In this document: positions 1 to 59,314 of the stretch, piece by piece
Numbering within the stretch: position 1 is the first letter of the stretch
Layout: each line of letters starts with the position of its first letter
Source of the DNA: Candidatus Bathyarchaeota archaeon
GTDB lineage: Archaea; Thermoproteota; Bathyarchaeia; TCS64
DNA: 59,314 bases
Direction: 5' to 3'
NCBI GenBank assembly: GCA_016783485.1
Contig: JADHWM010000003.1
Span: forward strand, 1 to 59,314
The notes under the pieces: model-generated
Told to the model about the DNA's origin: nothing
Database searches by the model: none
What the model saw: the letters and a program-made list of their open reading frames with translations, nothing else
Translations under genes and position numbers: made by a program

Positions 1-240
1 GATCCTCCGGGCCAGCTCTATCCCGTCCAGACCGGCCATCTGGAAATCGGACACGATGCAGTCATAGGTCACGCTCTCGAGCCGTTCCAGGGCGTCCTCG
101 GGTGAGGCCACAGATTCAATGGCTAGGTCTTCATCCGCCATCTCCAGGAACGCCTTGGCGTAATCCAGGTGGGTCGCCTCGTCGTCGACGTGGAGGACAC
201 GGATCTTGCTGGGTCTGGGAGATGGCTCTGGCTGCACCAT
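1..240 (-). CDS. Response regulator receiver domain protein (3' part outside window)
   Basis: Reverse-strand reading from the ATG at 240 gives 80 residues and runs off the window edge, so only the N-terminal part is seen. It contains the receiver-domain landmarks: the acidic pair in HVDDE near residue 17 and the phospho-acceptor Asp in CIVSDFQMAGLDG near residue 66. The family accepts a phosphoryl group from a sensor histidine kinase. Whether an output domain follows cannot be seen. It is absent from the ORF track because it is cut by the window. The start is preceded by an AT-rich stretch with a possible TATA element around 270-275. Confidence 0.85.
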   Translation of the reverse strand, partial: MVQPEPSPRPSKIRVLHVDDEATHLDYAKAFLEMADEDLAIESVASPEDALERLESVTYDCIVSDFQMAGLDGIELARRI

Positions 241-410
241 GGCTGACAAGTAGAATTTCTTTACCCCGTCTATATACATTCTTACAGAACGCGATATACT
301 CCCAAAGCGCGAGTTGGCACATGGTTCTGGGGCTTCGCCGAGAGAGTGGGGATATTCTTGCCGTGTCCCCCCCTGAAAAATATTAAAAACATGAAAAACG
401 GGTTCAACCC

Positions 411-1772
411 ATGCCCGAATTTTCAGAGATACTCGACAACATCCCCGACAGGGAGAGATACTACACCGTAGACGAGCTCCACCGGAGGACCCTGGATCTG
501 GCGAGCGAGTACCCCGACAAGGTGGAACTCCTGGACCTCGGACCGTCCACCGAGGGGGAGACCATCGAGTGCCTCAAGATAGGGGATGGGAGATACAACG
601 CCCTGGTCCACGGCTTCCCCAACAGCGAGGAGCCCTACGGCGGCAACGTGCTGGACAACTTCTCCAGGGCCCTGGTGGAGAACGACGATATCCGGGAGGC
701 CCTCGACTACACATGGTATCTCGTGAAGTGCAGCGACCCCGACGCCGCCCGAAGGAACGAAGGGTTTCACAAGGGGCCCCTCACGCCCCTCAACTTCAGC
801 CTCAACTACTACAGGACCCCCTACAGCATCACCCCCGACGGCTGCTTCCCCATCAGGTTCGGCCCCCTGGACCTGAACAGCCCCGTCCCGGAGACCCGGG
901 CCCTCATGAAGGTCCTGGACCGGGTGAAGGTCCACCTCATCAGCGCCCTCCACATGATGAAGTGGGGGGGCATCAGCTACATGGTGCCCTTCCCGTGCAC
1001 CGGACTCTACGCGGACCTCCAGAACAACGCCCGAAGGTTCAACGTATTCCCCCGGAAGAGGCCGGGGACGATGCTGGCCCCGGGGATCATGCACGCGGAG
1101 TACCTGACCCCGGCCCGGAACTGGGTGAGGCATCATGCGGTGGGGAACACCAACATCGAGCCCATCCAGGGCTGCGACGCCTACGAGTACGCCCAGGTGC
1201 TGAACCCCGACGCGTTCATCATCATCCCGGAGTGCTGCATCTGGTACGAGCCCCGGATGCTGGACGACCGTGTCAGCGAGTCCACCCTGGGGGAGGCTTT
1301 CCAGTACGGGAACGAGGTGACCAACCGGGCGAACAGCTTCCTCCTGGACGTCTGGGGGAGGGCGCTGCCCCACATGGTGACTGAGACCCCGTACAGGTTC
1401 ATGGTGGAGGACTACATGGAGCCCCTCATCAGTAAGTACACCAACGTGAGCAACCCCCCCTTCAAGTTCGACGCCAGGGTCCACGCCCGGAAGGCCACCG
1501 TGGCCGAGAAGATCGGGATCGAGGGGCACGACGACATCTACAGGATGTTCAAGCTGGGGGGGCTGAGGAGGGCCCTGGACGAGGAGTTCGAGGCCACCGG
1601 GAGCCCTGAGGTGGAGGCGCTGAGGGACGAGGCCCACGCCGAGCTGCTGGAGTACGACGGCTTCCTCCATGCGAATTACGATGTTGTGAACCATCCCATC
1701 AGGAATCTGGTGGGGATGAGCACAGGATGCCTCATGCACAGCGCCCTCTACGCTAAGACCCTCCAGCGGTAA
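411..1772 (+). CDS. M14 zinc carboxypeptidase-like protein
   Basis: 453 residues. The segment LGPSTEGETIECLKIGDG (residues 43-60) matches the conserved stretch just before the zinc site in M14 metallocarboxypeptidases and deacylases. It is followed by VHGFPNSEEPYGGN (66-79), which sits where the HxxE zinc motif normally is but has six-residue H-to-E spacing. A second candidate ligand is in LISALHMMKWGG. Catalysis on a peptide or acyl-amino acid is therefore plausible but the exact zinc geometry is uncertain. A TATA-like AAAATATTA near 378 lies about 28 bases before the ATG, suggesting a leaderless transcript. It stands alone; the next gene is convergent. Confidence 0.6.
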   Translation: MPEFSEILDNIPDRERYYTVDELHRRTLDLASEYPDKVELLDLGPSTEGETIECLKIGDGRYNALVHGFPNSEEPYGGNVLDNFSRALVENDDIREALDYTWYLVKCSDPDAARRNEGFHKGPLTPLNFSLNYYRTPYSITPDGCFPIRFGPLDLNSPVPETRALMKVLDRVKVHLISALHMMKWGGISYMVPFPCTGLYADLQNNARRFNVFPRKRPGTMLAPGIMHAEYLTPARNWVRHHAVGNTNIEPIQGCDAYEYAQVLNPDAFIIIPECCIWYEPRMLDDRVSESTLGEAFQYGNEVTNRANSFLLDVWGRALPHMVTETPYRFMVEDYMEPLISKYTNVSNPPFKFDARVHARKATVAEKIGIEGHDDIYRMFKLGGLRRALDEEFEATGSPEVEALRDEAHAELLEYDGFLHANYDVVNHPIRNLVGMSTGCLMHSALYAKTLQR

Positions 1773-1779
1773 TTCCGGG

Positions 1780-1796
1780 TTTATACCTTTTTTGGG
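1780..1796 (+). terminator. T-rich terminator after M14-like gene
   Basis: TTTATACCTTTTTTGGG lies a few bases after the stop at 1772. Archaeal termination is typically at T-runs like this. The remaining intergenic sequence to 1987 shows no gene. Confidence 0.45.
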
Positions 1797-1987
1797 AAAA
1801 TAGTGCGCACGTTATCTCCGGAGATGTTCCATACTTTCTCCTCCGCCTCGGCTGCGCGCTCTGCGGCCTCTCGCGCGATCAGGGTGAAGTGAAGAACAGA
1901 GTGTGGGGGGGACGGGGATCAATGTTGCGGGCGCGGAACTGTTCCAGGGAGTATTCAGGGTTTTTGATGTTCTCTTCAGCGATTCTC

Positions 1988-3184
1988 TCATGGTTGTGGT
2001 TCCTTGGCTAGGAAAAATAGGATGAGCATCGCCATGAGCATCATCGCCCCGTGGGAGAAGCCCATGGCCTGGTACCCTGAGAGGAGAACTATCAGGCCGC
2101 CCAGCCCCGTGCCCAGCACGCCTCCGAGGCTGAATGTGGCCTGGCTGAGAGACATCACCGTTCCCCTGAACCTTGGCACCTGCTCAAGCGTGAGGGCGTT
2201 CGCCGCGGTGAAGACGATGGCCGAGAAGGTGCTCCCCAGGAACCTGGCCCCCGTGGAGAGCCAGAGGTTCGGGATGTTGAGGTAGGCGAAGATGGACAGG
2301 GCGGCCAGGGCGGCGGGCCAGAGCATCGTGGTCTTCCTTCCGAACCGGGAGACGAGGCGTCCGCAGATGCGGGTCCCCGAGATGAAGCAGACCGAGGAGC
2401 CTATGACGAGGAGGGAGGCCTGGGCCGTCGAGAGGCCGAACTGCTCCCTGTAGTAGGAGGGGGCGTAGGAGACCATCGCCATGTATGCAGCGGAGATGAA
2501 GGCAGTGCCAGCTAGGCATGCGACCGCAGAAGTGTTCGTGAGGACTCCCTTGAAGCCCTCCATGAGGCCCGCCCCCTCTCCTCGTTCTCCCTTGTTTTCT
2601 TGTCCCGACGGCACGAACCTGACCGCGAGGAACAGTCCCAGCATGGAGACCGGCAGCACGAACCAGAGGAAAGACCCTCGCCAGCCCACGAATCCGGAGA
2701 TGTATCCTATAATCGGGGCCCCTACGAGGTGGGCGCCCGACATGCCGGCGATGATCCAGCTGAGGGCGTTGGCCCTCTGCTCGGGGGGAAAGTGCTCGGC
2801 AACCAGTGTGAAGGCCATCGGCCCTACGAGGGACCCCGCCATCCCCGTCAGAGCGTAGACGGCGAGGAGCACCGTGAAGCTGGGGGCCAGTATGCAGCCG
2901 GCCGTCGAGGCTACGAGAAGGCCAAGCCCCCCGATGAGCAGGGATTTGGGTCTGAAACGGAGGCTGAGGGCGCTGATAAGGAGGGCGGACAAGACCCCGA
3001 CGATGGAGGCCGCCGTCCCCACCTGCCCTGTGACGCCGACCGCCTGTCCGAAGGATTCGCCTATATCGATGAGGAGGAGGCCGGTCACGATGCCCGGGGG
3101 CATCGTGGCGAAACGGGAGATCACCAGGGACGGGAGGACCATCCGCCCCGGGTTTCCGACCGTTTCGGCCTCAGCGTCGCCCAT
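1988..3184 (-). CDS. MFS transporter
   Basis: 398 residues of strongly hydrophobic sequence with about 12 predicted membrane helices in two six-helix halves, separated by a charged loop around residue 200 (SGQENKGERGEG). The loop between helices 2 and 3 carries a LRFRPKSLLIGG segment in the place of the usual MFS motif A. Secondary transporters of this size are proton-coupled drug or metabolite carriers; the substrate cannot be read from sequence. A TATA element (ATTATAAATAATG on the minus strand, near 3246-3258) lies about 65 bases upstream of the ATG. Its 3' end faces the M14-like gene. Confidence 0.85.
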   Translation of the reverse strand: MGDAEAETVGNPGRMVLPSLVISRFATMPPGIVTGLLLIDIGESFGQAVGVTGQVGTAASIVGVLSALLISALSLRFRPKSLLIGGLGLLVASTAGCILAPSFTVLLAVYALTGMAGSLVGPMAFTLVAEHFPPEQRANALSWIIAGMSGAHLVGAPIIGYISGFVGWRGSFLWFVLPVSMLGLFLAVRFVPSGQENKGERGEGAGLMEGFKGVLTNTSAVACLAGTAFISAAYMAMVSYAPSYYREQFGLSTAQASLLVIGSSVCFISGTRICGRLVSRFGRKTTMLWPAALAALSIFAYLNIPNLWLSTGARFLGSTFSAIVFTAANALTLEQVPRFRGTVMSLSQATFSLGGVLGTGLGGLIVLLSGYQAMGFSHGAMMLMAMLILFFLAKEPQP

Positions 3185-3291
3185 TCAATTCACCGGCTCC
3201 ATTTTCTCGCTGCTGTGCGTGTTAAAGCCTCAGGTTCTATCCATTATTTATAATGCAGGCTGCCCGCGGGGAGACGTGGTTGACGCCTTCT

Positions 3292-3825
3292 CTATGAGCT
3301 GAAGTAGCCGTCGGCGTCGGTCGTCTCCGGCGGCAGGCCCCTCTCGACCCTCATCTTGGATTCCTCGCCTGCCAGGTACTCGAACCACATCCACCAGTCG
3401 GGGTTGTCGTATCTTTTCCTCTGCTCCTCGATCACGGGCCTCCACTTGCGCCACTGCATGGATGCCCCCAATCCCTGCAGCAGGTGGTAGACGGAGTCCC
3501 GGTCGATGAGCCCCCGGTGCAGGTGGTAGCCGATCCCGTCCAGGTATGTCCACAGGCGGTAGCGTTTGGTGTAGTTGTCCCGGTTCACCGAGGAGTCGTA
3601 TTTCCTCAGGAAATCGTCGTAGTCGGTATATTCGGCCTCGAGGAGTTCGGTGTAGTCGTTGAGCCACTCCTTGGTGAGCAGGTTCTCCCTCAGCTGCATC
3701 AGCGTCTGCGTCCTCCTGGCCTTGTTCGCGTTCCGTATGGTCAAAATGTAGTATGATAATCCCGCGAGGACCCCGAAGATGGCCACAACGTCCCGGGTCA
3801 TCTGCAGTGTGACTGGATCAATCAT
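3292..3825 (-). CDS. Small membrane-anchored protein, DUF4760-like
   Basis: 177 residues. One membrane helix near the N-terminus (about residues 12-30, VVAIFGVLAGLSYYILTI) is followed by a soluble helical domain rich in aromatic and charged residues (RRTQTLMQLRENLL, WLNDYTELLEAEYTDYDDF, WWMWFEYLAGEE). The layout resembles DUF4760-type proteins of unknown function that occur in many archaea, a match by general appearance only. It is co-directional with the MFS gene, separated by about 105 bases that include the MFS promoter, so it is probably an independent unit. Confidence 0.6.
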   Translation of the reverse strand: MIDPVTLQMTRDVVAIFGVLAGLSYYILTIRNANKARRTQTLMQLRENLLTKEWLNDYTELLEAEYTDYDDFLRKYDSSVNRDNYTKRYRLWTYLDGIGYHLHRGLIDRDSVYHLLQGLGASMQWRKWRPVIEEQRKRYDNPDWWMWFEYLAGEESKMRVERGLPPETTDADGYFSS

Positions 3826-3856
3826 CCTAGATCGAAGATTATGAGGTTGAACTGCG

Positions 3857-3871
3857 GAAAAGAGTATGGGG
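3857..3871 (+). repeat. 15-base direct repeat, left copy
   Basis: GAAAAGAGTATGGGG, identical to bases 6922-6936. The two copies bracket the lower-GC segment that holds the UDG-like gene and the small-gene array. The right copy lies in the conserved 3' tail after the last small gene, so this may be a relic of that tail rather than an integration scar. Confidence 0.6.
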
Positions 3872-3907
3872 GAAGGATGAAAGGTGAAGTGAGGGTAACA
3901 TTATGGA

Positions 3908-4525
3908 TTATAACGTCCATCCGAGTAGCTTAACCGCTTGAATTATGTCTTCCTTGATCATGCGTCTCTTACTTCGTTCAATAAAAAAGGCTGGACCCGC
4001 TTGAAGATACGAAGGAAACACACGGATCTCCCCGTAATAATACTCGTCTCCCCTGATCTTATACGTAGAACCGACTGGAATCACTCGTTCTCCCAGTCGC
4101 CGTTTAGCGATATAGTTGACCGCTTTGATGGCGAAATCACCCATGAGCATGATCACCTTGACGTTGGGGAAAAGGGCCAGTTCTCCTTCGAGGCGATGCG
4201 AGCAGTTCTTTATGGTTGCCGCTTTTACGGTGTATCCCTGTTTTCCGCATTTAATCGCTGTTGTGAAGTAGACTCCTCTCTCGACTAGGTCATTTATTGA
4301 TTCTACTTGGATTCCTGCGTCTTTGAATGCTTGGACTGTGGTTTGGCTGAAAAGGGATTCTTTTCCAGAGTAGTAATAGTCGGTGTGTTCGTGTGGGGCT
4401 GCTTCGGAGACCATGATCATCTGGATGGTTTCTGGGATTATCTCCGCTTGAGGTATGATGTACTTTGAATTGTCTACGTCTAGACATGGGAAAGTGGTGC
4501 AGCTTATGTGTTCACCCGGCTTCAT
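3908..4525 (-). CDS. Uracil-DNA glycosylase superfamily protein
   Basis: 205 residues with the fold signature of the UDG superfamily: IQMIMVSEAAPHEHTDYYY (residues 34-52) matches motif A (usually GEAPG), the central strand PNVKVIMLMGDFAIKAVN matches the second core strand, and VFPSYLQAGPAFFIERSKRRM resembles the C-terminal HPS-containing loop and helix. The catalytic and minor-groove residues differ from family 4 enzymes (SEAAP, PSYL), so uracil excision is not certain. Cys9 and Cys14 could belong to an iron-sulfur site but a full four-cysteine set is not seen. Its base composition is lower in GC than the flanking genes. The start ATG at 4525 has no strong ribosome site. Confidence 0.65.
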   Translation of the reverse strand: MKPGEHISCTTFPCLDVDNSKYIIPQAEIIPETIQMIMVSEAAPHEHTDYYYSGKESLFSQTTVQAFKDAGIQVESINDLVERGVYFTTAIKCGKQGYTVKAATIKNCSHRLEGELALFPNVKVIMLMGDFAIKAVNYIAKRRLGERVIPVGSTYKIRGDEYYYGEIRVFPSYLQAGPAFFIERSKRRMIKEDIIQAVKLLGWTL

Positions 4526-4590
4526 AGAAAATCCTCAGGTACAGTTACGGTGAGGTGAGCATAAGATTGTTGGATTCAAAGTTTGGACCG

Positions 4591-4711
4591 TCAAAAACGT
4601 TATAGACGTAAAGGATCAGTTGTCACTCAAGGTTCTATTGGTTAACTGGTGGAGTCCTAGCCCCGAGGTGGGGGGCTATACAAATACCAAGATAGAAAGG
4701 AGACATGAAAC
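4591..4711 (+). promoter_or_regulatory. Conserved leader, copy A (promoter plus hairpins)
   Basis: Begins TCAAAAACGTTATAGAC and continues GAT-rich sequence GGATCAG, CTCAAGGTTCTA and a hairpin AGCCCC-gaggtgg-GGGGCT (4659-4677), then ATACAAATACCAA and the ribosome site AAAGGAG nine bases before the ATG at 4712. The first hairpin (GGTTC...) is degenerate in this copy. The same element precedes three other small genes (5071, 5885, 6531). Confidence 0.75.
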
Positions 4712-5011
4712 ATGAAGGTTGTAAAATACTATGAATTTGCCGTAGAGGATCAAGATGAGATGTTTGAAAAATGGGGAAAGTATCTAGAAAAAAGTGCCAA
4801 GACGCCTGAGAAATATCCAACGTATATTTTTGGACCATCTGCGCTCGCCAAAGTTGGTGAATATATGAAAGGTATCTCGATAATGGAAGTTGACAATGAA
4901 GAGCAACTGATAAACTATTTACTCGAACTCTCACCCCCGCTCAAGGCCAAGTTTGAGCTCTTGTATGATGGCGGAAAGTACGTTCAAGCCTATATGACGA
5001 GGAAGAAATAG
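4712..5011 (+). CDS. Small alpha/beta-barrel-like protein, array member 1
   Basis: 99 residues, Lys/Glu/Tyr rich (KVVKYYEFAVEDQDEMFEKW). The alternation of strand, amphipathic helix, strand (TYIFGPSALAKVGEYMKGISIMEV), helix (NEEQLINYLLEL), strand suggests a ferredoxin-like dimeric alpha/beta barrel of the DUF3303/GYD kind; that is inferred from pattern only. The G-P-S-A-L segment recurs in other members of the array (SALG, GPGQ, GPFG). The start is fixed by AAAGGAG at 4697-4702. It is monocistronic: leader A before it and a T-run terminator after it. Confidence 0.7.
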   Translation: MKVVKYYEFAVEDQDEMFEKWGKYLEKSAKTPEKYPTYIFGPSALAKVGEYMKGISIMEVDNEEQLINYLLELSPPLKAKFELLYDGGKYVQAYMTRKK

Positions 5012-5037
5012 CTTGAAGAGTCAATGGATACTATCCC

Positions 5038-5070
5038 CATCTTTTTTCTTGAAACCCCTCAGAACTTTTA
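5038..5070 (+). terminator. Terminator and partial 3' tail, copy A
   Basis: CCCATCTTTTTTCTTGAAACCCCTCAGA follows the stop at 5011. It shares TTTTTTCTTGAAACC-CTCAGA with the tails after array genes 2, 3 and 4, but is truncated and runs straight into leader B. Confidence 0.6.
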
Positions 5071-5196
5071 GACTATCCAAAATGTTTTAGACCTGAAGGA
5101 TCCGTTGACATTCACGGTTCTACTGGCTAACGGTTGAACCTAGCCCCGAGTTGGGGGGCTATACAAGTACCAAAGGAGATGAGAAGTGAAACACAG
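5071..5196 (+). promoter_or_regulatory. Conserved leader, copy B (two hairpins)
   Basis: TATCCAAAATGTTTTAGACCTGAAGGATCCG is followed by hairpin 1 (GGTTC 5116-5120 with GAACC 5136-5140, extended by several inner pairs) and hairpin 2 (AGCCCC 5142-5147, loop GAGTTGG, GGGGCT 5155-5160), then ATACAAGTACCAAAGGAG. Hairpin 2 is almost identical to that of copy A, differing mainly in the loop, which points to conserved RNA structure. Confidence 0.8.
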
Positions 5197-5460
5197 ATGA
5201 CTATAGCACAATATTATTTCGACTGGAAGGGACCAAGAGACACAGTGAAGGAATACGGAGAGAAACTAGTAAAAGCCTGTGAGAAAACAGGAACCAAGTT
5301 CCATGGTATTTATGGACCCGGTCAGGACAAATGGAACTTTGTTGCTATGATAGAGGCAGAAGACATGCAAGAATGTATGAAGCCATTTCAAGAAGCTGGT
5401 GGTATGCCTGAAAACATGCCTCACTTCATCGTGAAGTTCTTCAATAAAGTCTACCCCTAA
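5197..5460 (+). CDS. Small alpha/beta-barrel-like protein, array member 2
   Basis: 87 residues from the ATG at 5197 (MTIAQYYFDWKG). The ORF-track start at 5134 (TTG) lies inside leader hairpin 1 and is rejected. An ATG at 5179 (MRSETQMTIAQ) is also possible but directly abuts the GGAG. Sequence pattern strand-helix-strand (KFHGIYGPGQDKWNFVAMIE) -helix-strand resembles a DUF3303-like dimeric barrel; W/Y and G-P-G positions parallel array members 1 and 4 and the gene at 56167. No catalytic residues can be assigned. Followed by a T-run terminator. Confidence 0.7.
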   Translation: MTIAQYYFDWKGPRDTVKEYGEKLVKACEKTGTKFHGIYGPGQDKWNFVAMIEAEDMQECMKPFQEAGGMPENMPHFIVKFFNKVYP

Positions 5461-5485
5461 ATATTCAATAACCTCCTTCCAGAAC

Positions 5486-5540
5486 CCCCCCTCTTTTTTC
5501 TTGAAACCACTCAGATGCTGATTCTAAGGATGATTACGAG
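5486..5540 (+). terminator. Terminator and conserved 3' tail, copy B
   Basis: CCCCCTCTTTTTTCTTGAAACCACTCAGATGCTGATTCTAAGGATG. The T-run should end transcription of array gene 2. The conserved sequence continues beyond the T-run (CCACTCAGATGCTGATTCTA), which a simple terminator does not need. Confidence 0.65.
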
Positions 5541-5600
5541 GAGTTCCATAGTTAGTTGTATATAATTCAATGAGGATTTCTTGAATGAGGAGGCCCATGG

Positions 5601-5837
5601 TTGTCAGTTAAAGACCGGATGGAGGACATGCTGAATGCGATCGAAGAGGCTGGCAGCGATGGTGTTGAGATGAAGGATCTGGTGAAGAATTACTATGAGA
5701 AATGGGGATTCAGGCTGTCTACCATCAAGGGTTATGTTCATGATCTCGAGGAGCTTGAGAAGGTCAGGATTGTGGGGACGAGGATCTACCATGCCAGCTT
5801 TGAACCTCCAAGGGGATTGGTTCGTTCCACCAGATAG
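5601..5837 (+). CDS. Small winged-helix DNA-binding protein
   Basis: 78 residues from a TTG at 5601, with GAGGAGG seven bases upstream. The sequence DRMEDMLNAIEEAGSDGVEMKDLVKNYYEKWGFRLSTIKGYVHDLEELEKVRIVGTRIYHA reads as a three-helix winged-helix domain with a short wing (KVRIVGTRIYHA). It is a candidate regulator for the small-gene array in which it is embedded, but it lacks the shared leader of its neighbours. A 20-residue Arg-containing tail follows the wing. Confidence 0.65.
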   Translation: MSVKDRMEDMLNAIEEAGSDGVEMKDLVKNYYEKWGFRLSTIKGYVHDLEELEKVRIVGTRIYHASFEPPRGLVRSTR

Positions 5838-5884
5838 TAGTGGGTTTCACGACACTAACATTGTTTCACATATAATCTTGTTTT

Positions 5885-5973
5885 GACTCTCAAAAACGTT
5901 ATAGACCCGAAGGATCAGGTGAAGTTCAAGGTTCTACTATGGTAGTGGAACCTAGCTCCAATGGGGAGATTAT
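5885..5973 (+). promoter_or_regulatory. Conserved leader, copy C (long perfect hairpin)
   Basis: TCTCAAAAACGTTATAGACCCGAAGGATCAGGTGAAGTTCAA, then GGTTCTACTA-TGG-TAGTGGAACC (5930-5952), a 10-pair stem with one G-T pair, then CTAGCTCCAATGGGGAG, whose second half also serves as ribosome site. The hairpin sequence differs from copies B and D but pairing is kept. Confidence 0.8.
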
Positions 5974-6354
5974 TTGGTTAAAGTGAATGGAAAAAAAGTG
6001 GAGTGGGATAGAGCACCGAATTTTGTGAATGATGTTCAGAGAAAGGTGCTCTGGAAGGACGAGAAAACAGGAGCTTTGTTCGCTATCTATAGAATCCCGA
6101 AGGGTCTCGACTCTAAAGAACAGTTTCCTCATAGCCATCCCCTTGCGAATCAATTTAGGTTTAACATTTCTGGAGAAATGGAGATGCCTAATGGCACAAT
6201 AATATCATTTTCAGAAGACGATTACGGATTCAATTATTGTCCTAAAAACGAGGAACATGGCGCTGTACCAAAGGGGGTCAAAGTCCACAAGGACTGGATT
6301 TACCTCCACTACTTTGATGGACCCGATGATTGGGATGACTCTGATAGGGACTAG
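5974..6354 (+). CDS. Small cupin-fold protein, array member 3
   Basis: 126 residues starting at TTG 5974 (five bases after GGGGAG) or GTG 5983. The core ALFAIYRIPKGLDSKEQFPHSHPLANQFRFNISGEMEMPNGTIISFSEDDYGFNYCPKNEEHGAVPKG reads as a single cupin barrel: HSHP supplies the first-motif histidines, E of GEMEM region the second, and EEHG the last histidine of motif 2. A mononuclear metal site is therefore likely; the reaction is unknown. Although the fold differs from the other array members, it carries the same leader and tail, so regulation rather than ancestry unites the set. Confidence 0.7.
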   Translation: MVKVNGKKVEWDRAPNFVNDVQRKVLWKDEKTGALFAIYRIPKGLDSKEQFPHSHPLANQFRFNISGEMEMPNGTIISFSEDDYGFNYCPKNEEHGAVPKGVKVHKDWIYLHYFDGPDDWDDSDRD

Positions 6355-6411
6355 CCGGTTATTCATGAGACTTTTTCTTCATAAATCATCAATGGACTCC
6401 TGCTAGCCCCT

Positions 6412-6465
6412 AATCCTCGTTCTTTTTCTTTAAACCACTCCTATGCTGAATCTAGTGAAGAATAG
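6412..6465 (+). terminator. Terminator and conserved 3' tail, copy C
   Basis: CCTCGTTCTTTTTCTTTAAACCACTCCTATGCTGAATCTAGTGAAGAA, about 60 bases after the stop of array gene 3. Same order of T-run and CACTC-GATGCTGATTCTAGTGAAGAA tail as copies B and D. Confidence 0.6.
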
Positions 6466-6520
6466 ATCATTGGGGATGAATGAGGTATTATACTTACCAC
6501 AATGCTTGCATATCTCATTT

Positions 6521-6609
6521 TGACTGTCCAAAACGTTATAGACAGGAAGGATCAGGTGAAGTTCAAGGTTCCGCTGAGATAATGGAACCTGGATCAGAGG
6601 TTGAAGAAA
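6521..6609 (+). promoter_or_regulatory. Conserved leader, copy D
   Basis: TGACTGTCCAAAACGTTATAGACAGGAAGGATCAGGTGAAGTTCAA followed by hairpin GGTTCC (6567-6572) with GGAACC (6584-6589), then CTGGATCAGAGG, which contains the ribosome site for the ATG at 6610. Copies C and D share an exact GAAGGATCAGGTGAAGTTCAAGG-type block upstream of the hairpin. Confidence 0.8.
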
Positions 6610-6870
6610 ATGCCTGAAATGAAATATTTCATCGTATACGCAAACTGGAAACCAGAAATTCAAGGACTAGACAGCGTGAAGGAAGCCATGGAGAAATACA
6701 CGAAAGTAATCGAAGAGGCTGGATGCAAAGTGAAGCTCTGGGGTTCAGCTCTGGGTGTTCCAGAGACTGCGCTAATCGTCATAAAAGGCAGTCCTGAAAA
6801 CTACTTGAAATTACTCCCACTACAGGCACCGTATACGAACACAAGAACCCATGTAGTGCTAACGTTCTAA
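6610..6870 (+). CDS. Small alpha/beta-barrel-like protein, array member 4
   Basis: 86 residues from the ATG at 6610, ten bases after AGAGG; the ORF-track TTG at 6601 overlaps that ribosome site and is rejected. MPEMKYFIVYANWKPEIQGLDSVKEAMEKYTKVIEEAGCKVKLWGSALGVPETALIVIKGSPENYLKLL follows the strand-helix-strand-strand-helix pattern of a ferredoxin-like dimeric barrel. The WGSALGVPE turn parallels FGPSALAKVGE of member 1 and GPFGTPEG of the gene at 56167. Function unknown. Confidence 0.7.
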   Translation: MPEMKYFIVYANWKPEIQGLDSVKEAMEKYTKVIEEAGCKVKLWGSALGVPETALIVIKGSPENYLKLLPLQAPYTNTRTHVVLTF

Positions 6871-6880
6871 ACAAAAGACT

Positions 6881-6940
6881 CCCCTTTTTTATGAAATCAC
6901 TCAGATGCTGATTCTAGTGAAGAAAAGAGTATGGGGACAG
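6881..6940 (+). terminator. Terminator and conserved 3' tail, copy D
   Basis: CCCCTTTTTTATGAAATCACTCAGATGCTGATTCTAGTGAAGAAAAGAGTATGGGG starts 11 bases after the stop of array gene 4. This is the longest tail copy and includes the right-hand 15-base repeat at 6922-6936 that is also found at 3857-3871. Confidence 0.65.
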
Positions 6941-6944
6941 GCAT

Positions 6945-7313
6945 CCACCCGTGAACCCTCCCCAAACAACCCTAAACACCAAAACAACCCACAAAACAAA
7001 CCCTGATAGAGGGGGGGAGGGGGGGGGTCATGCATCGGAACCTGAATAATCAATCCCTAGACGAAAGGAACCTGAAACCCCTCCCGATCACCATCGAATC
7101 ATGTCAAAAGGAGCACTTATACATACCCAAAAAACGCCCCACCAGAGGAGGCTCCTCCACAAGCCACAGAGGCTCCATTCATGCAACCCAGAAGCTATCA
7201 AGAACCAAACAACAACAAAACAAACCAGAAAAAACCCCCCAAAACCAAAAATAACCCACAAAACACCCCTAACCACACCACCCACCCCAGGAAAAAAATC
7301 CACCACATAAAAA
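6945..7313. other. Strand-skewed low-complexity spacer with G-tract
   Basis: The plus strand is almost free of G except for one tract of seven G, one A and nine G (7011-7027); the rest is C/A-rich (CCAAACAACCCTAAACACC, ACAACAAAACAAACC). Read from the minus strand this is G/T-rich sequence directly downstream of tRNA-Val. Track ORFs here (7030-7369 and 7088-7408) are simple-composition artefacts. No gene is supported. Confidence 0.6.
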
Positions 7314-7314
7314 G

Positions 7315-7389
7315 TGGGCCGGGCCGGATTCGAACCGGCGGCTTCCGCCTCGTAAAGGCGGCGTCCTAACCAGGCTGGACCACCGGCCC
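7315..7389 (-). tRNA. tRNA-Val (UAC anticodon)
   Basis: The minus strand folds into a complete cloverleaf: acceptor GGGCCGG/CCGGCCC with discriminator A, D arm GTCC-AGCCTGGTTA-GGAC, anticodon arm CCGCC-TTTACGA-GGCGG with TAC at positions 34-36, and T arm GCCGG-TTCGAAT-CCGGC. CCA is not encoded (ACTTTTT follows), and the T-run can terminate transcription. No intron is present. Confidence 0.95.
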
Positions 7390-7421
7390 CCAGATACAAC
7401 ACCCGCAACCCAAATATACAA

Positions 7422-7949
7422 CTATCGAGAACCCAGCATCCCCACGATCTCCCCGTGGAGCGCCCACATACGCGCCACCGCCGGGTGGTCCTCCCCCAGC
7501 TCCTCCGCCATTCTCCCTACCGTCACACCGAACTCCACCTCCCCCGCCCCCTCAGCCAGTTTATCAGCGTAGCACACCAGCTTCTCCTCCAACGAGTCAG
7601 GCACATACACGCCCACGGGTAACCCCAGCTCCAACGCCTCATCCGCCGGGATGCCCGCCCCCACATGCCTCTCGATGATCCTTACCACGGCCAACGGGAG
7701 CCCCAGCCCCCTCGCCAACTCCCCCCCCACAGCCCCATGCCCGATGCCATGAGTGACGCTCCTACCCAGATCATGGAGCAACGCCCCCGCCTCCACCAAA
7801 GCGAGATCCACATCGAACCCCGCATCGACAAGCTCACCCCCGATCCGAGCAGCCAACCCCGCCACATTCACACAGTGACGGACAACCCCCCGACTGCACC
7901 CAGCATCCCTAAGAATCCCCAGGGCCTCACCCCGCCCCGGGAGGCTCAA
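7422..7949 (-). CDS. HD-domain phosphohydrolase family protein (TIGR00295-like)
   Basis: 175 residues. Metal ligands of the HD superfamily are visible: H25 in VVRHCVNVAGLAARIG, H58-D59 in GALLHDLGRS, the H of THGIGHGAVG, the H of IERHVGAG and the late D in VCYADKL. Such proteins hydrolyse phosphate esters of nucleotides or related compounds; archaeal members of this length are usually annotated as TIGR00295 with no proven substrate. Its ATG overlaps the stop of the TFE gene by four bases (ATGA), so the two are translated from one message. Confidence 0.8.
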   Translation of the reverse strand: MSLPGRGEALGILRDAGCSRGVVRHCVNVAGLAARIGGELVDAGFDVDLALVEAGALLHDLGRSVTHGIGHGAVGGELARGLGLPLAVVRIIERHVGAGIPADEALELGLPVGVYVPDSLEEKLVCYADKLAEGAGEVEFGVTVGRMAEELGEDHPAVARMWALHGEIVGMLGSR

Positions 7950-8464
7950 GCCTCGAGCTCTCCCTCGATCTCCTCGATCTTTCCCTCGAGGAAATCAATG
8001 TAAACCTCATTATCCACCGGCTTAAGGGGCTCCCCGCAAACCGGACAATTAAACACCATATCCATGGCCTCCTCGAAAGTGATCCGGGGGCACTCCCCCG
8101 ACCCACAACGATAGAACTCGTGATCCAGCTCATGCCTCAGCCTCGTCTTCAGCTTCCTCAGGATCTTACCCTTCATCCCCGTAATGAAAGCCTCGATCAA
8201 CTCCTGCTGGAGCCTCCACTGAAAAATGAACCAACCAGTATCTTTATCCCTGAACCGCCTAGACGTCACCAGGCTGTGATTATAGAACCGGTAAAGGATC
8301 TTCCTAACCTCGTTTATCTGTATCTCCGTCTGCTCTGCGATCTCCTCCACCGTGATCTCATTCACACTCCTGATCGCATCTATTATCATGACCCCCTCCT
8401 CCCCCCCGAGGATCAACGCGATCTGGTCCACGGTCTCATCGCTGACATTACTATACAAGCTCAT
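7946..8464 (-). CDS. tfe: Transcription initiation factor E alpha subunit (TFE)
   Basis: 172 residues. An N-terminal winged-helix domain (about 5-90, with ITVEEIAEQTEIQINEVRKILYRFYNHSLV) is followed by a helical linker and a zinc ribbon with CGSGEC and CPVCG ligands (about 120-145), then an acidic helix EGKIEEIEGELEA. This is the layout of archaeal TFE-alpha, which helps TBP-TFB open the promoter for RNA polymerase. It sits between aTrm56 upstream and the HD protein downstream, an arrangement known from other archaea. Confidence 0.93.
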   Translation of the reverse strand: MSLYSNVSDETVDQIALILGGEEGVMIIDAIRSVNEITVEEIAEQTEIQINEVRKILYRFYNHSLVTSRRFRDKDTGWFIFQWRLQQELIEAFITGMKGKILRKLKTRLRHELDHEFYRCGSGECPRITFEEAMDMVFNCPVCGEPLKPVDNEVYIDFLEGKIEEIEGELEA

Positions 8465-8512
8465 GACTCTTCCCGGATTCCACTATAATAGCCACATCGC
8501 CGGACTTAAAGC

Positions 8513-9034
8513 TTAAACCCCGGCCTCGACCCGCTTCCCCCTGGCCTGGGGGACCACCCTCTTCCTCGCCCCCTGGAACGAAATCCCCGGCTCCTTCCCC
8601 TCCCGGAGCTCGTGGAGGAACACCGCCAATGCGCTCACCTCCGAATGGGGCTGAGAAGTCACGCCCACATTCCAATCCACCATACCAAATATCTCCCCCG
8701 GCACTTTCGCGCCCCCAACGACCACAAGGAGATCCGAACCCTCCCCCCTGATCTCGGGGATCACCTCCTGAACCGGGAGCCCATACATGGTGAGATGAAC
8801 GACCCGCCCTCTCCACCCAGAGATCACGCTCCTCCACCTCTCGGAGAACTCGAAAGTGAAAGGCCCCCCCCACTCCGAGACAACCCTACCGATCGACTCC
8901 TCTAGGCCCGGGTCCCTATCCCCCGTATAGGTGGCTCCCGAGGCCCCGAAAGCCCGAGCCGCCAAGACCACGTGGGTGCTCAGCCGCTTATCCCTGGAGG
9001 GGCGATGCCCGAGGCGGAGGACGTGCACATCCAT
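8513..9034 (-). CDS. trm56: tRNA ribose 2'-O-methyltransferase aTrm56
   Basis: 173 residues, the usual size for archaeal Trm56, which methylates the 2'-O of C56 in the tRNA T loop with S-adenosylmethionine. The N-terminal MDVHVLRLGHRPSRDKRLSTHV, the middle HLTMYGLPV, and the cofactor-knot segments LLVVVGGAKVPGEIFGMVDWNVGVTSQPHSEVSALAVFL are characteristic of this SPOUT-class enzyme. It is 48 bases upstream of tfe on the same strand, so co-transcription is likely. Confidence 0.93.
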   Translation of the reverse strand: MDVHVLRLGHRPSRDKRLSTHVVLAARAFGASGATYTGDRDPGLEESIGRVVSEWGGPFTFEFSERWRSVISGWRGRVVHLTMYGLPVQEVIPEIRGEGSDLLVVVGGAKVPGEIFGMVDWNVGVTSQPHSEVSALAVFLHELREGKEPGISFQGARKRVVPQARGKRVEAGV

Positions 9035-9129
9035 ACCGTGGGAAAGGAGCCGAGGGACCTAAGCCTTTTCGGTCCCAGCAAGCGACCACACCGTTAAATC
9101 CCTGAAGGACCAAACTCACCGTCGATCCC

Positions 9130-9744
9130 ATGGCCGCGCGAGACGAGGAGATACCGAGCCTCCCACTCCACACCCGGAGGAGAGTCCTCGGCTACCTCGT
9201 GCCCCTCCTCAGCTTCCCCATCCTCATCTGGAAGGCCTACTCCATCTCCCTCATCCTATCCCAACCCAGCCCCCAGCTGGTCGGCCCGGAGCTCCTCAAC
9301 GACCTCATCACTATCTCATTCAGCCTCGTGCTCCTCCTCCTCATCCCCCACCACAGCCCCCTCTACACCAACCGCTGCTGGCTGACCCCCAAAGGCCTCA
9401 AGATCACCCGCACCCTCAAAGGAACCAAGATCCTCCCATACGACACGATAGACCGACTGGAACTCTTCATCCGAGACGAGAGACAGGGGAAACCCTCCAA
9501 GGAAGCCCTCCAATACGCGAGGGACCACGTCAACGATCTCCGGAAAACCGGATTCAAATTCATCGACTACACAAACAACGAGACCAAGATAGCCCTCATC
9601 TACACCGGAGAAAAGATCTACATGATCACCCCCGCCAACCCCAAGGCATTCGCCCAGAAACTAGGGAACCGTATCAGGAAACTCGGCGTCAAGACAGTCA
9701 CCCTCACCCCGAAGGGAACTCGCGTCAAAGAGGGCGCCCCGTGA
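9130..9744 (+). CDS. Membrane protein with PH-like domain
   Basis: 204 residues. Two membrane helices (about 20-42 VLGYLVPLLSFPILIWKAYSI and 58-76 LITISFSLVLLLLIP) precede a soluble beta-rich region beginning WLTPKGLKITRTLKGTKILPYDTIDRLELF, a pattern typical of bacterial/archaeal PH-like (bPH2) domains. A basic C-terminal tail follows. Function unknown. It is divergent from trm56 and lies 49 bases before tpiA. Confidence 0.55.
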   Translation: MAARDEEIPSLPLHTRRRVLGYLVPLLSFPILIWKAYSISLILSQPSPQLVGPELLNDLITISFSLVLLLLIPHHSPLYTNRCWLTPKGLKITRTLKGTKILPYDTIDRLELFIRDERQGKPSKEALQYARDHVNDLRKTGFKFIDYTNNETKIALIYTGEKIYMITPANPKAFAQKLGNRIRKLGVKTVTLTPKGTRVKEGAP

Positions 9745-9793
9745 AGCCTTGGGCCAGCAAAGGATATAGCGCAGAACACAACTCTGCTGAACC

Positions 9794-10480
9794 ATGACAA
9801 CCCCGATAGAATACCCCTTCATCCTGGTCAACCTCAAGACCTACGAGGAAAGCCTGGGACCCAAAGCAGTGGCCCTAGCATCCATCGCGAGGGAGATCTC
9901 CCAGCAGACCGGCGTCTGCATCGCAGTCGCCCCCCAGACCGTCGACCTCAGCCCCGTCATCAAAGCCGTTAAAATCCCCGTCTTCGCCCAGCACATAGAC
10001 CCCGTGGGATACGGCCGCTTCACGGGCCACGTCCTACCGGAGGCCATAGCCGGAGCCGGATGCGTGGGGACGCTGATCAACCACTCGGAGAGACGGCTCC
10101 CCCTGGAGGCCATCGAGGCCACGGTGAAAAGGGCGAAGGAGGCCGGCCTATTCCAGGTGGTCTGCGTCGACTCGGTGGAAACCGGGCGATCCGTCGCCCC
10201 CTACTCCCCCGACGTCATCGCGATAGAGCCCCCTGAGCTCATCGGATCCGGGATACCCGTCTCCAAGGCGAGGCCCGAGGTCGTCTCGGGATCCGTGGAT
10301 GAATGCAGAAAGGTCAACCCCGACGTCAACGTCCTCTGCGGGGCAGGCATCACCAGCGGAGAGGACGTCTCGGCAGCCCTGAGACTCGGCTCCGCCGGGG
10401 TCCTCGTCGCCAGCGGAGTCGTGAAGGCTGCGGACCCCAGGGCGAAGCTCCTGGACCTGGCCCAGGCGATGAGTGAGTAA
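9794..10480 (+). CDS. tpiA: Triosephosphate isomerase, archaeal type
   Basis: 228 residues, the short archaeal length (bacterial enzymes are about 250). Interconverts dihydroxyacetone phosphate and glyceraldehyde 3-phosphate. Active-site elements are present: N13/K15 in LVNLKTYE, the catalytic His in INHSERR, the catalytic Glu in IAIEPPELIGSG, and the phosphate-binding LCGAGITSGED and GVLVASGVV loops. It follows the PH-like gene and is convergent with glmM, five bases apart from its stop. Confidence 0.96.
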   Translation: MTTPIEYPFILVNLKTYEESLGPKAVALASIAREISQQTGVCIAVAPQTVDLSPVIKAVKIPVFAQHIDPVGYGRFTGHVLPEAIAGAGCVGTLINHSERRLPLEAIEATVKRAKEAGLFQVVCVDSVETGRSVAPYSPDVIAIEPPELIGSGIPVSKARPEVVSGSVDECRKVNPDVNVLCGAGITSGEDVSAALRLGSAGVLVASGVVKAADPRAKLLDLAQAMSE

Positions 10481-10485
10481 CCCCC

Positions 10486-11847
10486 CTACTTCAGGGATTC
10501 CACTACAGACTCGATGAGCGACTTATGCTCCTCGACGAGGGCCTCAACCCTCTCAGGGCTCCCGGCCTCGGCGTAGATCCTGAAAATGGGCTCCGTCCCG
10601 CTGGGCCTGAACAGCACCCAGCTCTCATCGTCGTAGATCAGCTTCACGCCGTCGATGGTCTCCACCCGCGGCGCATCCACCCTCCCCCGGAGAGCCTCCA
10701 AAACCGCCTCCTTCAGCTCCTCGGGGCACGAGATCCGGTCTTTAAGCTGAGAGTACTGGGGCAGCTCCCCGAAGAGCTGCGAGAGGGGCTTACCCGTCTC
10801 GGCCATGACCTCCATGATCAACGCCAGCGCCATGGAGCCGTCCCGGACCTGGAGATGGGGGCCATACATGATCCCCCCGTTCTCCTCCCCCCCGAAGGGT
10901 ATCCCCTCCTCGACCATCCTCCGTGAGACCACGACGCTCCCCACCCGGGTCCACACCACGCTCCCCCCCGCCCCCGACACCACCTCCTCCAGAGCCCTGG
11001 ACGAGTTCACGGGGGAAGCCACCCGCCCCCCGGGATTCTTCAGGATAAACTCCCTCGCCAAAAGCGCGAAGGAACGGTCCCCCCAGTGAACCTCCCCCCG
11101 CTCATCCACGAATATGGAGCGATCCCCATCCCCATCATAGGCCACGCCTAGATCGGCCCCCGAGGCCCTCACGAGAGCCTGCAACGTCCCAAGATTATCC
11201 GGCCTGGGCTCGGAGACCCGGTTCGGGAAGCTACCGTCCACATCGACATTCACCGTATAGACCTCCCCCGCCAGAGCCCGGGCGATCCCAGGGGCAGATA
11301 ATGCGGCGACGCCGTTACCCGGATCGACTGCGACCTTCAGCCTCGCATCCCGGACTCTCCCGATGTCCACATGGGAGATAACGGCTTCCTGATACGCCTC
11401 GAGGGCCTCAAGCTGATGCACGGTTCCGATCCCATCCCACGGCGAGAGTTCGGGGCCATCCCCGAAAAAGATCTCCTCGATCTCAGCCTCCTGACCCCTG
11501 GAGGCCTCCACCCCATCAGCGGCGATCACCTTCATCCCGTTAAACTCCGGCGGATTATGCGAGGCGGTGATCATGACCCCCGCGTTCAGCCCGTTTCTCC
11601 TCACGGCATGCTGGAGGGCCGGAGTGGGCAGCATCCCGGTGTCGTGTACGCTGCACCCGACGGAGAGGAGACCGCACACGGCGGCGTCCCGGAACATGGG
11701 GCTCGTGATCCTCCCATCCCTCCCGACGGCGACGCTCCCCCCGAAATATGCGCCGATGGAGGCGGCGAGCCTCGTGACCAGCTCCACCGTCAGCTCCCTG
11801 TTAGCGACTCCCCGGACCCCGTTCGTGCCGAAGAGGCGCCCCATCAC
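10486..11847 (-). CDS. glmM: Phosphoglucosamine/phosphohexomutase
   Basis: 453 residues. All four alpha-D-phosphohexomutase motifs are visible: the phosphoserine loop TASHNPPEFNG (Ser96), the metal loop DGDGDRS, the sugar-binding GEENGG and the phosphate-binding RPSGTEP. The N-terminal GRLFGTNGVRGVAN favours phosphoglucosamine mutase over phosphomannomutase. It would supply GlcN-1-P toward UDP-GlcNAc. Its start overlaps the stop of the upstream nucleotidyltransferase by four bases, so the two genes form a sugar-nucleotide operon. UDP-GlcNAc is also the sugar donor for the BshA homologue in this window. Confidence 0.92.
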   Translation of the reverse strand: MMGRLFGTNGVRGVANRELTVELVTRLAASIGAYFGGSVAVGRDGRITSPMFRDAAVCGLLSVGCSVHDTGMLPTPALQHAVRRNGLNAGVMITASHNPPEFNGMKVIAADGVEASRGQEAEIEEIFFGDGPELSPWDGIGTVHQLEALEAYQEAVISHVDIGRVRDARLKVAVDPGNGVAALSAPGIARALAGEVYTVNVDVDGSFPNRVSEPRPDNLGTLQALVRASGADLGVAYDGDGDRSIFVDERGEVHWGDRSFALLAREFILKNPGGRVASPVNSSRALEEVVSGAGGSVVWTRVGSVVVSRRMVEEGIPFGGEENGGIMYGPHLQVRDGSMALALIMEVMAETGKPLSQLFGELPQYSQLKDRISCPEELKEAVLEALRGRVDAPRVETIDGVKLIYDDESWVLFRPSGTEPIFRIYAEAGSPERVEALVEEHKSLIESVVESLK

Positions 11848-12935
11848 ATCACCTGGCGGGGCTGGAGAATGCTCTCGCTCACCGTCTTAGAGGGGCAGAT
11901 GGTGACCCCCTCCGTTATCGTGACCCCATCGGTGATGGTGGCATAGTCCCCGATGAGGCTCCCAGACTCCACCTTTACCCACTTCTCGATGCTCGCGTTC
12001 TCCCCGATGATAGCGTTCCTCACCGAGGAGTAATCCCCGATGGACGCCCCAGGGAAGATAATGGAGTTCTCGATCCTGCACCCCTCCCCGACATGGACAT
12101 GGTCGGAGATCGAAGCGTTCGGCCCGATAACAGAATGAGCCCCCACGTTGACACTCGCACCCAAATATGTTGGCTCCAGAATCTTCGCGGTCTCATGGAC
12201 CACGCGATCCTCACCCATATCCTCGCGGGTGAGTCTTTCGAGGATGTGTCGGTTCGCCTCGAGGTACGCTTCGGGGACCCCGACGTCGAGCCAGAGGCCG
12301 TGGACCTCGTAGCCGTAAAGCTTTCCCTGATTTGCGAGGATCGGGAACACCTCTTTTTCCGTGGAGACCTTCCTCCCGTCCGGGATGTAATCCAGAACCT
12401 CCTTATCGAAGACATAGATTCCAGCATTGATGAGGTTGCTCGGGGCTGTCCCAAACTCCGGCTTCTCGACGAACCTCGCGACCCTGCCGTCGCCGTCGAG
12501 CTCGACAGCCCCATACCGGGTTGGGTCTGGCACCCGGACGAGGGCGATGGTTGCTATCCCCCCGTTGGATTTGTGGAACTCCACGAGGCGCCTGTAGTCG
12601 ATGTCCGAAATGATGTCGCCGTTGAGGATCAGGAAAGGCTCGCCGTCTACGAGGTGCTCCTGGGCCTTCTTGATGGGACCCCCTGTTCCTAGGGGCCTCC
12701 CTTCCCGAGAGTAAATGATACCCAGGTCGAACTTCGTTGGGCCAAAATATCTCACCAGCGCCTCAGCCATGTAGTTAACGGCTAGGACGACGGTGTCCAC
12801 CCCCCCCTCGGAGAGGTTCTTCATCGTCCAGTCCAGCATGGCCTGATTGGCCAGCGGGAAAAGCATCTTGGGGCGGGTGCAACTCAGAGGCCTAAGCCTT
12901 GTGCCGAACCCTCCTGCTAAAACGAGGGCCTTCAT
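11844..12935 (-). CDS. Sugar-1-phosphate nucleotidylyltransferase with left-handed beta-helix (GlmU/GMPP-like)
   Basis: 363 residues. The N-terminal nucleotidyltransferase domain has the signature LAGGFGTRLRP (7-17), LNGDIISDID for the metal Asp, VEKPEF and DVGVPEAY. The C-terminal third consists of hexapeptide repeats (LGASVNVGAHSVIGPNASI, IIFPGASIGDYSSV) that form a left-handed beta-helix and may bind acetyl-CoA or mediate oligomerisation. Coupling to glmM suggests UDP-GlcNAc synthesis, but a mannose-1-phosphate guanylyltransferase role fits the sequence equally well. Confidence 0.88.
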   Translation of the reverse strand: MKALVLAGGFGTRLRPLSCTRPKMLFPLANQAMLDWTMKNLSEGGVDTVVLAVNYMAEALVRYFGPTKFDLGIIYSREGRPLGTGGPIKKAQEHLVDGEPFLILNGDIISDIDYRRLVEFHKSNGGIATIALVRVPDPTRYGAVELDGDGRVARFVEKPEFGTAPSNLINAGIYVFDKEVLDYIPDGRKVSTEKEVFPILANQGKLYGYEVHGLWLDVGVPEAYLEANRHILERLTREDMGEDRVVHETAKILEPTYLGASVNVGAHSVIGPNASISDHVHVGEGCRIENSIIFPGASIGDYSSVRNAIIGENASIEKWVKVESGSLIGDYATITDGVTITEGVTICPSKTVSESILQPRQVM

Positions 12936-12996
12936 CTATAGATCGATTCTATCATGACACGGAACCGTTTATGAACGTTTTGCGGGCTAGTAACGG

Positions 12997-13761
12997 CTAG
13001 CTGCTGTATTTCAGCATCCTGTCGAGCTTCTCGTGCTCGAACCGCTCGTAGCGCTCCAAGGAACCTAGATCGTACCAGAACGCCTTGCTCACATATGCGC
13101 CGACTGGCTTTCCCTTCTCGATGAGGTATGGGACCAAGTCGCCCATGATATCGAAAGAGCCATCATCCTCCCCTTTGTGCATCTCATTCATCTCCTTGAC
13201 GACCGATCCGCTGATCACAAGGATACCGACGCTCACAGGGTCCTCTATTTCCGGCTTCTCGTGGAACCTCTTGATGAATCCGTTCTCAATATCTGCCGTC
13301 CCGACCCTGATGCGGAATCCGCGGGCCAAGGCCACGGTCGCTGCGGCGCCCGATTCGATGTGCTGTGAAACCATCTTCTTCAAGTCGAAGTCTGAGAGAA
13401 TGTCGCCGTAATAGACTAGAAGATAATCGTCGCTGCTGATGATCCCCTGCCTGTACGCGTTCACGATGGCGCCGGCGCTCCCCTTGAAACCGGGCTCGTC
13501 GAGGACGTAGTGGACCTTTACACCGAATCTGCTGCCGTCATCGAAGTAGTTCTGGATCTGCTGGTGCTTGTAGCCCACGAGGAGCACTAGGTCGCGTATC
13601 TCGTGATGGGCGAAGAGACGGACAATGTAGTCGAGGACTGGCTTCTCGTCCTCACCGACGGGGATCATGCATTTCTGGAGGTAGTATGTGAGGGGGCGGA
13701 ACCGTGTCCCTTGGCCCCCGGCCAAGATCACCCCTCGGATCTTGGGCTCACCCATTTTCAT
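12997..13761 (-). CDS. Sugar nucleotidyltransferase, single domain
   Basis: 254 residues from the ATG at 13761; the ORF-track TTG at 13770 lies on the ribosome site GGGAGGG and is rejected. Signature VILAGGQGTRFRPLTYYLQKCMIPV, YYGDILSDF for the metal-binding Asp, FHEKPE and WYDLGS mark the nucleotidyltransferase family (glucose-1-phosphate thymidylyl/uridylyltransferase-like). No beta-helix domain. The start overlaps the stop of the small membrane protein gene upstream (ATGA), and it is 61 bases before the next nucleotidyltransferase gene, so a four-gene operon down to glmM is likely. Confidence 0.88.
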   Translation of the reverse strand: MKMGEPKIRGVILAGGQGTRFRPLTYYLQKCMIPVGEDEKPVLDYIVRLFAHHEIRDLVLLVGYKHQQIQNYFDDGSRFGVKVHYVLDEPGFKGSAGAIVNAYRQGIISSDDYLLVYYGDILSDFDLKKMVSQHIESGAAATVALARGFRIRVGTADIENGFIKRFHEKPEIEDPVSVGILVISGSVVKEMNEMHKGEDDGSFDIMGDLVPYLIEKGKPVGAYVSKAFWYDLGSLERYERFEHEKLDRMLKYSS

Positions 13762-13955
13762 CCCTCCCAAGCGGCTGTCATGATCCCGCCGGCGAGGGCG
13801 ACGAGGATGCCGACGGGGGCGAAGATGCCCGGGTCGATGGCTCCCACATCTGCTTGCATCGAGTAGAATGTGATGACGAGCCCGAGGGCCAGCAGCATGA
13901 CTCCGAACACGTTCACAGCGAGCTTCGAGATGGAAAGCCCTTCATCCCCCGACAT
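13758..13955 (-). CDS. Small two-helix membrane protein
   Basis: 65 residues with two hydrophobic segments (about 10-31 LAVNVFGVMLLALGLVITFYSM and 42-61 IFAPVGILVALAGGIMTAA). No family recognised. The stop codon overlaps the start of the downstream nucleotidyltransferase, which supports real translation. It could anchor or accompany the sugar-nucleotide enzymes, but nothing in the sequence shows this. Confidence 0.6.
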   Translation of the reverse strand: MSGDEGLSISKLAVNVFGVMLLALGLVITFYSMQADVGAIDPGIFAPVGILVALAGGIMTAAWEG

Positions 13956-14004
13956 AGATCTTTCACCTGTTACATCCCGTAGGCTAATATAAAATTAAGG
14001 CGGA

Positions 14005-15096
14005 TCAGAGGCTCTCCAGCTTCTCCGGGAGATACTCGTCGACGATGTAGGTGAGCCCCAGAGCACTGAAGGCCTCGAGCTCCGCCTTCTTCCCCATCTT
14101 TAGGAAGATGTCGATCTCCCTCTGCCAGAGCTCGTCGACGTATCGGGGATCGTCTTTGATCTCTTTGAGCCTCTTCAGGTCCTGCTCCGTCAGGTTCTCC
14201 GTGGGCAGTTTATACTTCAGGACATCGGTGCCCCAGACTCCTATCCACTTGGCATCGGGGGTGGTGAGTCCCCTGAGGTGAGCTGCGACGGCTGAGCCGG
14301 AGATGATGACCATCGCGATGTGTAATCCCCACGGGTCCCCGTCGGTGAAGATGTAGATGGGGAGCCCCATGTCCTTGTTCAGCCGTCGAATCACCATGCG
14401 GGCGGAGCGGCTGGGGATCCCCTCCGTCTGTATGAGTATGGCGTTATGCTTCTCGTGGACCTTCTCCTCGACGAACCGGGAGAACATGGCGTCCTTCTCG
14501 ATGACGATGACCTTGTCCGCTGTCGTGTCGACTAATTTAGAGCTTGTGAGGCTGCGACCAATGGGCGCCCCATCGGGGTTGTCTGTGAGATTCTTCATCC
14601 GCCCCTCATAAGCGGGTGGGAATGTATACTCGATGTTAAGGTCTCCGAAGATGGCGCCCCTATCCTTGGGGTAGATGTTCATGGACTCCCGGGGCGTGTT
14701 CAGGGCGACCTCGAGGTCGGTGATGGTGTAGTCCGACTCCGTCTGGCCTGTGAACTCGATGTCCCTCTGGCCCCTTGCGGAGTAGTACACCTCCCTGAGG
14801 GTGCTGGTCTTCTTGAGGCGGACGAGCTCCCTGGCGAACCATGCGGTCCATAAGAACTGGGTGAAGGGTCGGATGTTACGGACATTCCTGCTGTGCCGGC
14901 GCACCGTCCTGTCGCCGAGGATGAACTGGCGGAGCTCGTCGTCGTAGTTGATGTTGTCGGAACTCCTGCTCTGCATCATGATCCAGGGGAACTCCCGGTT
15001 CTGGATCTGCTCGTAGATGAGGGAGCCCAGCTGCTTGAGGCTGGTCTCCGTGGCCTCCCTCCGCCGCTCTGTCTCATTTATCACGCTATCCGTCAA
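14005..15096 (-). CDS. top6A: DNA topoisomerase VI subunit A
   Basis: 363 residues. The catalytic tyrosine lies in LREVYYSARG (Y104/Y105) of the 5Y-CAP winged-helix domain. The Toprim domain shows VIVIEKDAMF with its Glu and the FTDGDPWG Asp-x-Asp metal motif. The subunit cleaves both DNA strands by forming 5'-phosphotyrosyl links and is the archaeal relative of Spo11. Its start overlaps the end of top6B by 11 bases, as expected for a stoichiometric A2B2 complex. Confidence 0.96.
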   Translation of the reverse strand: MTDSVINETERRREATETSLKQLGSLIYEQIQNREFPWIMMQSRSSDNINYDDELRQFILGDRTVRRHSRNVRNIRPFTQFLWTAWFARELVRLKKTSTLREVYYSARGQRDIEFTGQTESDYTITDLEVALNTPRESMNIYPKDRGAIFGDLNIEYTFPPAYEGRMKNLTDNPDGAPIGRSLTSSKLVDTTADKVIVIEKDAMFSRFVEEKVHEKHNAILIQTEGIPSRSARMVIRRLNKDMGLPIYIFTDGDPWGLHIAMVIISGSAVAAHLRGLTTPDAKWIGVWGTDVLKYKLPTENLTEQDLKRLKEIKDDPRYVDELWQREIDIFLKMGKKAELEAFSALGLTYIVDEYLPEKLESL

Positions 15097-16660
15097 TTGT
15101 GGGGACCTCCTTGATTTTCTGCTCCACCTCCGGGATGGCTCTGCTTACTGCGGTGAGGAGGGGCTCGATGTCCGGGAGTATCTCCTTGTCGGACAGCTTC
15201 GTGGAGAACTCTGCTATCTTGGGGAGATATTTGGCGAATATGTCCAGCCTCCGCCGCTCCCTGGCTATCCTGATGCTGCGGGAGATGAATAACCTCAGGC
15301 TCCGGGCCGATGTCCTGATCACGTTGGTGAGCTCCTTCTCCACCTCGGGCTGGTCGGCCATGTACTCCTTCCCGACGGTCTTGTAGGGGATCTTCGTGGA
15401 GCATACATGGACGACGACCACCATGGGGGTGTCGCTGGAGACGTTGTAGGTGTCCCAGTGGATGTTCTTGTTGACGACCTTCCAGACGACCCCGCTCGAC
15501 TCGTCGAAGAGGAGGGGTATTCTATTGGCGAACCTTATGATTGTGGTGCCCGTCTTGAACTGTTTCCTGATGGAGGGCCCCGTGGCGATGGCGGCCTCTA
15601 CGATGAAGGGGAATCCAAGATAGGTGGAGGGTTTCCTTGAGACCACTTTGAGGAAGTCGTGCTCCGTGAGGCCTAGTTCCTTCCTTATACCTTTCTCGAG
15701 GAGCTCCTCTCCTATTGGTGAGAGGCAAGTCGCGTCGGGGCGCTTGAAATCCTTGAACTCCCTTGCAGCCCGGACGAGGGTGACTATATCCTCCGGTTTC
15801 ATAGAGCTGGGCCTCGTCCTGTTCCCAATCTCCGCTGATTTCAGGAAATTATCAGCGGTTTTGGAGCCCACCCCTTGGAAATGCTCCGTCATGAACTCCT
15901 TCATGGACTTCGCCTTGGTGATCGAGACTAGCCTGCGGAAGTTCTCCACGTCGATCCCGTGTGGGTGAGGCTTCACAGCCTGGGGCAGCGGGGGCATCAT
16001 ATCGGTTCCCCTCTCGAAGCGGAACAGCCGCCCCACTGGATCCACGAAGGTCAGGTCGGCGTAAGGGCTCACCATCGCCGTCTGCTTCAGATAATCCAGG
16101 AGGCGGCTCTTGATCCTGCTGTAGTCGCCCTCCATCTGGAGGTGGACCACGGTGCCCCTCCAGCCTTTCTTGTTTCCCAGTACCTTGTGCTTGAGGATCA
16201 TGGGCTCGTTGCGCTCGATGTCGATCATCATTGTGAACTCGTGGATGTCGCCACCGGTGCTCGAGGTGATCGTGACGGGTTGATGGGTCGTGATCTGCCC
16301 GTAGAGGATAGTGATAGTGCCCCCGAGGCCGAAGGTACCCCTCGACTGTTGGAGGGTGTACTTTGAACCATAGAATACCCGGCAGAAAGCTGAGGGGATC
16401 TGGTCCGGTGGTAGGCCAGTGCCATTATCCTCGATCCTCATGATGTATGTGCTCGTGTCCCCCTCGGAGGAAGAAACCTCCGTGAGCCTCAGGAATATGT
16501 CTGGTGGAACCCTCTGTCTCTCGCAGGCGTCCAGCGAGTTCTCGAGGAGTTCCCTAACCGCTGCGTATACTGCTCTGCTAGGGTTGCTGAATCCCGCGAT
16601 TTCCCTGTTCCTGTAGAAAAAGTCCGAGGGGCTAATCGACTGGTAGACTATCTCCGTCAT
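15086..16660 (-). CDS. top6B: DNA topoisomerase VI subunit B
   Basis: 524 residues. GHKL ATPase motifs are visible in the N-terminus: ELLENSLDACE (N-box), EDNGTGLPP, and SRGTFGLGG (lid glycines). A helix-two-turn-helix and the transducer domain with a conserved Lys follow (for example GTTIIRFANRIPLLFDES). ATP binding dimerises the subunit and drives strand passage. The C-terminal segment after about residue 480 is a short helical tail. The start overlaps the stop of the KH-protein gene by four bases. Confidence 0.96.
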   Translation of the reverse strand: MTEIVYQSISPSDFFYRNREIAGFSNPSRAVYAAVRELLENSLDACERQRVPPDIFLRLTEVSSSEGDTSTYIMRIEDNGTGLPPDQIPSAFCRVFYGSKYTLQQSRGTFGLGGTITILYGQITTHQPVTITSSTGGDIHEFTMMIDIERNEPMILKHKVLGNKKGWRGTVVHLQMEGDYSRIKSRLLDYLKQTAMVSPYADLTFVDPVGRLFRFERGTDMMPPLPQAVKPHPHGIDVENFRRLVSITKAKSMKEFMTEHFQGVGSKTADNFLKSAEIGNRTRPSSMKPEDIVTLVRAAREFKDFKRPDATCLSPIGEELLEKGIRKELGLTEHDFLKVVSRKPSTYLGFPFIVEAAIATGPSIRKQFKTGTTIIRFANRIPLLFDESSGVVWKVVNKNIHWDTYNVSSDTPMVVVVHVCSTKIPYKTVGKEYMADQPEVEKELTNVIRTSARSLRLFISRSIRIARERRRLDIFAKYLPKIAEFSTKLSDKEILPDIEPLLTAVSRAIPEVEQKIKEVPTIDG

Positions 16661-17250
16661 CTTTTTCTCAAGTCCGCCTTCTGCCCGGGGCTCTCATACC
16701 AGAGTTCGCCCCTATCTTTTTTCATTTTCCTTCGCCACGCGTAGAGGTAGTTCCACACGGTCTTGTGGAATGAGCCCTGGATGAGCTTCATGAGGGCCTC
16801 CCGGGCCGCCTCGAGGCCCTCGGGGTTCCCGATGTAGGCGACAGTACCCCCGTAGACGCTTATCCGGGTCTCCGTGATCTCCTCGATGAGCTCCCGGGAA
16901 CGCCCGTTCTTCCCTATAATTCTGCCCTTCACCCTCGCGATGGCGTTCTTCGAGTCGCCGACGTACTCGCCGAGATCGATGATGTGGAGGTCAAAGTCCT
17001 CCTTGGCCAGGATCTCCGCTCGCTGGGGGCTGAAGCCCCTCCCGATAGCCTTCACGACGTTCCGGACCGTGAAGATGGCTGTGACGTCCCTGTTCCCGGG
17101 GTTGAGGGTGATCTCGACGGATCCCGACTCGCTTTCGACCTCTATGGTGACGCCGAAGTAGCTCTCTATCCTCCTCTTGGCATTCCCCTTGGGACCAATT
17201 AGGGCGCCGACCCGATCCCGGGGGATCTTAAGATAGGTCTTCTGACTCAC
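16657..17250 (-). CDS. KH-domain RNA-processing protein (archaeal Dim2/Pno1-like)
   Basis: 197 residues from a GTG at 17250. Two KH folds are visible: the first with IPRDRVGALIGPKGNAKRRIE (GxxG loop GPKG) and the second with RVKGRIIGKNGRSRELIEE (GKNG). This is the archaeal relative of Dim2/Pno1, which works with RIO1 in maturing the small-subunit rRNA 3' end. It overlaps the RIO1 gene upstream by 23 bases and top6B downstream by four, consistent with a single message. Confidence 0.88.
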   Translation of the reverse strand: MSQKTYLKIPRDRVGALIGPKGNAKRRIESYFGVTIEVESESGSVEITLNPGNRDVTAIFTVRNVVKAIGRGFSPQRAEILAKEDFDLHIIDLGEYVGDSKNAIARVKGRIIGKNGRSRELIEEITETRISVYGGTVAYIGNPEGLEAAREALMKLIQGSFHKTVWNYLYAWRRKMKKDRGELWYESPGQKADLRKR

Positions 17251-18031
17251 CCTTCACCCACGTCTCCACGTCCTCGGAATCGACGACATCCACTCCGAGC
17301 CGGTTGAAATAAGCGTTTATGTTGGATATATCCCGTTTCAGGAGGGGCCCTGCCAAGGGGTGCTCTATGAGGAGGGCCTGAGAGACGTCGAAGATGACTG
17401 GAGCCTCCTCCCAGACCATGATGTTGTACTCGCTCAGGTCGCCGTGGACCACGCCGGCCTTCGTGTAGAGGAGCCTCGCCTCGTCGAGGGTCTTGAGGTA
17501 GAACGCCTCGGGGTCCTCGGGGTCGATCTCCCTGAGCAGGGGGGCGGGGACACCGTCGTCCCCGATGAAGGACATTACGAGGATGTTCCTGTTGAACGCT
17601 AAGGCCTTGGGGCTGTTTACCCCCGCCTGCTCCGCGAGCTGGAGGTTCTTGAACTCCTTCTGAGTCCAGGTGTAGACTATCCCTCGAGGAGTTTTCCTTA
17701 TCCGTTTGAACCTTCGGTCGCCCTCGATGTACTTGAGCATCCCTCTCCGGAAGTCCGCCGTGGTCGTGTAGTAGATCTTGATGGCCAGCTCCTCGTCTTC
17801 GGGTCCGATGCCCCAGTAGACCCGAGCCTCTTTCCCAGCTTTGATGACTCCTTCGATGTCCTTGATTTTTCCTTGGCGTATGAGCTTGTCGATGCCCTCG
17901 ACGGTGAGGTGGTCGAAGACCTCCTCCATGACATTGTAGTTCTCCTGCCGTTTAGTGAGCATGTGGTCTCTCTCCTCCATGCTCCTCTCGGCTGCCTCGG
18001 CCTTCTTATCCGTGCGCTCTCGATCTGACAC
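17228..18031 (-). CDS. rio1: RIO1-type serine kinase
   Basis: 267 residues from the GTG at 18031. The track start (TTG 18088) is disfavoured: its extra 19 codons have poor third-position GC, and they overlap a better-looking 25-codon ORF in another frame that stops four bases before 18031. RIO kinase elements: IKAGKEARVYWG (flexible phosphate loop), LAIKIYYTTTADFRR (ATP-binding Lys), VVHGDLSEYNIMVW (catalytic Asp and Asn) and VIFDVSQALL (metal-binding Asp). RIO1 acts in 40S/30S maturation as ATPase/kinase. Confidence 0.92.
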   Translation of the reverse strand: MSDRERTDKKAEAAERSMEERDHMLTKRQENYNVMEEVFDHLTVEGIDKLIRQGKIKDIEGVIKAGKEARVYWGIGPEDEELAIKIYYTTTADFRRGMLKYIEGDRRFKRIRKTPRGIVYTWTQKEFKNLQLAEQAGVNSPKALAFNRNILVMSFIGDDGVPAPLLREIDPEDPEAFYLKTLDEARLLYTKAGVVHGDLSEYNIMVWEEAPVIFDVSQALLIEHPLAGPLLKRDISNINAYFNRLGVDVVDSEDVETWVKGESEDLS

Positions 18032-18035
18032 TTGT

Positions 18036-18113
18036 CTATGCCTGCCTGGTCTCCGTCCTCTTCTCGCATTGGTCGTCGAAAGAGACAAGGACGATGTCCC
18101 CGAGTTTGCTCAC
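18036..18113 (-). CDS. Possible 25-residue leader peptide upstream of rio1
   Basis: GTG at 18113 opens VSKLGDIVLVSFDDQCEKRTETRQA, ending TAG four bases before the rio1 GTG at 18031. About 18 of 23 internal codons end in G or C, as in real genes of this window, whereas the alternative rio1 extension over the same bases does not. A TATA element at 18148-18154 would place the transcript start near 18126, making this the first ORF on the message. It may couple translation to rio1. No family recognised. The gene is too short to be sure. Confidence 0.35.
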   Translation of the reverse strand: MSKLGDIVLVSFDDQCEKRTETRQA

Positions 18114-18147
18114 TCGGATTGGTTTACCCCTTGTCCTCCTTTTATCC

Positions 18148-18154
18148 CTTTATA
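18148..18154 (-). promoter_or_regulatory. TATA box of the rio1-KH-top6B-top6A operon
   Basis: TATAAAG on the minus strand, about 35 bases before the GTG of the leader ORF and about 120 before rio1. No other promoter-like element is seen between the four overlapping genes. Confidence 0.5.
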
Positions 18155-18296
18155 GAGTGATCCGAATCTTAAAAATCATTTCCATGCCGATTTGGCTCTA
18201 AAACCGATTTTTACCTCAATATCTCTAAAACCGCTCCTAAAATCACCTTATTTCCTAGATAAAATGGAAATATTATCATTTTCCGGGGTTCCTTAT

Positions 18297-18983
18297 TCAC
18301 AAATCGATGGGAACCCTGCTCCCAAGGAACACTCCGTCAAAGTCCACCCGGGAAGAATACGCGTAGACCTCGACACCCTTCCTATTGGCCTCTTTAAGGT
18401 TCGCAGCGAAATCGGGGGCTGTCTCTGTATTGGGCCTGAAGCTGTTCGCATCAGGCCGTTGGATGAGGAAGAATACAGCTGACCTACCCTGCGTGAGGCC
18501 CCTGGTCAGAGTCAGGAGATGGCGGCTTCCTCTCTTGGTGGGGGCGTCTGGGAAGAGAGCGACGCCGTCCCTGATGAGGGTGCACGACTTCACCTCAAGG
18601 AAGAGCTTCCCTGAATCACTTTCGAGGAGAAAGTCGAGGCGTGACTCGCCGAAAGTGTACTCTGCTTTTTTGATACGAAAGTCTTTGAATGGTTCGATGT
18701 TGCCTCTGTCGACTGCCTCGTGGACTAGCTTGTTCGGGACATTGGAGTCGACGCTCACCAGGGTCCCCTGGTGGTCAACGAGAGTGAGGTTGTACTGGGT
18801 CTTCCTGGTATCTGATTGCACTGGTATGAGGTAGACCCGGGCGCCATGATAAAGGAGTTCCTTCATCCTGCCGGGATTCGGGATGAAGCAGGGGGTCTCA
18901 ACGCCATCCACGAGGACCACCCCGAGGAACCGGTTGGGCCTAGACTGGAAAACCGCCGGCACGAGGCGCCCACTGAACCTCAT
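18297..18983 (-). CDS. sfsA: SfsA family nuclease-like protein
   Basis: 228 residues, standard SfsA length. The N-terminal OB-like part (RFLGVVLVDGVETPCFIPNPGRMKELL) is followed by a PD-(D/E)xK-type core: RLDFLLE, LFLEVKSCTL and ALFPDAPTKRGSRHLLTL, the last being a hallmark of SfsA. Bacterial SfsA binds DNA and was first noted for maltose-regulon stimulation; archaeal role unknown. It is nine bases downstream of the inositol-phosphatase-like gene and probably co-transcribed. The upstream spacer 18089-18296 belongs to the rio1 promoter side and holds no other gene. Confidence 0.92.
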   Translation of the reverse strand: MRFSGRLVPAVFQSRPNRFLGVVLVDGVETPCFIPNPGRMKELLYHGARVYLIPVQSDTRKTQYNLTLVDHQGTLVSVDSNVPNKLVHEAVDRGNIEPFKDFRIKKAEYTFGESRLDFLLESDSGKLFLEVKSCTLIRDGVALFPDAPTKRGSRHLLTLTRGLTQGRSAVFFLIQRPDANSFRPNTETAPDFAANLKEANRKGVEVYAYSSRVDFDGVFLGSRVPIDL

Positions 18984-18992
18984 ATCGTGGCC

Positions 18993-19784
18993 CTACCCCA
19001 GGGTCTTCAGGATCTCCTCGAGGGTCCACTGGCTCGAAGCGGCCACGAGCTTCAGCGTAGTCTCCCTGGTGAGCTCCAGGTCGTCTTCCGTAGCGCCCTC
19101 TGTGACATATGCTCCCCCGGCCTCCCTGAGGATGAGGAGCCCCGCTGCGACATCGGTGATCCTAAGCTTCCCTCTAACGTCGACGTGGGCGTCCACGATT
19201 CCCGAGGCGAGGTGGCACAGAGCGAGGGCGGAGGATCCCGTCTGGCGGAGGTGCCCTGCGCTCGCTATCAACTGTTTGACCCTATCGACGGGGGCGCCCT
19301 TGCTGATATCCAGGGAGACGAGGGCCTCTTTCACGAGCTTCGATTTGGAGGGGGCGATGCGTTTCCCCGTCCTCCATGCTCCTCTATTCCTTTCGGCCCT
19401 GTAGACATCCCCGGAATATAGATCTTTGATGAGGCCTAACGTCACCCCCGACATGCGGGGTGTCTCCGAGAGAGCCATGCTGGTGCAGGCGAAGGGGATG
19501 CCTCTCGCCAGGTTGGTGGTCCCGTCGACGGGGTCGACGACGAGCACGGGGCCCTGCTCCCCGATTTCGTAATCGCCTTCCTCGCTCACGACCCGAACTG
19601 GAAAACCGGCATCGCTGAGAGTCTCCCTGATCGCCTGCTGGGCTTCTGAGTCTAGGAGTTTTTTGAGACCGTCGGCGTCAAGGGAGGCCCTGCTCAGGAG
19701 GGCTTTCCTGACATTTGTGCGGACGTTCTCCGCGGCCTCAAGCAGGACGGGAGTCCACCGAGCGCTTAAGATGGGTTGAACCAT
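18993..19784 (-). CDS. Inositol monophosphatase / fructose-1,6-bisphosphatase family
   Basis: 263 residues. The lithium-sensitive phosphatase motifs are present: Glu in VVSEEGDYE, VLVVDPVDGTTNLARG (metal Asp pair and substrate loop) and the late motif LRITDVAAGLLILREAGG. Archaeal members commonly hydrolyse both inositol-1-phosphate and fructose-1,6-bisphosphate, the latter in gluconeogenesis. The nearby PfkB-type sugar kinase suggests a sugar- or inositol-phosphate context, but the substrate cannot be read off. Confidence 0.88.
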   Translation of the reverse strand: MVQPILSARWTPVLLEAAENVRTNVRKALLSRASLDADGLKKLLDSEAQQAIRETLSDAGFPVRVVSEEGDYEIGEQGPVLVVDPVDGTTNLARGIPFACTSMALSETPRMSGVTLGLIKDLYSGDVYRAERNRGAWRTGKRIAPSKSKLVKEALVSLDISKGAPVDRVKQLIASAGHLRQTGSSALALCHLASGIVDAHVDVRGKLRITDVAAGLLILREAGGAYVTEGATEDDLELTRETTLKLVAASSQWTLEEILKTLG

Positions 19785-19892
19785 TCTCTCTCATCAAATG
19801 TTATCCTCATGGTTAACATTTTTGAGCCTAACAATTCTTTCGAAGAAAGCATGATTCGGGGTAAGGCACAGAGGGTCAAAGAGCTATATCCG

Positions 19893-20786
19893 TTAGAATG
19901 AGACCATAGATTTATAGAGATTGTACCGTCCCTCGATATCCTCGATGGTCAGGGGCAGGAACCTCTCAATGCTGAACTCCTCAACGGCGAATGAGCCCAT
20001 CACGTTCCCGTAGACCACGGCCTCCCTCATGACGGACTCGTCTAGACTCCCGCTCCGGGCCAGGTGACCCATGAATCCCCCTGCGAAGCAGTCACCCGCC
20101 CCCGTGGGATCCGTGATCTTCTCCAAGGGATAGCCACACGTGGGGAAGACCTTTTCCCGGGTGAAGAGGATGGCCCCGTGTTCCCCTTTCTTTACGACGA
20201 TAAACCTCGGGCCCCAATCGAGGATCTCCTTGGCTCCCGTGATTATGTTTGGGGCCTGGCATAGCTGCCTCACCTCGTTGTCGTTTAGGACCATGCCGTC
20301 GACCCTGGAGATGACCTCGATGAGCCCCTCCCTATCGGTGTTGATCCAGTATTCTATGGTGTCCGCAATGGTGAGGCGGGGACCGTCCACCTGGTCGAGG
20401 ACGCTGAGCTGCTGCTGGGGACCCACGTTACCCAGGTAGAGGAACTCCGCATCCTTGTACTCCTCGGGCACTACGGGGTCCCAGCCTCCGAAGACGTTCA
20501 GCTCCGTGGCGATTGAGGTCCGGGCCCCCAGGTCGAATCCGAAGCTCGAGACGTAGTGGAAGCTCTTCCCCTTCTCGACCACGAGTCCTGCGAGGTCTAG
20601 CCTGTCCCTGAAGATGTTCATGTACTCCTCTGGGAAATCGTCCCCCACGATCCCGATGAGGCCCGACTCGGCGAAGAAGCTCGCGGCGATGCTGGAGTAG
20701 GTCCCCGAGCCCCCGACCAGCTTGGATACGCTCTTGAAGGGGGTCTCGGTGGTGTCGAGGCCGACGGTGCCAAGGTTGACGATCAT
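19893..20786 (-). CDS. PfkB/ribokinase-family sugar or nucleoside kinase
   Basis: 297 residues. Ribokinase-fold signatures: the N-terminal glycine pair LVGGSGTYSSIAASFF, and the C-terminal ITDPTGAGDCFAGGFMGHL with the catalytic Asp and anion-hole glycines. MVLNDNEVRQL matches the usual N/E segment of the family. The substrate is open: ribose, fructose-phosphate, inositol or nucleoside are all possible. Stands alone between divergent-looking AT-rich spacers. Confidence 0.85.
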   Translation of the reverse strand: MIVNLGTVGLDTTETPFKSVSKLVGGSGTYSSIAASFFAESGLIGIVGDDFPEEYMNIFRDRLDLAGLVVEKGKSFHYVSSFGFDLGARTSIATELNVFGGWDPVVPEEYKDAEFLYLGNVGPQQQLSVLDQVDGPRLTIADTIEYWINTDREGLIEVISRVDGMVLNDNEVRQLCQAPNIITGAKEILDWGPRFIVVKKGEHGAILFTREKVFPTCGYPLEKITDPTGAGDCFAGGFMGHLARSGSLDESVMREAVVYGNVMGSFAVEEFSIERFLPLTIEDIEGRYNLYKSMVSF

Positions 20787-20854
20787 TCAACCACTGGGGG
20801 AAATGATGGGCGGTTCCCCTTATTATTTTACCCAATTTTCAATGGGTTTAACGG

Positions 20855-22009
20855 TCAATCGCCGGCGTAACTGAATTCGCCTAGCCTGCTCGTTATCTTG
20901 AGGGAGTTGCCTTTCTCGCTCTTCTCGCAGTGTCCGATGATCTGGACGCCTATCCCGAAGCTCTCAGCGATGCGAATCACGTCCTGGGCTGCCTCGGGTT
21001 CCACTATGAACTCGATGCCTATCCCCATGTTGAAGTCCTCGTACATTTCCCTCCACTCCACCCGTCCCTCCTTTTGGATGAGGTGGAAGACTGGGTCGGG
21101 CTCGGGCAGGGCGTCCTTGACATAACGCACTCCTTTCCCGAGGCCGAGGCACTTCGTCTGGCCTCCACCCGTGTTGTGGACCATGCCGTGAACCGAGTCC
21201 CCGACGCCTTCCAAGACCTTCGCTGCGATAGGGGCGAATATCCTGGTGGGCGACGTCAGGGCTTCACCGACAGTCATCCCGAGCCCATCCGGGCGATCCT
21301 CGTAACCGTAACTCCCCGTGAATCTCGCCCTGTCTGGGTGAGCGAGCTCGGGATATCTTTCTAGGTATTCTCCGCGCATCAGGCAGTTCCTTGCGAGGGT
21401 GTGACCGTTGCACATTATCCCGCTGTTCGCCTCCTCCTCGTAGCCGACCTTTCCGCCGCTCCGCAGGCCGACTATCACGTCCCCGGGGGAGATCTCGTAG
21501 CCAGTCACAACTTTGTCAAGTTCTACCCTAGCAAAGAGAGCCCCGCATACGTCCAGGGTCTTCATCTGGTCGGGGAGGTCTGCGGTCTCTCCACCCCCGA
21601 ATAAAACGGGCAGCCCGTTCTCCTCGAGCATCTTGAACGTATCCGCGAATCCCTGGGAGAGGGCCGCGAGCATCTCCACCCTGTCGATGAGAAGGGTGTT
21701 GTACGCTATGTAGTCTATGAAGGATATGGCTTCAGCCCCGACGCAGATGACGTCGTCGATGTTCATTGCGACGGCGTCCTGGGCCAGCCCTTTGAACCAT
21801 GAGGGATCCCCCGACTCTTTGTAGCAGAGGTAGCTCATGATGGGTTTGCTCCCCGCAGAGTCCGCGTGGGAGACGAGGCCCATACTCGGGTTCGTGGGGT
21901 CCCGGGTGATGACGCAGAAGGCTCCCGGGTAGAGGTTGTCCACGACGCCTTTGAACGCCTGGATGCCCTCCTTCTTCACGTCGACGCCGAGGGCTTTGTA
22001 TCGGGACAT
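20855..22009 (-). CDS. purM: Phosphoribosylformylglycinamidine cyclo-ligase (AIR synthase)-like
   Basis: 384 residues, slightly longer than typical PurM (about 345). SHADSAGSKPIMSYL stands for the DGVGTK loop, AQDAVAMNIDDVICVGAEAISFIDYIA matches the PurM segment with conserved Asn-Asp, LFGGGETADLPDQ matches the GGETA motif, and MVHNTGGGQTKCLGLGKGVRY matches the ITGGG loop. It would close the imidazole ring in purine synthesis. DSAGSK in place of DGVGTK is a notable departure; another AIR-synthase-superfamily role is possible. A PurN-like gene occurs at 31674. Confidence 0.8.
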   Translation of the reverse strand: MSRYKALGVDVKKEGIQAFKGVVDNLYPGAFCVITRDPTNPSMGLVSHADSAGSKPIMSYLCYKESGDPSWFKGLAQDAVAMNIDDVICVGAEAISFIDYIAYNTLLIDRVEMLAALSQGFADTFKMLEENGLPVLFGGGETADLPDQMKTLDVCGALFARVELDKVVTGYEISPGDVIVGLRSGGKVGYEEEANSGIMCNGHTLARNCLMRGEYLERYPELAHPDRARFTGSYGYEDRPDGLGMTVGEALTSPTRIFAPIAAKVLEGVGDSVHGMVHNTGGGQTKCLGLGKGVRYVKDALPEPDPVFHLIQKEGRVEWREMYEDFNMGIGIEFIVEPEAAQDVIRIAESFGIGVQIIGHCEKSEKGNSLKITSRLGEFSYAGD

Positions 22010-22065
22010 CTCGGCGAAAATATGGAGTCACTCATCTTAAAGTTATGGACGAGGCTAGAGCAGTC

Positions 22066-23634
22066 TCAGGGGTGGGAGATGGATCCTATCTGGTCGACGA
22101 TAGCCTCTTGGAGCCTGATATAGTCGCCGTCGCTTATCCAGCCTCCCCGCCGGAGCCTCGTGAGCCCGAGCATCATCTGGTCCACCGCCTCCCTGCTCCG
22201 GAACAGGTTCAGCCTCTCCGCCTCCTGGCGGTATGCCCGGCCCACCTGGTTATCCCTCCCGAGGCTCCTCACAGCCCTCTCCAGGAACCGATCCGAGAAC
22301 CCCCCCACGGGCCTGATCAGCATGTTCACCTTACTCTCGAGATCGTCCGCTAGCATCCGCCTGAACCTCGAGAATAGGCCGGGGCTGCCCACCACTTCCA
22401 CCGGGGGATAGAAGTCGAACCTCTTCCGACCGAAGTGGAAGACGTAGAAGGGTATGTTTATCTCGAGGTCTCCCTCGTCCAGCTCTACCTTGTATTTGTC
22501 GAGGGACTTGAGCTTGTTTCTCTTTCTCCGGCTGAGGGCATCGATCTGACCCGAGATCGCCTTTGCTTCGGCCAGTATCTCCGCTTCGAGGGATTGGATC
22601 TCCTCGAGCCTGTCCCGAGTCTGGGCTCGTTCATCCGCCAGCTTCTCCTCGTCGCCCCTCAGCTCGGCGTCGAACTGGACCCTCAGGACCTTGATCTCGG
22701 CGTCCCTCTTCCCCTCGAGGCTCTTCACCGCTTTCTCGAGCTCCCCGAACTTTTTCTTGAGCTCCCTCAGGGCCTTCTCGGAATCAAGCGTCCCTTTGTC
22801 ATCCGTTGATTTCAGTTGGTCCACCCTTTTCTCCGCCCGGGTGAGCTTCCTCTTGCGCTTGGTCCGCTCCTCCCTCAGTGGGCCCGTCTGCCTCTTGTAG
22901 GATGAGCGGACACGGGTGATTTCCCTGTCCAACTTCTTCTTGAGCCCACCCCTCTTCTTCTCGAGGGCTCCTTTCAGGCGTTCCTGGATCTTTAGGCTGC
23001 CATCCTTGATGTTCAGGGACTCTTCCTTCAGCACTTTCCGGGCTGTGTCCAGGGATTCTTGGAGACCCTTCTTGGCATTCTCTAGGGTTTTCTGGTCCTC
23101 CTCGAGAGTTTTATGGAGCCTTATAAGGGAGTCCAACACAGCTTTGACCTCCGCGTCTTCGAGGATCGGGTTGAAGATAATGGAATTAACATCGGACTCT
23201 GGCTCCATGGTCCTTTCGAGCAGCCCGTTTATTTCCCCGAGCTTCGGAGGCTGGGCCACAAGCCCGGTGAACGTCAGGGTCTCCTGCCCCGTGAAATCCT
23301 TGAAATGACCTGAGAGCCCCTTGAGCCCTTTGAGATAGTTCTCGGGCTCCACCGAGACCTTGTCAACAGCCTTGATGAAGGGCTCCACGTCCGGGATGAG
23401 TTTGTACCTGAGGCTGGTCTTGTGGAGCCCGAGGAGATCGACCATCACCGATCCCCCATCGTATCGCTTGAAGAGAAGTGGATAGGTCGCGAAGGAGGCA
23501 GCCTCCAGGACCCCCGTCCCTCTCCGGGAGTCCCCCACTATGAAGAGTGAGGCGAGCTCGAGCTCTTTGGTGAAAGGTTGGCCTCTGCTGCCGTCATCTA
23601 AGACATATGGGACAGTCAGTCTCTTCGAGCTCAT
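22066..23634 (-). CDS. Large coiled-coil protein of unknown function
   Basis: 522 residues in three parts. Residues 1-185 form a globular region (VPYVLDDGSRGQPF, LFIVGDSRRGTGVLEAASFATYPLLF). About 185-380 is a long heptad-rich, very charged coiled coil (EEDQKTLENAKKGLQESLD through KAISGQIDALSRRKRNKLK). Residues 385-522 form a second globular region starting INIPFYVFHFGRKRFDFYPPVEVVG and ending in helices. No transmembrane segment. No family recognised. It lies between purM and an HDAC-like gene on the same strand but with AT-rich gaps on both sides. Confidence 0.65.
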   Translation of the reverse strand: MSSKRLTVPYVLDDGSRGQPFTKELELASLFIVGDSRRGTGVLEAASFATYPLLFKRYDGGSVMVDLLGLHKTSLRYKLIPDVEPFIKAVDKVSVEPENYLKGLKGLSGHFKDFTGQETLTFTGLVAQPPKLGEINGLLERTMEPESDVNSIIFNPILEDAEVKAVLDSLIRLHKTLEEDQKTLENAKKGLQESLDTARKVLKEESLNIKDGSLKIQERLKGALEKKRGGLKKKLDREITRVRSSYKRQTGPLREERTKRKRKLTRAEKRVDQLKSTDDKGTLDSEKALRELKKKFGELEKAVKSLEGKRDAEIKVLRVQFDAELRGDEEKLADERAQTRDRLEEIQSLEAEILAEAKAISGQIDALSRRKRNKLKSLDKYKVELDEGDLEINIPFYVFHFGRKRFDFYPPVEVVGSPGLFSRFRRMLADDLESKVNMLIRPVGGFSDRFLERAVRSLGRDNQVGRAYRQEAERLNLFRSREAVDQMMLGLTRLRRGGWISDGDYIRLQEAIVDQIGSISHP

Positions 23635-23692
23635 GGGACCCTCCCTAACCTAGATTACACTCTCGCCTAAAAAAATACGGTATTCTATCCCG

Positions 23693-24757
23693 TCAACGGA
23701 ATTCCCAATATTCTCGGAGGTGTCTCTTAACGTCCCCGATGATTCTCTCGGTCTCCTTGAGCACGGCCTCGGAGCTTATCGGGGGCGGAGCCAACTCTAC
23801 ACTCGGATTCTCCTCGCCCATCGCCCCGGTGAGGAGTGAGAGCCACCCTTCGGCGACGGTGGCCGGGTTGTAGCCGCTGCAGCAGAGGTCGACGACGCCG
23901 CAACCAGCCTCCTCCGCTGCCTGGGACGCGGCCTTCCCGATTGTCCAGAGCCCTTGGAAGGTCAAGATGAGGCTCCCGAGGCCGTCCATGAAGTGGGGGT
24001 CTGTGCCCCCGTTTCTGATGATCGCCTGGGGCTTGAACTCACATGCTAGGGGTTTGAAGACCTCCTCGAGGAACAGTGCCATGCAGCGGTCACCTGCGCC
24101 CGGAGGGAGTGGCACGTTCACCGTGAATCCAGCACCTTTACCCTCCCCGATCTGTTCGATGAAGCCCGTTCCAGGGTAGATGGTGAGGGGGTTCTGGTGC
24201 ACCGAGACGAATAGGATCCGGGAGTCCTCATAGAAGATGTCCATGGTGCCGTTCCCAGCGTGGACATCGGAGTCGAGGATGAGCACCCTCTCCAGGCCGT
24301 GGCGCTCGATGAGGCTCTGAGCGCAAACAGCGACGTCGTTGAAGACGCAGAAACCTCCCCCGTATCTCCGCCCAGCGTGGTGGAGCCCCCCGCCGACACC
24401 GAACCCTATCTCGGCGGCTCCCGTGGCGACTAGTTCCCCGGCCAGCACGGATCCCCCGACGATGAGACGCGCCGCCTCCACTATGGACGGGCTGAGGGGG
24501 GTGTCGCCCGACAGCGGGATGTAGTGTCCGCTTCGATTCTCAACTTCCCTGATGTAGGACTCTGGATGGATCAGCTCCAGAAGCTCATCGCCGGCGGGTT
24601 CGGGCTCCAAGACGGAGACTCTCGGATCGTTTAGAAAACCATGGGTCTCCAGGAGGCTCATGAACTTAGGGAACCTGTCGCTCCTGAAGGGATGGCCTGG
24701 GCCGAAGTCGTATCCGGAGATCCCCTCATGGTAAACCACGGCGACCGGTTCCATCAA
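23693..24757 (-). CDS. Histone deacetylase superfamily (AcuC/acetylpolyamine amidohydrolase-like)
   Basis: 354 residues. Arginase-fold deacetylase signatures: GVGGGLHHAGRRYGGGFCVFNDVAV (active-site His pair and catalytic loop), LILDSDVHAGNGTMDIF (zinc Asp and His) and SVHQNPLTIYPGTGF. The family removes acetyl groups from lysines, polyamines or small acyl amides. The normal third zinc Asp (usually in DAD.HxxDPLG) appears replaced by the segment IRNGGTDPHFMDGLGS, where an Asp is still available. Substrate unknown. Confidence 0.85.
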   Translation of the reverse strand: MMEPVAVVYHEGISGYDFGPGHPFRSDRFPKFMSLLETHGFLNDPRVSVLEPEPAGDELLELIHPESYIREVENRSGHYIPLSGDTPLSPSIVEAARLIVGGSVLAGELVATGAAEIGFGVGGGLHHAGRRYGGGFCVFNDVAVCAQSLIERHGLERVLILDSDVHAGNGTMDIFYEDSRILFVSVHQNPLTIYPGTGFIEQIGEGKGAGFTVNVPLPPGAGDRCMALFLEEVFKPLACEFKPQAIIRNGGTDPHFMDGLGSLILTFQGLWTIGKAASQAAEEAGCGVVDLCCSGYNPATVAEGWLSLLTGAMGEENPSVELAPPPISSEAVLKETERIIGDVKRHLREYWEFR

Positions 24758-24837
24758 GCTTCACCCGATGCATCATTACTCTCGATCGGGAAAGATAAGG
24801 GGATATCCCTGACCGCTTCGATGGCGCTCGCTGCGGG

Positions 24838-26370
24838 TTATTCAATGATGATTCTCTCGAGGCGGGTCTGATTCACCACGTAGATCCGGATGCCGTGCAC
24901 CTCCTCCTTTAGTAACAGCAGGTCAGGATATTCCCGGCTCACCACCGCCCAGACGGGGTGGGATCGGCTTCCGCAGTGGAGCCACAGGGTCACGTTGTAC
25001 CTGGCAAACCATCTGGCGTATCTCGCGGGGTCGGTCACTCCGTAGTAGTGGGGGGCATAATGATTACTCAGGAGATCCTCGGGGCTTACACCCCACATTG
25101 AGACGAGCCTATAGTTCGCCGTTGGATGGTCGCAGACGATGGTCCCGTTAACGTAGTGGCTTGATGCCGCATCCGCGACATCGAAGATGTCGAGGGTCTC
25201 GCCCTGAAAAGTCCCGTAGGCGGGGAGGATGGCGTTCATGGTTATCAGTTCTAGCACCAAAACCGCGACTGTAAGGGGGATCCACCTGGCATGGCTCCGG
25301 GACACCCTCAACTCCACTCTATAGATGAGATAGGCGAGGAGCACTGATCCCACCGCAGCCAGGGGCAGGCTCATCCTGAGCATGTAAAGGAGATGCTTCG
25401 GATCCCCCGGGTAGTACGTGATGAAGATGGGCCCGAACACCACCGCGGATATGAGGAAGAAGAGGAAGAGATGGTATCTCCTCCATCGGCGCCGAACCAT
25501 GTGGGCAAAGGAGCCTGAGAGGGCGACGGCCGAGCCCAGGAGGAGCTGGCCCGTGGCCTTCCCGGGCCAGGCGCGCAGCTTGTCTCCCAGCCACATCGTC
25601 ATGAGGCGGGGGAGGGGTAGGCCCAGCCCTCGCTGGGTCCAGCCTCCGAAGACGCTGAAGAGGCTCCAGTAGAGGGGATAAATGGCGTTAGAGGTCCAGT
25701 GCCTGAACAGGAAGCAGAAGAGGCTCATGACTATGAGCCAGCTGAGGGCGAAGGCTTGGATCCTCTGAGAGGCCCTCTCGATCGCGACGGCCCCGGCGAC
25801 GAATATCAGGGAGACGAGCCAATACTCGGTCCTAGACTGCGCCGCGAGGGCGAGGAACAGCCCCGACCAGCCGGGCTTGGTGTTGAAGAGGGCGAGGGAT
25901 AGGAGGGCGAAGAACAGGGCGAGGGGTTCCTGGAGGGCGACGATGTCGAATATCCCGGCCACGGGGTATAGGGCGTAGATCAGGCCGGCGGAGAGCCCGA
26001 CTCTCCAGTAAAAGTTGTCCCGCCCGATGATGTAGATCAGGTACGTGTTCGCTCCGGCGAGAATGATGTTCAGTATTCGGTAGGGCAGGATGGAGGCTGT
26101 AGACATCACCCCTAGGAGGAGGGTCTGAACCAAGTGGGGTACGACCCCCCAGTAGTACTCGCACCCGTTGAGGTCCCAGAGCCTCCCCCTCTGGAGGCCG
26201 ATCTTGAGCGTCATGTAGGATATCTGCCAGTGGTGGTAAGAATCGGAGTTCCAGTCGACGGGGATGGAGGCCCAGACGAGGATGCGCGGTATGAAGGCGA
26301 TCAGGGAGAAGAAGATGTACGTGTATCTGGGGTTCGAAAGGATTGGGTAGAGGCGTTCGTCGAACCCCAT
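24838..26370 (-). CDS. Polytopic membrane glycosyltransferase, GT-C/PMT-like
   Basis: 510 residues with roughly 10-11 membrane helices and a C-terminal soluble part (about 395-510). The first extracytoplasmic loop has VDWNSDSYHHWQISYMTLK, the place of the metal-binding Asp motif in GT-C enzymes, and CEYYWGVVPHLVQ follows. Such enzymes transfer sugars from dolichyl-phosphate carriers onto proteins or lipids outside the membrane. An ATATAT TATA box at 26391-26400 (minus strand) sits about 25 bases before the ATG, indicating a nearly leaderless message. Confidence 0.7.
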   Translation of the reverse strand: MGFDERLYPILSNPRYTYIFFSLIAFIPRILVWASIPVDWNSDSYHHWQISYMTLKIGLQRGRLWDLNGCEYYWGVVPHLVQTLLLGVMSTASILPYRILNIILAGANTYLIYIIGRDNFYWRVGLSAGLIYALYPVAGIFDIVALQEPLALFFALLSLALFNTKPGWSGLFLALAAQSRTEYWLVSLIFVAGAVAIERASQRIQAFALSWLIVMSLFCFLFRHWTSNAIYPLYWSLFSVFGGWTQRGLGLPLPRLMTMWLGDKLRAWPGKATGQLLLGSAVALSGSFAHMVRRRWRRYHLFLFFLISAVVFGPIFITYYPGDPKHLLYMLRMSLPLAAVGSVLLAYLIYRVELRVSRSHARWIPLTVAVLVLELITMNAILPAYGTFQGETLDIFDVADAASSHYVNGTIVCDHPTANYRLVSMWGVSPEDLLSNHYAPHYYGVTDPARYARWFARYNVTLWLHCGSRSHPVWAVVSREYPDLLLLKEEVHGIRIYVVNQTRLERIIIE

Positions 26371-26725
26371 CGCATACTGTCATATATTTTTGAATGTTAT
26401 TAAGGTGCTCTTTAGCTCGCGCCTGCGAGCGGGGGCAGTTCCTCGTTGCCACCGGGGGTGGGGGTATCTGGCTCATAAGGGGGCCCTGAAAGAGTGGCGT
26501 CTTAGGGCGGATGACTCCTCTGGGAGCCTTCCTGAGCGGAAACTTGTACGAAAATGATAGCTCTTCGCCCTGACTCGTCCTTTCATGGGCTCCCCTCGTC
26601 ATGAGCGTCGCTTTCATAGTTATCGTCGAGGAGCCTGAACCGAGGGAAATCTGGCGTCGTAGCCTGTTCAGAGAGCTTCCGCTAGCGTTGAGAAATTAAA
26701 AAATTAGAGTTCTGATAATAATATA
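26371..26725. other. Intergenic region with hairpins, no gene recognised
   Basis: 355 bases between two minus-strand genes. It includes the GT-C gene's TATA box (26391-26400), a perfect hairpin GCTCGC-gcct-GCGAGC (26415-26430), a second short one GGCA-TGCC just after, and GC-rich sequence up to about 26690 where it becomes AT-rich. Neither strand shows a convincing ORF. A structured RNA is possible but I could not match it to RNase P RNA, SRP RNA or a box C/D RNA. Confidence 0.4.
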
Positions 26726-27106
26726 TCAGGAAATGGCCAGCTTGAGGGCTTCCTTTGTCTCCGCTGGAAAGTCCTTCATAAGGCTAGATATCACGGTCTG
26801 CGCGACGTACTTTTTGAAAGAAGTCTCGTTCAGCTTTGGCCTGTAGACCCTGTGGTAACCGCCCTTGCCTGTCCGCTCATCGTAATCGAGGACGCCCTCG
26901 TCCACCATTGCGTTGAGGAAGTTGATTATGGACGCGCGGCTGATTGTCTTACCCACAAGCCTGTCGTTGACGTGGCTCCAGACCTCTCTCGAGATGGCGC
27001 CCTCCTCGTTTCTTTCCCAGACGAACCTCAAGGCTTCTTCCTGGTAGTCACGGAAGACCTTTGAGAGACCGTCGCTCGCCGGATTAAATATCAGTGTCAT
27101 ATTCAA
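26726..27106 (-). CDS. BlaI/MecI-like winged-helix regulator
   Basis: 126 residues. The domain starting SKVFRDYQEEALRFVWERNEEGAISREVWSHVNDRLVGKTISRASIINFLNAMVDEGVLDYDERTGKGGYHRVYRPKLNE has the helix-turn-helix, recognition helix and wing of penicillinase-repressor (BlaI) proteins; the C-terminal helices ETSFKKYVAQTVISSLMKDF would form the dimer interface. Archaeal BlaI-like proteins are usually repressors of neighbouring or own genes. A near-palindromic TATA region GTTTAAATATAAAC (about 27134-27147) lies 30 bases upstream of the ATG. Confidence 0.8.
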   Translation of the reverse strand: MNMTLIFNPASDGLSKVFRDYQEEALRFVWERNEEGAISREVWSHVNDRLVGKTISRASIINFLNAMVDEGVLDYDERTGKGGYHRVYRPKLNETSFKKYVAQTVISSLMKDFPAETKEALKLAIS

Positions 27107-27390
27107 GTCACCGAATGTCTGCTCATCGTTGGGGTTTAAATATAAACGTTTTGTATGAGATAACTGATATTTTCTACTCTTTGTAAAAAACTATTATTTT
27201 TTTTACATTTTTCTTGCATAGGAGTGGTTTTATATCTTAAATATGAAAGTAAAGATTAAAAAAACGGCATTCCCAAGATTCCGACGTTTTAATGAAATAT
27301 TAATATAATGATGCCGGCCCCTCATCCGGTGGTTTTCCGCACATCGAGGAACGGGGTGGGGTTATCGTGATCGTTAACCTTTCCCAACAG

Positions 27391-28248
27391 TCACGGGGGC
27401 GTAAGCGGATCGATGTTATCGGTTGCTATGGAGCGGAGCATCTCCTGGGGGATCTTGAGGTCTTCGTGGGTCGCATACCTGTTGATGTTCAACATCATAT
27501 CCATGTAGGGTCTCTGGCGGACCCCCGGGTAGTCTGTCCCAAATATGAGCTTGTTGATGACTCCGAGGTTGAGGGCGGTGAGGAGGTCTTTCCAGAGCAT
27601 GAAGGGATAGCTCGGATGGTTGATGTTCCCGTAGGGCCAGCTTATATCACACCAAACGTTGGCGTGTTTCCGGGCGACATAGAGGGTCTCGTCCACCCTG
27701 GGATAGCCGAGGTGGGCGAGGACGATCTTGAGTTCGGGGAAGCTGTAAGCGACCTCGTCGATGAGGGCTGGATCCGAGTGTTTCAGCAGGTCCCCGGGGT
27801 CGGGCATCCCCGCGTGGTGGAACATGATGGGCATCCCGATGCCCGAGGCGGCCTCGTAGACCGGGAAGACGTCCGGATCGTTCACGAAGTATCCGTCGGT
27901 GGTGGGATAGAGCTTGAGCCCAAAGAGTCCGAGTTCCCCCCTCTGCTTCAGGACCTCGTCCCCTGACCCCCCGTGTGTGGGATTGACGTAGCCGAACCCG
28001 ATGAGCCTGTCGGAGGCCCGGGAGACGAAGGCTGAAACCTGTTCCGGGGATGTCCGTTTGTCGGATAAGACGACGGCTTTCTGGAACCCCGCCTCATCGA
28101 GGTCGGCGAGGAACTCCTCCAGGGTGACTGAGACGACGGTCGGGTTCTCGATGTCTGCGTACTCCGTCATGGAGATGTGGCAGTGATAGTCCACCCTTGG
28201 GGAATCATTGCTGGTTGCAGGCTTGTCTGCCTGCCTTGTAAGAGTCAA
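27391..28248 (-). CDS. Amidohydrolase-2 family TIM-barrel protein
   Basis: 285 residues from a TTG at 28248. VDYHCHISMTEY supplies the metal-binding HxH of the family; MFHHAGMPDPGDLL and KIVLAHLGYPRVDE give the later His ligands, and FGTDYPGVRQRPYM the final Asp. The group includes decarboxylases and hydrolases of ring carboxylates (ACMSD-like) and lactonases. The substrate is unknown. A paralogue of the same superfamily is at 47385. The AT-rich spacer 27107-27390 upstream of the BlaI-like gene lies beyond its 3' end. Confidence 0.78.
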   Translation of the reverse strand: MTLTRQADKPATSNDSPRVDYHCHISMTEYADIENPTVVSVTLEEFLADLDEAGFQKAVVLSDKRTSPEQVSAFVSRASDRLIGFGYVNPTHGGSGDEVLKQRGELGLFGLKLYPTTDGYFVNDPDVFPVYEAASGIGMPIMFHHAGMPDPGDLLKHSDPALIDEVAYSFPELKIVLAHLGYPRVDETLYVARKHANVWCDISWPYGNINHPSYPFMLWKDLLTALNLGVINKLIFGTDYPGVRQRPYMDMMLNINRYATHEDLKIPQEMLRSIATDNIDPLTPP

Positions 28249-28390
28249 ACTTGTTCATCCTAGCTAGATGAAAACGTGGCTTAAGGATTTTGAGGGTCTG
28301 AGGCGACTTCTTCCGTCCTTCGGAATATACTATTAACTTGGCAATTAGTGAGCTTTTTCTTCTCTTTTCCTCTTTTTATAAAACAAAACG

Positions 28391-28399
28391 TATAAATAT
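28391..28399 (+). promoter_or_regulatory. TATA box of the FTR1 gene
   Basis: TATAAATAT, about 64 bases before the ATG at 28455; the predicted transcript start near 28420 falls between two palindromic boxes. Confidence 0.6.
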
Positions 28400-28416
28400 T
28401 AGGCTGGACTAAACCT
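28399..28416 (+). promoter_or_regulatory. DtxR-like iron box 1 upstream of FTR1
   Basis: TTAGGCTGGACTAAACCT overlaps the 3' edge of the TATA box. It closely follows the DtxR/IdeR consensus (TTAGGTTAGSCTAACCTAA). Confidence 0.55.
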
Positions 28417-28428
28417 GTTGGTACGGAT

Positions 28429-28442
28429 TTAGGTAAACCTAA
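28429..28442 (+). promoter_or_regulatory. DtxR-like iron box 2 upstream of FTR1
   Basis: TTAGGTAAACCTAA, a perfect inverted repeat TTAGG-TAAA-CCTAA just downstream of the predicted transcript start and 12 bases before the ATG. Confidence 0.6.
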
Positions 28443-28454
28443 AAAGTGATTCAA

Positions 28455-29318
28455 ATGTTCGAAGGACTGATTCCTAGCCTACTCATCACGTTCAGGGAGG
28501 CTCTCGAGGCTGCGCTGATCGTGGCGATCATGGTCACCTACCTCAAGAAGGTGGGGAAAGGCGAGCTGACCCGTTACGCTTACATGGGCTCCGGGGCGGC
28601 CGTGGCGATAAGCCTCGTCCTGGGCGTCGCGATTCAGATGGTCTACGGCGGGATGAGCAAGGTTGCCGCCGAGCTCTTCGAGGGGGTCGCATCTCTGACC
28701 GCGGTGGCCGTTCTCACATACATGATCTTCTGGATGACCGAGCACTCGAAGAACATCCGGGGGGAGCTCCAGGACAAGATCGACGTCGCCGTGAGCCAGG
28801 GGGAGCTCTACAGCGTCGCCTCCCTCGCGTTCGTGGCGGTCTTCCGGGAGGGGCTAGAGACCGTGCTCTTCCTCACCACTACGTTCTTCCAGGACGCGGC
28901 GGGGACAATCATAGGCGTTGTAGTTGGCGCTGCGATAGTGCTTGTGCTGGCGGTGCTCCTGATGAGGGGGAGCTACCGGCTGGACATCAAGAAGTTCTTC
29001 GGGTACACCAGTGTCATCCTCATCGTCTTCTCGGCGGGGCTCGCAGGATACGGGGTCCACGAGCTCATCGAGGCCGGGGAGAACCTTGGTCACGACTTCG
29101 GCGTTCTCGGTGAGAAGCCATTCGACATCAACCCGCCGGTGAATCCCGACGGGACCTACCCCGTCCTCCATGAGAAGGGGGTCGCGGGCTCGATTCTGAA
29201 GGCGCTGGTAGGCTACGACGGGAACCCGGAGTGGTTCAGGATCATCGTCTACTTGGGCTACTGGCTCGTCGTAGGATCATACGTCTTCAGGACCTACGGT
29301 AAGCCCAGGGATATCTAG
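28455..29318 (+). CDS. FTR1-family iron permease
   Basis: 287 residues from the ATG at 28455 (the track GTG at 28446 adds three residues). Seven membrane helices with the paired iron-binding REXXE motifs: TFREALEAAL at residues 13-22 and FREGLETVLF near 133-142. An extracytoplasmic loop (HDFGVLGEKPFDINPPVNPDG) precedes the last helix. FTR1 proteins import ferric iron (or ferrous iron after oxidation) across the cytoplasmic membrane. Two iron-box palindromes in the promoter point to repression by a DtxR-type regulator when iron is plentiful. No partner oxidase or cupredoxin gene is adjacent. Confidence 0.9.
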   Translation: MFEGLIPSLLITFREALEAALIVAIMVTYLKKVGKGELTRYAYMGSGAAVAISLVLGVAIQMVYGGMSKVAAELFEGVASLTAVAVLTYMIFWMTEHSKNIRGELQDKIDVAVSQGELYSVASLAFVAVFREGLETVLFLTTTFFQDAAGTIIGVVVGAAIVLVLAVLLMRGSYRLDIKKFFGYTSVILIVFSAGLAGYGVHELIEAGENLGHDFGVLGEKPFDINPPVNPDGTYPVLHEKGVAGSILKALVGYDGNPEWFRIIVYLGYWLVVGSYVFRTYGKPRDI

Positions 29319-30601
29319 GCCGCATCGGTGAACTGGGGGAGGAGGTCTGCGTGGGCCTCCATGAGGGCTTTGAACGCCTTTTTACCCGCCTCCAGGTCGT
29401 GGACCACGGGGTCAGCGAGGATAGCCTGGAGGGCGAGGTCATTGTCTCCGTGAACCCCGGCCTCGACAACGAGGTCAGTGACCAGGGTCTGGATGTTGCA
29501 CAGGGCGGCGAGGCCCTCGGGGAGCTCACCGACGCCGATGGGGTTTATGCCGCTGCTGTCGACGAAGGCCGGGGTCTCGACGATGGCCCCGTCGAGGAGG
29601 TTGGGGATCTGGCCGTCGTTGGGGAGATTGGCCTGGAGCTCCGTGTGGCGGCTGTTGGAGACGATTCCCCCGATGATGTGCATCATCCTCTCCCCTGAAA
29701 ACCTGCCCTTGACGTCGAGGGGCTCATCACCCTTGATGATTCCGTTGATCTTCCTCCAGTTCCTCTCCCCGTGCTCCTCCATCCTATCGATCCAGTTGAA
29801 GCCCCGGGCCTCATCGGGGCAGGCCTGCCAGGCGTAGGCGAGGTACTCCCCGGCGTGGTTGTCGTCGGTGCTGGGGTAGAGCCCGAACTTATTGTACAAG
29901 GCCCTGCAGAGGGGCTGGAACCCCGGGGTCTTCTCGAGGGCATCGTCGAGGAGGGGGTAGGCGTCGTCGCCGTTGGTGAGCCGGAGGTGCTTGAACCAGC
30001 TGAAGTGGTTGAGCCCGGCGGAGACTCCGTCGAGGAGGCTCTTAGGGACGCCTATGATCTTCGAGAGGCGTTCGAGCTGCCCCTCCACCTCGTGGCAGAG
30101 TCCCACGACCTTGATGTCGGTGTAGCGGTCGATGGCAAGGCAGAGGCGGGGAACCGGATTGGTATAGTTGAGGAGGAGGGCATCGGGGCAGCAGTCCTCC
30201 ATGTCAGAGCAGATGGCGAGGACGGGAGGGATGTTCCTCATGGTGTGGAAGAGGCCCCCCGGACCCCCGTTCTCACCGATCACCTGCTTGATCCCGAGGT
30301 TGAAGGGGATCTCCCAGTCCATGCGCCAACGGTTCATCCTGTCCACTGCGATGGAGAGGACGACAAAGTCGGCGTCCGCGAGGGCGTCCTCCCTGTCGGC
30401 GGTCCACTCCACCTCGATCCCGCTCCCTGTGACCTCGACGATCCTCTCTGCGAGGGAGCCCATCTTCTCAAGCTTCGCCTCGTCGATGTCGTAGAGGATC
30501 AGGTTGGCTCTGCAGAGGGCCTCGATATTGGAGGCGTCGAGGACGGAGTTGTATCCGAAGACGCTGCTCCCTGCCCCGATGAGGACTATGCGGGGGGTCA
30601 T
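29315..30601 (-). CDS. Glycoside hydrolase family 4 (NAD-dependent alpha-glycosidase-like)
   Basis: 428 residues. The N-terminal Rossmann fold (IVLIGAGSSVFGYN) binds NAD. ENGGPGGLFHTMRNIP, LLNYTNPVPRLCLAI and VVGLCHEVEGQLERL carry the conserved Asn, Cys and His of the GH4 manganese and substrate site; GLNHFSWFKHL matches the region after it. GH4 enzymes cleave alpha-glucosides, alpha-galactosides or glucuronides by an oxidation-elimination mechanism. Its stop overlaps the FTR1 stop by four bases (convergent). Confidence 0.9.
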   Translation of the reverse strand: MTPRIVLIGAGSSVFGYNSVLDASNIEALCRANLILYDIDEAKLEKMGSLAERIVEVTGSGIEVEWTADREDALADADFVVLSIAVDRMNRWRMDWEIPFNLGIKQVIGENGGPGGLFHTMRNIPPVLAICSDMEDCCPDALLLNYTNPVPRLCLAIDRYTDIKVVGLCHEVEGQLERLSKIIGVPKSLLDGVSAGLNHFSWFKHLRLTNGDDAYPLLDDALEKTPGFQPLCRALYNKFGLYPSTDDNHAGEYLAYAWQACPDEARGFNWIDRMEEHGERNWRKINGIIKGDEPLDVKGRFSGERMMHIIGGIVSNSRHTELQANLPNDGQIPNLLDGAIVETPAFVDSSGINPIGVGELPEGLAALCNIQTLVTDLVVEAGVHGDNDLALQAILADPVVHDLEAGKKAFKALMEAHADLLPQFTDAA

Positions 30602-30647
30602 GAAGATCAGGTAGTGGGTAAATCTAGGCCATAAAACGTTTGAGGAG

Positions 30648-31226
30648 TCAGAAGAGCTCGATGCCGAGGAAGGCGTTGGCTAGGAAGATGATGCCGAAGA
30701 GGATGAACAGTGCGGCGGCGACGTATCTCAGGTAGCGCTCCGGGACGAGCTTCATCAATCCTTTACCTATGACCACCCCGCTCCCGGTGATGAGGGCGGC
30801 CCCCAGAAGGATACCAAGGAACACCATGCCGGGGTTCCCGTATCGGGCGGCGAGGACGAAGGAGGCGAACTGGGTCTTATCCCCGAGCTCCATGAGGGAG
30901 ACGAGGCTGAACGCCGATGCGAGGGCACCCCTCCCGGACTCCTCGACCTCATCCCCGTCGTCCTCTCCCCTGAGGGTCAGCACCCCGAAGATGAGGAACA
31001 GCCCCCCTGAGATCACGTTGATCCAGAAGGAGGGTATCAGGTCGGCTATGAAGCCCCCCACCAACACGCTGGCCCCGTCCACCACGGCGAAGGCCCCGAG
31101 GGCCCCGGCGAAGACGAGGAGGGGCTTGTGCTTCATGGATAGTGTGATGACGGCGATGTGGGTCTTATCCCCGAACTCCATGAGGGAGAAGAGGGTGAAA
31201 GAGGCGATGAGGGGCGTCAGGTCCAT
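30648..31226 (-). CDS. GDT1/TMEM165 (UPF0016) family cation exporter
   Basis: 192 residues from the ATG at 31226, preceded by CAGGGAA; the track start (31268) adds a charged, unlikely N-terminus. Two inverted repeats of three helices each carry the family motif E-x-G-D-K-T: SLMEFGDKTHIA and SLMELGDKTQFA. The family exports Mn2+ or Ca2+ in exchange for protons. A short acidic linker (RGEDDGDEVEESGRG) separates the halves. Confidence 0.9.
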   Translation of the reverse strand: MDLTPLIASFTLFSLMEFGDKTHIAVITLSMKHKPLLVFAGALGAFAVVDGASVLVGGFIADLIPSFWINVISGGLFLIFGVLTLRGEDDGDEVEESGRGALASAFSLVSLMELGDKTQFASFVLAARYGNPGMVFLGILLGAALITGSGVVIGKGLMKLVPERYLRYVAAALFILFGIIFLANAFLGIELF

Positions 31227-31362
31227 TTCCCTGTGACGGGGGATGCATCGAATAAAATTCTTTTGCACCCGATGAATGCACTCGCATATATTGTCAAACA
31301 GATTCGTTGCGTGGGTCTCAGAGAGAATAAACCCGGATTTTCGTTAAAATGAATGCCGGAGG

Positions 31363-31518
31363 CTACCGATTGTTCTCACCGGGGATTAGGACACCGCAGT
31401 AGAGGCACACCACAGTCCTGGGGACGACGTGGTCGCAAGCTTCACACAGGTAAAGTGCCTCGTGGATAGGCTTCGTCACATCGATGTTTTCCAGGAGAGC
31501 CTCTTGGGCCATGGGCAT
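31363..31518 (-). CDS. Small zinc-ribbon protein
   Basis: 51 residues from the ATG at 31518 (or 49 from 31512); too short for the ORF track. The peptide ends LYLCEACDHVVPRTVVCLYCGVLIPGENNR, with two CxxC pairs that form a treble-clef or ribbon zinc site, preceded by a short N-terminal helix (QEALLENIDV). Such rubredoxin-like one-domain proteins are common in archaea; function unknown. It lies on its own between the GDT1 gene and the PurN-like gene. Confidence 0.65.
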   Translation of the reverse strand: MPMAQEALLENIDVTKPIHEALYLCEACDHVVPRTVVCLYCGVLIPGENNR

Positions 31519-31642
31519 CGGGTGAAATCCTCATCCGGTGTTATAAAAGGATCGCAGGCCCCGGGGCGGGAGAGGCGACTGAAAGTGTAAGGCCGATGTT
31601 CATCTGCGTTTGTGCTTCACAGTGACGGCTACGCAGCCAATT

Positions 31643-31650
31643 CTTATATG
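31643..31650 (+). promoter_or_regulatory. TATA box of the PurN-like gene
   Basis: CTTATATG centred 28 bases before the ATG at 31674, the spacing expected for a leaderless archaeal message; this decides in favour of the first ATG over the internal one at 31716. Confidence 0.55.
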
Positions 31651-31673
31651 GGAACTCGAGTTGAATTGGAAAC

Positions 31674-32486
31674 ATGAGGCCCCAACCCATCTACACCCCG
31701 AAGGGGGACGCGCAGATGCGGGTGGCCTGCTTCGTCTCAGGCTCGGGGACCAACGCGAGGCGGATCATCGAGAGGTCCCTCGAAGAGGACTCCCGCTACG
31801 AGGTCTCCCTGATCTTCACGGACGTCCGGGACGACGTCCTCCGGAAGAGCGGGGAGAAACGGTGCAGGGCCAAGGACATCGCAGACGAGTATGGCATATC
31901 CTACGTGTGTGAGGACATCCGGGACTTTTACAGAGAACGGGGGGTGAAGAGGACCGACCTCAGCCTCCGCCCCGAGTTCGACCGCCTCGTCGTCGAGAAG
32001 TTGGCCCCCCACGGGGTCGATCTCGTCGCCCTCGCGGGCTACATGAGCATCACCACGCGTCCCCTCCTCGACGCCTACCAGGGGAAGATGGTTAACGTGC
32101 ATCCCGCGGACCTCTCCATCATGGAGGGGAACGAGCGGAAGTACGTCGGGATCCACGTGGTGAGGGACGCCATCCTCGCCGGGGAACGCGCGCTCAGGGC
32201 CAGCACCCATGTGGTCCGGGAGAAGGTGGACCACGGGGAGGTCCTCGTCGTCTCCGAGCCCGTTCCCGTCAGTCTACCGGAGGGCGTCGTCCTGGACGAG
32301 CTAGCTCAGGATAAGAAGCTCCTCGGGGCTATCGTCGATGAGCACCAGGAACGGCTGAAGAAACGGGGGGACTGGGTGATCTTTCCATTGACGATCCAGA
32401 TGATAGCTGAGGGAAGATTCGCCCTCGACGGAGCCGGAGGCGTATGCGTCGATGGGGCTCCCGCTCCCGGGGGATACAGGCTCTAG
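31674..32486 (+). CDS. PurN-like formyltransferase family protein
   Basis: 270 residues, against about 190-200 for PurN. VACFVSGSGTNARRIIE matches the glycine-rich start of the fold, VALAGYMSITTRPLLDAYQGKMVNVHPADLS carries the Asn-x-His pair, and ASTHVVREKVDHGEVL supplies the catalytic Asp. The residues after the His are ADLS rather than the usual SLLP. The 60-residue C-terminal extension (WVIFPLTIQMIAEGRFALDG) is a normal PurN-like helix plus an unusual Gly-rich tail. It may be GAR transformylase or a formyltransferase on another amine. Confidence 0.72.
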   Translation: MRPQPIYTPKGDAQMRVACFVSGSGTNARRIIERSLEEDSRYEVSLIFTDVRDDVLRKSGEKRCRAKDIADEYGISYVCEDIRDFYRERGVKRTDLSLRPEFDRLVVEKLAPHGVDLVALAGYMSITTRPLLDAYQGKMVNVHPADLSIMEGNERKYVGIHVVRDAILAGERALRASTHVVREKVDHGEVLVVSEPVPVSLPEGVVLDELAQDKKLLGAIVDEHQERLKKRGDWVIFPLTIQMIAEGRFALDGAGGVCVDGAPAPGGYRL

Positions 32487-32572
32487 GGCTACGGGAGGGC
32501 TTTCCCGATCTTCTCGGCTATTCCGGGGGTAGCTCTCAGACAGCCTGAAATAAAGTATCAGTTGATAGGATT

Positions 32573-33670
32573 ATGAGAGCTTGGGTTGTGAATCCTGTGA
32601 GCGGATCCTATTATCCAACGAGTTGGGATGACTGGGAGACCCGGCGCCCCGAGGAGCTGGGCCTGGACTCGGCGATGGTGGATGAGGCGATCCACTACGC
32701 CTCGGATCACGAGACACCTTTCGCCAGGGATCTGGCGAGACGCATCGCGACCTCCGTGGCGGGGAAGAAGTGCGACGACGGGGAGGTCCTGGGGCCGACG
32801 AGGCCGCGGGGCGGAGTCAACGGCCTCGTGCTGAAGGACGGTTACATCGTGGCCGAGTGGGGGGAGACTAGGCGTGTGGACATGACTTTCAGCGTATCCA
32901 AGAGCTACCTCTCCACGTGCGCGGGCCTTGCCCTGGATGACGGCCTCATCAGGGATGTTCATGACCCTGTGGGGCTCTACGTGAAGGAGGGGCACTTCGA
33001 CTCCCCTCACAACTCCAAGATCACATGGCATCACCTCCTCCAGCAGACCAACGAGTGGGACGGCACCCTCTGGGACAAGCACTACTCGGCTGGGAACACC
33101 GACGACGTCCTCCTCGAGCCCAAGGAGCCCGGCACCTACTACGAGTACAACGACGTCCGGGTCAACCTGACCGCCCTCTCCCTCCTCAATGTCTGGAGGA
33201 GGCCCCTCCCCCGTGTGTTGAAGGAGCGGGTCATGGATCCCATAGGGGCATCCTCGACGTGGAGGTGGCATGGTTACAGGAACTCTTGGGTCGTCATGGA
33301 CGGCCTCAGGGTGCAGTCGGTGAGCGGAGGAGGCCACTGGGGCGGAGGGATGCACATCTGCTCCAGGGACCAGGCCCTCTTCGGGCTCCTCTTCCTCCGC
33401 AGAGGCAGGTGGCTGGACCGGCAGCTCATCTCCGAGAGATGGATCGATATGGCCACCGCTCCTGGTGATGTGAACCCCGTTTATGGGTACATGTGGTGGA
33501 TGAACCACGAGCGCTGGCCCAGCGGCCCCGAGTCGGCGTTCAGCGCCATCGGCGCCGGGGGCAACTACGTTTGGTGCGACCCGGAACACGACCTGGTGAT
33601 CGTGACCAGGTGGATAGACCCCCCGGAGATCGATGGGGTCGTCGAGCGTGTGCTCTCCGGGTTGAAGTAG
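32573..33670 (+). CDS. Serine beta-lactamase-like hydrolase (class C / esterase)
   Basis: 365 residues. MTFSVSKSYLSTCAGLALDDGLI contains the SxxK nucleophile motif (S-V-S-K), YYEYNDVRVNLTALSLL contains the YxN motif (Y-N-D variant), and SGGGHWGGGMHI lies near the expected third motif region. Members are esterases, D-amino-acid peptidases or beta-lactamases. No signal peptide is seen, so it is probably cytoplasmic. The neighbouring amino acid and DapA-like genes are on the other strand. Confidence 0.8.
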   Translation: MRAWVVNPVSGSYYPTSWDDWETRRPEELGLDSAMVDEAIHYASDHETPFARDLARRIATSVAGKKCDDGEVLGPTRPRGGVNGLVLKDGYIVAEWGETRRVDMTFSVSKSYLSTCAGLALDDGLIRDVHDPVGLYVKEGHFDSPHNSKITWHHLLQQTNEWDGTLWDKHYSAGNTDDVLLEPKEPGTYYEYNDVRVNLTALSLLNVWRRPLPRVLKERVMDPIGASSTWRWHGYRNSWVVMDGLRVQSVSGGGHWGGGMHICSRDQALFGLLFLRRGRWLDRQLISERWIDMATAPGDVNPVYGYMWWMNHERWPSGPESAFSAIGAGGNYVWCDPEHDLVIVTRWIDPPEIDGVVERVLSGLK

Positions 33671-33673
33671 GGG

Positions 33674-34612
33674 TCACTGGCGGGAGAAGAACTCCATCTG
33701 GTAGGAGTCCTCGTCGAGGACCCCGAGCCTCTTCATGGTGACCCTCAGGGTGGCCGTGTTCTCCTTGCTGAACTCCTGGAGGGGCTTCCGGGGCTTCCCC
33801 ACGTTCGCCCCCACCATGTTCAGGGCGGCCTTGAGGGGCACGGGGTTCGTCTCGGCGTACATCATCCGCATCAGCGGGAAGTAGGTGAAGAATGTCTCCC
33901 GGGACTTCACAACGTCTTCAAAGTTCTCCCAGGGCTTCGAGATGACCGCGAGCTCCCGGGGGGCGATGGAGCCCGTCACGTTGCTGGTGCCCTTCCCCCC
34001 TGATGCGAGCACCGGGAAGATGAGGGCGTACGTGGGGCAGTCGCAGCAGAGAACGTTGAGCCTGCCCCGGGTGAGCTCCACGACCCTGAGGACCCCGTAG
34101 GGGTTGGGCCCCGCCTCCTTGAGGGCCACGATGTTCTCCAGATGAGCAAGACGGGCCACGGTCTCCGCCTCCACGTTCACCCCCGTCCTAGAGGGGTTGT
34201 TGTAGATCACCAAGGGTAGGTCCACCGCCTCGGCGACGTCCTTGAAGTACCTGTAGAGGGCGTCCTGGCTCGGCCTGATGTAGCCTGGTTGGACGATGAG
34301 CCCCCCGTCTGCTCCGGCGTCCTTGGCGTACCGGGCGTTCTCGATAGTCTGCTTGGTGGTGGACGCCGAGACCCCGACTAGGGCGGGGACCCTGCCCTTC
34401 GCCGCGGCGAGGGATTCGTCGATGATCTTGGTCCTCTCGTCTGGGCTCAGGAGGGTCGCCTCGCTGGTGGAGCCGAGGAGGAGTATCCCGTCGCTCCCGT
34501 TCTCCACCTGGAAGTCGACGAGGCTCCGTAGGATGTCGTAGTCTACCTCGTCGTCATCGTTGAAGGGGGTGACCAGGGCGGGCCAGGATCCCGCGACGTC
34601 GAGCTTCTTCAT
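33674..34612 (-). CDS. DapA/NAL-family class I aldolase
   Basis: 312 residues. GSWPALVTPFNDDDEVDYDILRSLVDFQVENGSDGILLLGSTSEATLLS is the typical start with the Thr-rich loop G-S-T-S-E; PLVIYNNPSRTGVNV carries the Tyr and IVALKEAG the Schiff-base lysine. The family includes dihydrodipicolinate synthase, N-acetylneuraminate lyase and 2-keto-3-deoxygluconate aldolase. The lysine pathway is not otherwise represented here, so a sugar-acid aldolase is equally likely. Confidence 0.88.
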   Translation of the reverse strand: MKKLDVAGSWPALVTPFNDDDEVDYDILRSLVDFQVENGSDGILLLGSTSEATLLSPDERTKIIDESLAAAKGRVPALVGVSASTTKQTIENARYAKDAGADGGLIVQPGYIRPSQDALYRYFKDVAEAVDLPLVIYNNPSRTGVNVEAETVARLAHLENIVALKEAGPNPYGVLRVVELTRGRLNVLCCDCPTYALIFPVLASGGKGTSNVTGSIAPRELAVISKPWENFEDVVKSRETFFTYFPLMRMMYAETNPVPLKAALNMVGANVGKPRKPLQEFSKENTATLRVTMKRLGVLDEDSYQMEFFSRQ

Positions 34613-34638
34613 ACCGGTCTATTGGGTGCCCGGATGGA

Positions 34639-35541
34639 TTAGGATTTTCCTTTCAGGAAGCCTGGCTCGAGGTAGGCTGGATCGGGATATTTGTAGAAGC
34701 CCTTCCCGGTCTTGACTCCCAGCTCCCCCCGCTCGATCATCTCCAGGAGCATTTTGGGCGGGGCATCCCTATCCGCCCCGGACTCCTCGTAGTAGACCAT
34801 CTCGATGTCCCGGATCACGTCGAGGCCCACGCGGTCCATCATCCCGAAGGGGCCGTAGGGGGTCTCGTAGAGGGTCATCCAGGCCCTGTCCACGTCCTGG
34901 AAGCTTGCGACGCCCTGGTCCACGAGGTGGAGGCACTCCCGCTTGATGGCCCTCCAGACCCTGTTGAAGATGAACCCGGTGCTCTTCCTGAGGACCATGA
35001 GGGGTGTGATCCCGATGGAGACCATGAACTCCCGCACCCTCTCCAGGGTTTCGTCGCTGGTCCCCGTCCCCCGCATCAGCTCCACGATGCTCCTCCTCCA
35101 CGGCGTATTGTAGAAGTGGGTGTTGAGCACCCTGTCTAGGCGCCGGGTGGCGTCCTCTATCTTGGAGATGCGGATGGATGAGCTGTTCGTCGCGAGGATG
35201 GTGGCGTCGTCGCAGACGCTGTCGAGCTGGGCGAAGACCTCCCGCTTGAGATCAAGGCGCTCTGGGACAGCCTCTATGACGAGGTCGACTCCATCGACGG
35301 CCTCGGCCAAGTCGTCGTGAAAGGAGACTTGGCTCAGGGTGGCCTCGACTTCTTCGGGTGTGATTTTTTCCTCGCTCGTCCAGGTTTTGAGCTCGTGCCG
35401 GATGTGTTCGGAGGCTCTCTCCAGGGCTTCCTCGGATATGTCGAATAGCCTCACGGGGATCCCGTGGCTTGCGCACTGGAGGCTTATCTGCCATCCCAGG
35501 AAGCCGGCCCCGCAGAGGCACACGCTCTCGATGGGCTCCAT
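34639..35541 (-). CDS. 3-hydroxyacyl-CoA dehydrogenase
   Basis: 300 residues. The NAD-binding VCLCGAGFLGWQISLQCASHGIPVRLFDIS, the conserved NSSSIRISKI, HFYNTPWRRSIVELMRGTGTS with the catalytic His (replacing the usual HFFNP) and the C-terminal KTGKGFYKYP place it in the family that oxidises 3-hydroxyacyl-CoA or similar hydroxy acids. CGAGFLG replaces the usual GAGxMG. It is 26 bases upstream of the DapA-like gene on the same strand, so the two may share a hydroxy-acid pathway. Confidence 0.88.
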   Translation of the reverse strand: MEPIESVCLCGAGFLGWQISLQCASHGIPVRLFDISEEALERASEHIRHELKTWTSEEKITPEEVEATLSQVSFHDDLAEAVDGVDLVIEAVPERLDLKREVFAQLDSVCDDATILATNSSSIRISKIEDATRRLDRVLNTHFYNTPWRRSIVELMRGTGTSDETLERVREFMVSIGITPLMVLRKSTGFIFNRVWRAIKRECLHLVDQGVASFQDVDRAWMTLYETPYGPFGMMDRVGLDVIRDIEMVYYEESGADRDAPPKMLLEMIERGELGVKTGKGFYKYPDPAYLEPGFLKGKS

Positions 35542-35602
35542 GGGACAACCTACGTCTCCCTATTGTTTATGTCTTGAGAGATGGTGAGCCCTGGATAGGT
35601 GA

Positions 35603-35625
35603 AATAAAAAAAGGAAAATAAAATT
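35603..35625 (-). terminator. T-rich terminator after the decaheme cytochrome gene
   Basis: Minus-strand sequence ATTTTATTTTCCTTTTTTTATTT begins about 20 bases after the stop codon at 35644. Confidence 0.5.
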
Positions 35626-35657
35626 TACGGAAAGTTTGTAGATTTACGGAAAGTTTG
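35623..35657. repeat. 16-base tandem duplication at the end of the cytochrome gene
   Basis: ATTTACGGAAAGTTTG occurs at 35623-35638 and 35642-35657, three bases apart. The second copy encodes the last codons (Ala-Asn-Phe-Pro-stop) on the minus strand. Confidence 0.8.
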
Positions 35658-38085
35658 CCATAATGTCGTCGATTGCTGTACCGAGAGTTGCGGAATAGTC
35701 GCTCCCACCCTCGATAAGGTATCCGCCCATGTTTGTGTGCTGGTTGAAGGCTGCTAGTCCATTGGCGTCATCTGCTGTGATCAGTTTAGCTCTGTGGCAT
35801 CCGCCACATGCTCTCGCAGCAGGACCGGTGATATATACCGGCAAGTCGCCGATGTTTCTGTCTTCAACTGAATCAGTGCCAGACAAAGCGCCAGGTAGCG
35901 ACTTTGACTGATCCGGCACCTCGTATGTGCCTTCAATGTGGCATGACTCGCAGTTTGTAATTCCATGTGTGGGATACGGGAATCCGATGTGATGCTCATA
36001 GTGCAAGGCTTCGACTTCATCCTCGAAATCGATGTCGCCGATATCGAACGCCTGCATCGAGTGTATGGCATGGACGTAGGAGTCGATGGATCTCGACTGG
36101 AGTTCCAGGTGAGAGCCGCCGCTCAACGTTACGTGGCACAGCCTGCAGACAACGATACTCCCGCCTCTATCCGGCGAGTGGTAGTTCGTTGCTAGCGCGT
36201 CATGGCAGTTTTCACATTTCTCAACGTCCACGATGGGGCTGAAGTAGTCATCATCGAAGTCATTAGCAGTTAAGTCAAAGGTTCGGGAAGGAGCGTCGAG
36301 TGAAACCTCTTCGTCCTCCGCATCATACAGCATCGGTATTATTCCGATTTCCAGTCTCTTTATAGTACCATCAGCGATCAGGTCAGCCCATTCTGTCAAG
36401 TCATGCGTAACCGTCCATGCACCTGCGGCTTCCGATATGGTCTCGAAGTAGGCATGTTCGGTGCCAACTTCATATGCCCCTTTGGGTAAGTCACCGTCAG
36501 AGCGCGAAATTACACCATTGCCACTGCTGTCATAACGGTCGTGTCCATTGACGATGAAGTCTTTTGTGTCGTAGCCATAGAGGCCTATCAACACCTCTGG
36601 CACGATATCCGCTGAATCAAGCCCCCCGGCAGTTCCGGATGCACTGAGTTCAATGGTAAGTTCGTTGCCCGTTATAGATGCATCATCGATTGTGACGACT
36701 ATGGCGTCAGAGTACTTCAGACCCTCCTCGGCGTAGATCATCGTGTCATAACCGGGGTGAATGTCTTCGAAGTCCCCGAAAGCGCTTCCATCACTATGGC
36801 AGGCTGCACAATCTACAGTCTCTAAGACCATTTCGCCATGAATTGCTGCGGGCAGTAAGGTTGCTAATCCCGTCTCGGCAGTACCATACTCTTCGGAGCC
36901 AGTCACTGGGTGACAGCTCTTGCAAGTAGGCCCATTAAAGTTATCTTCCGTCAATATGACGTCAAGTTTGCCTTCGTGGCAGACTATACAGTTTGACATT
37001 GACTGAGGATATGGGAACTCCATGGCGTGAGACATGTGCACGTCGTTCATTAGTGTCGGTGCGTATTCTAACGAGGCTAGCTGCTCAGCTGTAAAGATAG
37101 ATGTGTCCTCGTCCGAACCATACCATTCAATCGCCTTTACAGGATCATCGACCAAAAGCTGCCATTCGTAGTGACCGCCTTCAGTGTTCTCCATGTGGCA
37201 GGCTTTGCACATGATGAAATCAGTTGTGGGATCATCGTTAACCTGGGTGACATAGTAGCCGTGCTTTAGGAATGGTACCGAGTGGCATTTCTCACAGCCA
37301 TCAACGTTGGCTGCAGAAACTTCATCAATGCCGTCTCCAGTTTCAAGCAGGCCTCCGATTGGATATTTGGCTTGCTGGACGCGAGAATTAGGCAATCTGG
37401 CGACGCCTCCATCATAACCGTATACCATGATGGCGCCATCCATATCGTCTAAACTGCTAGCTAACCTGGAGTCGTCACTGGTCAGGGTACTCGTGACCAC
37501 ACCAGTGGTGCTGTCAAAGGTCATATCCCCAGTCAGGGCCATTCTATCATCAGCCGGCTCGTACTGGAAAGCGGTCCCTGTCCACGGCACAAAGTACATG
37601 CGCACTCTGTCTGCGTCGGCGGGATCAAAAGGTTCACCATTCATTTCCATTACGAAAGTTATGACGTGCGTGCTTGGAGCTACATATTCGTAAGCCAAGT
37701 CTTCAACGGTAATTACGCCAACCTGATTCAATTCATCATAGGCGTCCTGGTGATCTGCACCAGCGGTTTCATGACAAACGACACAGGATTCTGGTTGGGC
37801 AGTAGGTGTATATGAGACTCCTGGGGGTCCAGCTGGACCAGTAGCACCGGTTGCACCCGCGGCGCCAGCGGCACCCGCGGCACCATCAGCACCATCGGCA
37901 CCCGCGGGACCAACAGGTCCTTGGGGCCCCGGACTAAGTACTCCGTATCCGATTGCTAGTATTGCTATTACGATTGCTGCAATTGCTAGTGTTTTGGAAT
38001 CAACATTACTCAATGTAATCGAGACAAAAGGTTCAACTTGAGTATAAATGTCTTGTTTCCGAATCCCATTGGTGAAAGAACCCAT
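35644..38085 (-). CDS. Decaheme c-type cytochrome (OmcA/MtrC-like) with collagen-like stalk
   Basis: 813 residues with ten CxxCH haem motifs (first CVVCH at residue 101, then about 265, 294, 368, 391, 428, 627, 650, 715, 761). A 190-residue beta-rich region without haems lies between motifs 6 and 7, as in the OmcA/MtrC extracellular electron-transfer family. The N-terminus carries one membrane helix (residues 31-50), then 12 Gly-X-Y triplets (53-89, GPQGPVGPAG...GPAGPPG). It would be anchored in the membrane with the haem domain outside. GC content is visibly lower than in neighbouring genes, suggesting acquisition. No ribosome site at the ATG 38085. Confidence 0.9.
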   Translation of the reverse strand: MGSFTNGIRKQDIYTQVEPFVSITLSNVDSKTLAIAAIVIAILAIGYGVLSPGPQGPVGPAGADGADGAAGAAGAAGATGATGPAGPPGVSYTPTAQPESCVVCHETAGADHQDAYDELNQVGVITVEDLAYEYVAPSTHVITFVMEMNGEPFDPADADRVRMYFVPWTGTAFQYEPADDRMALTGDMTFDSTTGVVTSTLTSDDSRLASSLDDMDGAIMVYGYDGGVARLPNSRVQQAKYPIGGLLETGDGIDEVSAANVDGCEKCHSVPFLKHGYYVTQVNDDPTTDFIMCKACHMENTEGGHYEWQLLVDDPVKAIEWYGSDEDTSIFTAEQLASLEYAPTLMNDVHMSHAMEFPYPQSMSNCIVCHEGKLDVILTEDNFNGPTCKSCHPVTGSEEYGTAETGLATLLPAAIHGEMVLETVDCAACHSDGSAFGDFEDIHPGYDTMIYAEEGLKYSDAIVVTIDDASITGNELTIELSASGTAGGLDSADIVPEVLIGLYGYDTKDFIVNGHDRYDSSGNGVISRSDGDLPKGAYEVGTEHAYFETISEAAGAWTVTHDLTEWADLIADGTIKRLEIGIIPMLYDAEDEEVSLDAPSRTFDLTANDFDDDYFSPIVDVEKCENCHDALATNYHSPDRGGSIVVCRLCHVTLSGGSHLELQSRSIDSYVHAIHSMQAFDIGDIDFEDEVEALHYEHHIGFPYPTHGITNCESCHIEGTYEVPDQSKSLPGALSGTDSVEDRNIGDLPVYITGPAARACGGCHRAKLITADDANGLAAFNQHTNMGGYLIEGGSDYSATLGTAIDDIMANFP
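37816..37930 (-). repeat. Collagen-like Gly-X-Y coding repeat
   Basis: Codons for 12 Gly-X-Y triplets plus one glycine, rich in Ala, Pro, Asp and Thr at X and Y. The DNA is itself repetitive (GGCACCCGCGGCACC type units on the plus strand). Confidence 0.85.
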
Positions 38086-38284
38086 TGTTGCTGTTTTCGC
38101 AAGGATTAAGGAATTGTTATGATGTCTATGATAATAATTCGCTCCAAATACGATATATTCTGATTGTTAAATGCCAAGTAATTTTCCTTCAAAGAAAAAA
38201 GAAAAGGCCATCGTATTATAACAAAATGCATCTCTGAGGGCCACTCCAAGTCGACTATAGGCTCTCTCGCGTAATCCTCAGAAT

Positions 38285-38737
38285 CTACGCTGAGATCTTT
38301 GCCACGATCGCCTCGGTCAGTCTCTTCACATCATCGACCCTGAGCTCGAGCAGTCTATCCCTCGTGCCACCCCCGCAGTAGACCGTCTCGAAGCCAACGA
38401 GGGCCTCGTCTACGATGACCTTCATCGGGGTCTTATGGCCTATGGTTGGGGTCCCCCCGGGGGGGTAGCCGCTGATGGCCTCCGTCTCCGAGAAGGGCAT
38501 GAGCCTGACGTTCTTGGTGCCCAGGGCCTTGGCCGCAGCCTTGAGATCGACCCTACTGTCCCCGGGGACGACGAGGAGGGCGTATCCCCCTTCCCGGGTC
38601 TTGGAGACGAGGTTCTTGGTGATCCTGTGGAGGTCGATGCCCGTGGCCTTGGAGGCGTCCGCGGTGTGCACTGTCTCCGATTTCTCGATGAACCTGTGCC
38701 AGATCCCGTTCTCTTCCAGATAGGCCTCGAGATCCGT
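38285..38737 (-). CDS. YbaK/ProX-type aminoacyl-tRNA deacylase-like protein, unusual start
   Basis: Core FIEKSETVHTADASKATGIDLHRITKNLVSK, VVPGDSRVDLKAAAKALGTKNVRL, and GYPPGGTPTIGHKTPMKVIVDEAL match YbaK-family trans-editing proteins, which hydrolyse mischarged aminoacyl-tRNA. The ORF-track GTG (38671) removes the first helix; 22 more in-frame codons (TDLEAYLEENGIWHRFIEKSET) clearly belong to the protein. No ATG, GTG or TTG exists there; the best site is ACG at 38737, eight bases after GGGAGG. Gene starts within five bases of the end of the deiminase gene, so they are coupled. Either ACG is used or one base is changed from ATG. Confidence 0.75.
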   Translation of the reverse strand, partial: TDLEAYLEENGIWHRFIEKSETVHTADASKATGIDLHRITKNLVSKTREGGYALLVVPGDSRVDLKAAAKALGTKNVRLMPFSETEAISGYPPGGTPTIGHKTPMKVIVDEALVGFETVYCGGGTRDRLLELRVDDVKRLTEAIVAKISA

Positions 38738-38741
38738 GGGG

Positions 38742-39665
38742 CTACGCCTCCCTATGGATGGGGGCGGTCATGCAGTGGGGGCCTCCCCCTCCGATGCTGA
38801 GCTGGCTCCCGGGGATCCCGATGACGTCGAAGCCCCGTTCCTCGAGGATCCCCATGATCCTCTCGTTCCACTCGTAGCTGACGCACTTGCCCCCGCCAAG
38901 ACCCACGATGTTGGTCCCGAACATCCGGACCTCGGTGTCGTTGGCGTAGATGAGTTCCAGGCCCTTCCCCGTGAGGTAGTCCTCGAGGAACTGGAGCCTG
39001 ACGCCTTCGCCATCGTAGACGTAGCTGGGGAAGAGGCCGAGGCTGCCCTTATGGAACAGGGCGAGGTCGGGAGACATCACCATGAGGGCGCCGTCGAGGT
39101 GGACCCTGAAGCTGGGCAGGGGCACCGCCACGAACTCCTTCACCGCCTCCCCCAGCATCCTCTCCCTGACCTGCTCGACGCCCACCTCGTTGGAGCGGGT
39201 CCCGTAGCCCATCATCACCGTCTCCTCGTCGAGCCAGACGAAGTCGCCCCCCTCCACGAGACCGGGGGGCGTCACCTTTAGAGCAACTGGAATCCCAAGC
39301 TCCTCCATCGCCTTCTCGGTGAGGAGGGGCTCAGGAAACCGGGGCTGGTAGGTCATCCTGAGGATCATGGCCCCCAGGTTGTTAATGGCGATGACATCCC
39401 GGGTGTAGACGAGGTTGGGGAGCCTAACGGCGATCCGCCTGTGGTCCTCGTCGAGGAGGTCCCCCAAGAGGGCGACCTCGATCCCCTCCCCTTTGAGGGC
39501 ATCGGTGAAGGCGTCGTGCTCCCGCTGGAACTCCTTCCAGTAGACGACGTCCCTGAAGAGGTAGGCGTCCTTGTTTCCGGGCGTGATGAGCTTCAGCTCC
39601 TCTGTGGGGCGGTGCATCAGCACCTTCCTGAGCCTGCCGTACTCGGTCTGAGCGCCAAAATCCAT
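38742..39665 (-). CDS. Arginine deiminase / dimethylargininase-like amidinotransferase-fold enzyme
   Basis: 307 residues. The catalytic residues of the guanidine-modifying superfamily are in place: EGGDFVW (Glu/Asp), SFRVHLDGALM (His) and GGGGPHCMTAPI (nucleophilic Cys near the C-terminus). MDFGAQTEYGRLRKVLMHRP at the start is typical. The enzyme hydrolyses arginine or a methylated arginine to citrulline and ammonia or amine. Its length suits ADI or DDAH-like proteins. The YbaK-like gene follows directly. Confidence 0.85.
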   Translation of the reverse strand: MDFGAQTEYGRLRKVLMHRPTEELKLITPGNKDAYLFRDVVYWKEFQREHDAFTDALKGEGIEVALLGDLLDEDHRRIAVRLPNLVYTRDVIAINNLGAMILRMTYQPRFPEPLLTEKAMEELGIPVALKVTPPGLVEGGDFVWLDEETVMMGYGTRSNEVGVEQVRERMLGEAVKEFVAVPLPSFRVHLDGALMVMSPDLALFHKGSLGLFPSYVYDGEGVRLQFLEDYLTGKGLELIYANDTEVRMFGTNIVGLGGGKCVSYEWNERIMGILEERGFDVIGIPGSQLSIGGGGPHCMTAPIHREA

Positions 39666-40182
39666 TCCTGATCCCTAGGGTTAAGGATGGCGGGTGATTA
39701 AATCGTTTTCCAACAACCTCGACATGAACAAAGGACGCGAGAAACGGCGACGAATCCTCGTCTCAAACTCGTCTTTGTTTCCGCTAATGTATCACTTTAC
39801 GTTCAAGGGGGGCCTCGTCACCGTTACCGGTGAAAAAGCCCGGGGAAAGACTTGAGGCGCCTCCACCGGGGGCTCGGGGGCGACATACTGGGGCTCCACG
39901 ACCCCCTGGGGTTCTATGAGCCCCCAGAAGCTGTCGCGGGTATCGGAGTATATCCCCCTAGTCTCGCCTAGGAATCCCCTGAAGTATAGGGGACCTGCGG
40001 AACCATCGGATCCGCGATGCCGTGAATCGTTTCTCCGTTCCTTTCTTTCGTTCTTCCTTGTCAAAACGCCCACATCCATATTCAAACGAGTGTTTCAATA
40101 GGAAAAGGGATGTATAATATAAAGATATTGCTTGCATGCACAAACCTTTTTATACTTTTTAAATGAGTTTTAACATATTGCA
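39666..40182. other. Intergenic region before the arsenic cluster
   Basis: 517 bases. It holds the promoter of the deiminase gene (AT-rich GATTTAAT near 39700), a perfect inverted repeat CACCG-TTAC-CGGTG (39819-39832), a second hairpin CCCCT-AGGGG near 39975, and near the right end the TATA element TTTTTATAC (40148-40156), 28 bases before the ATG of the ArsR-like gene. A weak ORF on the minus strand is listed separately. Confidence 0.5.
39792..40085 (-). CDS. Doubtful small ORF, proline-rich
   Basis: 97 codons: a basic N-terminal third (RKNERKERRNDSRHRG) then aromatic and Pro-rich sequence (FWGLIEPQGVVEPQYVAPEPPVEAPQVF). No family recognised and no ribosome site is obvious. It crosses the inverted repeat at 39819-39832. 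It may be real, but low confidence is deserved. Confidence 0.22.
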   Translation of the reverse strand: MNMDVGVLTRKNERKERRNDSRHRGSDGSAGPLYFRGFLGETRGIYSDTRDSFWGLIEPQGVVEPQYVAPEPPVEAPQVFPRAFSPVTVTRPPLNVK

Positions 40183-40770
40183 ATGAAGGCTATGAAAGTC
40201 GTTAACGATCCTGAAGAGTTCCAGCTTTTAGCAGATGGCACCCGCAGAAAGATCATCTTCCTCCTGAGGGCCACCGAGATGACGGTCAGCCAGATCGCTT
40301 CAACCCTCGGGGTCACCCCCCAGGCGATCTACCACCACATCAAGAAGCTCCAGAACGCGGATCTGGTCATCGTGGAGCGAGAGGAGCGGGTGGGCCATCT
40401 CATCGAGAGCTACTACAGGGCCACCGCTGAGGCGTTCCTGTGCAGCGTCGGGGTCACCCCCAGCGGCAGGGAGTTCTTCGAGAAGCAGACCAAGACGACC
40501 CTCGACGCCCTCGTCAAGATCGGCTTCAAACTGGAGTACGACGAGGACGACATTCAGTCCCTCATCGAGAAACAGGACGAGCTCCTCAAATGCTGCAGCG
40601 AGAAGGACTTCGAGGAGAACCTGACGGACACTCTGGACGACCTCGACAACAACACTCTAGCGTTCGTCAAGGACTTTGGGAAGCTGCTTGCGATGACGGA
40701 TGAAGAATTCGAAAAGCATCAGCAGCTGAATAGAGAGTTCAGAGACGCGTTAAAGTCTCTGGAAAAATAA
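40183..40770 (+). CDS. ArsR-like winged-helix regulator with long C-terminal domain
   Basis: 195 residues. FQLLADGTRRKIIFLLRATEMTVSQIASTLGVTPQAIYHHIKKLQNADLVIVEREERVGHLIESYYRAT is an ArsR/HTH_20 winged-helix domain (residues 12-80). The C-terminal 110 residues are helical and acidic, and contain a vicinal Cys137-Cys138 (LLKCCSEKD) that could bind arsenite or another thiophilic metal. A TATA element 28 bases before the ATG suggests a leaderless message. Location next to arsM and the padR-like gene supports a metalloid-responsive role. Confidence 0.75.
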   Translation: MKAMKVVNDPEEFQLLADGTRRKIIFLLRATEMTVSQIASTLGVTPQAIYHHIKKLQNADLVIVEREERVGHLIESYYRATAEAFLCSVGVTPSGREFFEKQTKTTLDALVKIGFKLEYDEDDIQSLIEKQDELLKCCSEKDFEENLTDTLDDLDNNTLAFVKDFGKLLAMTDEEFEKHQQLNREFRDALKSLEK

Positions 40771-40796
40771 GAAAAAATTTGTAACTCGGACTCAGC

Positions 40797-41591
40797 CTAG
40801 AGAGGCTTGAACGCCTCGACCTCGGCGCTGTACACGATACCCATGAAGCCCCTCTTGTCGACGATCCTCACGTTCTCGAAGCCAGCGCTCTTGATCTTCC
40901 CCGTGTATTCGTTAACGTCGAGGGCTCCCGAGACGCACGCGGCCCAGGCATCGGGGTCGTTCCTGATGGACTCGGGGAGCGCTCCGTCGGTTACGATGTC
41001 GGAGACCATGATCCTCCCCCCGGGCTTGAGCACCCTGTACGCCTCTCTGAAGACCTTGTCCTTGTCGGGGGCGAGGTTGATGACGCAGTTGCTGATGATT
41101 ACGTCGATGGTTCCATCCTCCACGGGGAGGTCCTCGATGTCCCCCTTCCTGAACTCGACGTTCTCGAATCCGAGCTCGTCGGCGTTCTTGGTCGCGAGGT
41201 CCAGCATCTCCTGGGTCATGTCGACGCCGATGGCCTTCCCGGTGGGCCCCACCCTCTTGGCGGCGATGAAGACGTCGATGCCTCCTCCGGAGCCCAGGTC
41301 CAGGACGACCTCGCCCTCCTTGAGGCCCGCTAGGGCCGTGGGGTTCCCGCATCCCGCGCTGGCCATCTGGGCTGCGTCCGGGAGGTCGCTGAGCTCGTCC
41401 AAGGCGTACCCGATCTTCTGGGCGTAGTCCCCGGCGGAGGTTGGCCCGCAGCATGAGGCCGCGCTGGGGGCGCAGCAACTCGCGGTCGTGCTGGGGGCGC
41501 AGCAGCTCACGATCGTGGTGGCTTGCGCCCTCTTGGCTACCTCCGAGTAGTGTTCTCTCACGTTTTCTTTGATCGTTTCGCTTTCAGGCAT
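40797..41591 (-). CDS. arsM: Arsenite S-adenosylmethyltransferase
   Basis: 264 residues. The SAM-binding [20 protein letters not shown] is followed by DMTQEML. The three cysteines essential for As(III) methylation are conserved: C81 in [13 protein letters not shown]169 in IISNCVINL and C219 in [10 protein letters not shown]. In addition, the N-terminal tail has three Cys-Cys pairs (residues 30-31, 39-40, 47-48) in SCCAPS-like repeats, probably feeding arsenite to the active site. It is transcribed away from the PadR-like gene, with operator-like palindromes between. Confidence 0.93.
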
Positions 41592-41604
41592 TCAATCACC
41601 ATAT

Positions 41605-41620
41605 TATTGGATATCCGATA
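41605..41620. promoter_or_regulatory. Operator-like palindrome 1, arsM side
   Basis: TATTGG-ATAT-CCGATA, 14 bases before the arsM ATG and over its likely transcript start. One base from a perfect inverted repeat. Confidence 0.65.
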
Positions 41621-41630
41621 GTATTGTCGG

Positions 41631-41641
41631 GAATGATTTAA
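41631..41641. promoter_or_regulatory. Shared AT-rich TATA element between arsM and padR-like gene
   Basis: TGATTTAAATG, itself nearly palindromic, sits about midway between the two operator copies and about 30-40 bases from each start codon, so it can serve both directions. Confidence 0.4.
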
Positions 41642-41644
41642 ATG

Positions 41645-41660
41645 TATTGGTTCTCCAATA
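41645..41660. promoter_or_regulatory. Operator-like palindrome 2, padR side
   Basis: TATTGG-TTCT-CCAATA, a perfect inverted repeat around a four-base spacer, ending nine bases before the ATG at 41670. Confidence 0.7.
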
Positions 41661-41669
41661 TGATTGACC

Positions 41670-42029
41670 ATGTCCGAGGACTGCTGCGAGAGCACCAAGG
41701 CTCCCCCCAGCTGCTGCGACATGAGGGGGCTCCTCTCGTTCAGCATCCTCTGGCTCCTCACCAAGAGGGACATGTACGGCCAGGAGCTCGCCAACGAACT
41801 CGCCCAGCGTAGGGGCACACGACCCAACCCGGGCACGTTGTACCCTGCTCTCGCAGAGCTCGAGAAGAGAGGAAACGTGGAGACCCGGAGAGAGGGCCGG
41901 AAGAAGACCTACAGCCTCACCGAGCAGGGCAGAGAGAGCGCCAGGGTCTCCTGCGAATACTTTTGCAGGGCCTACGGGGAGATCTTCCAGGAGTACGGCT
42001 CCGAGCAGAAGGCCAATGTAGTGCCGTAG
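41670..42029 (+). CDS. PadR-family regulator with Cys-rich N-terminal arm
   Basis: 119 residues from the ATG at 41670; the track TTG at 41664 is disfavoured. The N-terminal arm MSEDCCESTKAPPSCCDM has two Cys-Cys pairs (5-6, 15-16) echoing those of ArsM. The PadR winged helix follows: ILWLLTKRDMYGQELANELAQRRGTRPNPGTLYPALAELEKRGNVETRREGRKKTYSLTEQG. The Cys pairs suggest direct sensing of arsenite, with release from the twin operators. The gene is divergent from arsM. Confidence 0.85.
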   Translation: MSEDCCESTKAPPSCCDMRGLLSFSILWLLTKRDMYGQELANELAQRRGTRPNPGTLYPALAELEKRGNVETRREGRKKTYSLTEQGRESARVSCEYFCRAYGEIFQEYGSEQKANVVP

Positions 42030-42123
42030 GTCCGTAGCCTATAATTCTACGTTCCTTACTGAGGCCAGCGTCGGCTATCGGACAAGGCTTATCAGGAGTT
42101 CTGCGAAGACAATCAGGGTTACT

Positions 42124-42243
42124 ATGAGCGGACGCACAGTGACCTGCCCCTCCTGCGGCTACACCGCCAGAGTCAGAGCCAGATCCGGGAAGACAGAGCT
42201 CAGATGCCCCCAATGCCAGAAAGACTTCTCCATCTGGGCGTGA
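42124..42243 (+). CDS. 39-residue zinc-ribbon protein
   Basis: ATG at 42124 opens MSGRTVTCPSCGYTARVRARSGKTELRCPQCQKDFSIWA, with CPSC and CPQC pairs as a complete zinc-ribbon and a beta-strand pattern around them. Too short for the ORF track. Good third-position GC supports coding. One-domain ribbons of this kind resemble RNA polymerase or ribosome-associated ribbons; function unknown. Confidence 0.6.
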   Translation: MSGRTVTCPSCGYTARVRARSGKTELRCPQCQKDFSIWA

Positions 42244-42373
42244 AAAGCACCAAGTCGCCCGGCATCCATGGATCTCCGTATTAACCATCTAAACAAGCGG
42301 TGTTTTTCACTTTCTGGCTGGGTTCCGTGAAAAACGTTTTCTGGGTGGTCCGGGAGACTGTAAGGCGGTCAAT

Positions 42374-43807
42374 TTGGTCGACTTACTGATCACTGGCGGT
42401 GTCGTCGTCACGATGGGCCTTGGTCGAAGGGTCATCGATGATGGAGGGGTCGCATTAGAGGGGAGCCACATTCTCGATGTGGACACCTCAGCCGAGCTGA
42501 CATCCCGATACAAGGCGAAGAGAGTCATCGATGCCACCCACAAGATCGTGATGCCCGGCCTCTTTGACGGCCACAGCCACGCGGGCCACGGCCTCCTCAA
42601 GAGCCTCGGCTATCACAACCAGCTCTGGTACAAGGCGTGCGAACAGATCTACGCTGAGGGCTCCCCCCCGGGGTTCTGGCGCGCCGAGGCTCTCCTCACC
42701 TCTCTGGAGCGCCTCAGGTTCGGGGTCACGTGCAGCCTCACCTTCCTAGGGGGCGGGGACAGCGTGATGAGGACCGACGACCCGGTCTACGGTGTGAGCC
42801 ACTGCGAGGCCGTAGAGGATGTGGGGATCAGAGAGTTCCTCGCTGTGGGCCCCCGGAGGCCCCCTTTCCCCCGGAAGTACTCCCGTTGGGACGGGGCGAC
42901 CAAGACGGATTTAATGGTCTCCTTCGAGGACCAGCTGGCGACGAGCAGGGCGCTCATCGAGGGCTGGGACGGAGGGGCCGACGGCAGGGTCCGGATCGCA
43001 ATGATGCTCCCCACGTCTCACCCCGAGCATGGAGGCTTCACAGGGGAGGAGCTCGAGGAGCTCAAGTACATGGCGGGGGCCGTCCGGAGGCTCTCCAAGG
43101 AGAAACGCGTTCTCTTCACCCAGGACGGCCACACCAAGGGCACCGTGAAGTTCGCCCACGAGGAGCTGGGCCTCCTAGGCCCCGACGCCCTCCTGAGCCA
43201 CTCCACCGACCTTACCGACGAGGAGATAGAGCTCTGCAGGAAGACCGGCACTCGGATAGTCCACAACCCCAGCGCCGTCGCCTCGATGACCGCCCGGTGC
43301 CCCGTCCCCGAGCTCCTCGACGCGGGGGTCACCGTGATGCTGGGCTCTGACGCCTCGGCCCCCGACAGGAGCTTCGACATGTTCCGCCACATGTTCCAAT
43401 GCATGAGGTACCACAGGCGCCACTACAGGGACGACAGGGTCCTCCCCCCGGGGAAGGTCCTGGAGATGGCGACCGTCGACGCCGCGAAGGCGATGGGCCT
43501 AGGGAATGAACTAGGCTCTCTGGAGCCCGGGAAGAGGGCCGACGTCATCCTGGTGGACGCCCGTAAGCCCCACATGTACCCCCTGAACATGGCTGCGGAT
43601 CGAGTCGCCTACTACGCCAACGGGAACGACGTGGACACGGTCATCGTGGACGGGGAGGTCCTCATGGAGGGCTGCGAGGTGAAGACCGTCGACGTCGACG
43701 AGGTCCTGGACCTGGCCCAGGAGGAGGCTGAGGCCATGATCGACAGGAACGGTCTCCGGCACCTCATGGACTACACCGAGGGGTACTGGGGCCGGAGCAG
43801 GTACTGA
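42374..43807 (+). CDS. Amidohydrolase, chlorohydrolase/deaminase type
   Basis: 477 residues from a TTG at 42374 with AGGCGG upstream. VMPGLFDGHSHAGHGLLKSLG supplies the HxH metal ligands, FTQDGHTKGTVKFAHEELG the third His and Glu, LLSHSTDLTDEEIELC the next His, and VMLGSDASAPDRSFDMF the catalytic Asp. LEPGKRADVILVD is the usual C-terminal segment. The family deaminates or dechlorinates purine, triazine or S-adenosylhomocysteine derivatives. Ten bases before the Nudix gene, so likely an operon with it. Confidence 0.85.
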   Translation: MVDLLITGGVVVTMGLGRRVIDDGGVALEGSHILDVDTSAELTSRYKAKRVIDATHKIVMPGLFDGHSHAGHGLLKSLGYHNQLWYKACEQIYAEGSPPGFWRAEALLTSLERLRFGVTCSLTFLGGGDSVMRTDDPVYGVSHCEAVEDVGIREFLAVGPRRPPFPRKYSRWDGATKTDLMVSFEDQLATSRALIEGWDGGADGRVRIAMMLPTSHPEHGGFTGEELEELKYMAGAVRRLSKEKRVLFTQDGHTKGTVKFAHEELGLLGPDALLSHSTDLTDEEIELCRKTGTRIVHNPSAVASMTARCPVPELLDAGVTVMLGSDASAPDRSFDMFRHMFQCMRYHRRHYRDDRVLPPGKVLEMATVDAAKAMGLGNELGSLEPGKRADVILVDARKPHMYPLNMAADRVAYYANGNDVDTVIVDGEVLMEGCEVKTVDVDEVLDLAQEEAEAMIDRNGLRHLMDYTEGYWGRSRY

Positions 43808-43816
43808 GGTGAAGGG

Positions 43817-44332
43817 ATGGAGAAGACCCTGAGCTCACGGCTCCTACACGAGGGGGGGAACTTCGACTTCCTCGTCGACGAGGTGGAGCTCCCCAACGGC
43901 CACGTCACCCAGAGGGACATCGTCCGCCACCCCGGAGCAGTGGCCATCGTCCCAATACTCGGCGACGGTAGGGTCGCGCTCATCAGGCAGTTCCGATACG
44001 CAACCGGGAAGACGCTCCTCGAGATCCCCGCGGGGACCCTGGAGCGGGGGGAGCCGCCCCTAGAGTGCGCTGCGAGGGAGCTGAGGGAGGAGACCGGCTA
44101 CGAGGCCGAGGAGCTCGAACCCCTCCTCAGCTGCTTCATGGCCCCGGGATACAGCGACGAGGTGATCCATTTCTTCGTGGCGAGGGGCCTAAGGGCCGTG
44201 GGGGACGACCCCGAGATCGACGAGGAGATAACCCTGGAGCTCCACAGCCTCGAGGAGGTCCGGAGGATGATCGAGGAGAACGTCATCGAGGACGCCAAGA
44301 CCATCGTGGGCATTCTCTCCCTGAAAGGGTGA
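43817..44332 (+). CDS. Nudix hydrolase (ADP-ribose pyrophosphatase-like)
   Basis: 171 residues. The Nudix box GTLERGEPPLECAARELREETGYEAEEL fits GX5EX7REUXEEXGU. GAVAIVPILGDGRVALIRQFRYATGKTLLEIPAG upstream of it is typical of ADP-ribose or ADP-sugar pyrophosphatases, which form domain-swapped dimers. The gene follows the amidohydrolase and precedes bshA by about 130 bases that contain a possible promoter (GTGTATAAACC near 44417). Confidence 0.9.
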   Translation: MEKTLSSRLLHEGGNFDFLVDEVELPNGHVTQRDIVRHPGAVAIVPILGDGRVALIRQFRYATGKTLLEIPAGTLERGEPPLECAARELREETGYEAEELEPLLSCFMAPGYSDEVIHFFVARGLRAVGDDPEIDEEITLELHSLEEVRRMIEENVIEDAKTIVGILSLKG

Positions 44333-44461
44333 GCCATGGGGCGGCAGAACAGTATAGTGCCAAGGGAGTCCTCAGAGGGGCGAGCCATATGCTTCGACCA
44401 TTCCCTTTTATTCGTGTATAAACCAAGCCTTCCTGATCCAGAGAAAGGGGAGAACTGCGCT

Positions 44462-45574
44462 GTGAAGATCGGAGTCACATGTTATCCCACCGTGGGGGGC
44501 AGCGGCATCCTCGCGACCCGCCTCGGCGTCGAGTTCGCTAAGAGGGGCCACGAGGTCCACTTCGTCACCTACGAGAGGCCCGTGGCGATTCAGGGCGGCG
44601 ACCCCGAGAATGTCCACGTCCACCTCGTCTCCGTCCTCGAGTACCCCCTCTTCAAGTATCCCCCATACACCATCGCCCTCGCCTCGGAGATGTTCAGGGT
44701 CTCGGAGCAGCAGGACCTCGACGTACTCCACGTCCACTACTCGATCCCCCACTCCACGGCGGCCCACCTTGCCCGTCAGATGACCGGGGTCCCCTACGTG
44801 GTAACCCTCCACGGCTCCGACGTCACCATTCTCGGGAGCGATCCGTCGTACCTCCCGGTGAACACCCACACCATCGAGGAGGCGGACGCCGTCACCGCCG
44901 TCTCCCGGTTCATGGCCGACGAGGCCTACGCTAGGCTCGGGCTCAAGAAGAAGATCAGCGTCATCCCCAACTTCGTCGACGCCGACACCTTCGCTCCGAC
45001 CCCCTGCGATGAGACTGACTTACGCAACGGAAGGGACGTGGTGATAACCCATATCTCCAACTTCCGGCCGGTGAAACGGGTCCACGACCTCGTCTACGCG
45101 ATGAAGATGGTCTCGAGGAAGGCCCCGGGGGCCAGGCTCATGCTGGTGGGGGACGGCCCCGACAGGATCAGCGTCGAGAGGCTCGTGAAGCGCCTCGGTC
45201 TCGAGGAGCACGTGATGCTCACCGGGTTCAGGAGCGACGTCGCGAACGTGCTCAACTGCAGCGACGTGGTGGTCCTGTGCAGCGAGACTGAGAGCGCGCC
45301 CCTCACCCTCCTGGAGGGGATGAGCAGCGGGCTCCCCGTGGTCGCGACGAGGGTGGGCGGGATACCGGAGATCGTGGACGACGGGGTCAACGGATTCCTG
45401 GTGCAGTCGAAGAACCCCGAAGCGATAGCTGAAAGGATCTTGGATCTAAATGCAGACCCCAAGTTGAGGCGTCGCCTTGGGGAAGCGGCGAGGAAAACCG
45501 TCTTGGAGAGGTACACCGCCGAGAAGGTCGTGGGGCAGTACCTCGAGATCTACGAGAATGTGACCCGCGGTTAG
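44462..45574 (+). CDS. bshA: BshA-like N-acetyl-alpha-D-glucosaminyl L-malate synthase
   Basis: 370 residues from a GTG at 44462, nine bases after AAGGGGAG; the track start (44336) adds an unrelated 42 residues. KIGVTCYPTVGGSGILATRLG, FKYPPYTIALASEMFRV, DVLHVHYSIPHSTAAHLARQMTG, VTLHGSDVTILGSDPSYLPV, THISNFRPVKRVHDLV and LCSETESAPLTLLEGMSSGLP follow the BshA sequence of Bacillus almost block by block. This GT4 enzyme joins GlcNAc from UDP-GlcNAc to L-malate, the first step of bacillithiol synthesis. Genes for the other two steps lie within 4 kb, and its stop overlaps that of bshC. Confidence 0.88.
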   Translation: MKIGVTCYPTVGGSGILATRLGVEFAKRGHEVHFVTYERPVAIQGGDPENVHVHLVSVLEYPLFKYPPYTIALASEMFRVSEQQDLDVLHVHYSIPHSTAAHLARQMTGVPYVVTLHGSDVTILGSDPSYLPVNTHTIEEADAVTAVSRFMADEAYARLGLKKKISVIPNFVDADTFAPTPCDETDLRNGRDVVITHISNFRPVKRVHDLVYAMKMVSRKAPGARLMLVGDGPDRISVERLVKRLGLEEHVMLTGFRSDVANVLNCSDVVVLCSETESAPLTLLEGMSSGLPVVATRVGGIPEIVDDGVNGFLVQSKNPEAIAERILDLNADPKLRRRLGEAARKTVLERYTAEKVVGQYLEIYENVTRG

Positions 45575-47325
45575 AGGTTTACGTAGAACATCGAAGAGTT
45601 CGGGGTGTTCTCGCTGTACTGGCGGAGGAAGACTCCCATGAGGTCCCCGACCCCGGCCACCGTCGCGACGTCGAGCCATGCCCAACTGACCTCCTGGCCG
45701 AAGCGCTCGGGGCTGAATTTGCCCAGGGCGGAGGACATGTAGAGTTCTATCTCCTGGGCCTGCGTCTGCTTTCTACGCATCTCCTGTATCAGCGTCTTCC
45801 TGTCCCCGGGTTTCCTCAGGCTACCCTTGATATCCTCGATCTCAGCCTTGAGCCCGGAGAGCGTGTCTTCGAGCATCCCCGCTGTCGCCTCGATGCATCC
45901 CCGGATGGCTATGTGGGCTCCCCTCAGCCCATCGGGGTCGCCAGAGTTCCTCGCCTCGACCCAGCTGCTCAGGGCTTCGAAGAGGCCGCCATCGGTGAGG
46001 CAGCAGCATCCCCGGGACATCAGGGTTTGGGCATAGCTGTCGTTCCAGGGAGTGTTGTAGAAGAGCCGGGTGTACCTCAAGAAGACCGGGAAGGGCAGGC
46101 TGAGGGCCCTGGCGCCGGGGATAACCTCGGCGTAGTAACTCGTCTCCCCAGGCCCCCCAACGTGGGCGAGCACCGGGACCACGGAGTCGACGATGATCTG
46201 GCGGGAGTCGACCCTCGGTGAGATGTTCTCTACGATATCGGTGAGGTCGGGGCTTCCGGCGTCGAAGGTGAACTCGTGGACCGCGCCGCACCGAGGGCAC
46301 TTCCCAGACACGCTGGCCGTGGCAGAGCCCGCCTCCCGACTGTATTTGAGTTCGACCCGGGACCCGTTGCATCCTGATGCCTGGCATTCGAGGAAGAAGG
46401 GGACATAATCGGGCTCCCTGAGGCCGATCCCAGCTCTGTGGCCTGAGGCCTCGACGAGTTCAGCCGCCAGGTTGGTCGCCTCGATGAATCTCTCCCGGTT
46501 GGTATCCACGAGTAGGAGCTCGTACCCCGACTGGAACAGCCTGCGGGAGCCGGGCATCGAGAAGGGCAGAATGGGGACTCCGAGGTCCGACTCCAAGTTG
46601 ATGAGGGTGCCGATGGTCTTGGTGGACCAGTCCGAAACGTTCTCAGTCGAGTAGTAGGCGCCCTTCAGAATGGTGATCGCGTGCTCCAGATTGAGGAGCT
46701 CCCTGTCCCTGACATGGGGGTCGGCGTCCCTGAGGAGGCCCTTGTAGTTTCCCCGTAGATTCTCCAGGGCCTTGACGAGCCAGGGCTCGGGGGGGTTGGG
46801 GAGCTCGTAGATGGGTACGCTCTCGTACTCGGGACCCGCGGGGTAGCTGAAGAGGAGGCCCCTGGGGGAGGGGCTGGGGACCCGGGTGTTGAGGAGCTCG
46901 GCCTGGACGCCGTCGTAGTCGGCGACGAAGAAGAGGGGGGCATAGCCCTCTCCGCCGAGGCCGCTCAGGCTGCTGATGTAGGCGATCTTGTTGAGGATGA
47001 GGCTGGATCCCCCGAGGGCGTAGGGCTGCTGCCCCGTCTCGATGGCTCCCCGGTCGAGGCGGTCGATGTTCTCGGAGGCCTTCGAGGTGAGGACTCCGAG
47101 CCCCCTCATGTTGGCCTTCATCGACTTCTTGAGGTCCTCGATCTCGTCGGGAGCTGAACCGTACGCCTCCCTGATCCCCCCCAAGAGCTTATAGGCCTCC
47201 CCCATGGTGGCGGGTATGCGCCCCCAGAGCTCCGTCGCCGTCTCCCCCCGGGACCCGCTCTCAACATAGTCCGTGTAGAGCCTGTGAGCGGGGGGGCTGC
47301 TCTCTTGCTGCGTCAAATCGACCAC
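45571..47325 (-). CDS. bshC: BshC-like cysteine-adding enzyme with zinc-ribbon insert
   Basis: 584 residues (bacterial BshC about 540) from a GTG at 47325. The family block SRQIIVDSVVPVLAHVGGPGETSYYAEVIPGARALSLPFPVFLR (about 395-440) corresponds to the [28 protein letters not shown] region of BshC, and APLFFVADYDGVQAELLN is the equivalent of the APVFWLAGEDHD motif. A coiled coil (MLEDTLSGLKAEIEDIKGSLRK) lies in the C-terminal part as in the family. Between residues 320 and 365 is an insert with CQASGC and CPRCG, a zinc ribbon. BshC condenses cysteine with GlcN-malate. Confidence 0.8.
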   Translation of the reverse strand: MVDLTQQESSPPAHRLYTDYVESGSRGETATELWGRIPATMGEAYKLLGGIREAYGSAPDEIEDLKKSMKANMRGLGVLTSKASENIDRLDRGAIETGQQPYALGGSSLILNKIAYISSLSGLGGEGYAPLFFVADYDGVQAELLNTRVPSPSPRGLLFSYPAGPEYESVPIYELPNPPEPWLVKALENLRGNYKGLLRDADPHVRDRELLNLEHAITILKGAYYSTENVSDWSTKTIGTLINLESDLGVPILPFSMPGSRRLFQSGYELLLVDTNRERFIEATNLAAELVEASGHRAGIGLREPDYVPFFLECQASGCNGSRVELKYSREAGSATASVSGKCPRCGAVHEFTFDAGSPDLTDIVENISPRVDSRQIIVDSVVPVLAHVGGPGETSYYAEVIPGARALSLPFPVFLRYTRLFYNTPWNDSYAQTLMSRGCCCLTDGGLFEALSSWVEARNSGDPDGLRGAHIAIRGCIEATAGMLEDTLSGLKAEIEDIKGSLRKPGDRKTLIQEMRRKQTQAQEIELYMSSALGKFSPERFGQEVSWAWLDVATVAGVGDLMGVFLRQYSENTPNSSMFYVNL

Positions 47326-47384
47326 AAATCTAGTGCTGACGGCTGATCATCCCTTCCCGGCCTAAAAATCCTTGTGGAGGAGGA

Positions 47385-48338
47385 TCAACCGAGCTTCAGG
47401 AGCCTCGCGGCGTTCCCGTAGAATATCTTCTCGATGCTCTCCTCGTCGAGGCCGATGGCGCGGCAGGCCTCGAGCTGCTTCACGAGGTAGATCTCGCTGA
47501 ATCCTCGGGGGAAGTAGCTGGAGTCGGTGGCGAAGATGAGCCTCTCGGGGCCCACTGTCTCGGTGGCCTTCTTGAAGAGCTTCTCGAGGTCGAGCTCGTA
47601 GGGTAGCCAGCGCATCCACTGGTTGGATCCCGAGGTGTCGATGAGGACGTTGGGGCAGCTCCAGCAGAGCTGGAGGAGCTCCCGGATGTATCCGGAGCCG
47701 AAGTGGGGGACCACGAAGTTCAGGCGGGGGAACATCTTGGCGGGCTCCCAGAGGCTGAGGGGGTTCATGTTCCTCAGGTCGTATGATGGGCCGCCCCCGC
47801 CCCCCAGGACCCCGAAGTGGATCACCACGGGGACGCCGAGCTTCTCGCAGGCCTCCCAGACGGGGTATCCGGCCTCGTCGTCGATGGGTCGGGTCTGGCT
47901 CGATGCGATGACCTTGTATCCTTTGAGGCCGAGCTCTTTGACCGCCCGCTCAACCTCCTCCCCGGCCCCCTCCTCGAAGAGGGCGTGGTGGGCGAACCCT
48001 GTGAACCTGTCGAGGTGCGTCTCGACGACCTTGGCGAGGTTGTCGTTTCCCCCTCCCGTGACGAAGTTGATCACATTGACGCCCTTGGAGTCGATGTCGG
48101 CGACCCACCGTTCGGCCTGCTCCTCGTCGGAGCGGTCCCGGGCCTCGGGGGGCTCGAACTCCCATCGTTTCCGCCACTCGTCCCTGTACTTCCTGGACTG
48201 CTCGATGAAGATTCCCATCCTCTCCTCGCCGTATTTGCCGACGAGCCTCTGCCTCCAGCCGCTTCTGCCGTACCAGTTGGCCGTGGGGAAGTGGGCGTGG
48301 AAATCGATGACCTTGATGCCGTGCTTCGTTTCGCTCAC
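47385..48338 (-). CDS. Amidohydrolase-2 family protein
   Basis: 317 residues. KVIDFHAHFPTANWYG gives the HxH metal ligands; VVIHFGVLGGGG, NFVVPHFGSGYIRELLQLC and FATDSSYFPRGFSEIY give the later His and Asp residues. Family members are metal-dependent decarboxylases or hydrolases. It lies between bshC and the bshB-like gene on the same strand (66 bases from bshB), so it could be part of the thiol cluster, but no role in bacillithiol synthesis is known for the family. Confidence 0.8.
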   Translation of the reverse strand: MSETKHGIKVIDFHAHFPTANWYGRSGWRQRLVGKYGEERMGIFIEQSRKYRDEWRKRWEFEPPEARDRSDEEQAERWVADIDSKGVNVINFVTGGGNDNLAKVVETHLDRFTGFAHHALFEEGAGEEVERAVKELGLKGYKVIASSQTRPIDDEAGYPVWEACEKLGVPVVIHFGVLGGGGGPSYDLRNMNPLSLWEPAKMFPRLNFVVPHFGSGYIRELLQLCWSCPNVLIDTSGSNQWMRWLPYELDLEKLFKKATETVGPERLIFATDSSYFPRGFSEIYLVKQLEACRAIGLDEESIEKIFYGNAARLLKLG

Positions 48339-48404
48339 CCGTAATGGAATACCTCACATTTAGCGAGGCCTTTAACCTTATCTCCCATGCACGGGATTTG
48401 TGGA

Positions 48405-49076
48405 TTATAACAGGGACCTGGTCGCCTTCTCCGGGAAGAAGGGGCTGTTCTTTGCGAGGGGCTCCACGAGGAACGCCTCGGCGTACCCGCAGCCCCCCTG
48501 GGTCCCCCTGAGCTCCGCCTTCTTCTCCATGAAATCCTGGTAGTACCCCCACTGGAACTTCGCGAGCTGTGACGCATACGCCCCGATGGCGGCCTCCTTC
48601 CTAGGCCAAACATCGGAGACGTCGACGAAGACGTGGGGGCTGGGGATGAGGGTGTTCACCTCCATGAGCAGGAGCCTCTCCACGACCCAGGCATCTTCGT
48701 AGATCGTCGCGTGGCCCGCCCACTCCACCGCCTCCTTGACGAGCTCGTGGGCGGCCCTGTGCTCCCGGTGGTAGTCGAAGGGGAGGTGGGTGATGACGAC
48801 GCTGGGCCGCCTGTCCACGATGACGTCCGAGACCCTCCGGATGAGCTCCGATGTGGGGTCGATGCTCCCCTCGGGGAAGATGATGGGCTCCTCGATCCCC
48901 AGGGCCTCAGCTGCCCGCCTCAGCTCGGGGCCCCGCTCCGCGTCCGAGCATGTGAGGCTCAGGGCTCCCACCCTGTGCCCCGCCTCCGCATGGAGGGCGA
49001 GGGTACCCCCGCACCCGAAGGTCTCGTCGTCGGGGTGAGCGAAGATCGCCAGGATTCCTCCGGACATCTCAGTCAA
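48405..49076 (-). CDS. bshB: LmbE/PIG-L deacetylase, candidate BshB
   Basis: 223 residues. LAIFAHPDDETFGCGGTLALHAEAGHRV contains the AHPDDE zinc and catalytic motif, SLTCSDAERGPELRRAAEALGI and THLPFDYHREHRAAHELV give the family's other landmarks with the third His ligand. Length and motifs suit BshB, which removes the acetyl group from GlcNAc-malate. The LmbE family also contains mycothiol and antibiotic deacetylases, so the assignment depends on the neighbouring bshA and bshC. Confidence 0.8.
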   Translation of the reverse strand: MTEMSGGILAIFAHPDDETFGCGGTLALHAEAGHRVGALSLTCSDAERGPELRRAAEALGIEEPIIFPEGSIDPTSELIRRVSDVIVDRRPSVVITHLPFDYHREHRAAHELVKEAVEWAGHATIYEDAWVVERLLLMEVNTLIPSPHVFVDVSDVWPRKEAAIGAYASQLAKFQWGYYQDFMEKKAELRGTQGGCGYAEAFLVEPLAKNSPFFPEKATRSLL

Positions 49077-49130
49077 CGGTATTCCCGTCTGCCCGGAGCT
49101 TAAAAGGGGTTTCCGAGGGAGTGTAGGTGG

Positions 49131-49679
49131 CTACTCGAGGAACGTGGCGACCTCGTGGACTCCCTTCTTGGGGGGAACGCGGCCCTCGATGTCTGTGTAT
49201 CCAACAGCGACCGCCGCGACCATCTTCCAGGGAACCCCCGCGTACTTCGTGAGGGCTTCCGGGGCATAGAACACGTCCGCGATCCAGAGACTCCCAAGCC
49301 CCAGATCGAAGGCCCGAAGGAGCATGTTCTGGATCGCGGCGGCGACGCTGTGGACCTCGGAGTCCCAGCCCTCCTCCCCGGCGTTCCAGACCATGATCAC
49401 CACGGGGGCCTGCTCCATGACGCCGCAGGACCAGGTGGCGGAGCCCGACTCCTCGAACCCGTGCTTCTCGATGAACACGTCGAGGGCCCCACGGAAGGCG
49501 TCGGTGAGCCCCTTCTTAGCGGCCCCGGTGTAAACAGTGAACCTCCACTGCTGCCCGTTCTTCGCCGAAGGAGCCCAGGTACCGGCTTCGATGATCTCCT
49601 CGATGAGCTCCCGGGGAACGGGGGTATCTTTGTACTCCCGGATGCTCCGCCTCCCCTTGATGGCCTCGATCAACTCCAT
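49131..49679 (-). CDS. Nitroreductase-family flavoprotein
   Basis: 182 residues. LIEAIKGRRSIREYKDTPVPRELIEEIIEAGTWAPSAKNGQQWRFTV has the FMN-phosphate Arg cluster and the SAKNGQQW loop; GLGSLWIADVFYAPEALTKYAGVP and VAAVAVGYTDI are typical of the C-terminal half. It binds FMN and reduces nitro, quinone or related groups with NAD(P)H. It is 54 bases upstream of the bshB-like gene on the same strand and could act in the same redox context, though this is only proximity. Confidence 0.88.
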   Translation of the reverse strand: MELIEAIKGRRSIREYKDTPVPRELIEEIIEAGTWAPSAKNGQQWRFTVYTGAAKKGLTDAFRGALDVFIEKHGFEESGSATWSCGVMEQAPVVIMVWNAGEEGWDSEVHSVAAAIQNMLLRAFDLGLGSLWIADVFYAPEALTKYAGVPWKMVAAVAVGYTDIEGRVPPKKGVHEVATFLE

Positions 49680-49751
49680 TGCAGTCGCAACGGTAGGGGA
49701 ACGGTGGGTGTAAAAATATTATGGGAAACGGACGCCCACTGACCGCAGCAG

Positions 49752-50762
49752 CTAGACCCAGCCCGTCTCGTCGCCGATCTTCAGGAGCGTGTAGAGTCTG
49801 TCCCCCGGGTAGACCACTCTCCTCGGGAACATCGAGTGGACCACACCTGTGACGGGGGCGGTTATCTCGGCCAGGACTGATCCGTCGAGGTCCGTGATCC
49901 TGCCGATAACCTCTCCCACCTCGGGGATGTCTCCCTGGTCGGCTACGGCGGTGAAGACCCCGGCGACTGGCGCAGTGACCCCCCGCCACTCCATGTCCAG
50001 GAACCTCTGCCACTCGGGCTTCTTGAGCTCGCCTTCGAGCATTCCGAAGTGCTTGAGGAGGTTCACGGTCCCGTCGACGTGGGCCATCACGAACTCTTCT
50101 AGAGGCTGGGTGCGGTATCCGAGGCCCGCCTCGCTGATGATAGAGGCTGTCCCCGCGGCCACCGCCTCGTAGATGAGTGTGCCGGGGCTGGTGTGGCCGA
50201 TCTCCGGGGTGCCCGGGAGGACATACCTTAGCCCGAAGGCCTCCGCCATGGCCTCGCTGGTCTCGTCGATGGGCTTCCCTATTTTGAGGTAGATGGTGTG
50301 GTCGAGGTGGCTCTCGGGGAGGTCGCCTCCCCGGAAGTCGACGTGGTAGTCCGCCTCTTTGACGAGCTGGAATAGGGTGTGGGCGACAGCGCGTGTAGGA
50401 GTACCGTTCGGGTCCCCGGGGAATACTGCGTTTATGTTGAGGCCATCGAAGGGTGTGACGCTGCTCCGGAGGTTGAGCCAGCGGGTTCGGAACCTGAAGA
50501 CGGGCATGTTCACCACGGGGACCGTGATGAATCGGCCCTTGAGCCCCTCCGGCTCGATGAGCCGGTAGAGCCTGGACGCCGCCTCGACTCCGCAGTATTC
50601 GGTCGGGTAGAGGCCCCCTGTCACGATAAGGGTGGGCCCGGGCTCTCCGCCGTTTACGACGCCGACGGGCATCTCAACCTTCGCTGCTAGGTTGTCCAGC
50701 ACATTGACGTATCCGAAGTCCTTACTCCCGGGTTCCACTTCGAGGGGCTTGAAGTCTCCCAT
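49752..50762 (-). CDS. AstE/AspA-like M14 paralogue lacking zinc histidines
   Basis: 336 residues, homologous along its length to the upstream gene (TLIVTGGLYPTEYCG versus TLVINGGEHGSEYNG; YHVDFRGGDLPES versus YRLNLHGGDLEED). The comparison shows the first zinc His replaced by Tyr (YPTE) and the second by Arg (FRGG); the zinc Glu remains. The C-terminal beta domain (VAGVFTAVADQGDIPEVGEVIGRI) is kept. It is probably a non-catalytic partner of its neighbour, or it has a different activity. It starts one base after the stop of that gene. Confidence 0.8.
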   Translation of the reverse strand: MGDFKPLEVEPGSKDFGYVNVLDNLAAKVEMPVGVVNGGEPGPTLIVTGGLYPTEYCGVEAASRLYRLIEPEGLKGRFITVPVVNMPVFRFRTRWLNLRSSVTPFDGLNINAVFPGDPNGTPTRAVAHTLFQLVKEADYHVDFRGGDLPESHLDHTIYLKIGKPIDETSEAMAEAFGLRYVLPGTPEIGHTSPGTLIYEAVAAGTASIISEAGLGYRTQPLEEFVMAHVDGTVNLLKHFGMLEGELKKPEWQRFLDMEWRGVTAPVAGVFTAVADQGDIPEVGEVIGRITDLDGSVLAEITAPVTGVVHSMFPRRVVYPGDRLYTLLKIGDETGWV

Positions 50763-50763
50763 C

Positions 50764-51762
50764 CTAGCTGATCTCCCGGATGTCCTTCCCTATCTCATAG
50801 GTGACATCCCCCTCCCAGATAGCGGGGCTCGTCACCATGTGGATGACCCCGTCGGTGGGGACCGCGATCTCCTCCAGGGTCTCCCCCCAGAGGTCCTTGA
50901 TGACCCCGAGCACGTCGCCCTCCTCCACCATGTCCCCGGCCCGCACGTTGCTGATGAAGAATCCCCCGCGCTCGGCGTATAGGTGGTAGGGGCTGTAGAG
51001 CTTGGCCCTCGGCGGGACCTCGGGCTCCCCGGGGAGCATCTCCAGCTTCTTCATCACGTTGTAGATGCCCTTGATGACCCCCTCGACGATGTCGCTCTGG
51101 CAACGCCCCATCCCCCCGGCCTCGGTGCCCACCGTCATGGGGAACTCGAGGCTGGTGCCGCTCTTCCTGGGGGGGCTCTCCCTGATCCACTCGTAACCGA
51201 AGGCCCTGCAGAGGGCGAGGTTCTCGGCGTCGTATGCTGCGTCGCCTTTCTGGCGGTACATGGTGCCTGTGAGGAGGTCTTCCTCGAGGTCTCCTCCGTG
51301 GAGATTGAGCCTGTAGTCTCCCTGGCTGAGGACCTCGCGGTGGAATGTGGTGGCGACCTGGTAGGTGATCTTGGGAACGCCGCTGCCTCCCCGGGGTATC
51401 TCCTCGACGTAGTGGCCTGTGAGGTCCCTGTAGTCGACGGGGTTGCCGTGCATCCAGCGGGCCTCGAAGGCGAGGGTGTTCACCATGGGGACGATGATGA
51501 CCTTACCGTTCACATCTGCTGGGTCGAGATCTCTCATCACCGTGAGTGTGGCCGCGGGGCCGTTGTACTCGGAGCCATGCTCCCCTCCGTTGATGACGAG
51601 GGTGGGGCCGTCCCCGGATCCGTTCACCAGGGTCAGCGGGATCCTGTGGGGGCCTGCGGGTTTCTCCGAGATATTCAGGTATCCCTGCTTCTTGGTGCCC
51701 TTCGGGGCTACAAGGTCTTGGACTTTTAGAATGTCGGACAAAGTTATCGAACCTGATATCAT
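50764..51762 (-). CDS. Succinylglutamate desuccinylase/aspartoacylase-like M14 enzyme
   Basis: 332 residues. NGGEHGSEYNG carries the HxxE zinc site, NLHGGDLEED the third zinc His, and the Arg-containing loop NTLAFEARWMHGNPVDYRDL the substrate-binding area. The C-terminal region (AGDMVEEGDVLGVIKDLWG) is a barrel-sandwich-like beta domain. The family cleaves N-acyl amino acids. It is immediately upstream of the degenerate paralogue, so the two should be made in equal amounts. Confidence 0.85.
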   Translation of the reverse strand: MISGSITLSDILKVQDLVAPKGTKKQGYLNISEKPAGPHRIPLTLVNGSGDGPTLVINGGEHGSEYNGPAATLTVMRDLDPADVNGKVIIVPMVNTLAFEARWMHGNPVDYRDLTGHYVEEIPRGGSGVPKITYQVATTFHREVLSQGDYRLNLHGGDLEEDLLTGTMYRQKGDAAYDAENLALCRAFGYEWIRESPPRKSGTSLEFPMTVGTEAGGMGRCQSDIVEGVIKGIYNVMKKLEMLPGEPEVPPRAKLYSPYHLYAERGGFFISNVRAGDMVEEGDVLGVIKDLWGETLEEIAVPTDGVIHMVTSPAIWEGDVTYEIGKDIREIS

Positions 51763-51850
51763 TGCCCCGTTTGCTGCATAAGTCTTTCATCCTGCCCCGG
51801 GAAGCAACGGTTATTACCCTTGTGGGATGTCAGCCCTCTGTGGGACCTGC

Positions 51851-52750
51851 ATGAGGAGGCTCGAGGGAAAGGTTGTACTGGTCACCGGCTCCGGGAGGGG
51901 TTTCGGTCGCTCCATGGCCCTGGCATTTGGCCTAGAGGGGGCGAAGGTCGTCTGCGTGGCGAGGACCGTCTCAGATCTAGAAGGGACCCGGGACCTGCTG
52001 CTTTCATCCGGGGGCGATGCGGAGGTCTTGCGGGTGGACCTCGTCGTCCCGGAGGAGATCGATTCCCTGAGAGAGGCGGTGGAGGAGGGCTTCGGGGGCC
52101 TCGACGTCCTCGTGAACAACGCCGCTACGAGCCCCTGGAAGACCCTGGACGAGACGACCGTGGAGGACTGGGACAGGACCCTCGGGGTGAACCTCCGGGC
52201 GCCCTTCCTCCTCGCGAAGGCGTTCAAGGGCTCCATGGCGGCCCGGGGCGGGGGAAGCATCATCAACGTCACCTCCCGGTCGGCGGAGATGGGCTTCGTC
52301 GCCGAGGTCGGCTACTGTCCCTCCAAGTACGGGCTGGAGGGGCTCACCCAGTGCCTCGCGCTGGAGCTGAGGCCCCTCGACATCGCCGTGAACAGCCTCA
52401 ACGTCTCGACACCCGAGGGTAGGAGGCTCAAGCCGACGGAGCTTACCCTCCGTGAGGCCGCTGAGATCCCCGAGGCGGAGAGGTCCGGGTTCGCCAGCGA
52501 GGCGGAGATGGTTGAGGCTTTCACGGATGCCTGGACCTTCCTAGCATTGCAGAGGGGGAGCGGTGTCACAGGGCAGAGGCTCAGCACGAAGGGCCTAGCG
52601 GAGGAGTTGGATAGGGATGGGTGGGATGGCGTCGAGGAGAGGCTGAGGGGCAGGCTGACCAAGGCCGTCTATCAGCCCTACGGTTTCCCCCGGAAGGTCC
52701 GCTATCAGACCCCCGGCGGGGGCTGGGACGAGCTGGTTTTTGAGCCCTAG
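51851..52750 (+). CDS. Short-chain dehydrogenase/reductase
   Basis: 299 residues from the ATG at 51851 (MRRLEGKVVLVTGSGRG); the track ATG at 51827 adds MSALCGTC and leaves too little room behind the TTATTA promoter element near 51811. The cofactor motif TGSGRGFG, NNAATSPWKTL, the Ser in NVTSRSAEMG and YCPSK supply the catalytic set of classical SDRs. A 50-residue C-terminal extension ends with a Gly-Gly-Trp region (RYQTPGGGWDELVF). Substrate unknown. Confidence 0.88.
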   Translation: MRRLEGKVVLVTGSGRGFGRSMALAFGLEGAKVVCVARTVSDLEGTRDLLLSSGGDAEVLRVDLVVPEEIDSLREAVEEGFGGLDVLVNNAATSPWKTLDETTVEDWDRTLGVNLRAPFLLAKAFKGSMAARGGGSIINVTSRSAEMGFVAEVGYCPSKYGLEGLTQCLALELRPLDIAVNSLNVSTPEGRRLKPTELTLREAAEIPEAERSGFASEAEMVEAFTDAWTFLALQRGSGVTGQRLSTKGLAEELDRDGWDGVEERLRGRLTKAVYQPYGFPRKVRYQTPGGGWDELVFEP

Positions 52751-53778
52751 CCCTCGAGCTCGCTCTCAATCCCCGAGACGGTATCCTCGAAACCGGGGTC
52801 GTCCGCGAGGTTCGATGTCCTGAGGGCGATCCCTTCGAGCCCCGAGGGACTCAAATCCCGGCTTTTCGCGACTTTAAACTGCTCATGCTCCCAGACGGTT
52901 CTCTCCATGATCCTTTCCACTCCATGGAGGCGCATGAGGGCGACTGAGACGGCGTCGGAGGCGACCCTGCTCCCGCTCGCGATGATGATCCCGGGCGCCG
53001 CGGCCTTCCTAGGTGTGAGTTTCTTGTCGACGAGGATCTTGGTGGCGTCTGCGACTACGAGATCGGCGGAGTAGGCGAGATTGAGGTCCACCATCTTCTC
53101 ATGGAAGGCGTGCCCATTGTGGAGCCACTCCCGACCCATCGAGTCGAGCATTCCCACGGCGAGCTTGAGGCTGATGGTGAAGGTGGCGTTGCTATGAGGC
53201 CTCATTATAGGGGTGAGGATCACCCTCTCGGCATCGTAGACCCGTCGGGGAATCTTGATGCCCTCGGGCCACGATGCTGCCTCGGGGGGCTTCACGGTGA
53301 CCCACTCGTCCTCCTCGAAGAAGCAGACCCCTAAGCCCAAATCCTCGACGACCTCCAGCATCCCCAGGTTCTCCAAGGTGTGGCGGGTGGGGAGTCCTCT
53401 CGCCCTCCCGGAGGTCTCCCCGAGGACGATCTTTCCTGCCGGCACTCCCGCCCCTAGGAGGCCGTTGGCGATGGCTCTGAATGTTTCCGGGTGGGTGTCC
53501 CGGGGATAGGGGTCGTCGGTGTTGCAGTTGGGCTTGATGAGGAACTTCCCTCGGGCGCCCTCGACGATGGGCCCCAGCCCCCCGAGTAGGGAGGTCGCCT
53601 CGCTTATCCCGCAGGACCTGTCGTCCGACCTGACGATCGCCACTAAGGCCTTCCCATTCTCGGTGTACGCGTTGGCTCTCAAAGGCTTGTAAGGCATAGT
53701 TGGGCCCCATGGCGGGTCTTTGAGGAGCCGGTTGTAGAGGGCCATCGAGCCCTCGTTGTTAACCTCCATATTGGACAA
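52747..53778 (-). CDS. DUF362-family protein
   Basis: 343 residues. GKFLIKPNCNTDDPYPRDTHPETFRAIANGLLGAGVPAGKIVLGETSGRARG matches the nucleotide-like core of DUF362 (K-P-N-x-x, then G-E-x-S/G), VILTPIMRPHSNATFTISLKLAVGMLDSMGREWLH the middle block, and LVVADATKILVDKKLTPRKAAAPGIIIASGSRVASDAVSVALMR the C-terminal block. There is no ferredoxin domain. Function in the family is not established. It converges on the SDR gene with a four-base stop overlap. Confidence 0.85.
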   Translation of the reverse strand: MSNMEVNNEGSMALYNRLLKDPPWGPTMPYKPLRANAYTENGKALVAIVRSDDRSCGISEATSLLGGLGPIVEGARGKFLIKPNCNTDDPYPRDTHPETFRAIANGLLGAGVPAGKIVLGETSGRARGLPTRHTLENLGMLEVVEDLGLGVCFFEEDEWVTVKPPEAASWPEGIKIPRRVYDAERVILTPIMRPHSNATFTISLKLAVGMLDSMGREWLHNGHAFHEKMVDLNLAYSADLVVADATKILVDKKLTPRKAAAPGIIIASGSRVASDAVSVALMRLHGVERIMERTVWEHEQFKVAKSRDLSPSGLEGIALRTSNLADDPGFEDTVSGIESELEG

Positions 53779-53865
53779 TTCTTCGGGTTGAGCCCGGATA
53801 TAGTTTTCTGGTTAGTGTATTTGGAGTGTAGAAAAAATCCGAGGATGAAATAGGAGGAAATAGTG

Positions 53866-55836
53866 CTATTTCAGGTATCTGTCGAACCATCGGACGATGT
53901 GCTGCAGCCGCTCCCTCCTGTGCTTGGGCTTCCCGTCCCTGGAGAGGCCGTGGGGCTCGTCGGGGAACCTGACGAACTCGGTGGTTCTCCCCAGCTTCTT
54001 GAGGGCGATATAGAGCTGCTCCCCCTGCTCCATGGGGCAGCGGTGGTCCTCCTCGCTGTGGATGATGAGCATCGGCGTCACCATGTTCTTGACATAGGTT
54101 ATCGGCGACTTTTCCATGCAGAGCTTCGGGTCGTCCCAGGGATCCTTCCCGTTCACCAGCTCGTGGGTGGGCAGGGTCATCCATCCGATGTCGCTGGTCC
54201 CGTGGAAGCTGTACCAGTTGCTGATGCTCCTCATGGTGATCGCCGCCTTGTACCTGTCGGTGTGGCCCACGATCCAGTTGGTCATGAAGCCCCCGTAGCT
54301 GCCCCCGAGGACCCCGAACCTCTCCGGGTCGACGAAGCCGTAGTTCTCGATGACGTGGTCCGTGGCTTCCATGATATCCATGTAGTCCCTCTCCCCCCAG
54401 GCCCCAGAGATGAGCCCGGCGAACTGCTCACCGTAGCCGATGCTGGCCCGGGGATTGGTGTAGACGACGACGTACCCGTGGTCGGCGAGGACCTGGAACT
54501 CGTGACAAGCGGAGTCCAGTTTGAAGCCGTAGGCCCCCCGGGGGCCCCCGTGGATCTGGATGCACGCAGGGTACTTCTCCCCCTCGCGGAATCCCCGGGG
54601 CTTCACGATCCAGCCCTGGACCTCGACGCCATCGCTCGCGATGAACCAGAACTCCTCTGGGGGGCTGATCCTGAGCTTCCTCAGGAGGCCCTTGTTCATC
54701 TCGGTGAGTTTCCTCTGCTCCGCGTCCAGGATGAAGAGCTCGGCGGGGGTCACCGCGTCCGACGCGTTGAAGGCGATCTTCGTTCCCGAATCGTCCAGGC
54801 TGAAGGAACCGATATCGATCTCCCCCTCCGTGACCGGAGCCACTCCTCCGTCCAGGCCGATCCTGTGAAGGTGGGTGGTCCCGTGGTGGGGGAACAGGGC
54901 GTAGATATGACCAGAGTCCGGGGACCACTTCAGGTTTGGTGACCCGCCCGCGGTCCTGTCGAAGTCGCCGGTGAGGCATCTCGCGCCCCCCTCCTTCAGG
55001 TCGAGGACGTAGACCTCTATGTTCTTGTGCCAGACGAGGCCCGGGTCCTTGAGCTCTCTCCCCGAGAAGGCGATGTACCGCCCGTCGGGGGACCACTCCA
55101 GGGTTCCGATTGGCCCCTTCCCCTCCAAGAGGAGCTCCGGCTCCCCGCCCTTCGCGGGAACCGCATAGATGTTCCTGTGGAACGATTTGTCCGCGTCCTC
55201 CCCCATGATGGCGACGAAGGCGATCCTCTCAGAGTCGGGGGACCAGACAGCCGCTTCGACGTCGAAGAGGCCGTCTGTGACTTGCTTGGCCTTCCCTCCC
55301 TTGGCTGGGGCCACGAAGAGGTGGGGATACCTCCCGACGCTGAAACCCTTCCCGTCGTGCTTGTACTTCATCCTGCGGATGATCTTGACATCGCTGCCCT
55401 CGGCCTTCTCCCCCTTGAAGACGTTGGCGAGGAAGAGGATGCTCCTGCCGTCGGGGGACCAAGCGGGGTTCCGAACCGCCTCATCAACCCGGGTAACCTG
55501 CCGAGCCTCGCCACCGTCAGCGGGGATGACGAAGAGCTGGGCCTTCTTTTTCTCGTCCTCGGGGTCGCCCGGGCTGGGGCGGCTCGACGTGAAAAGGACC
55601 CTGTCCTCCTTCGGAGACCATCGGGGATTGGACGAACTCTTCTCGCCGGAGGTGAACTGAACGGGCTTCTTCGCCTCGAGGTCGAGGAGCCAGATCTGGG
55701 TGTCGTACCTGTCTTCCTCCATGTTGACTTCGGAGTATGTGAACAGGACCCTTGAGCCGTCGGGGCTGATCTGGGGGTCCCCCACAGGGGCCATGGGGAA
55801 CAGGGGCATGACTTCGATCTCTTCGAGTTTCTGCAT
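53866..55836 (-). CDS. S9 family acylaminoacyl/prolyl oligopeptidase
   Basis: 656 residues. The N-terminal 380 residues form a beta-propeller with repeated WSPDG-type blades (WSPKEDRVLFTSS, WSPDGRSILFLAN, WSPDSERIAF, WSPDGRYIAFSG). The C-terminal alpha/beta-hydrolase has the nucleophile GGSYGGFMTNW, the Asp in IIHSEEDHRCPMEQ and the His in DEPHGLSRDGK. Cytoplasmic serine peptidase that trims short peptides or acyl-blocked amino acids. Length suits the acylaminoacyl-peptidase branch. Confidence 0.93.
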   Translation of the reverse strand: MQKLEEIEVMPLFPMAPVGDPQISPDGSRVLFTYSEVNMEEDRYDTQIWLLDLEAKKPVQFTSGEKSSSNPRWSPKEDRVLFTSSRPSPGDPEDEKKKAQLFVIPADGGEARQVTRVDEAVRNPAWSPDGRSILFLANVFKGEKAEGSDVKIIRRMKYKHDGKGFSVGRYPHLFVAPAKGGKAKQVTDGLFDVEAAVWSPDSERIAFVAIMGEDADKSFHRNIYAVPAKGGEPELLLEGKGPIGTLEWSPDGRYIAFSGRELKDPGLVWHKNIEVYVLDLKEGGARCLTGDFDRTAGGSPNLKWSPDSGHIYALFPHHGTTHLHRIGLDGGVAPVTEGEIDIGSFSLDDSGTKIAFNASDAVTPAELFILDAEQRKLTEMNKGLLRKLRISPPEEFWFIASDGVEVQGWIVKPRGFREGEKYPACIQIHGGPRGAYGFKLDSACHEFQVLADHGYVVVYTNPRASIGYGEQFAGLISGAWGERDYMDIMEATDHVIENYGFVDPERFGVLGGSYGGFMTNWIVGHTDRYKAAITMRSISNWYSFHGTSDIGWMTLPTHELVNGKDPWDDPKLCMEKSPITYVKNMVTPMLIIHSEEDHRCPMEQGEQLYIALKKLGRTTEFVRFPDEPHGLSRDGKPKHRRERLQHIVRWFDRYLK

Positions 55837-56166
55837 CTCAATCGTTTGGTTGTTCGGTGTGATGGACTTAAAATCTTAGCCCCTGAAACTGGAGACATCG
55901 GGGGGTTCTTCGTGATACTCGCGCGTGCTGGACTCAGGTAGGGATAGAGAGGCTGTGTGGAAAGAAGGCTTCACCCCTGACTCAAGGTCATCCCTGTCTT
56001 GTCTTCGGAGTGGCCCCTTTCACACACAAATGCGCAGAGATCGCTTTCCCCACGGTATATGAATAGTTTATTACGGAATCCGATATAGTGCGGATCTTTA
56101 TTCATCCACCATGATGAAAACTGCAATTTTTTTGCATGAAAAAAAGGGGTGAGAGGGCTATTCAGA
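55837..56166. other. Intergenic region
   Basis: 330 bases between the S9 peptidase promoter side and the end of the small gene at 56167. It contains the minus-strand terminator of the small gene (56122-56145) and AT-rich sequence. No gene is supported on either strand. Confidence 0.6.
56122..56145 (-). terminator. Terminator of the small gene at 56167
   Basis: Minus-strand sequence CCCCTTTTTTTCATGCAAAAAAATTGCA: a T-run beside a short TGCAA/TTGCA inverted repeat, about 20 bases after the stop. Confidence 0.55.
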
Positions 56167-56418
56167 TCAGAGCATGGAGAACAGGCTGACTGTCCTCGTC
56201 TTCTCGATGGGGCACTTCTGCCAGGCATCGGAGCCGATGTAGTTCTCGAAGTCGCGGTAGGATCCCTTCAGCATGAAGCAGTTTCCCTCTGGGGTTCCGA
56301 AGGGTCCCCAGGGCCCCTTCATCTTCAAGTTGTGTGCCTTGAGTGCTTCCACGAACTCGTCCCACGCCTTCTTTGCATCCTTCAGGCTCATGGTCTGTTT
56401 AGATTCTCCGTAGATCAT
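56167..56418 (-). CDS. Small alpha/beta-barrel-like protein, dispersed fifth member
   Basis: 83 residues from the ATG at 56418; the in-frame stop TAA ends the reading 13 codons upstream, and no other start is present, though KTPFTHY just before the ATG looks protein-like. HYMIYGESKQTMSLKDAKKAWDEFVEALKAHNLKMKGPWGPFGTPEGNCFMLKGSYRDFENYIG has the same strand-helix-strand order and G-P-F-G-x-P-E turn as array members 1, 2 and 4. It lacks the conserved hairpin leader. Function unknown. Confidence 0.6.
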   Translation of the reverse strand: MIYGESKQTMSLKDAKKAWDEFVEALKAHNLKMKGPWGPFGTPEGNCFMLKGSYRDFENYIGSDAWQKCPIEKTRTVSLFSML

Positions 56419-56602
56419 GTAGTGCGTGAATGGCGTTTTTCTCTCTCCTCTGGCGTTTAACCGCCATTATATGATCCTTTTCTATACAAATTGACTTTAA
56501 ATGAAAGTTGACTCTCCCCTGCTAACATTATAGGGTAGATGTTTTTCACATGTTATAGCATCGTCTTAGCCTATCCGTGCGCGTTGAGTAACGAGCATGT
56601 GG

Positions 56603-57199
56603 TCACTCGATTGTGCTGTGTTTTTTCCTCATCGAGGCCTCGGAGACCTCGAGGCGGGCCATGAGCTCGGCGATGAGGCCGTCGAGGAAGACGGCGCAGG
56701 TGTCCTCGAAGAGGGTCCCCATGGGGGCGAGGGACTCGTGCTCCCCCAGGAGCTGGCGGCTCTGGTAGTCGCTCTCCTCCGCCACGGCCTCCCTCCCGGG
56801 CACCACCACCAAGTGGTCGGAGGTCTGGGCCAGCTCGGAGTCAGGGTAGCTGGTCACCGCGAAGATCAGGGATCCCAGCCGCTTCGCCATATTGGCGGCC
56901 GTCGTGGACATGGCGCCGCTCCCTGAGCCCGAGATGATGATGACTATGTCCCCCTCCCCGATGGCGGGGGTGATGGTCTCCCCCATGACGTAGACGTCGA
57001 TGCCCACGTGCATGAGGCGCATCGCGAAGGCCTTCCCGACGAGGCCGCTCCTCCCCGCACCCAGGACGAGGGCCTTCCTCCCATCCCTCTTAACATGCAT
57101 TAGGGTGTCCAACAATGTCTCCACTTGGCCCGGATCGATGGCGTTGATCGCCCGGTTTATCCCCCGTAGGATCTCCTCGGATGCCTCCCACCAGCTCAA
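56603..57199 (-). CDS. hxlB: 6-phospho-3-hexuloisomerase-like SIS-domain protein
   Basis: 198 residues, the normal length. The SIS fold has KALVLGAGRSGLVGKAFAMRLMHVGIDVYVMGETITPAI, IISGSGSGAMSTTAANMAKRLGSLIFAVTS and the Glu/His pair region LGEHESLAPMGTLFEDTCAVFLDGLI, which is characteristic of PHI. PHI converts hexulose-6-phosphate and fructose-6-phosphate; in archaea it makes ribose-5-phosphate together with HPS (hexulose-phosphate synthase). No hps gene is in this window. Confidence 0.92.
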   Translation of the reverse strand: MSWWEASEEILRGINRAINAIDPGQVETLLDTLMHVKRDGRKALVLGAGRSGLVGKAFAMRLMHVGIDVYVMGETITPAIGEGDIVIIISGSGSGAMSTTAANMAKRLGSLIFAVTSYPDSELAQTSDHLVVVPGREAVAEESDYQSRQLLGEHESLAPMGTLFEDTCAVFLDGLIAELMARLEVSEASMRKKHSTIE

Positions 57200-57297
57200 A
57201 AAGCTCTCCGGAACAGGATCGGCGGACCAATTAAAAAGATGAACGACTCGCCCCCGGTTTTAAATTCAGTTGCGAGGCAGTCATCTGTGGTGATCTA

Positions 57298-57933
57298 ATG
57301 GTCGAGATTATGGATGGGATCCACTCCTTCGACTTCTCCGAGTCAAAGAACCATGGCATGGAGCTCTGGTTTCTGGATTGCCCGGAGGGCGTTGTCCTCG
57401 TCGACACCGGGATGGGGGATGAGGTCCTGGGGATGGTGGAGGCTGAGCTGGGCTCCCTGGGGAAGGGATGGGGGGACGTCAAGATTGTCCTGATCACCCA
57501 TAGGCACGGGGACCACGTAAGGAACCTCGCGAAGGTGAAGGCGCTCACCGGAGCCCCGATCTACTGCCAGGCGGAGGAGGTCCCCGCCATCAAGGAGCAG
57601 ACCGGGGTCGAGCCCGAGGGTCTAGCCCACGGGGCCAATTTACCCTACTGCGGGGGGATCGAGGTGATCCACGTGCCGGGCCACACCGAGGGGAACTGTA
57701 GCTACCTACTCAAGGAGCGGGGGATCCTCATCGCAGGGGACACCATCTTCGGGGACGAGGAGGGCAACATCAACGAGCCCCCGGAGAAGTACTGCGTCGA
57801 CGTGGAGCAGGCGACCCGGGAGCTAGAGAGGCTCCTCGCGTACGACTTCAACGCTCTAATCTACACCCACGGGAAGGACATCCTCACAGGGGCCAAGGCG
57901 AAGGTCGAGGCACTGGTGGAGCGGACTCGCTGA
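57298..57933 (+). CDS. Metallo-beta-lactamase-fold hydrolase
   Basis: 211 residues. LITHRHGDHVRNL is the HxHxDH zinc motif, VIHVPGHTEGNCSYLL gives the third His, GDTIFGDEEG the bridging Asp and LIYTHGKDIL the final His. Size and motifs suit the glyoxalase-II-like or general MBL branch. It is divergent from the hexuloisomerase gene with an AT-rich promoter (TTTTAAATT near 57258). If a bacillithiol-like thiol is present, a thiolester hydrolase role is imaginable but unsupported. Confidence 0.88.
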   Translation: MVEIMDGIHSFDFSESKNHGMELWFLDCPEGVVLVDTGMGDEVLGMVEAELGSLGKGWGDVKIVLITHRHGDHVRNLAKVKALTGAPIYCQAEEVPAIKEQTGVEPEGLAHGANLPYCGGIEVIHVPGHTEGNCSYLLKERGILIAGDTIFGDEEGNINEPPEKYCVDVEQATRELERLLAYDFNALIYTHGKDILTGAKAKVEALVERTR

Positions 57934-57981
57934 GCTTCTGTCCTTCAACAGCTTATCTCACCTTACACCTTTTTTCATGTT

Positions 57982-58295
57982 ATGTCCAAAGCGCATAAGC
58001 TGAAGATCACCGTTCTCAGGACTCTCGGGCCATCCGATGTCTTCGATGAGCTGCCGGTGAGCAGGCAGGACTGGATGGTCCCATGCACGCTGTACTAGGA
58101 GGGTTAGGAGTTCCATGTGGGTGAGGACCTTGCCATGCCCGATTGGTTCTGCCATCTGCCTGGCGCGCCATTTACCACAACGTGAAGGCTCTCGGCTACG
58201 GGGGCACGCATCCGTATCACGAAGAGGGGAACCTGGCGGTGAACTGCTGCACCGGTGAGCTGCGTCCCGTGGTCTTCAAGATCGAGAAGCTGTGA
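57982..58295 (+). pseudogene. Broken TIGR04076-family gene
   Basis: Reading from ATG 57982 gives MSKAHKLKITVLRTLGPSDVFDELPVSRQDWMVPCTLY, then TAG, EG, TAG, EFHVGEDLAMPDWFCHL. In a different frame the reading goes on as AWRAIYHNVKALGYGGTHPYHEEGNLAVNCCTGELRPVVFKIEKL and a TGA at 58293. All parts line up with intact TIGR04076-type small proteins (CP..YEEGQEF, AWADIY, CCTDGLRPVVFKIE). Two amber codons stand where Glu and Gln are expected and one frameshift follows. Consistent with a decaying gene, or with three sequencing errors. Confidence 0.7.
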
Positions 58296-58304
58296 GGCAG
58301 TCTT

Positions 58305-59099
58305 CTAGAGCCCTCTTTCTTCTCTCCCTATGGGGCAAGCTCTCTGGCATGTCATGCACATGAGGCGGGTGTTCCTTGTGACCGTTGGGGAGTGCACATC
58401 GAAGACCTTCTGGAGTCCCGGTGGCCCATCCTTGATTGAGTCGTAGCTTACCTGCCCCGAGAGCAGCCCGATCCACTCGTCGTCGTGGGGCCCCGCCAGG
58501 CACCTGTTGGGGTCGACTACGTAGGGTGTGAGGGCCCCGACGGGGCAGGCCTTGACGCACTCTTCGCAGTCGCCGCAGAGGTCTCCCTCGTAGGGCTTGT
58601 CTGGTTCCAGCTCGACGTCGGTGAGGACGGCTTGGAGCCTGAGCCAGGGGCCGTACCTCGGATTGATGATGAGCGCGTTCTTCCCAAAGCCCCCGAAGCC
58701 CGCGAGCTGGGCCATCCTCTTCTTGGGGAGGAGGTCCCCCGCGATCCTCGCGGCGTGGCCCTGCCTCCTCAGCCATCTCACGAGCTTCCGGGCGTTTATC
58801 TCCATCCTCATGTACGCGTAGGCCTCGAACCTGTCCCCTTTGAAGCTGATCATCTCGCAGACGTCGTCCCAGGCGTGGTAGCCGAGGACGATCACCGACC
58901 TCGCCCCCTCCATGTAGTCCCCCGTCTTTTTCGTTTGATCGTTGATCTCCCATCCCACCCAGTAGCTGGGGACGGCGTCGAGGCTCTCCGCGGTGATCAC
59001 CCCGACCAGGTCCGCTCCGACGTCCTCCCAGGGGCTGAAGGACTGGGCGTAGGCCTTCACCCTCTCCGTGAGTTCTGTCCTCTCTGCGTCCTCGCTCAT
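58305..59099 (-). CDS. Double [4Fe-4S] QueG-like iron-sulfur protein
   Basis: 264 residues. The C-terminal half holds two ferredoxin-type clusters: CGDCEECVKACPVGAL and, with the Cys of NRCLAG, CMTCQRACPIG. The N-terminal half (LVGVITAESLDAVPSYWVGWE, MEGARSVIVLGYHAW, AGFGGFGKNALIINPRYGPWLRLQAVLTDVEL) resembles the cobalamin-binding part of epoxyqueuosine reductase and reductive dehalogenases, but it is shorter than QueG (about 350). Function in archaea is not established. The stop is ten bases from the end of the pseudogene on the other strand. Confidence 0.82.
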   Translation of the reverse strand: MSEDAERTELTERVKAYAQSFSPWEDVGADLVGVITAESLDAVPSYWVGWEINDQTKKTGDYMEGARSVIVLGYHAWDDVCEMISFKGDRFEAYAYMRMEINARKLVRWLRRQGHAARIAGDLLPKKRMAQLAGFGGFGKNALIINPRYGPWLRLQAVLTDVELEPDKPYEGDLCGDCEECVKACPVGALTPYVVDPNRCLAGPHDDEWIGLLSGQVSYDSIKDGPPGLQKVFDVHSPTVTRNTRLMCMTCQRACPIGREERGL

Positions 59100-59314
59100 G
59101 ATGATGGTGCCTCGATCAATACCGCCTCAACGAGCCTTGGATAGGTTTCCCTCGGCCCCGATTTATCATTTTCAGGCGCAGGCCCTTTCAATAATTATAG
59201 GTTTTAGGGCCGATGAGATGCTTTTCAACCAGCCGCTTCCCCCACACACGAGTAGACCAAACTCAAAACTCACATGATCGCCGTCAACAGAGAAGAACCC
59301 ATGCCTCACAGGAC

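Follow-up and report, generated by a model that had tools for sequence, protein, structure and literature searches.

A short structured leader element occurs upstream of genes in many archaea as well as in a few bacteria; judged by comparative analysis of sequences, it is widespread and previously uncatalogued. Its widely conserved core consists of a hairpin (hairpin 2) and the 3' tail that follows it, and loop and tail appear to be in contact; both points go beyond what a sequence-only reading of the 59,314-nt stretch of Candidatus Bathyarchaeota DNA analysed here (the window) had proposed. Structure on the sense strand, compensatory change and a position upstream of genes give the element, as far as comparison can tell, the character of a cis-acting leader RNA, and on balance we favour the view that it represents a new RNA of this kind, acting at translation initiation or on mRNA stability. 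Structured leader RNAs have rarely been reported in archaea. This one recurs in uncultured archaeal groups and in bacteria, where it precedes dozens of genes, mostly of unknown function, and defines a candidate regulon.

In the window, the leaders of four genes (A to D) had drawn attention, and all hairpin sequences named at the time are present in the respective copies (all features given here lie on the + strand). Copy A begins with a promoter block containing the TATA-like stretch AACGTTATAG (4582..4630). This block, like those of copy B (5067..5115, a AATGTTTTAG variant), copy C (5881..5929) and copy D (6518..6566), belongs to direct-repeat family D1 and was recovered by pattern matching in the genome. 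It is followed by hairpin 1 (4630..4658), which has 12 pairs including five G·U pairs and one bulge and was identified by folding and by a match to R1, a covariance model of hairpins 1 and 2; by hairpin 2 (4659..4677; AGCCCC-GAGGTGG-GGGGCT; R2 match at 4656-4690, E 4e-15); by the conserved 3' tail ATACAAATACCAA (4678..4690), near-invariant across 114 distinct sites; and by the Shine-Dalgarno sequence AAAGGAGA (4696..4703). Gene A (4712..5011) encodes a small protein of 99 aa, DUF3303-like by eye and with no Pfam match. Copy B comprises a hairpin 1 of the form GGTTC...GAACC (5116..5140; R1 match and fold), hairpin 2 (5142..5160; AGCCCC-GAGTTGG-GGGGCT; R2 match at 5139-5173, E 5e-14), the equally near-invariant tail ATACAAGTACCAA (5161..5173), whose CCAA could pair with the loop UUGG, the Shine-Dalgarno region AAAGGAGATGAG (5172..5183) and gene B (5197..5460), which codes for a small protein of 87 aa with no Pfam match. 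The TATA-like stretch described upstream of hairpin 1 is indeed found there and ends 25 nt before the hairpin in copy B. In copy C, a folding hairpin 1 with 11 pairs and a TGG loop (5929..5953) precedes a degenerate hairpin 2 (5954..5971) and gene C (5974..6354), a 126-aa cupin-like frame with a TTG start that matches Pfam Cupin_7 at E 4e-4, below the cut-off. Copy D has, according to folding, sequence and R1 search, a hairpin 1 of 8 pairs and no hairpin 2 (6566..6590), followed by gene D (6610..6870), encoding a small protein of 86 aa with no Pfam match.

Thus, the hairpin 2 that had been placed in front of the ribosome site is intact in copies A and B, as described, and only there: copy C retains a related hairpin that has lost the 3' tail, and in copy D it is gone. 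Outside this cluster, a second cupin gene (L003 on G000:C25, 1501-1937) shares the promoter block without either hairpin, both having been lost, and its reading frame is interrupted by a stop codon, which gives it the appearance of a copy in decay. As hairpin 2 is absent from copies C and D and from this relative, it cannot be a general requirement for these genes. On their own, leaders A to D are moderately unusual in folding energy (z values of -1.4, -2.8, -3.9 and -1.0, respectively), hairpins 1 and 2 of copy A folding with -22.0 kcal/mol. R1, which has copies A and B among its building sequences, matches copy A at 4628-4690 (88.2 bits, E about 1e-26) and copy B at 5113-5173 (70.1 bits, E about 1e-20), and it detects copy C with its degenerate hairpin 2 at E 8.5e-4, whereas copy D scores E 0.46.

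That pairing is kept despite sequence change, as had been claimed, is beyond the reach of four copies alone and was demonstrated with a wider set of sites. The core follows the consensus NGCNCC-GARNNGG-GGNGCN and then TANAARTACCMA, that is a 6-pair stem, a 7-nt loop GARNNGG and an A-rich 3' tail, with a total length of about 32-33 nt. Among 72 distinct 35-nt sites, standard pairs fill 93.8% of the stem cells, and five of the six pairs show changes on both sides. Column pair 7-19 is GC, UA, CG or AU depending on the site. Cells changed on both sides number 43 as compared to 14 in shuffles, none of 500 shuffles reaching the observed count, and they drop to 10 or fewer when the partner strand is slid. 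Absence of covariation in wider alignments had been named as the outcome that would speak against an RNA; the wider alignment revealed covariation of the stem.

Mutual information with background correction, calculated for 114 distinct sites, ranks stem pair 7-19 first and the loop-tail pair 14-34 second, the latter being the strongest association outside the stem. Positions 14 and 34 are U-A in 47 of these sites, A·C in 53 and A-U in three. The association (Fisher 1.8e-22 overall) persists inside the non-Bathyarchaeal form (1.6e-10) and therefore reflects more than a split between two groups; shared ancestry could inflate the signal, and the site counts include related paralogues. The adjacent positions 15-33 and 16-32 are G-C in over 90% of cases and so nearly invariant that they give almost no covariation signal. 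Near-invariance across archaea and bacteria extends to the loop bases GA..GG and the tail bases TANAARTACC. These features point to a likely H-type pseudoknot, in which the loop sequence (U/A)GG meets CC(A/C) of the tail to form a P2 of two to three pairs with an A-rich third loop. We grade this fold as likely and not as shown, because the P2 pairs hardly vary and the A·C state is not Watson-Crick. An alternative register pairing GGUG with UACC was rejected, as loop positions 12-14 vary while the tail is constant, and the register 14-16/32-34 fits better. At four sites (L164, L168, L196 and L200), exactly 3 extra nucleotides are found between the hairpin 2 stem and the A-rich tail (GCGCTATGACATAAATACC); these variants would be consistent with a flexible third loop. 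Two further ideas were discarded. The 5' strand of hairpin 2 could act as an anti-Shine-Dalgarno sequence in the AGCUCC form, but this fails for the AGCGCC form. A leader peptide V-G-S-Y-T-N-T-K, read in one frame of the hairpin 2 and tail stretch, shows codon variation mostly at second positions with nearly constant third positions, and its frame is in phase with the downstream gene in some leaders only.

A covariance search across genomes, suggested together with the original claims, located the element far outside the window, in archaea and a few bacteria. A pattern scan of 84,980 species yielded 27 stretches, which derive from Bathyarchaeota, a 'Thermoplasmata' MAG, Methanosarcinales, Methanolliviera, another Euryarchaeota MAG, Culexmicrobium, an Acetothermia bacterium and an Aegiribacteria MAG. 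We take the Methanolliviera and Methanosarcinales-type records to be relatives of ANME-1 (Syntropharchaeia). Covariance models detected the element in 12 genomes out of 32 from the window's order and, with stricter filters, in 4 of 398 genomes sampled from the phylum. In the euryarchaeal class around the Methanosarcinales record, 37 of 58 genomes carry it with up to 11 copies each, and in the class of the Acetothermia MAG, which itself has 9 copies, it is present in 2 of 100 genomes. The 'Thermoplasmata' MAG contains 22 copies. These genomes are almost without exception MAGs, and some may be chimeric. The 22 hairpin 2 sites of the 5.2-Mb 'Thermoplasmata' chromosome CP070751 (among them L107, L122 and L132) include both Bathyarchaeal and euryarchaeal forms, and this record may be a chimeric assembly. 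A virus origin was considered and rejected: of three scans of viral contigs for the core, two gave no match, and the third gave a single one that resembled a chance hit and had no gene following it. Scanning viral contigs for the promoter pattern described below likewise gave no match.

Searching the window with Rfam 15 returned only tRNA above the gathering threshold. At four element sites analysed with relaxed thresholds, nothing exceeded the gathering score, and one site showed a weak likeness to GP20-a RNA (RF02991; 20.9 bits and E 0.12 at L114, versus a gathering score of 47.2). GP20-a shares with the element a GC-rich hairpin, a GAGUGGG-like loop, an A/U-rich tail and a downstream AGGAGG; however, its tail has no CC, and it did not match the other sites tested. 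No earlier description of the element was found in the open literature, which omits most subscription journals.

With respect to genes, the element is placed with little tolerance. The distance from the end of the tail to the start codon has a median of 21 nt in the Bathyarchaeal form and 25 nt in the others, and 86% of the distances fall within 18-32 nt; that is, the element adjoins the Shine-Dalgarno sequence, and its end lies some 20-30 nt upstream of the start codon. An ATG-initiated reading frame of 80 aa or more that has a good Shine-Dalgarno sequence begins within 10-45 nt on the sense side at 85 of 168 sites and on the antisense side at none. In some relatives, hairpin 2 is located inside operons, a setting that the sequence-only reading had not noted; there it directly follows the stop codon of one gene and precedes a second gene (L054, L062, L069 and L112). 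Compensatory stem changes, sense-favouring G·U pairs, strict gene-ward orientation and near-constant spacing to the start codon together bear out the initial proposal of a cis-acting RNA. The genes downstream belong to diverse families, including DUF3303, GYD, SnoaL/DUF4440, tautomerase, cupin, FG-GAP, Hsp20 and a gp19-like tube protein. Signal-peptide-like N-termini, scored with a crude caller, are present in 94 of 115 proteins downstream of the euryarchaeal/bacterial form as compared to 53 of 163 control reading frames, and in 9 of 37 versus 6 of 81 for the Bathyarchaeal form. Among the genes inspected, no common pathway emerged, and hence no ligand can be deduced from context.

In Bathyarchaeota and a few other archaea, hairpin 2 is preceded by hairpin 1, in which sequence and apex vary while pairing persists. 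Distant hairpin 1 stems pair despite changed letters, exemplified by AGGTTTTACTGTTTC/GGAATGGTGAAATCT (L078) and AAGATTCTGC/GTGGGGTCTT (L128). The hairpin adjoining hairpin 2 is stronger than expected from dinucleotide shuffles in the Bathyarchaeal form (p = 3.6e-4) and weakly so in other forms (p 0.005). In 19 of 21 copies of hairpin 1 the sense RNA is more stable than the antisense RNA (mean of -12.4 versus -6.9 kcal/mol). This asymmetry is due to G·U pairs and provides evidence against a DNA palindrome. The aligned block runs from TTTGAC..TC.AAAACGTTATAGAC through GGATCAG.TGA..TTCAAGGTTC into hairpin 1 with its variable apex, hairpin 2 and the tail ATACAARTACCAA. The promoter pattern AAAACGTTATAGACNNGAAGGATC (24 nt, up to 3 mismatches allowed) occurs at 7 places in the window's genome, as compared to 0 for a reversed-pattern control, and is also present in 5 other genomes of the family. 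Some relatives have another TATA-like stretch (TTAAATA) at a similar distance in place of the promoter block and keep both hairpins, which is an argument for conservation of the hairpins in their own right. Given that the TATA spacing is conserved, hairpin 1 is predicted to lie at or near the mRNA 5' end. In one case (L017 on G007:C39), the leader breaks off directly behind hairpin 1, where it overlaps the 3' end of a convergent reading frame; a copying or cutting event at that point would give such a picture.

Since the element sits at a near-constant distance upstream of the Shine-Dalgarno sequence, in the path of the initiating ribosome, the simplest explanation is that it controls initiation or protects the leader. 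We propose that hairpin 2 and the tail would fold up into a compact H-type pseudoknot immediately upstream of the Shine-Dalgarno sequence and that, in Bathyarchaeota and a few other archaea, hairpin 1 would begin at or close to the mRNA 5' end. Folding and unfolding of this unit, be it via a bound ligand, a bound protein or its own stability, may then govern ribosome access or mRNA lifetime, and to judge from its placement the element probably sets the translation strength of each mRNA. The controlled set would consist of scattered genes, namely those for small ferredoxin-fold and cupin enzymes in Bathyarchaeota and for secreted proteins in the euryarchaeal groups. With a length of about 35-70 nt, the element offers a test object for translation control that could expose a signal sensed by its hosts.

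How active a part the RNA plays can be viewed in different ways. It could be a passive 5' stabiliser and translation enhancer, hairpin 1 blocking 5' exonucleases and hairpin 2 keeping the ribosome site accessible at a constant distance. The location of hairpin 1 near the presumed 5' end, the tight spacing to the start codon and the diversity of the genes, which include secreted and S-layer-like proteins that are maybe abundant, would all suit such a role. However, a passive part of this sort would require neither the near-invariant bases of loop (GA..GG) and tail (TANAARTACC) nor the association between positions 14 and 34, and we regard this account as plausible but more probably wrong than right. 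Even as a mere stabiliser, it would be a transferable module for keeping archaeal mRNAs productive.

Near-invariance of loop and tail beyond the needs of pairing is, by contrast, what a riboswitch would lead one to expect, in which the pseudoknot serves as aptamer for a metabolite or second messenger and the ligand hides or frees the Shine-Dalgarno sequence. Size and layout resemble the class I preQ1 riboswitch, an H-type pseudoknot near the ribosome site with an A-rich L3 along the P1 minor groove (PMC11625349): the element likewise measures about 33 nt, has a short P1 hairpin and an A-rich tail whose end probably meets the loop, and lies just upstream of the Shine-Dalgarno sequence. However, class I preQ1 riboswitches are diagnosed by UC or AC directly before the P1 3' strand (PMC11625349), whereas the element has GG at 15-16, each G in over 90% of the 114 distinct sites. 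It is moreover archaeal in distribution, lacks an Rfam match, and the downstream genes inspected (DUF3303, GYD, SnoaL, tautomerase, cupin-like and secreted) include no queuosine or preQ1 genes. The element is thus not a preQ1 switch, although by analogy it may work in a similar manner. Preceding broad and mixed sets of genes for signal-peptide-like proteins, the element is reminiscent of second-messenger switches, for example GEMM (PMC7266159), the c-di-GMP-I riboswitch, which also has many copies per genome before varied and often surface or secreted proteins, but sequence and structure are unrelated and the Rfam search returned no match. Outside bacteria, riboswitches have been called possibly rare, and the classes named as established there are crcB (fluoride) and TPP (PMC7266159). 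Both are cis-acting leader RNAs outside bacteria like the element, crcB occurring in archaea; they differ from it in structure and in serving specific metabolic or ion genes, and the element matches neither in Rfam. Against a riboswitch stand, besides this possible rarity, the lack of a common pathway or a ligand gene marker among the downstream genes and the fact that an alternative pairing that would hide the Shine-Dalgarno sequence was picked up by eye, in single leaders. Overall, we consider a riboswitch possible but rather unlikely. The more specific version, an archaea-centred new class, is put forward with slightly greater reserve still: as sensor of a metabolite or second messenger, an H-type pseudoknot of roughly 33 nt would regulate the translation of up to about 20 genes scattered over each genome in Bathyarchaeota, the Methanosarcinales/Methanolliviera-related class and some Acetothermia bacteria. 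If true, it would be among the smallest riboswitches known.

Constant loop and flank bases around a variable stem are also typical of protein sites, and with up to 22 copies per genome the element could be an mRNA site through which an RNA-binding protein represses or activates translation of a regulon. There is no candidate protein, however, and the occurrence in distant archaea and an Acetothermia bacterium would require that the protein travelled along, which makes this proposal doubtful.

Two readings without an RNA function are very improbable. The sequence-only reading had also considered an operator for a dimeric regulator, in which case the hairpins would be palindromes in DNA and the tail, which reads TATAAATA in the euryarchaeal form, a TATA box; a separate and strongly conserved promoter block upstream of hairpin 1 would be compatible with this, but the better sense fold in 19 of 21 copies, the 85 versus 0 orientation bias and the operon-internal sites disfavour it, C or G at tail position 26 in 44 of 114 distinct sites spoils the TATA box, and a transcription start 25 nt past the tail would sever the Shine-Dalgarno sequence from the mRNA. 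Recent tandem duplication or mobile cassettes of promoter, leader, terminator and genes, to which the recurrence of the upstream block and a downstream T-tract element around genes, the low-GC cluster beside tRNA-Val in the window and the L017 copy cut directly after hairpin 1 beside a convergent gene could be attributed, may be the route by which copies spread, but the downstream gene families are unrelated, and duplication does not explain compensatory changes and constant spacing across phyla. Repeated ends had also raised an integron/attC reading; a search for phage-integrase domains gave matches everywhere and hence did not discriminate.

The T-tract element, the second one conserved in this cluster, consists of a T-tract and then CTTGAAACCACTCAGATGCTGAWTCTAG; it is found after each of genes A to D and belongs to repeat family D4. 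It is located at 5042..5063 behind gene A (T-tract then CTTGAAACC.CTCAGA), at 5494..5529 behind gene B, at 6422..6460 behind gene C and at 6884..6922 behind gene D, all on the + strand. In 7 of the 27 family genomes it is scattered behind unrelated genes, and it is probably a terminator region. The gene cluster itself (about 3800-7200 of the window) has a GC content of 42-45% versus about 60% and ends beside a tRNA-Val gene (7314-7389), as would be the case in an acquired island. Between genes B and C, a reading frame of 78 aa (5601-5837) is winged-helix-like by eye with no Pfam match, and a close relative is located near similar leaders in L018 (G007:C50). Finally, short GCGCGC runs recur in AT-rich intergenic DNA near copies on G000:C25, C37 and C54.
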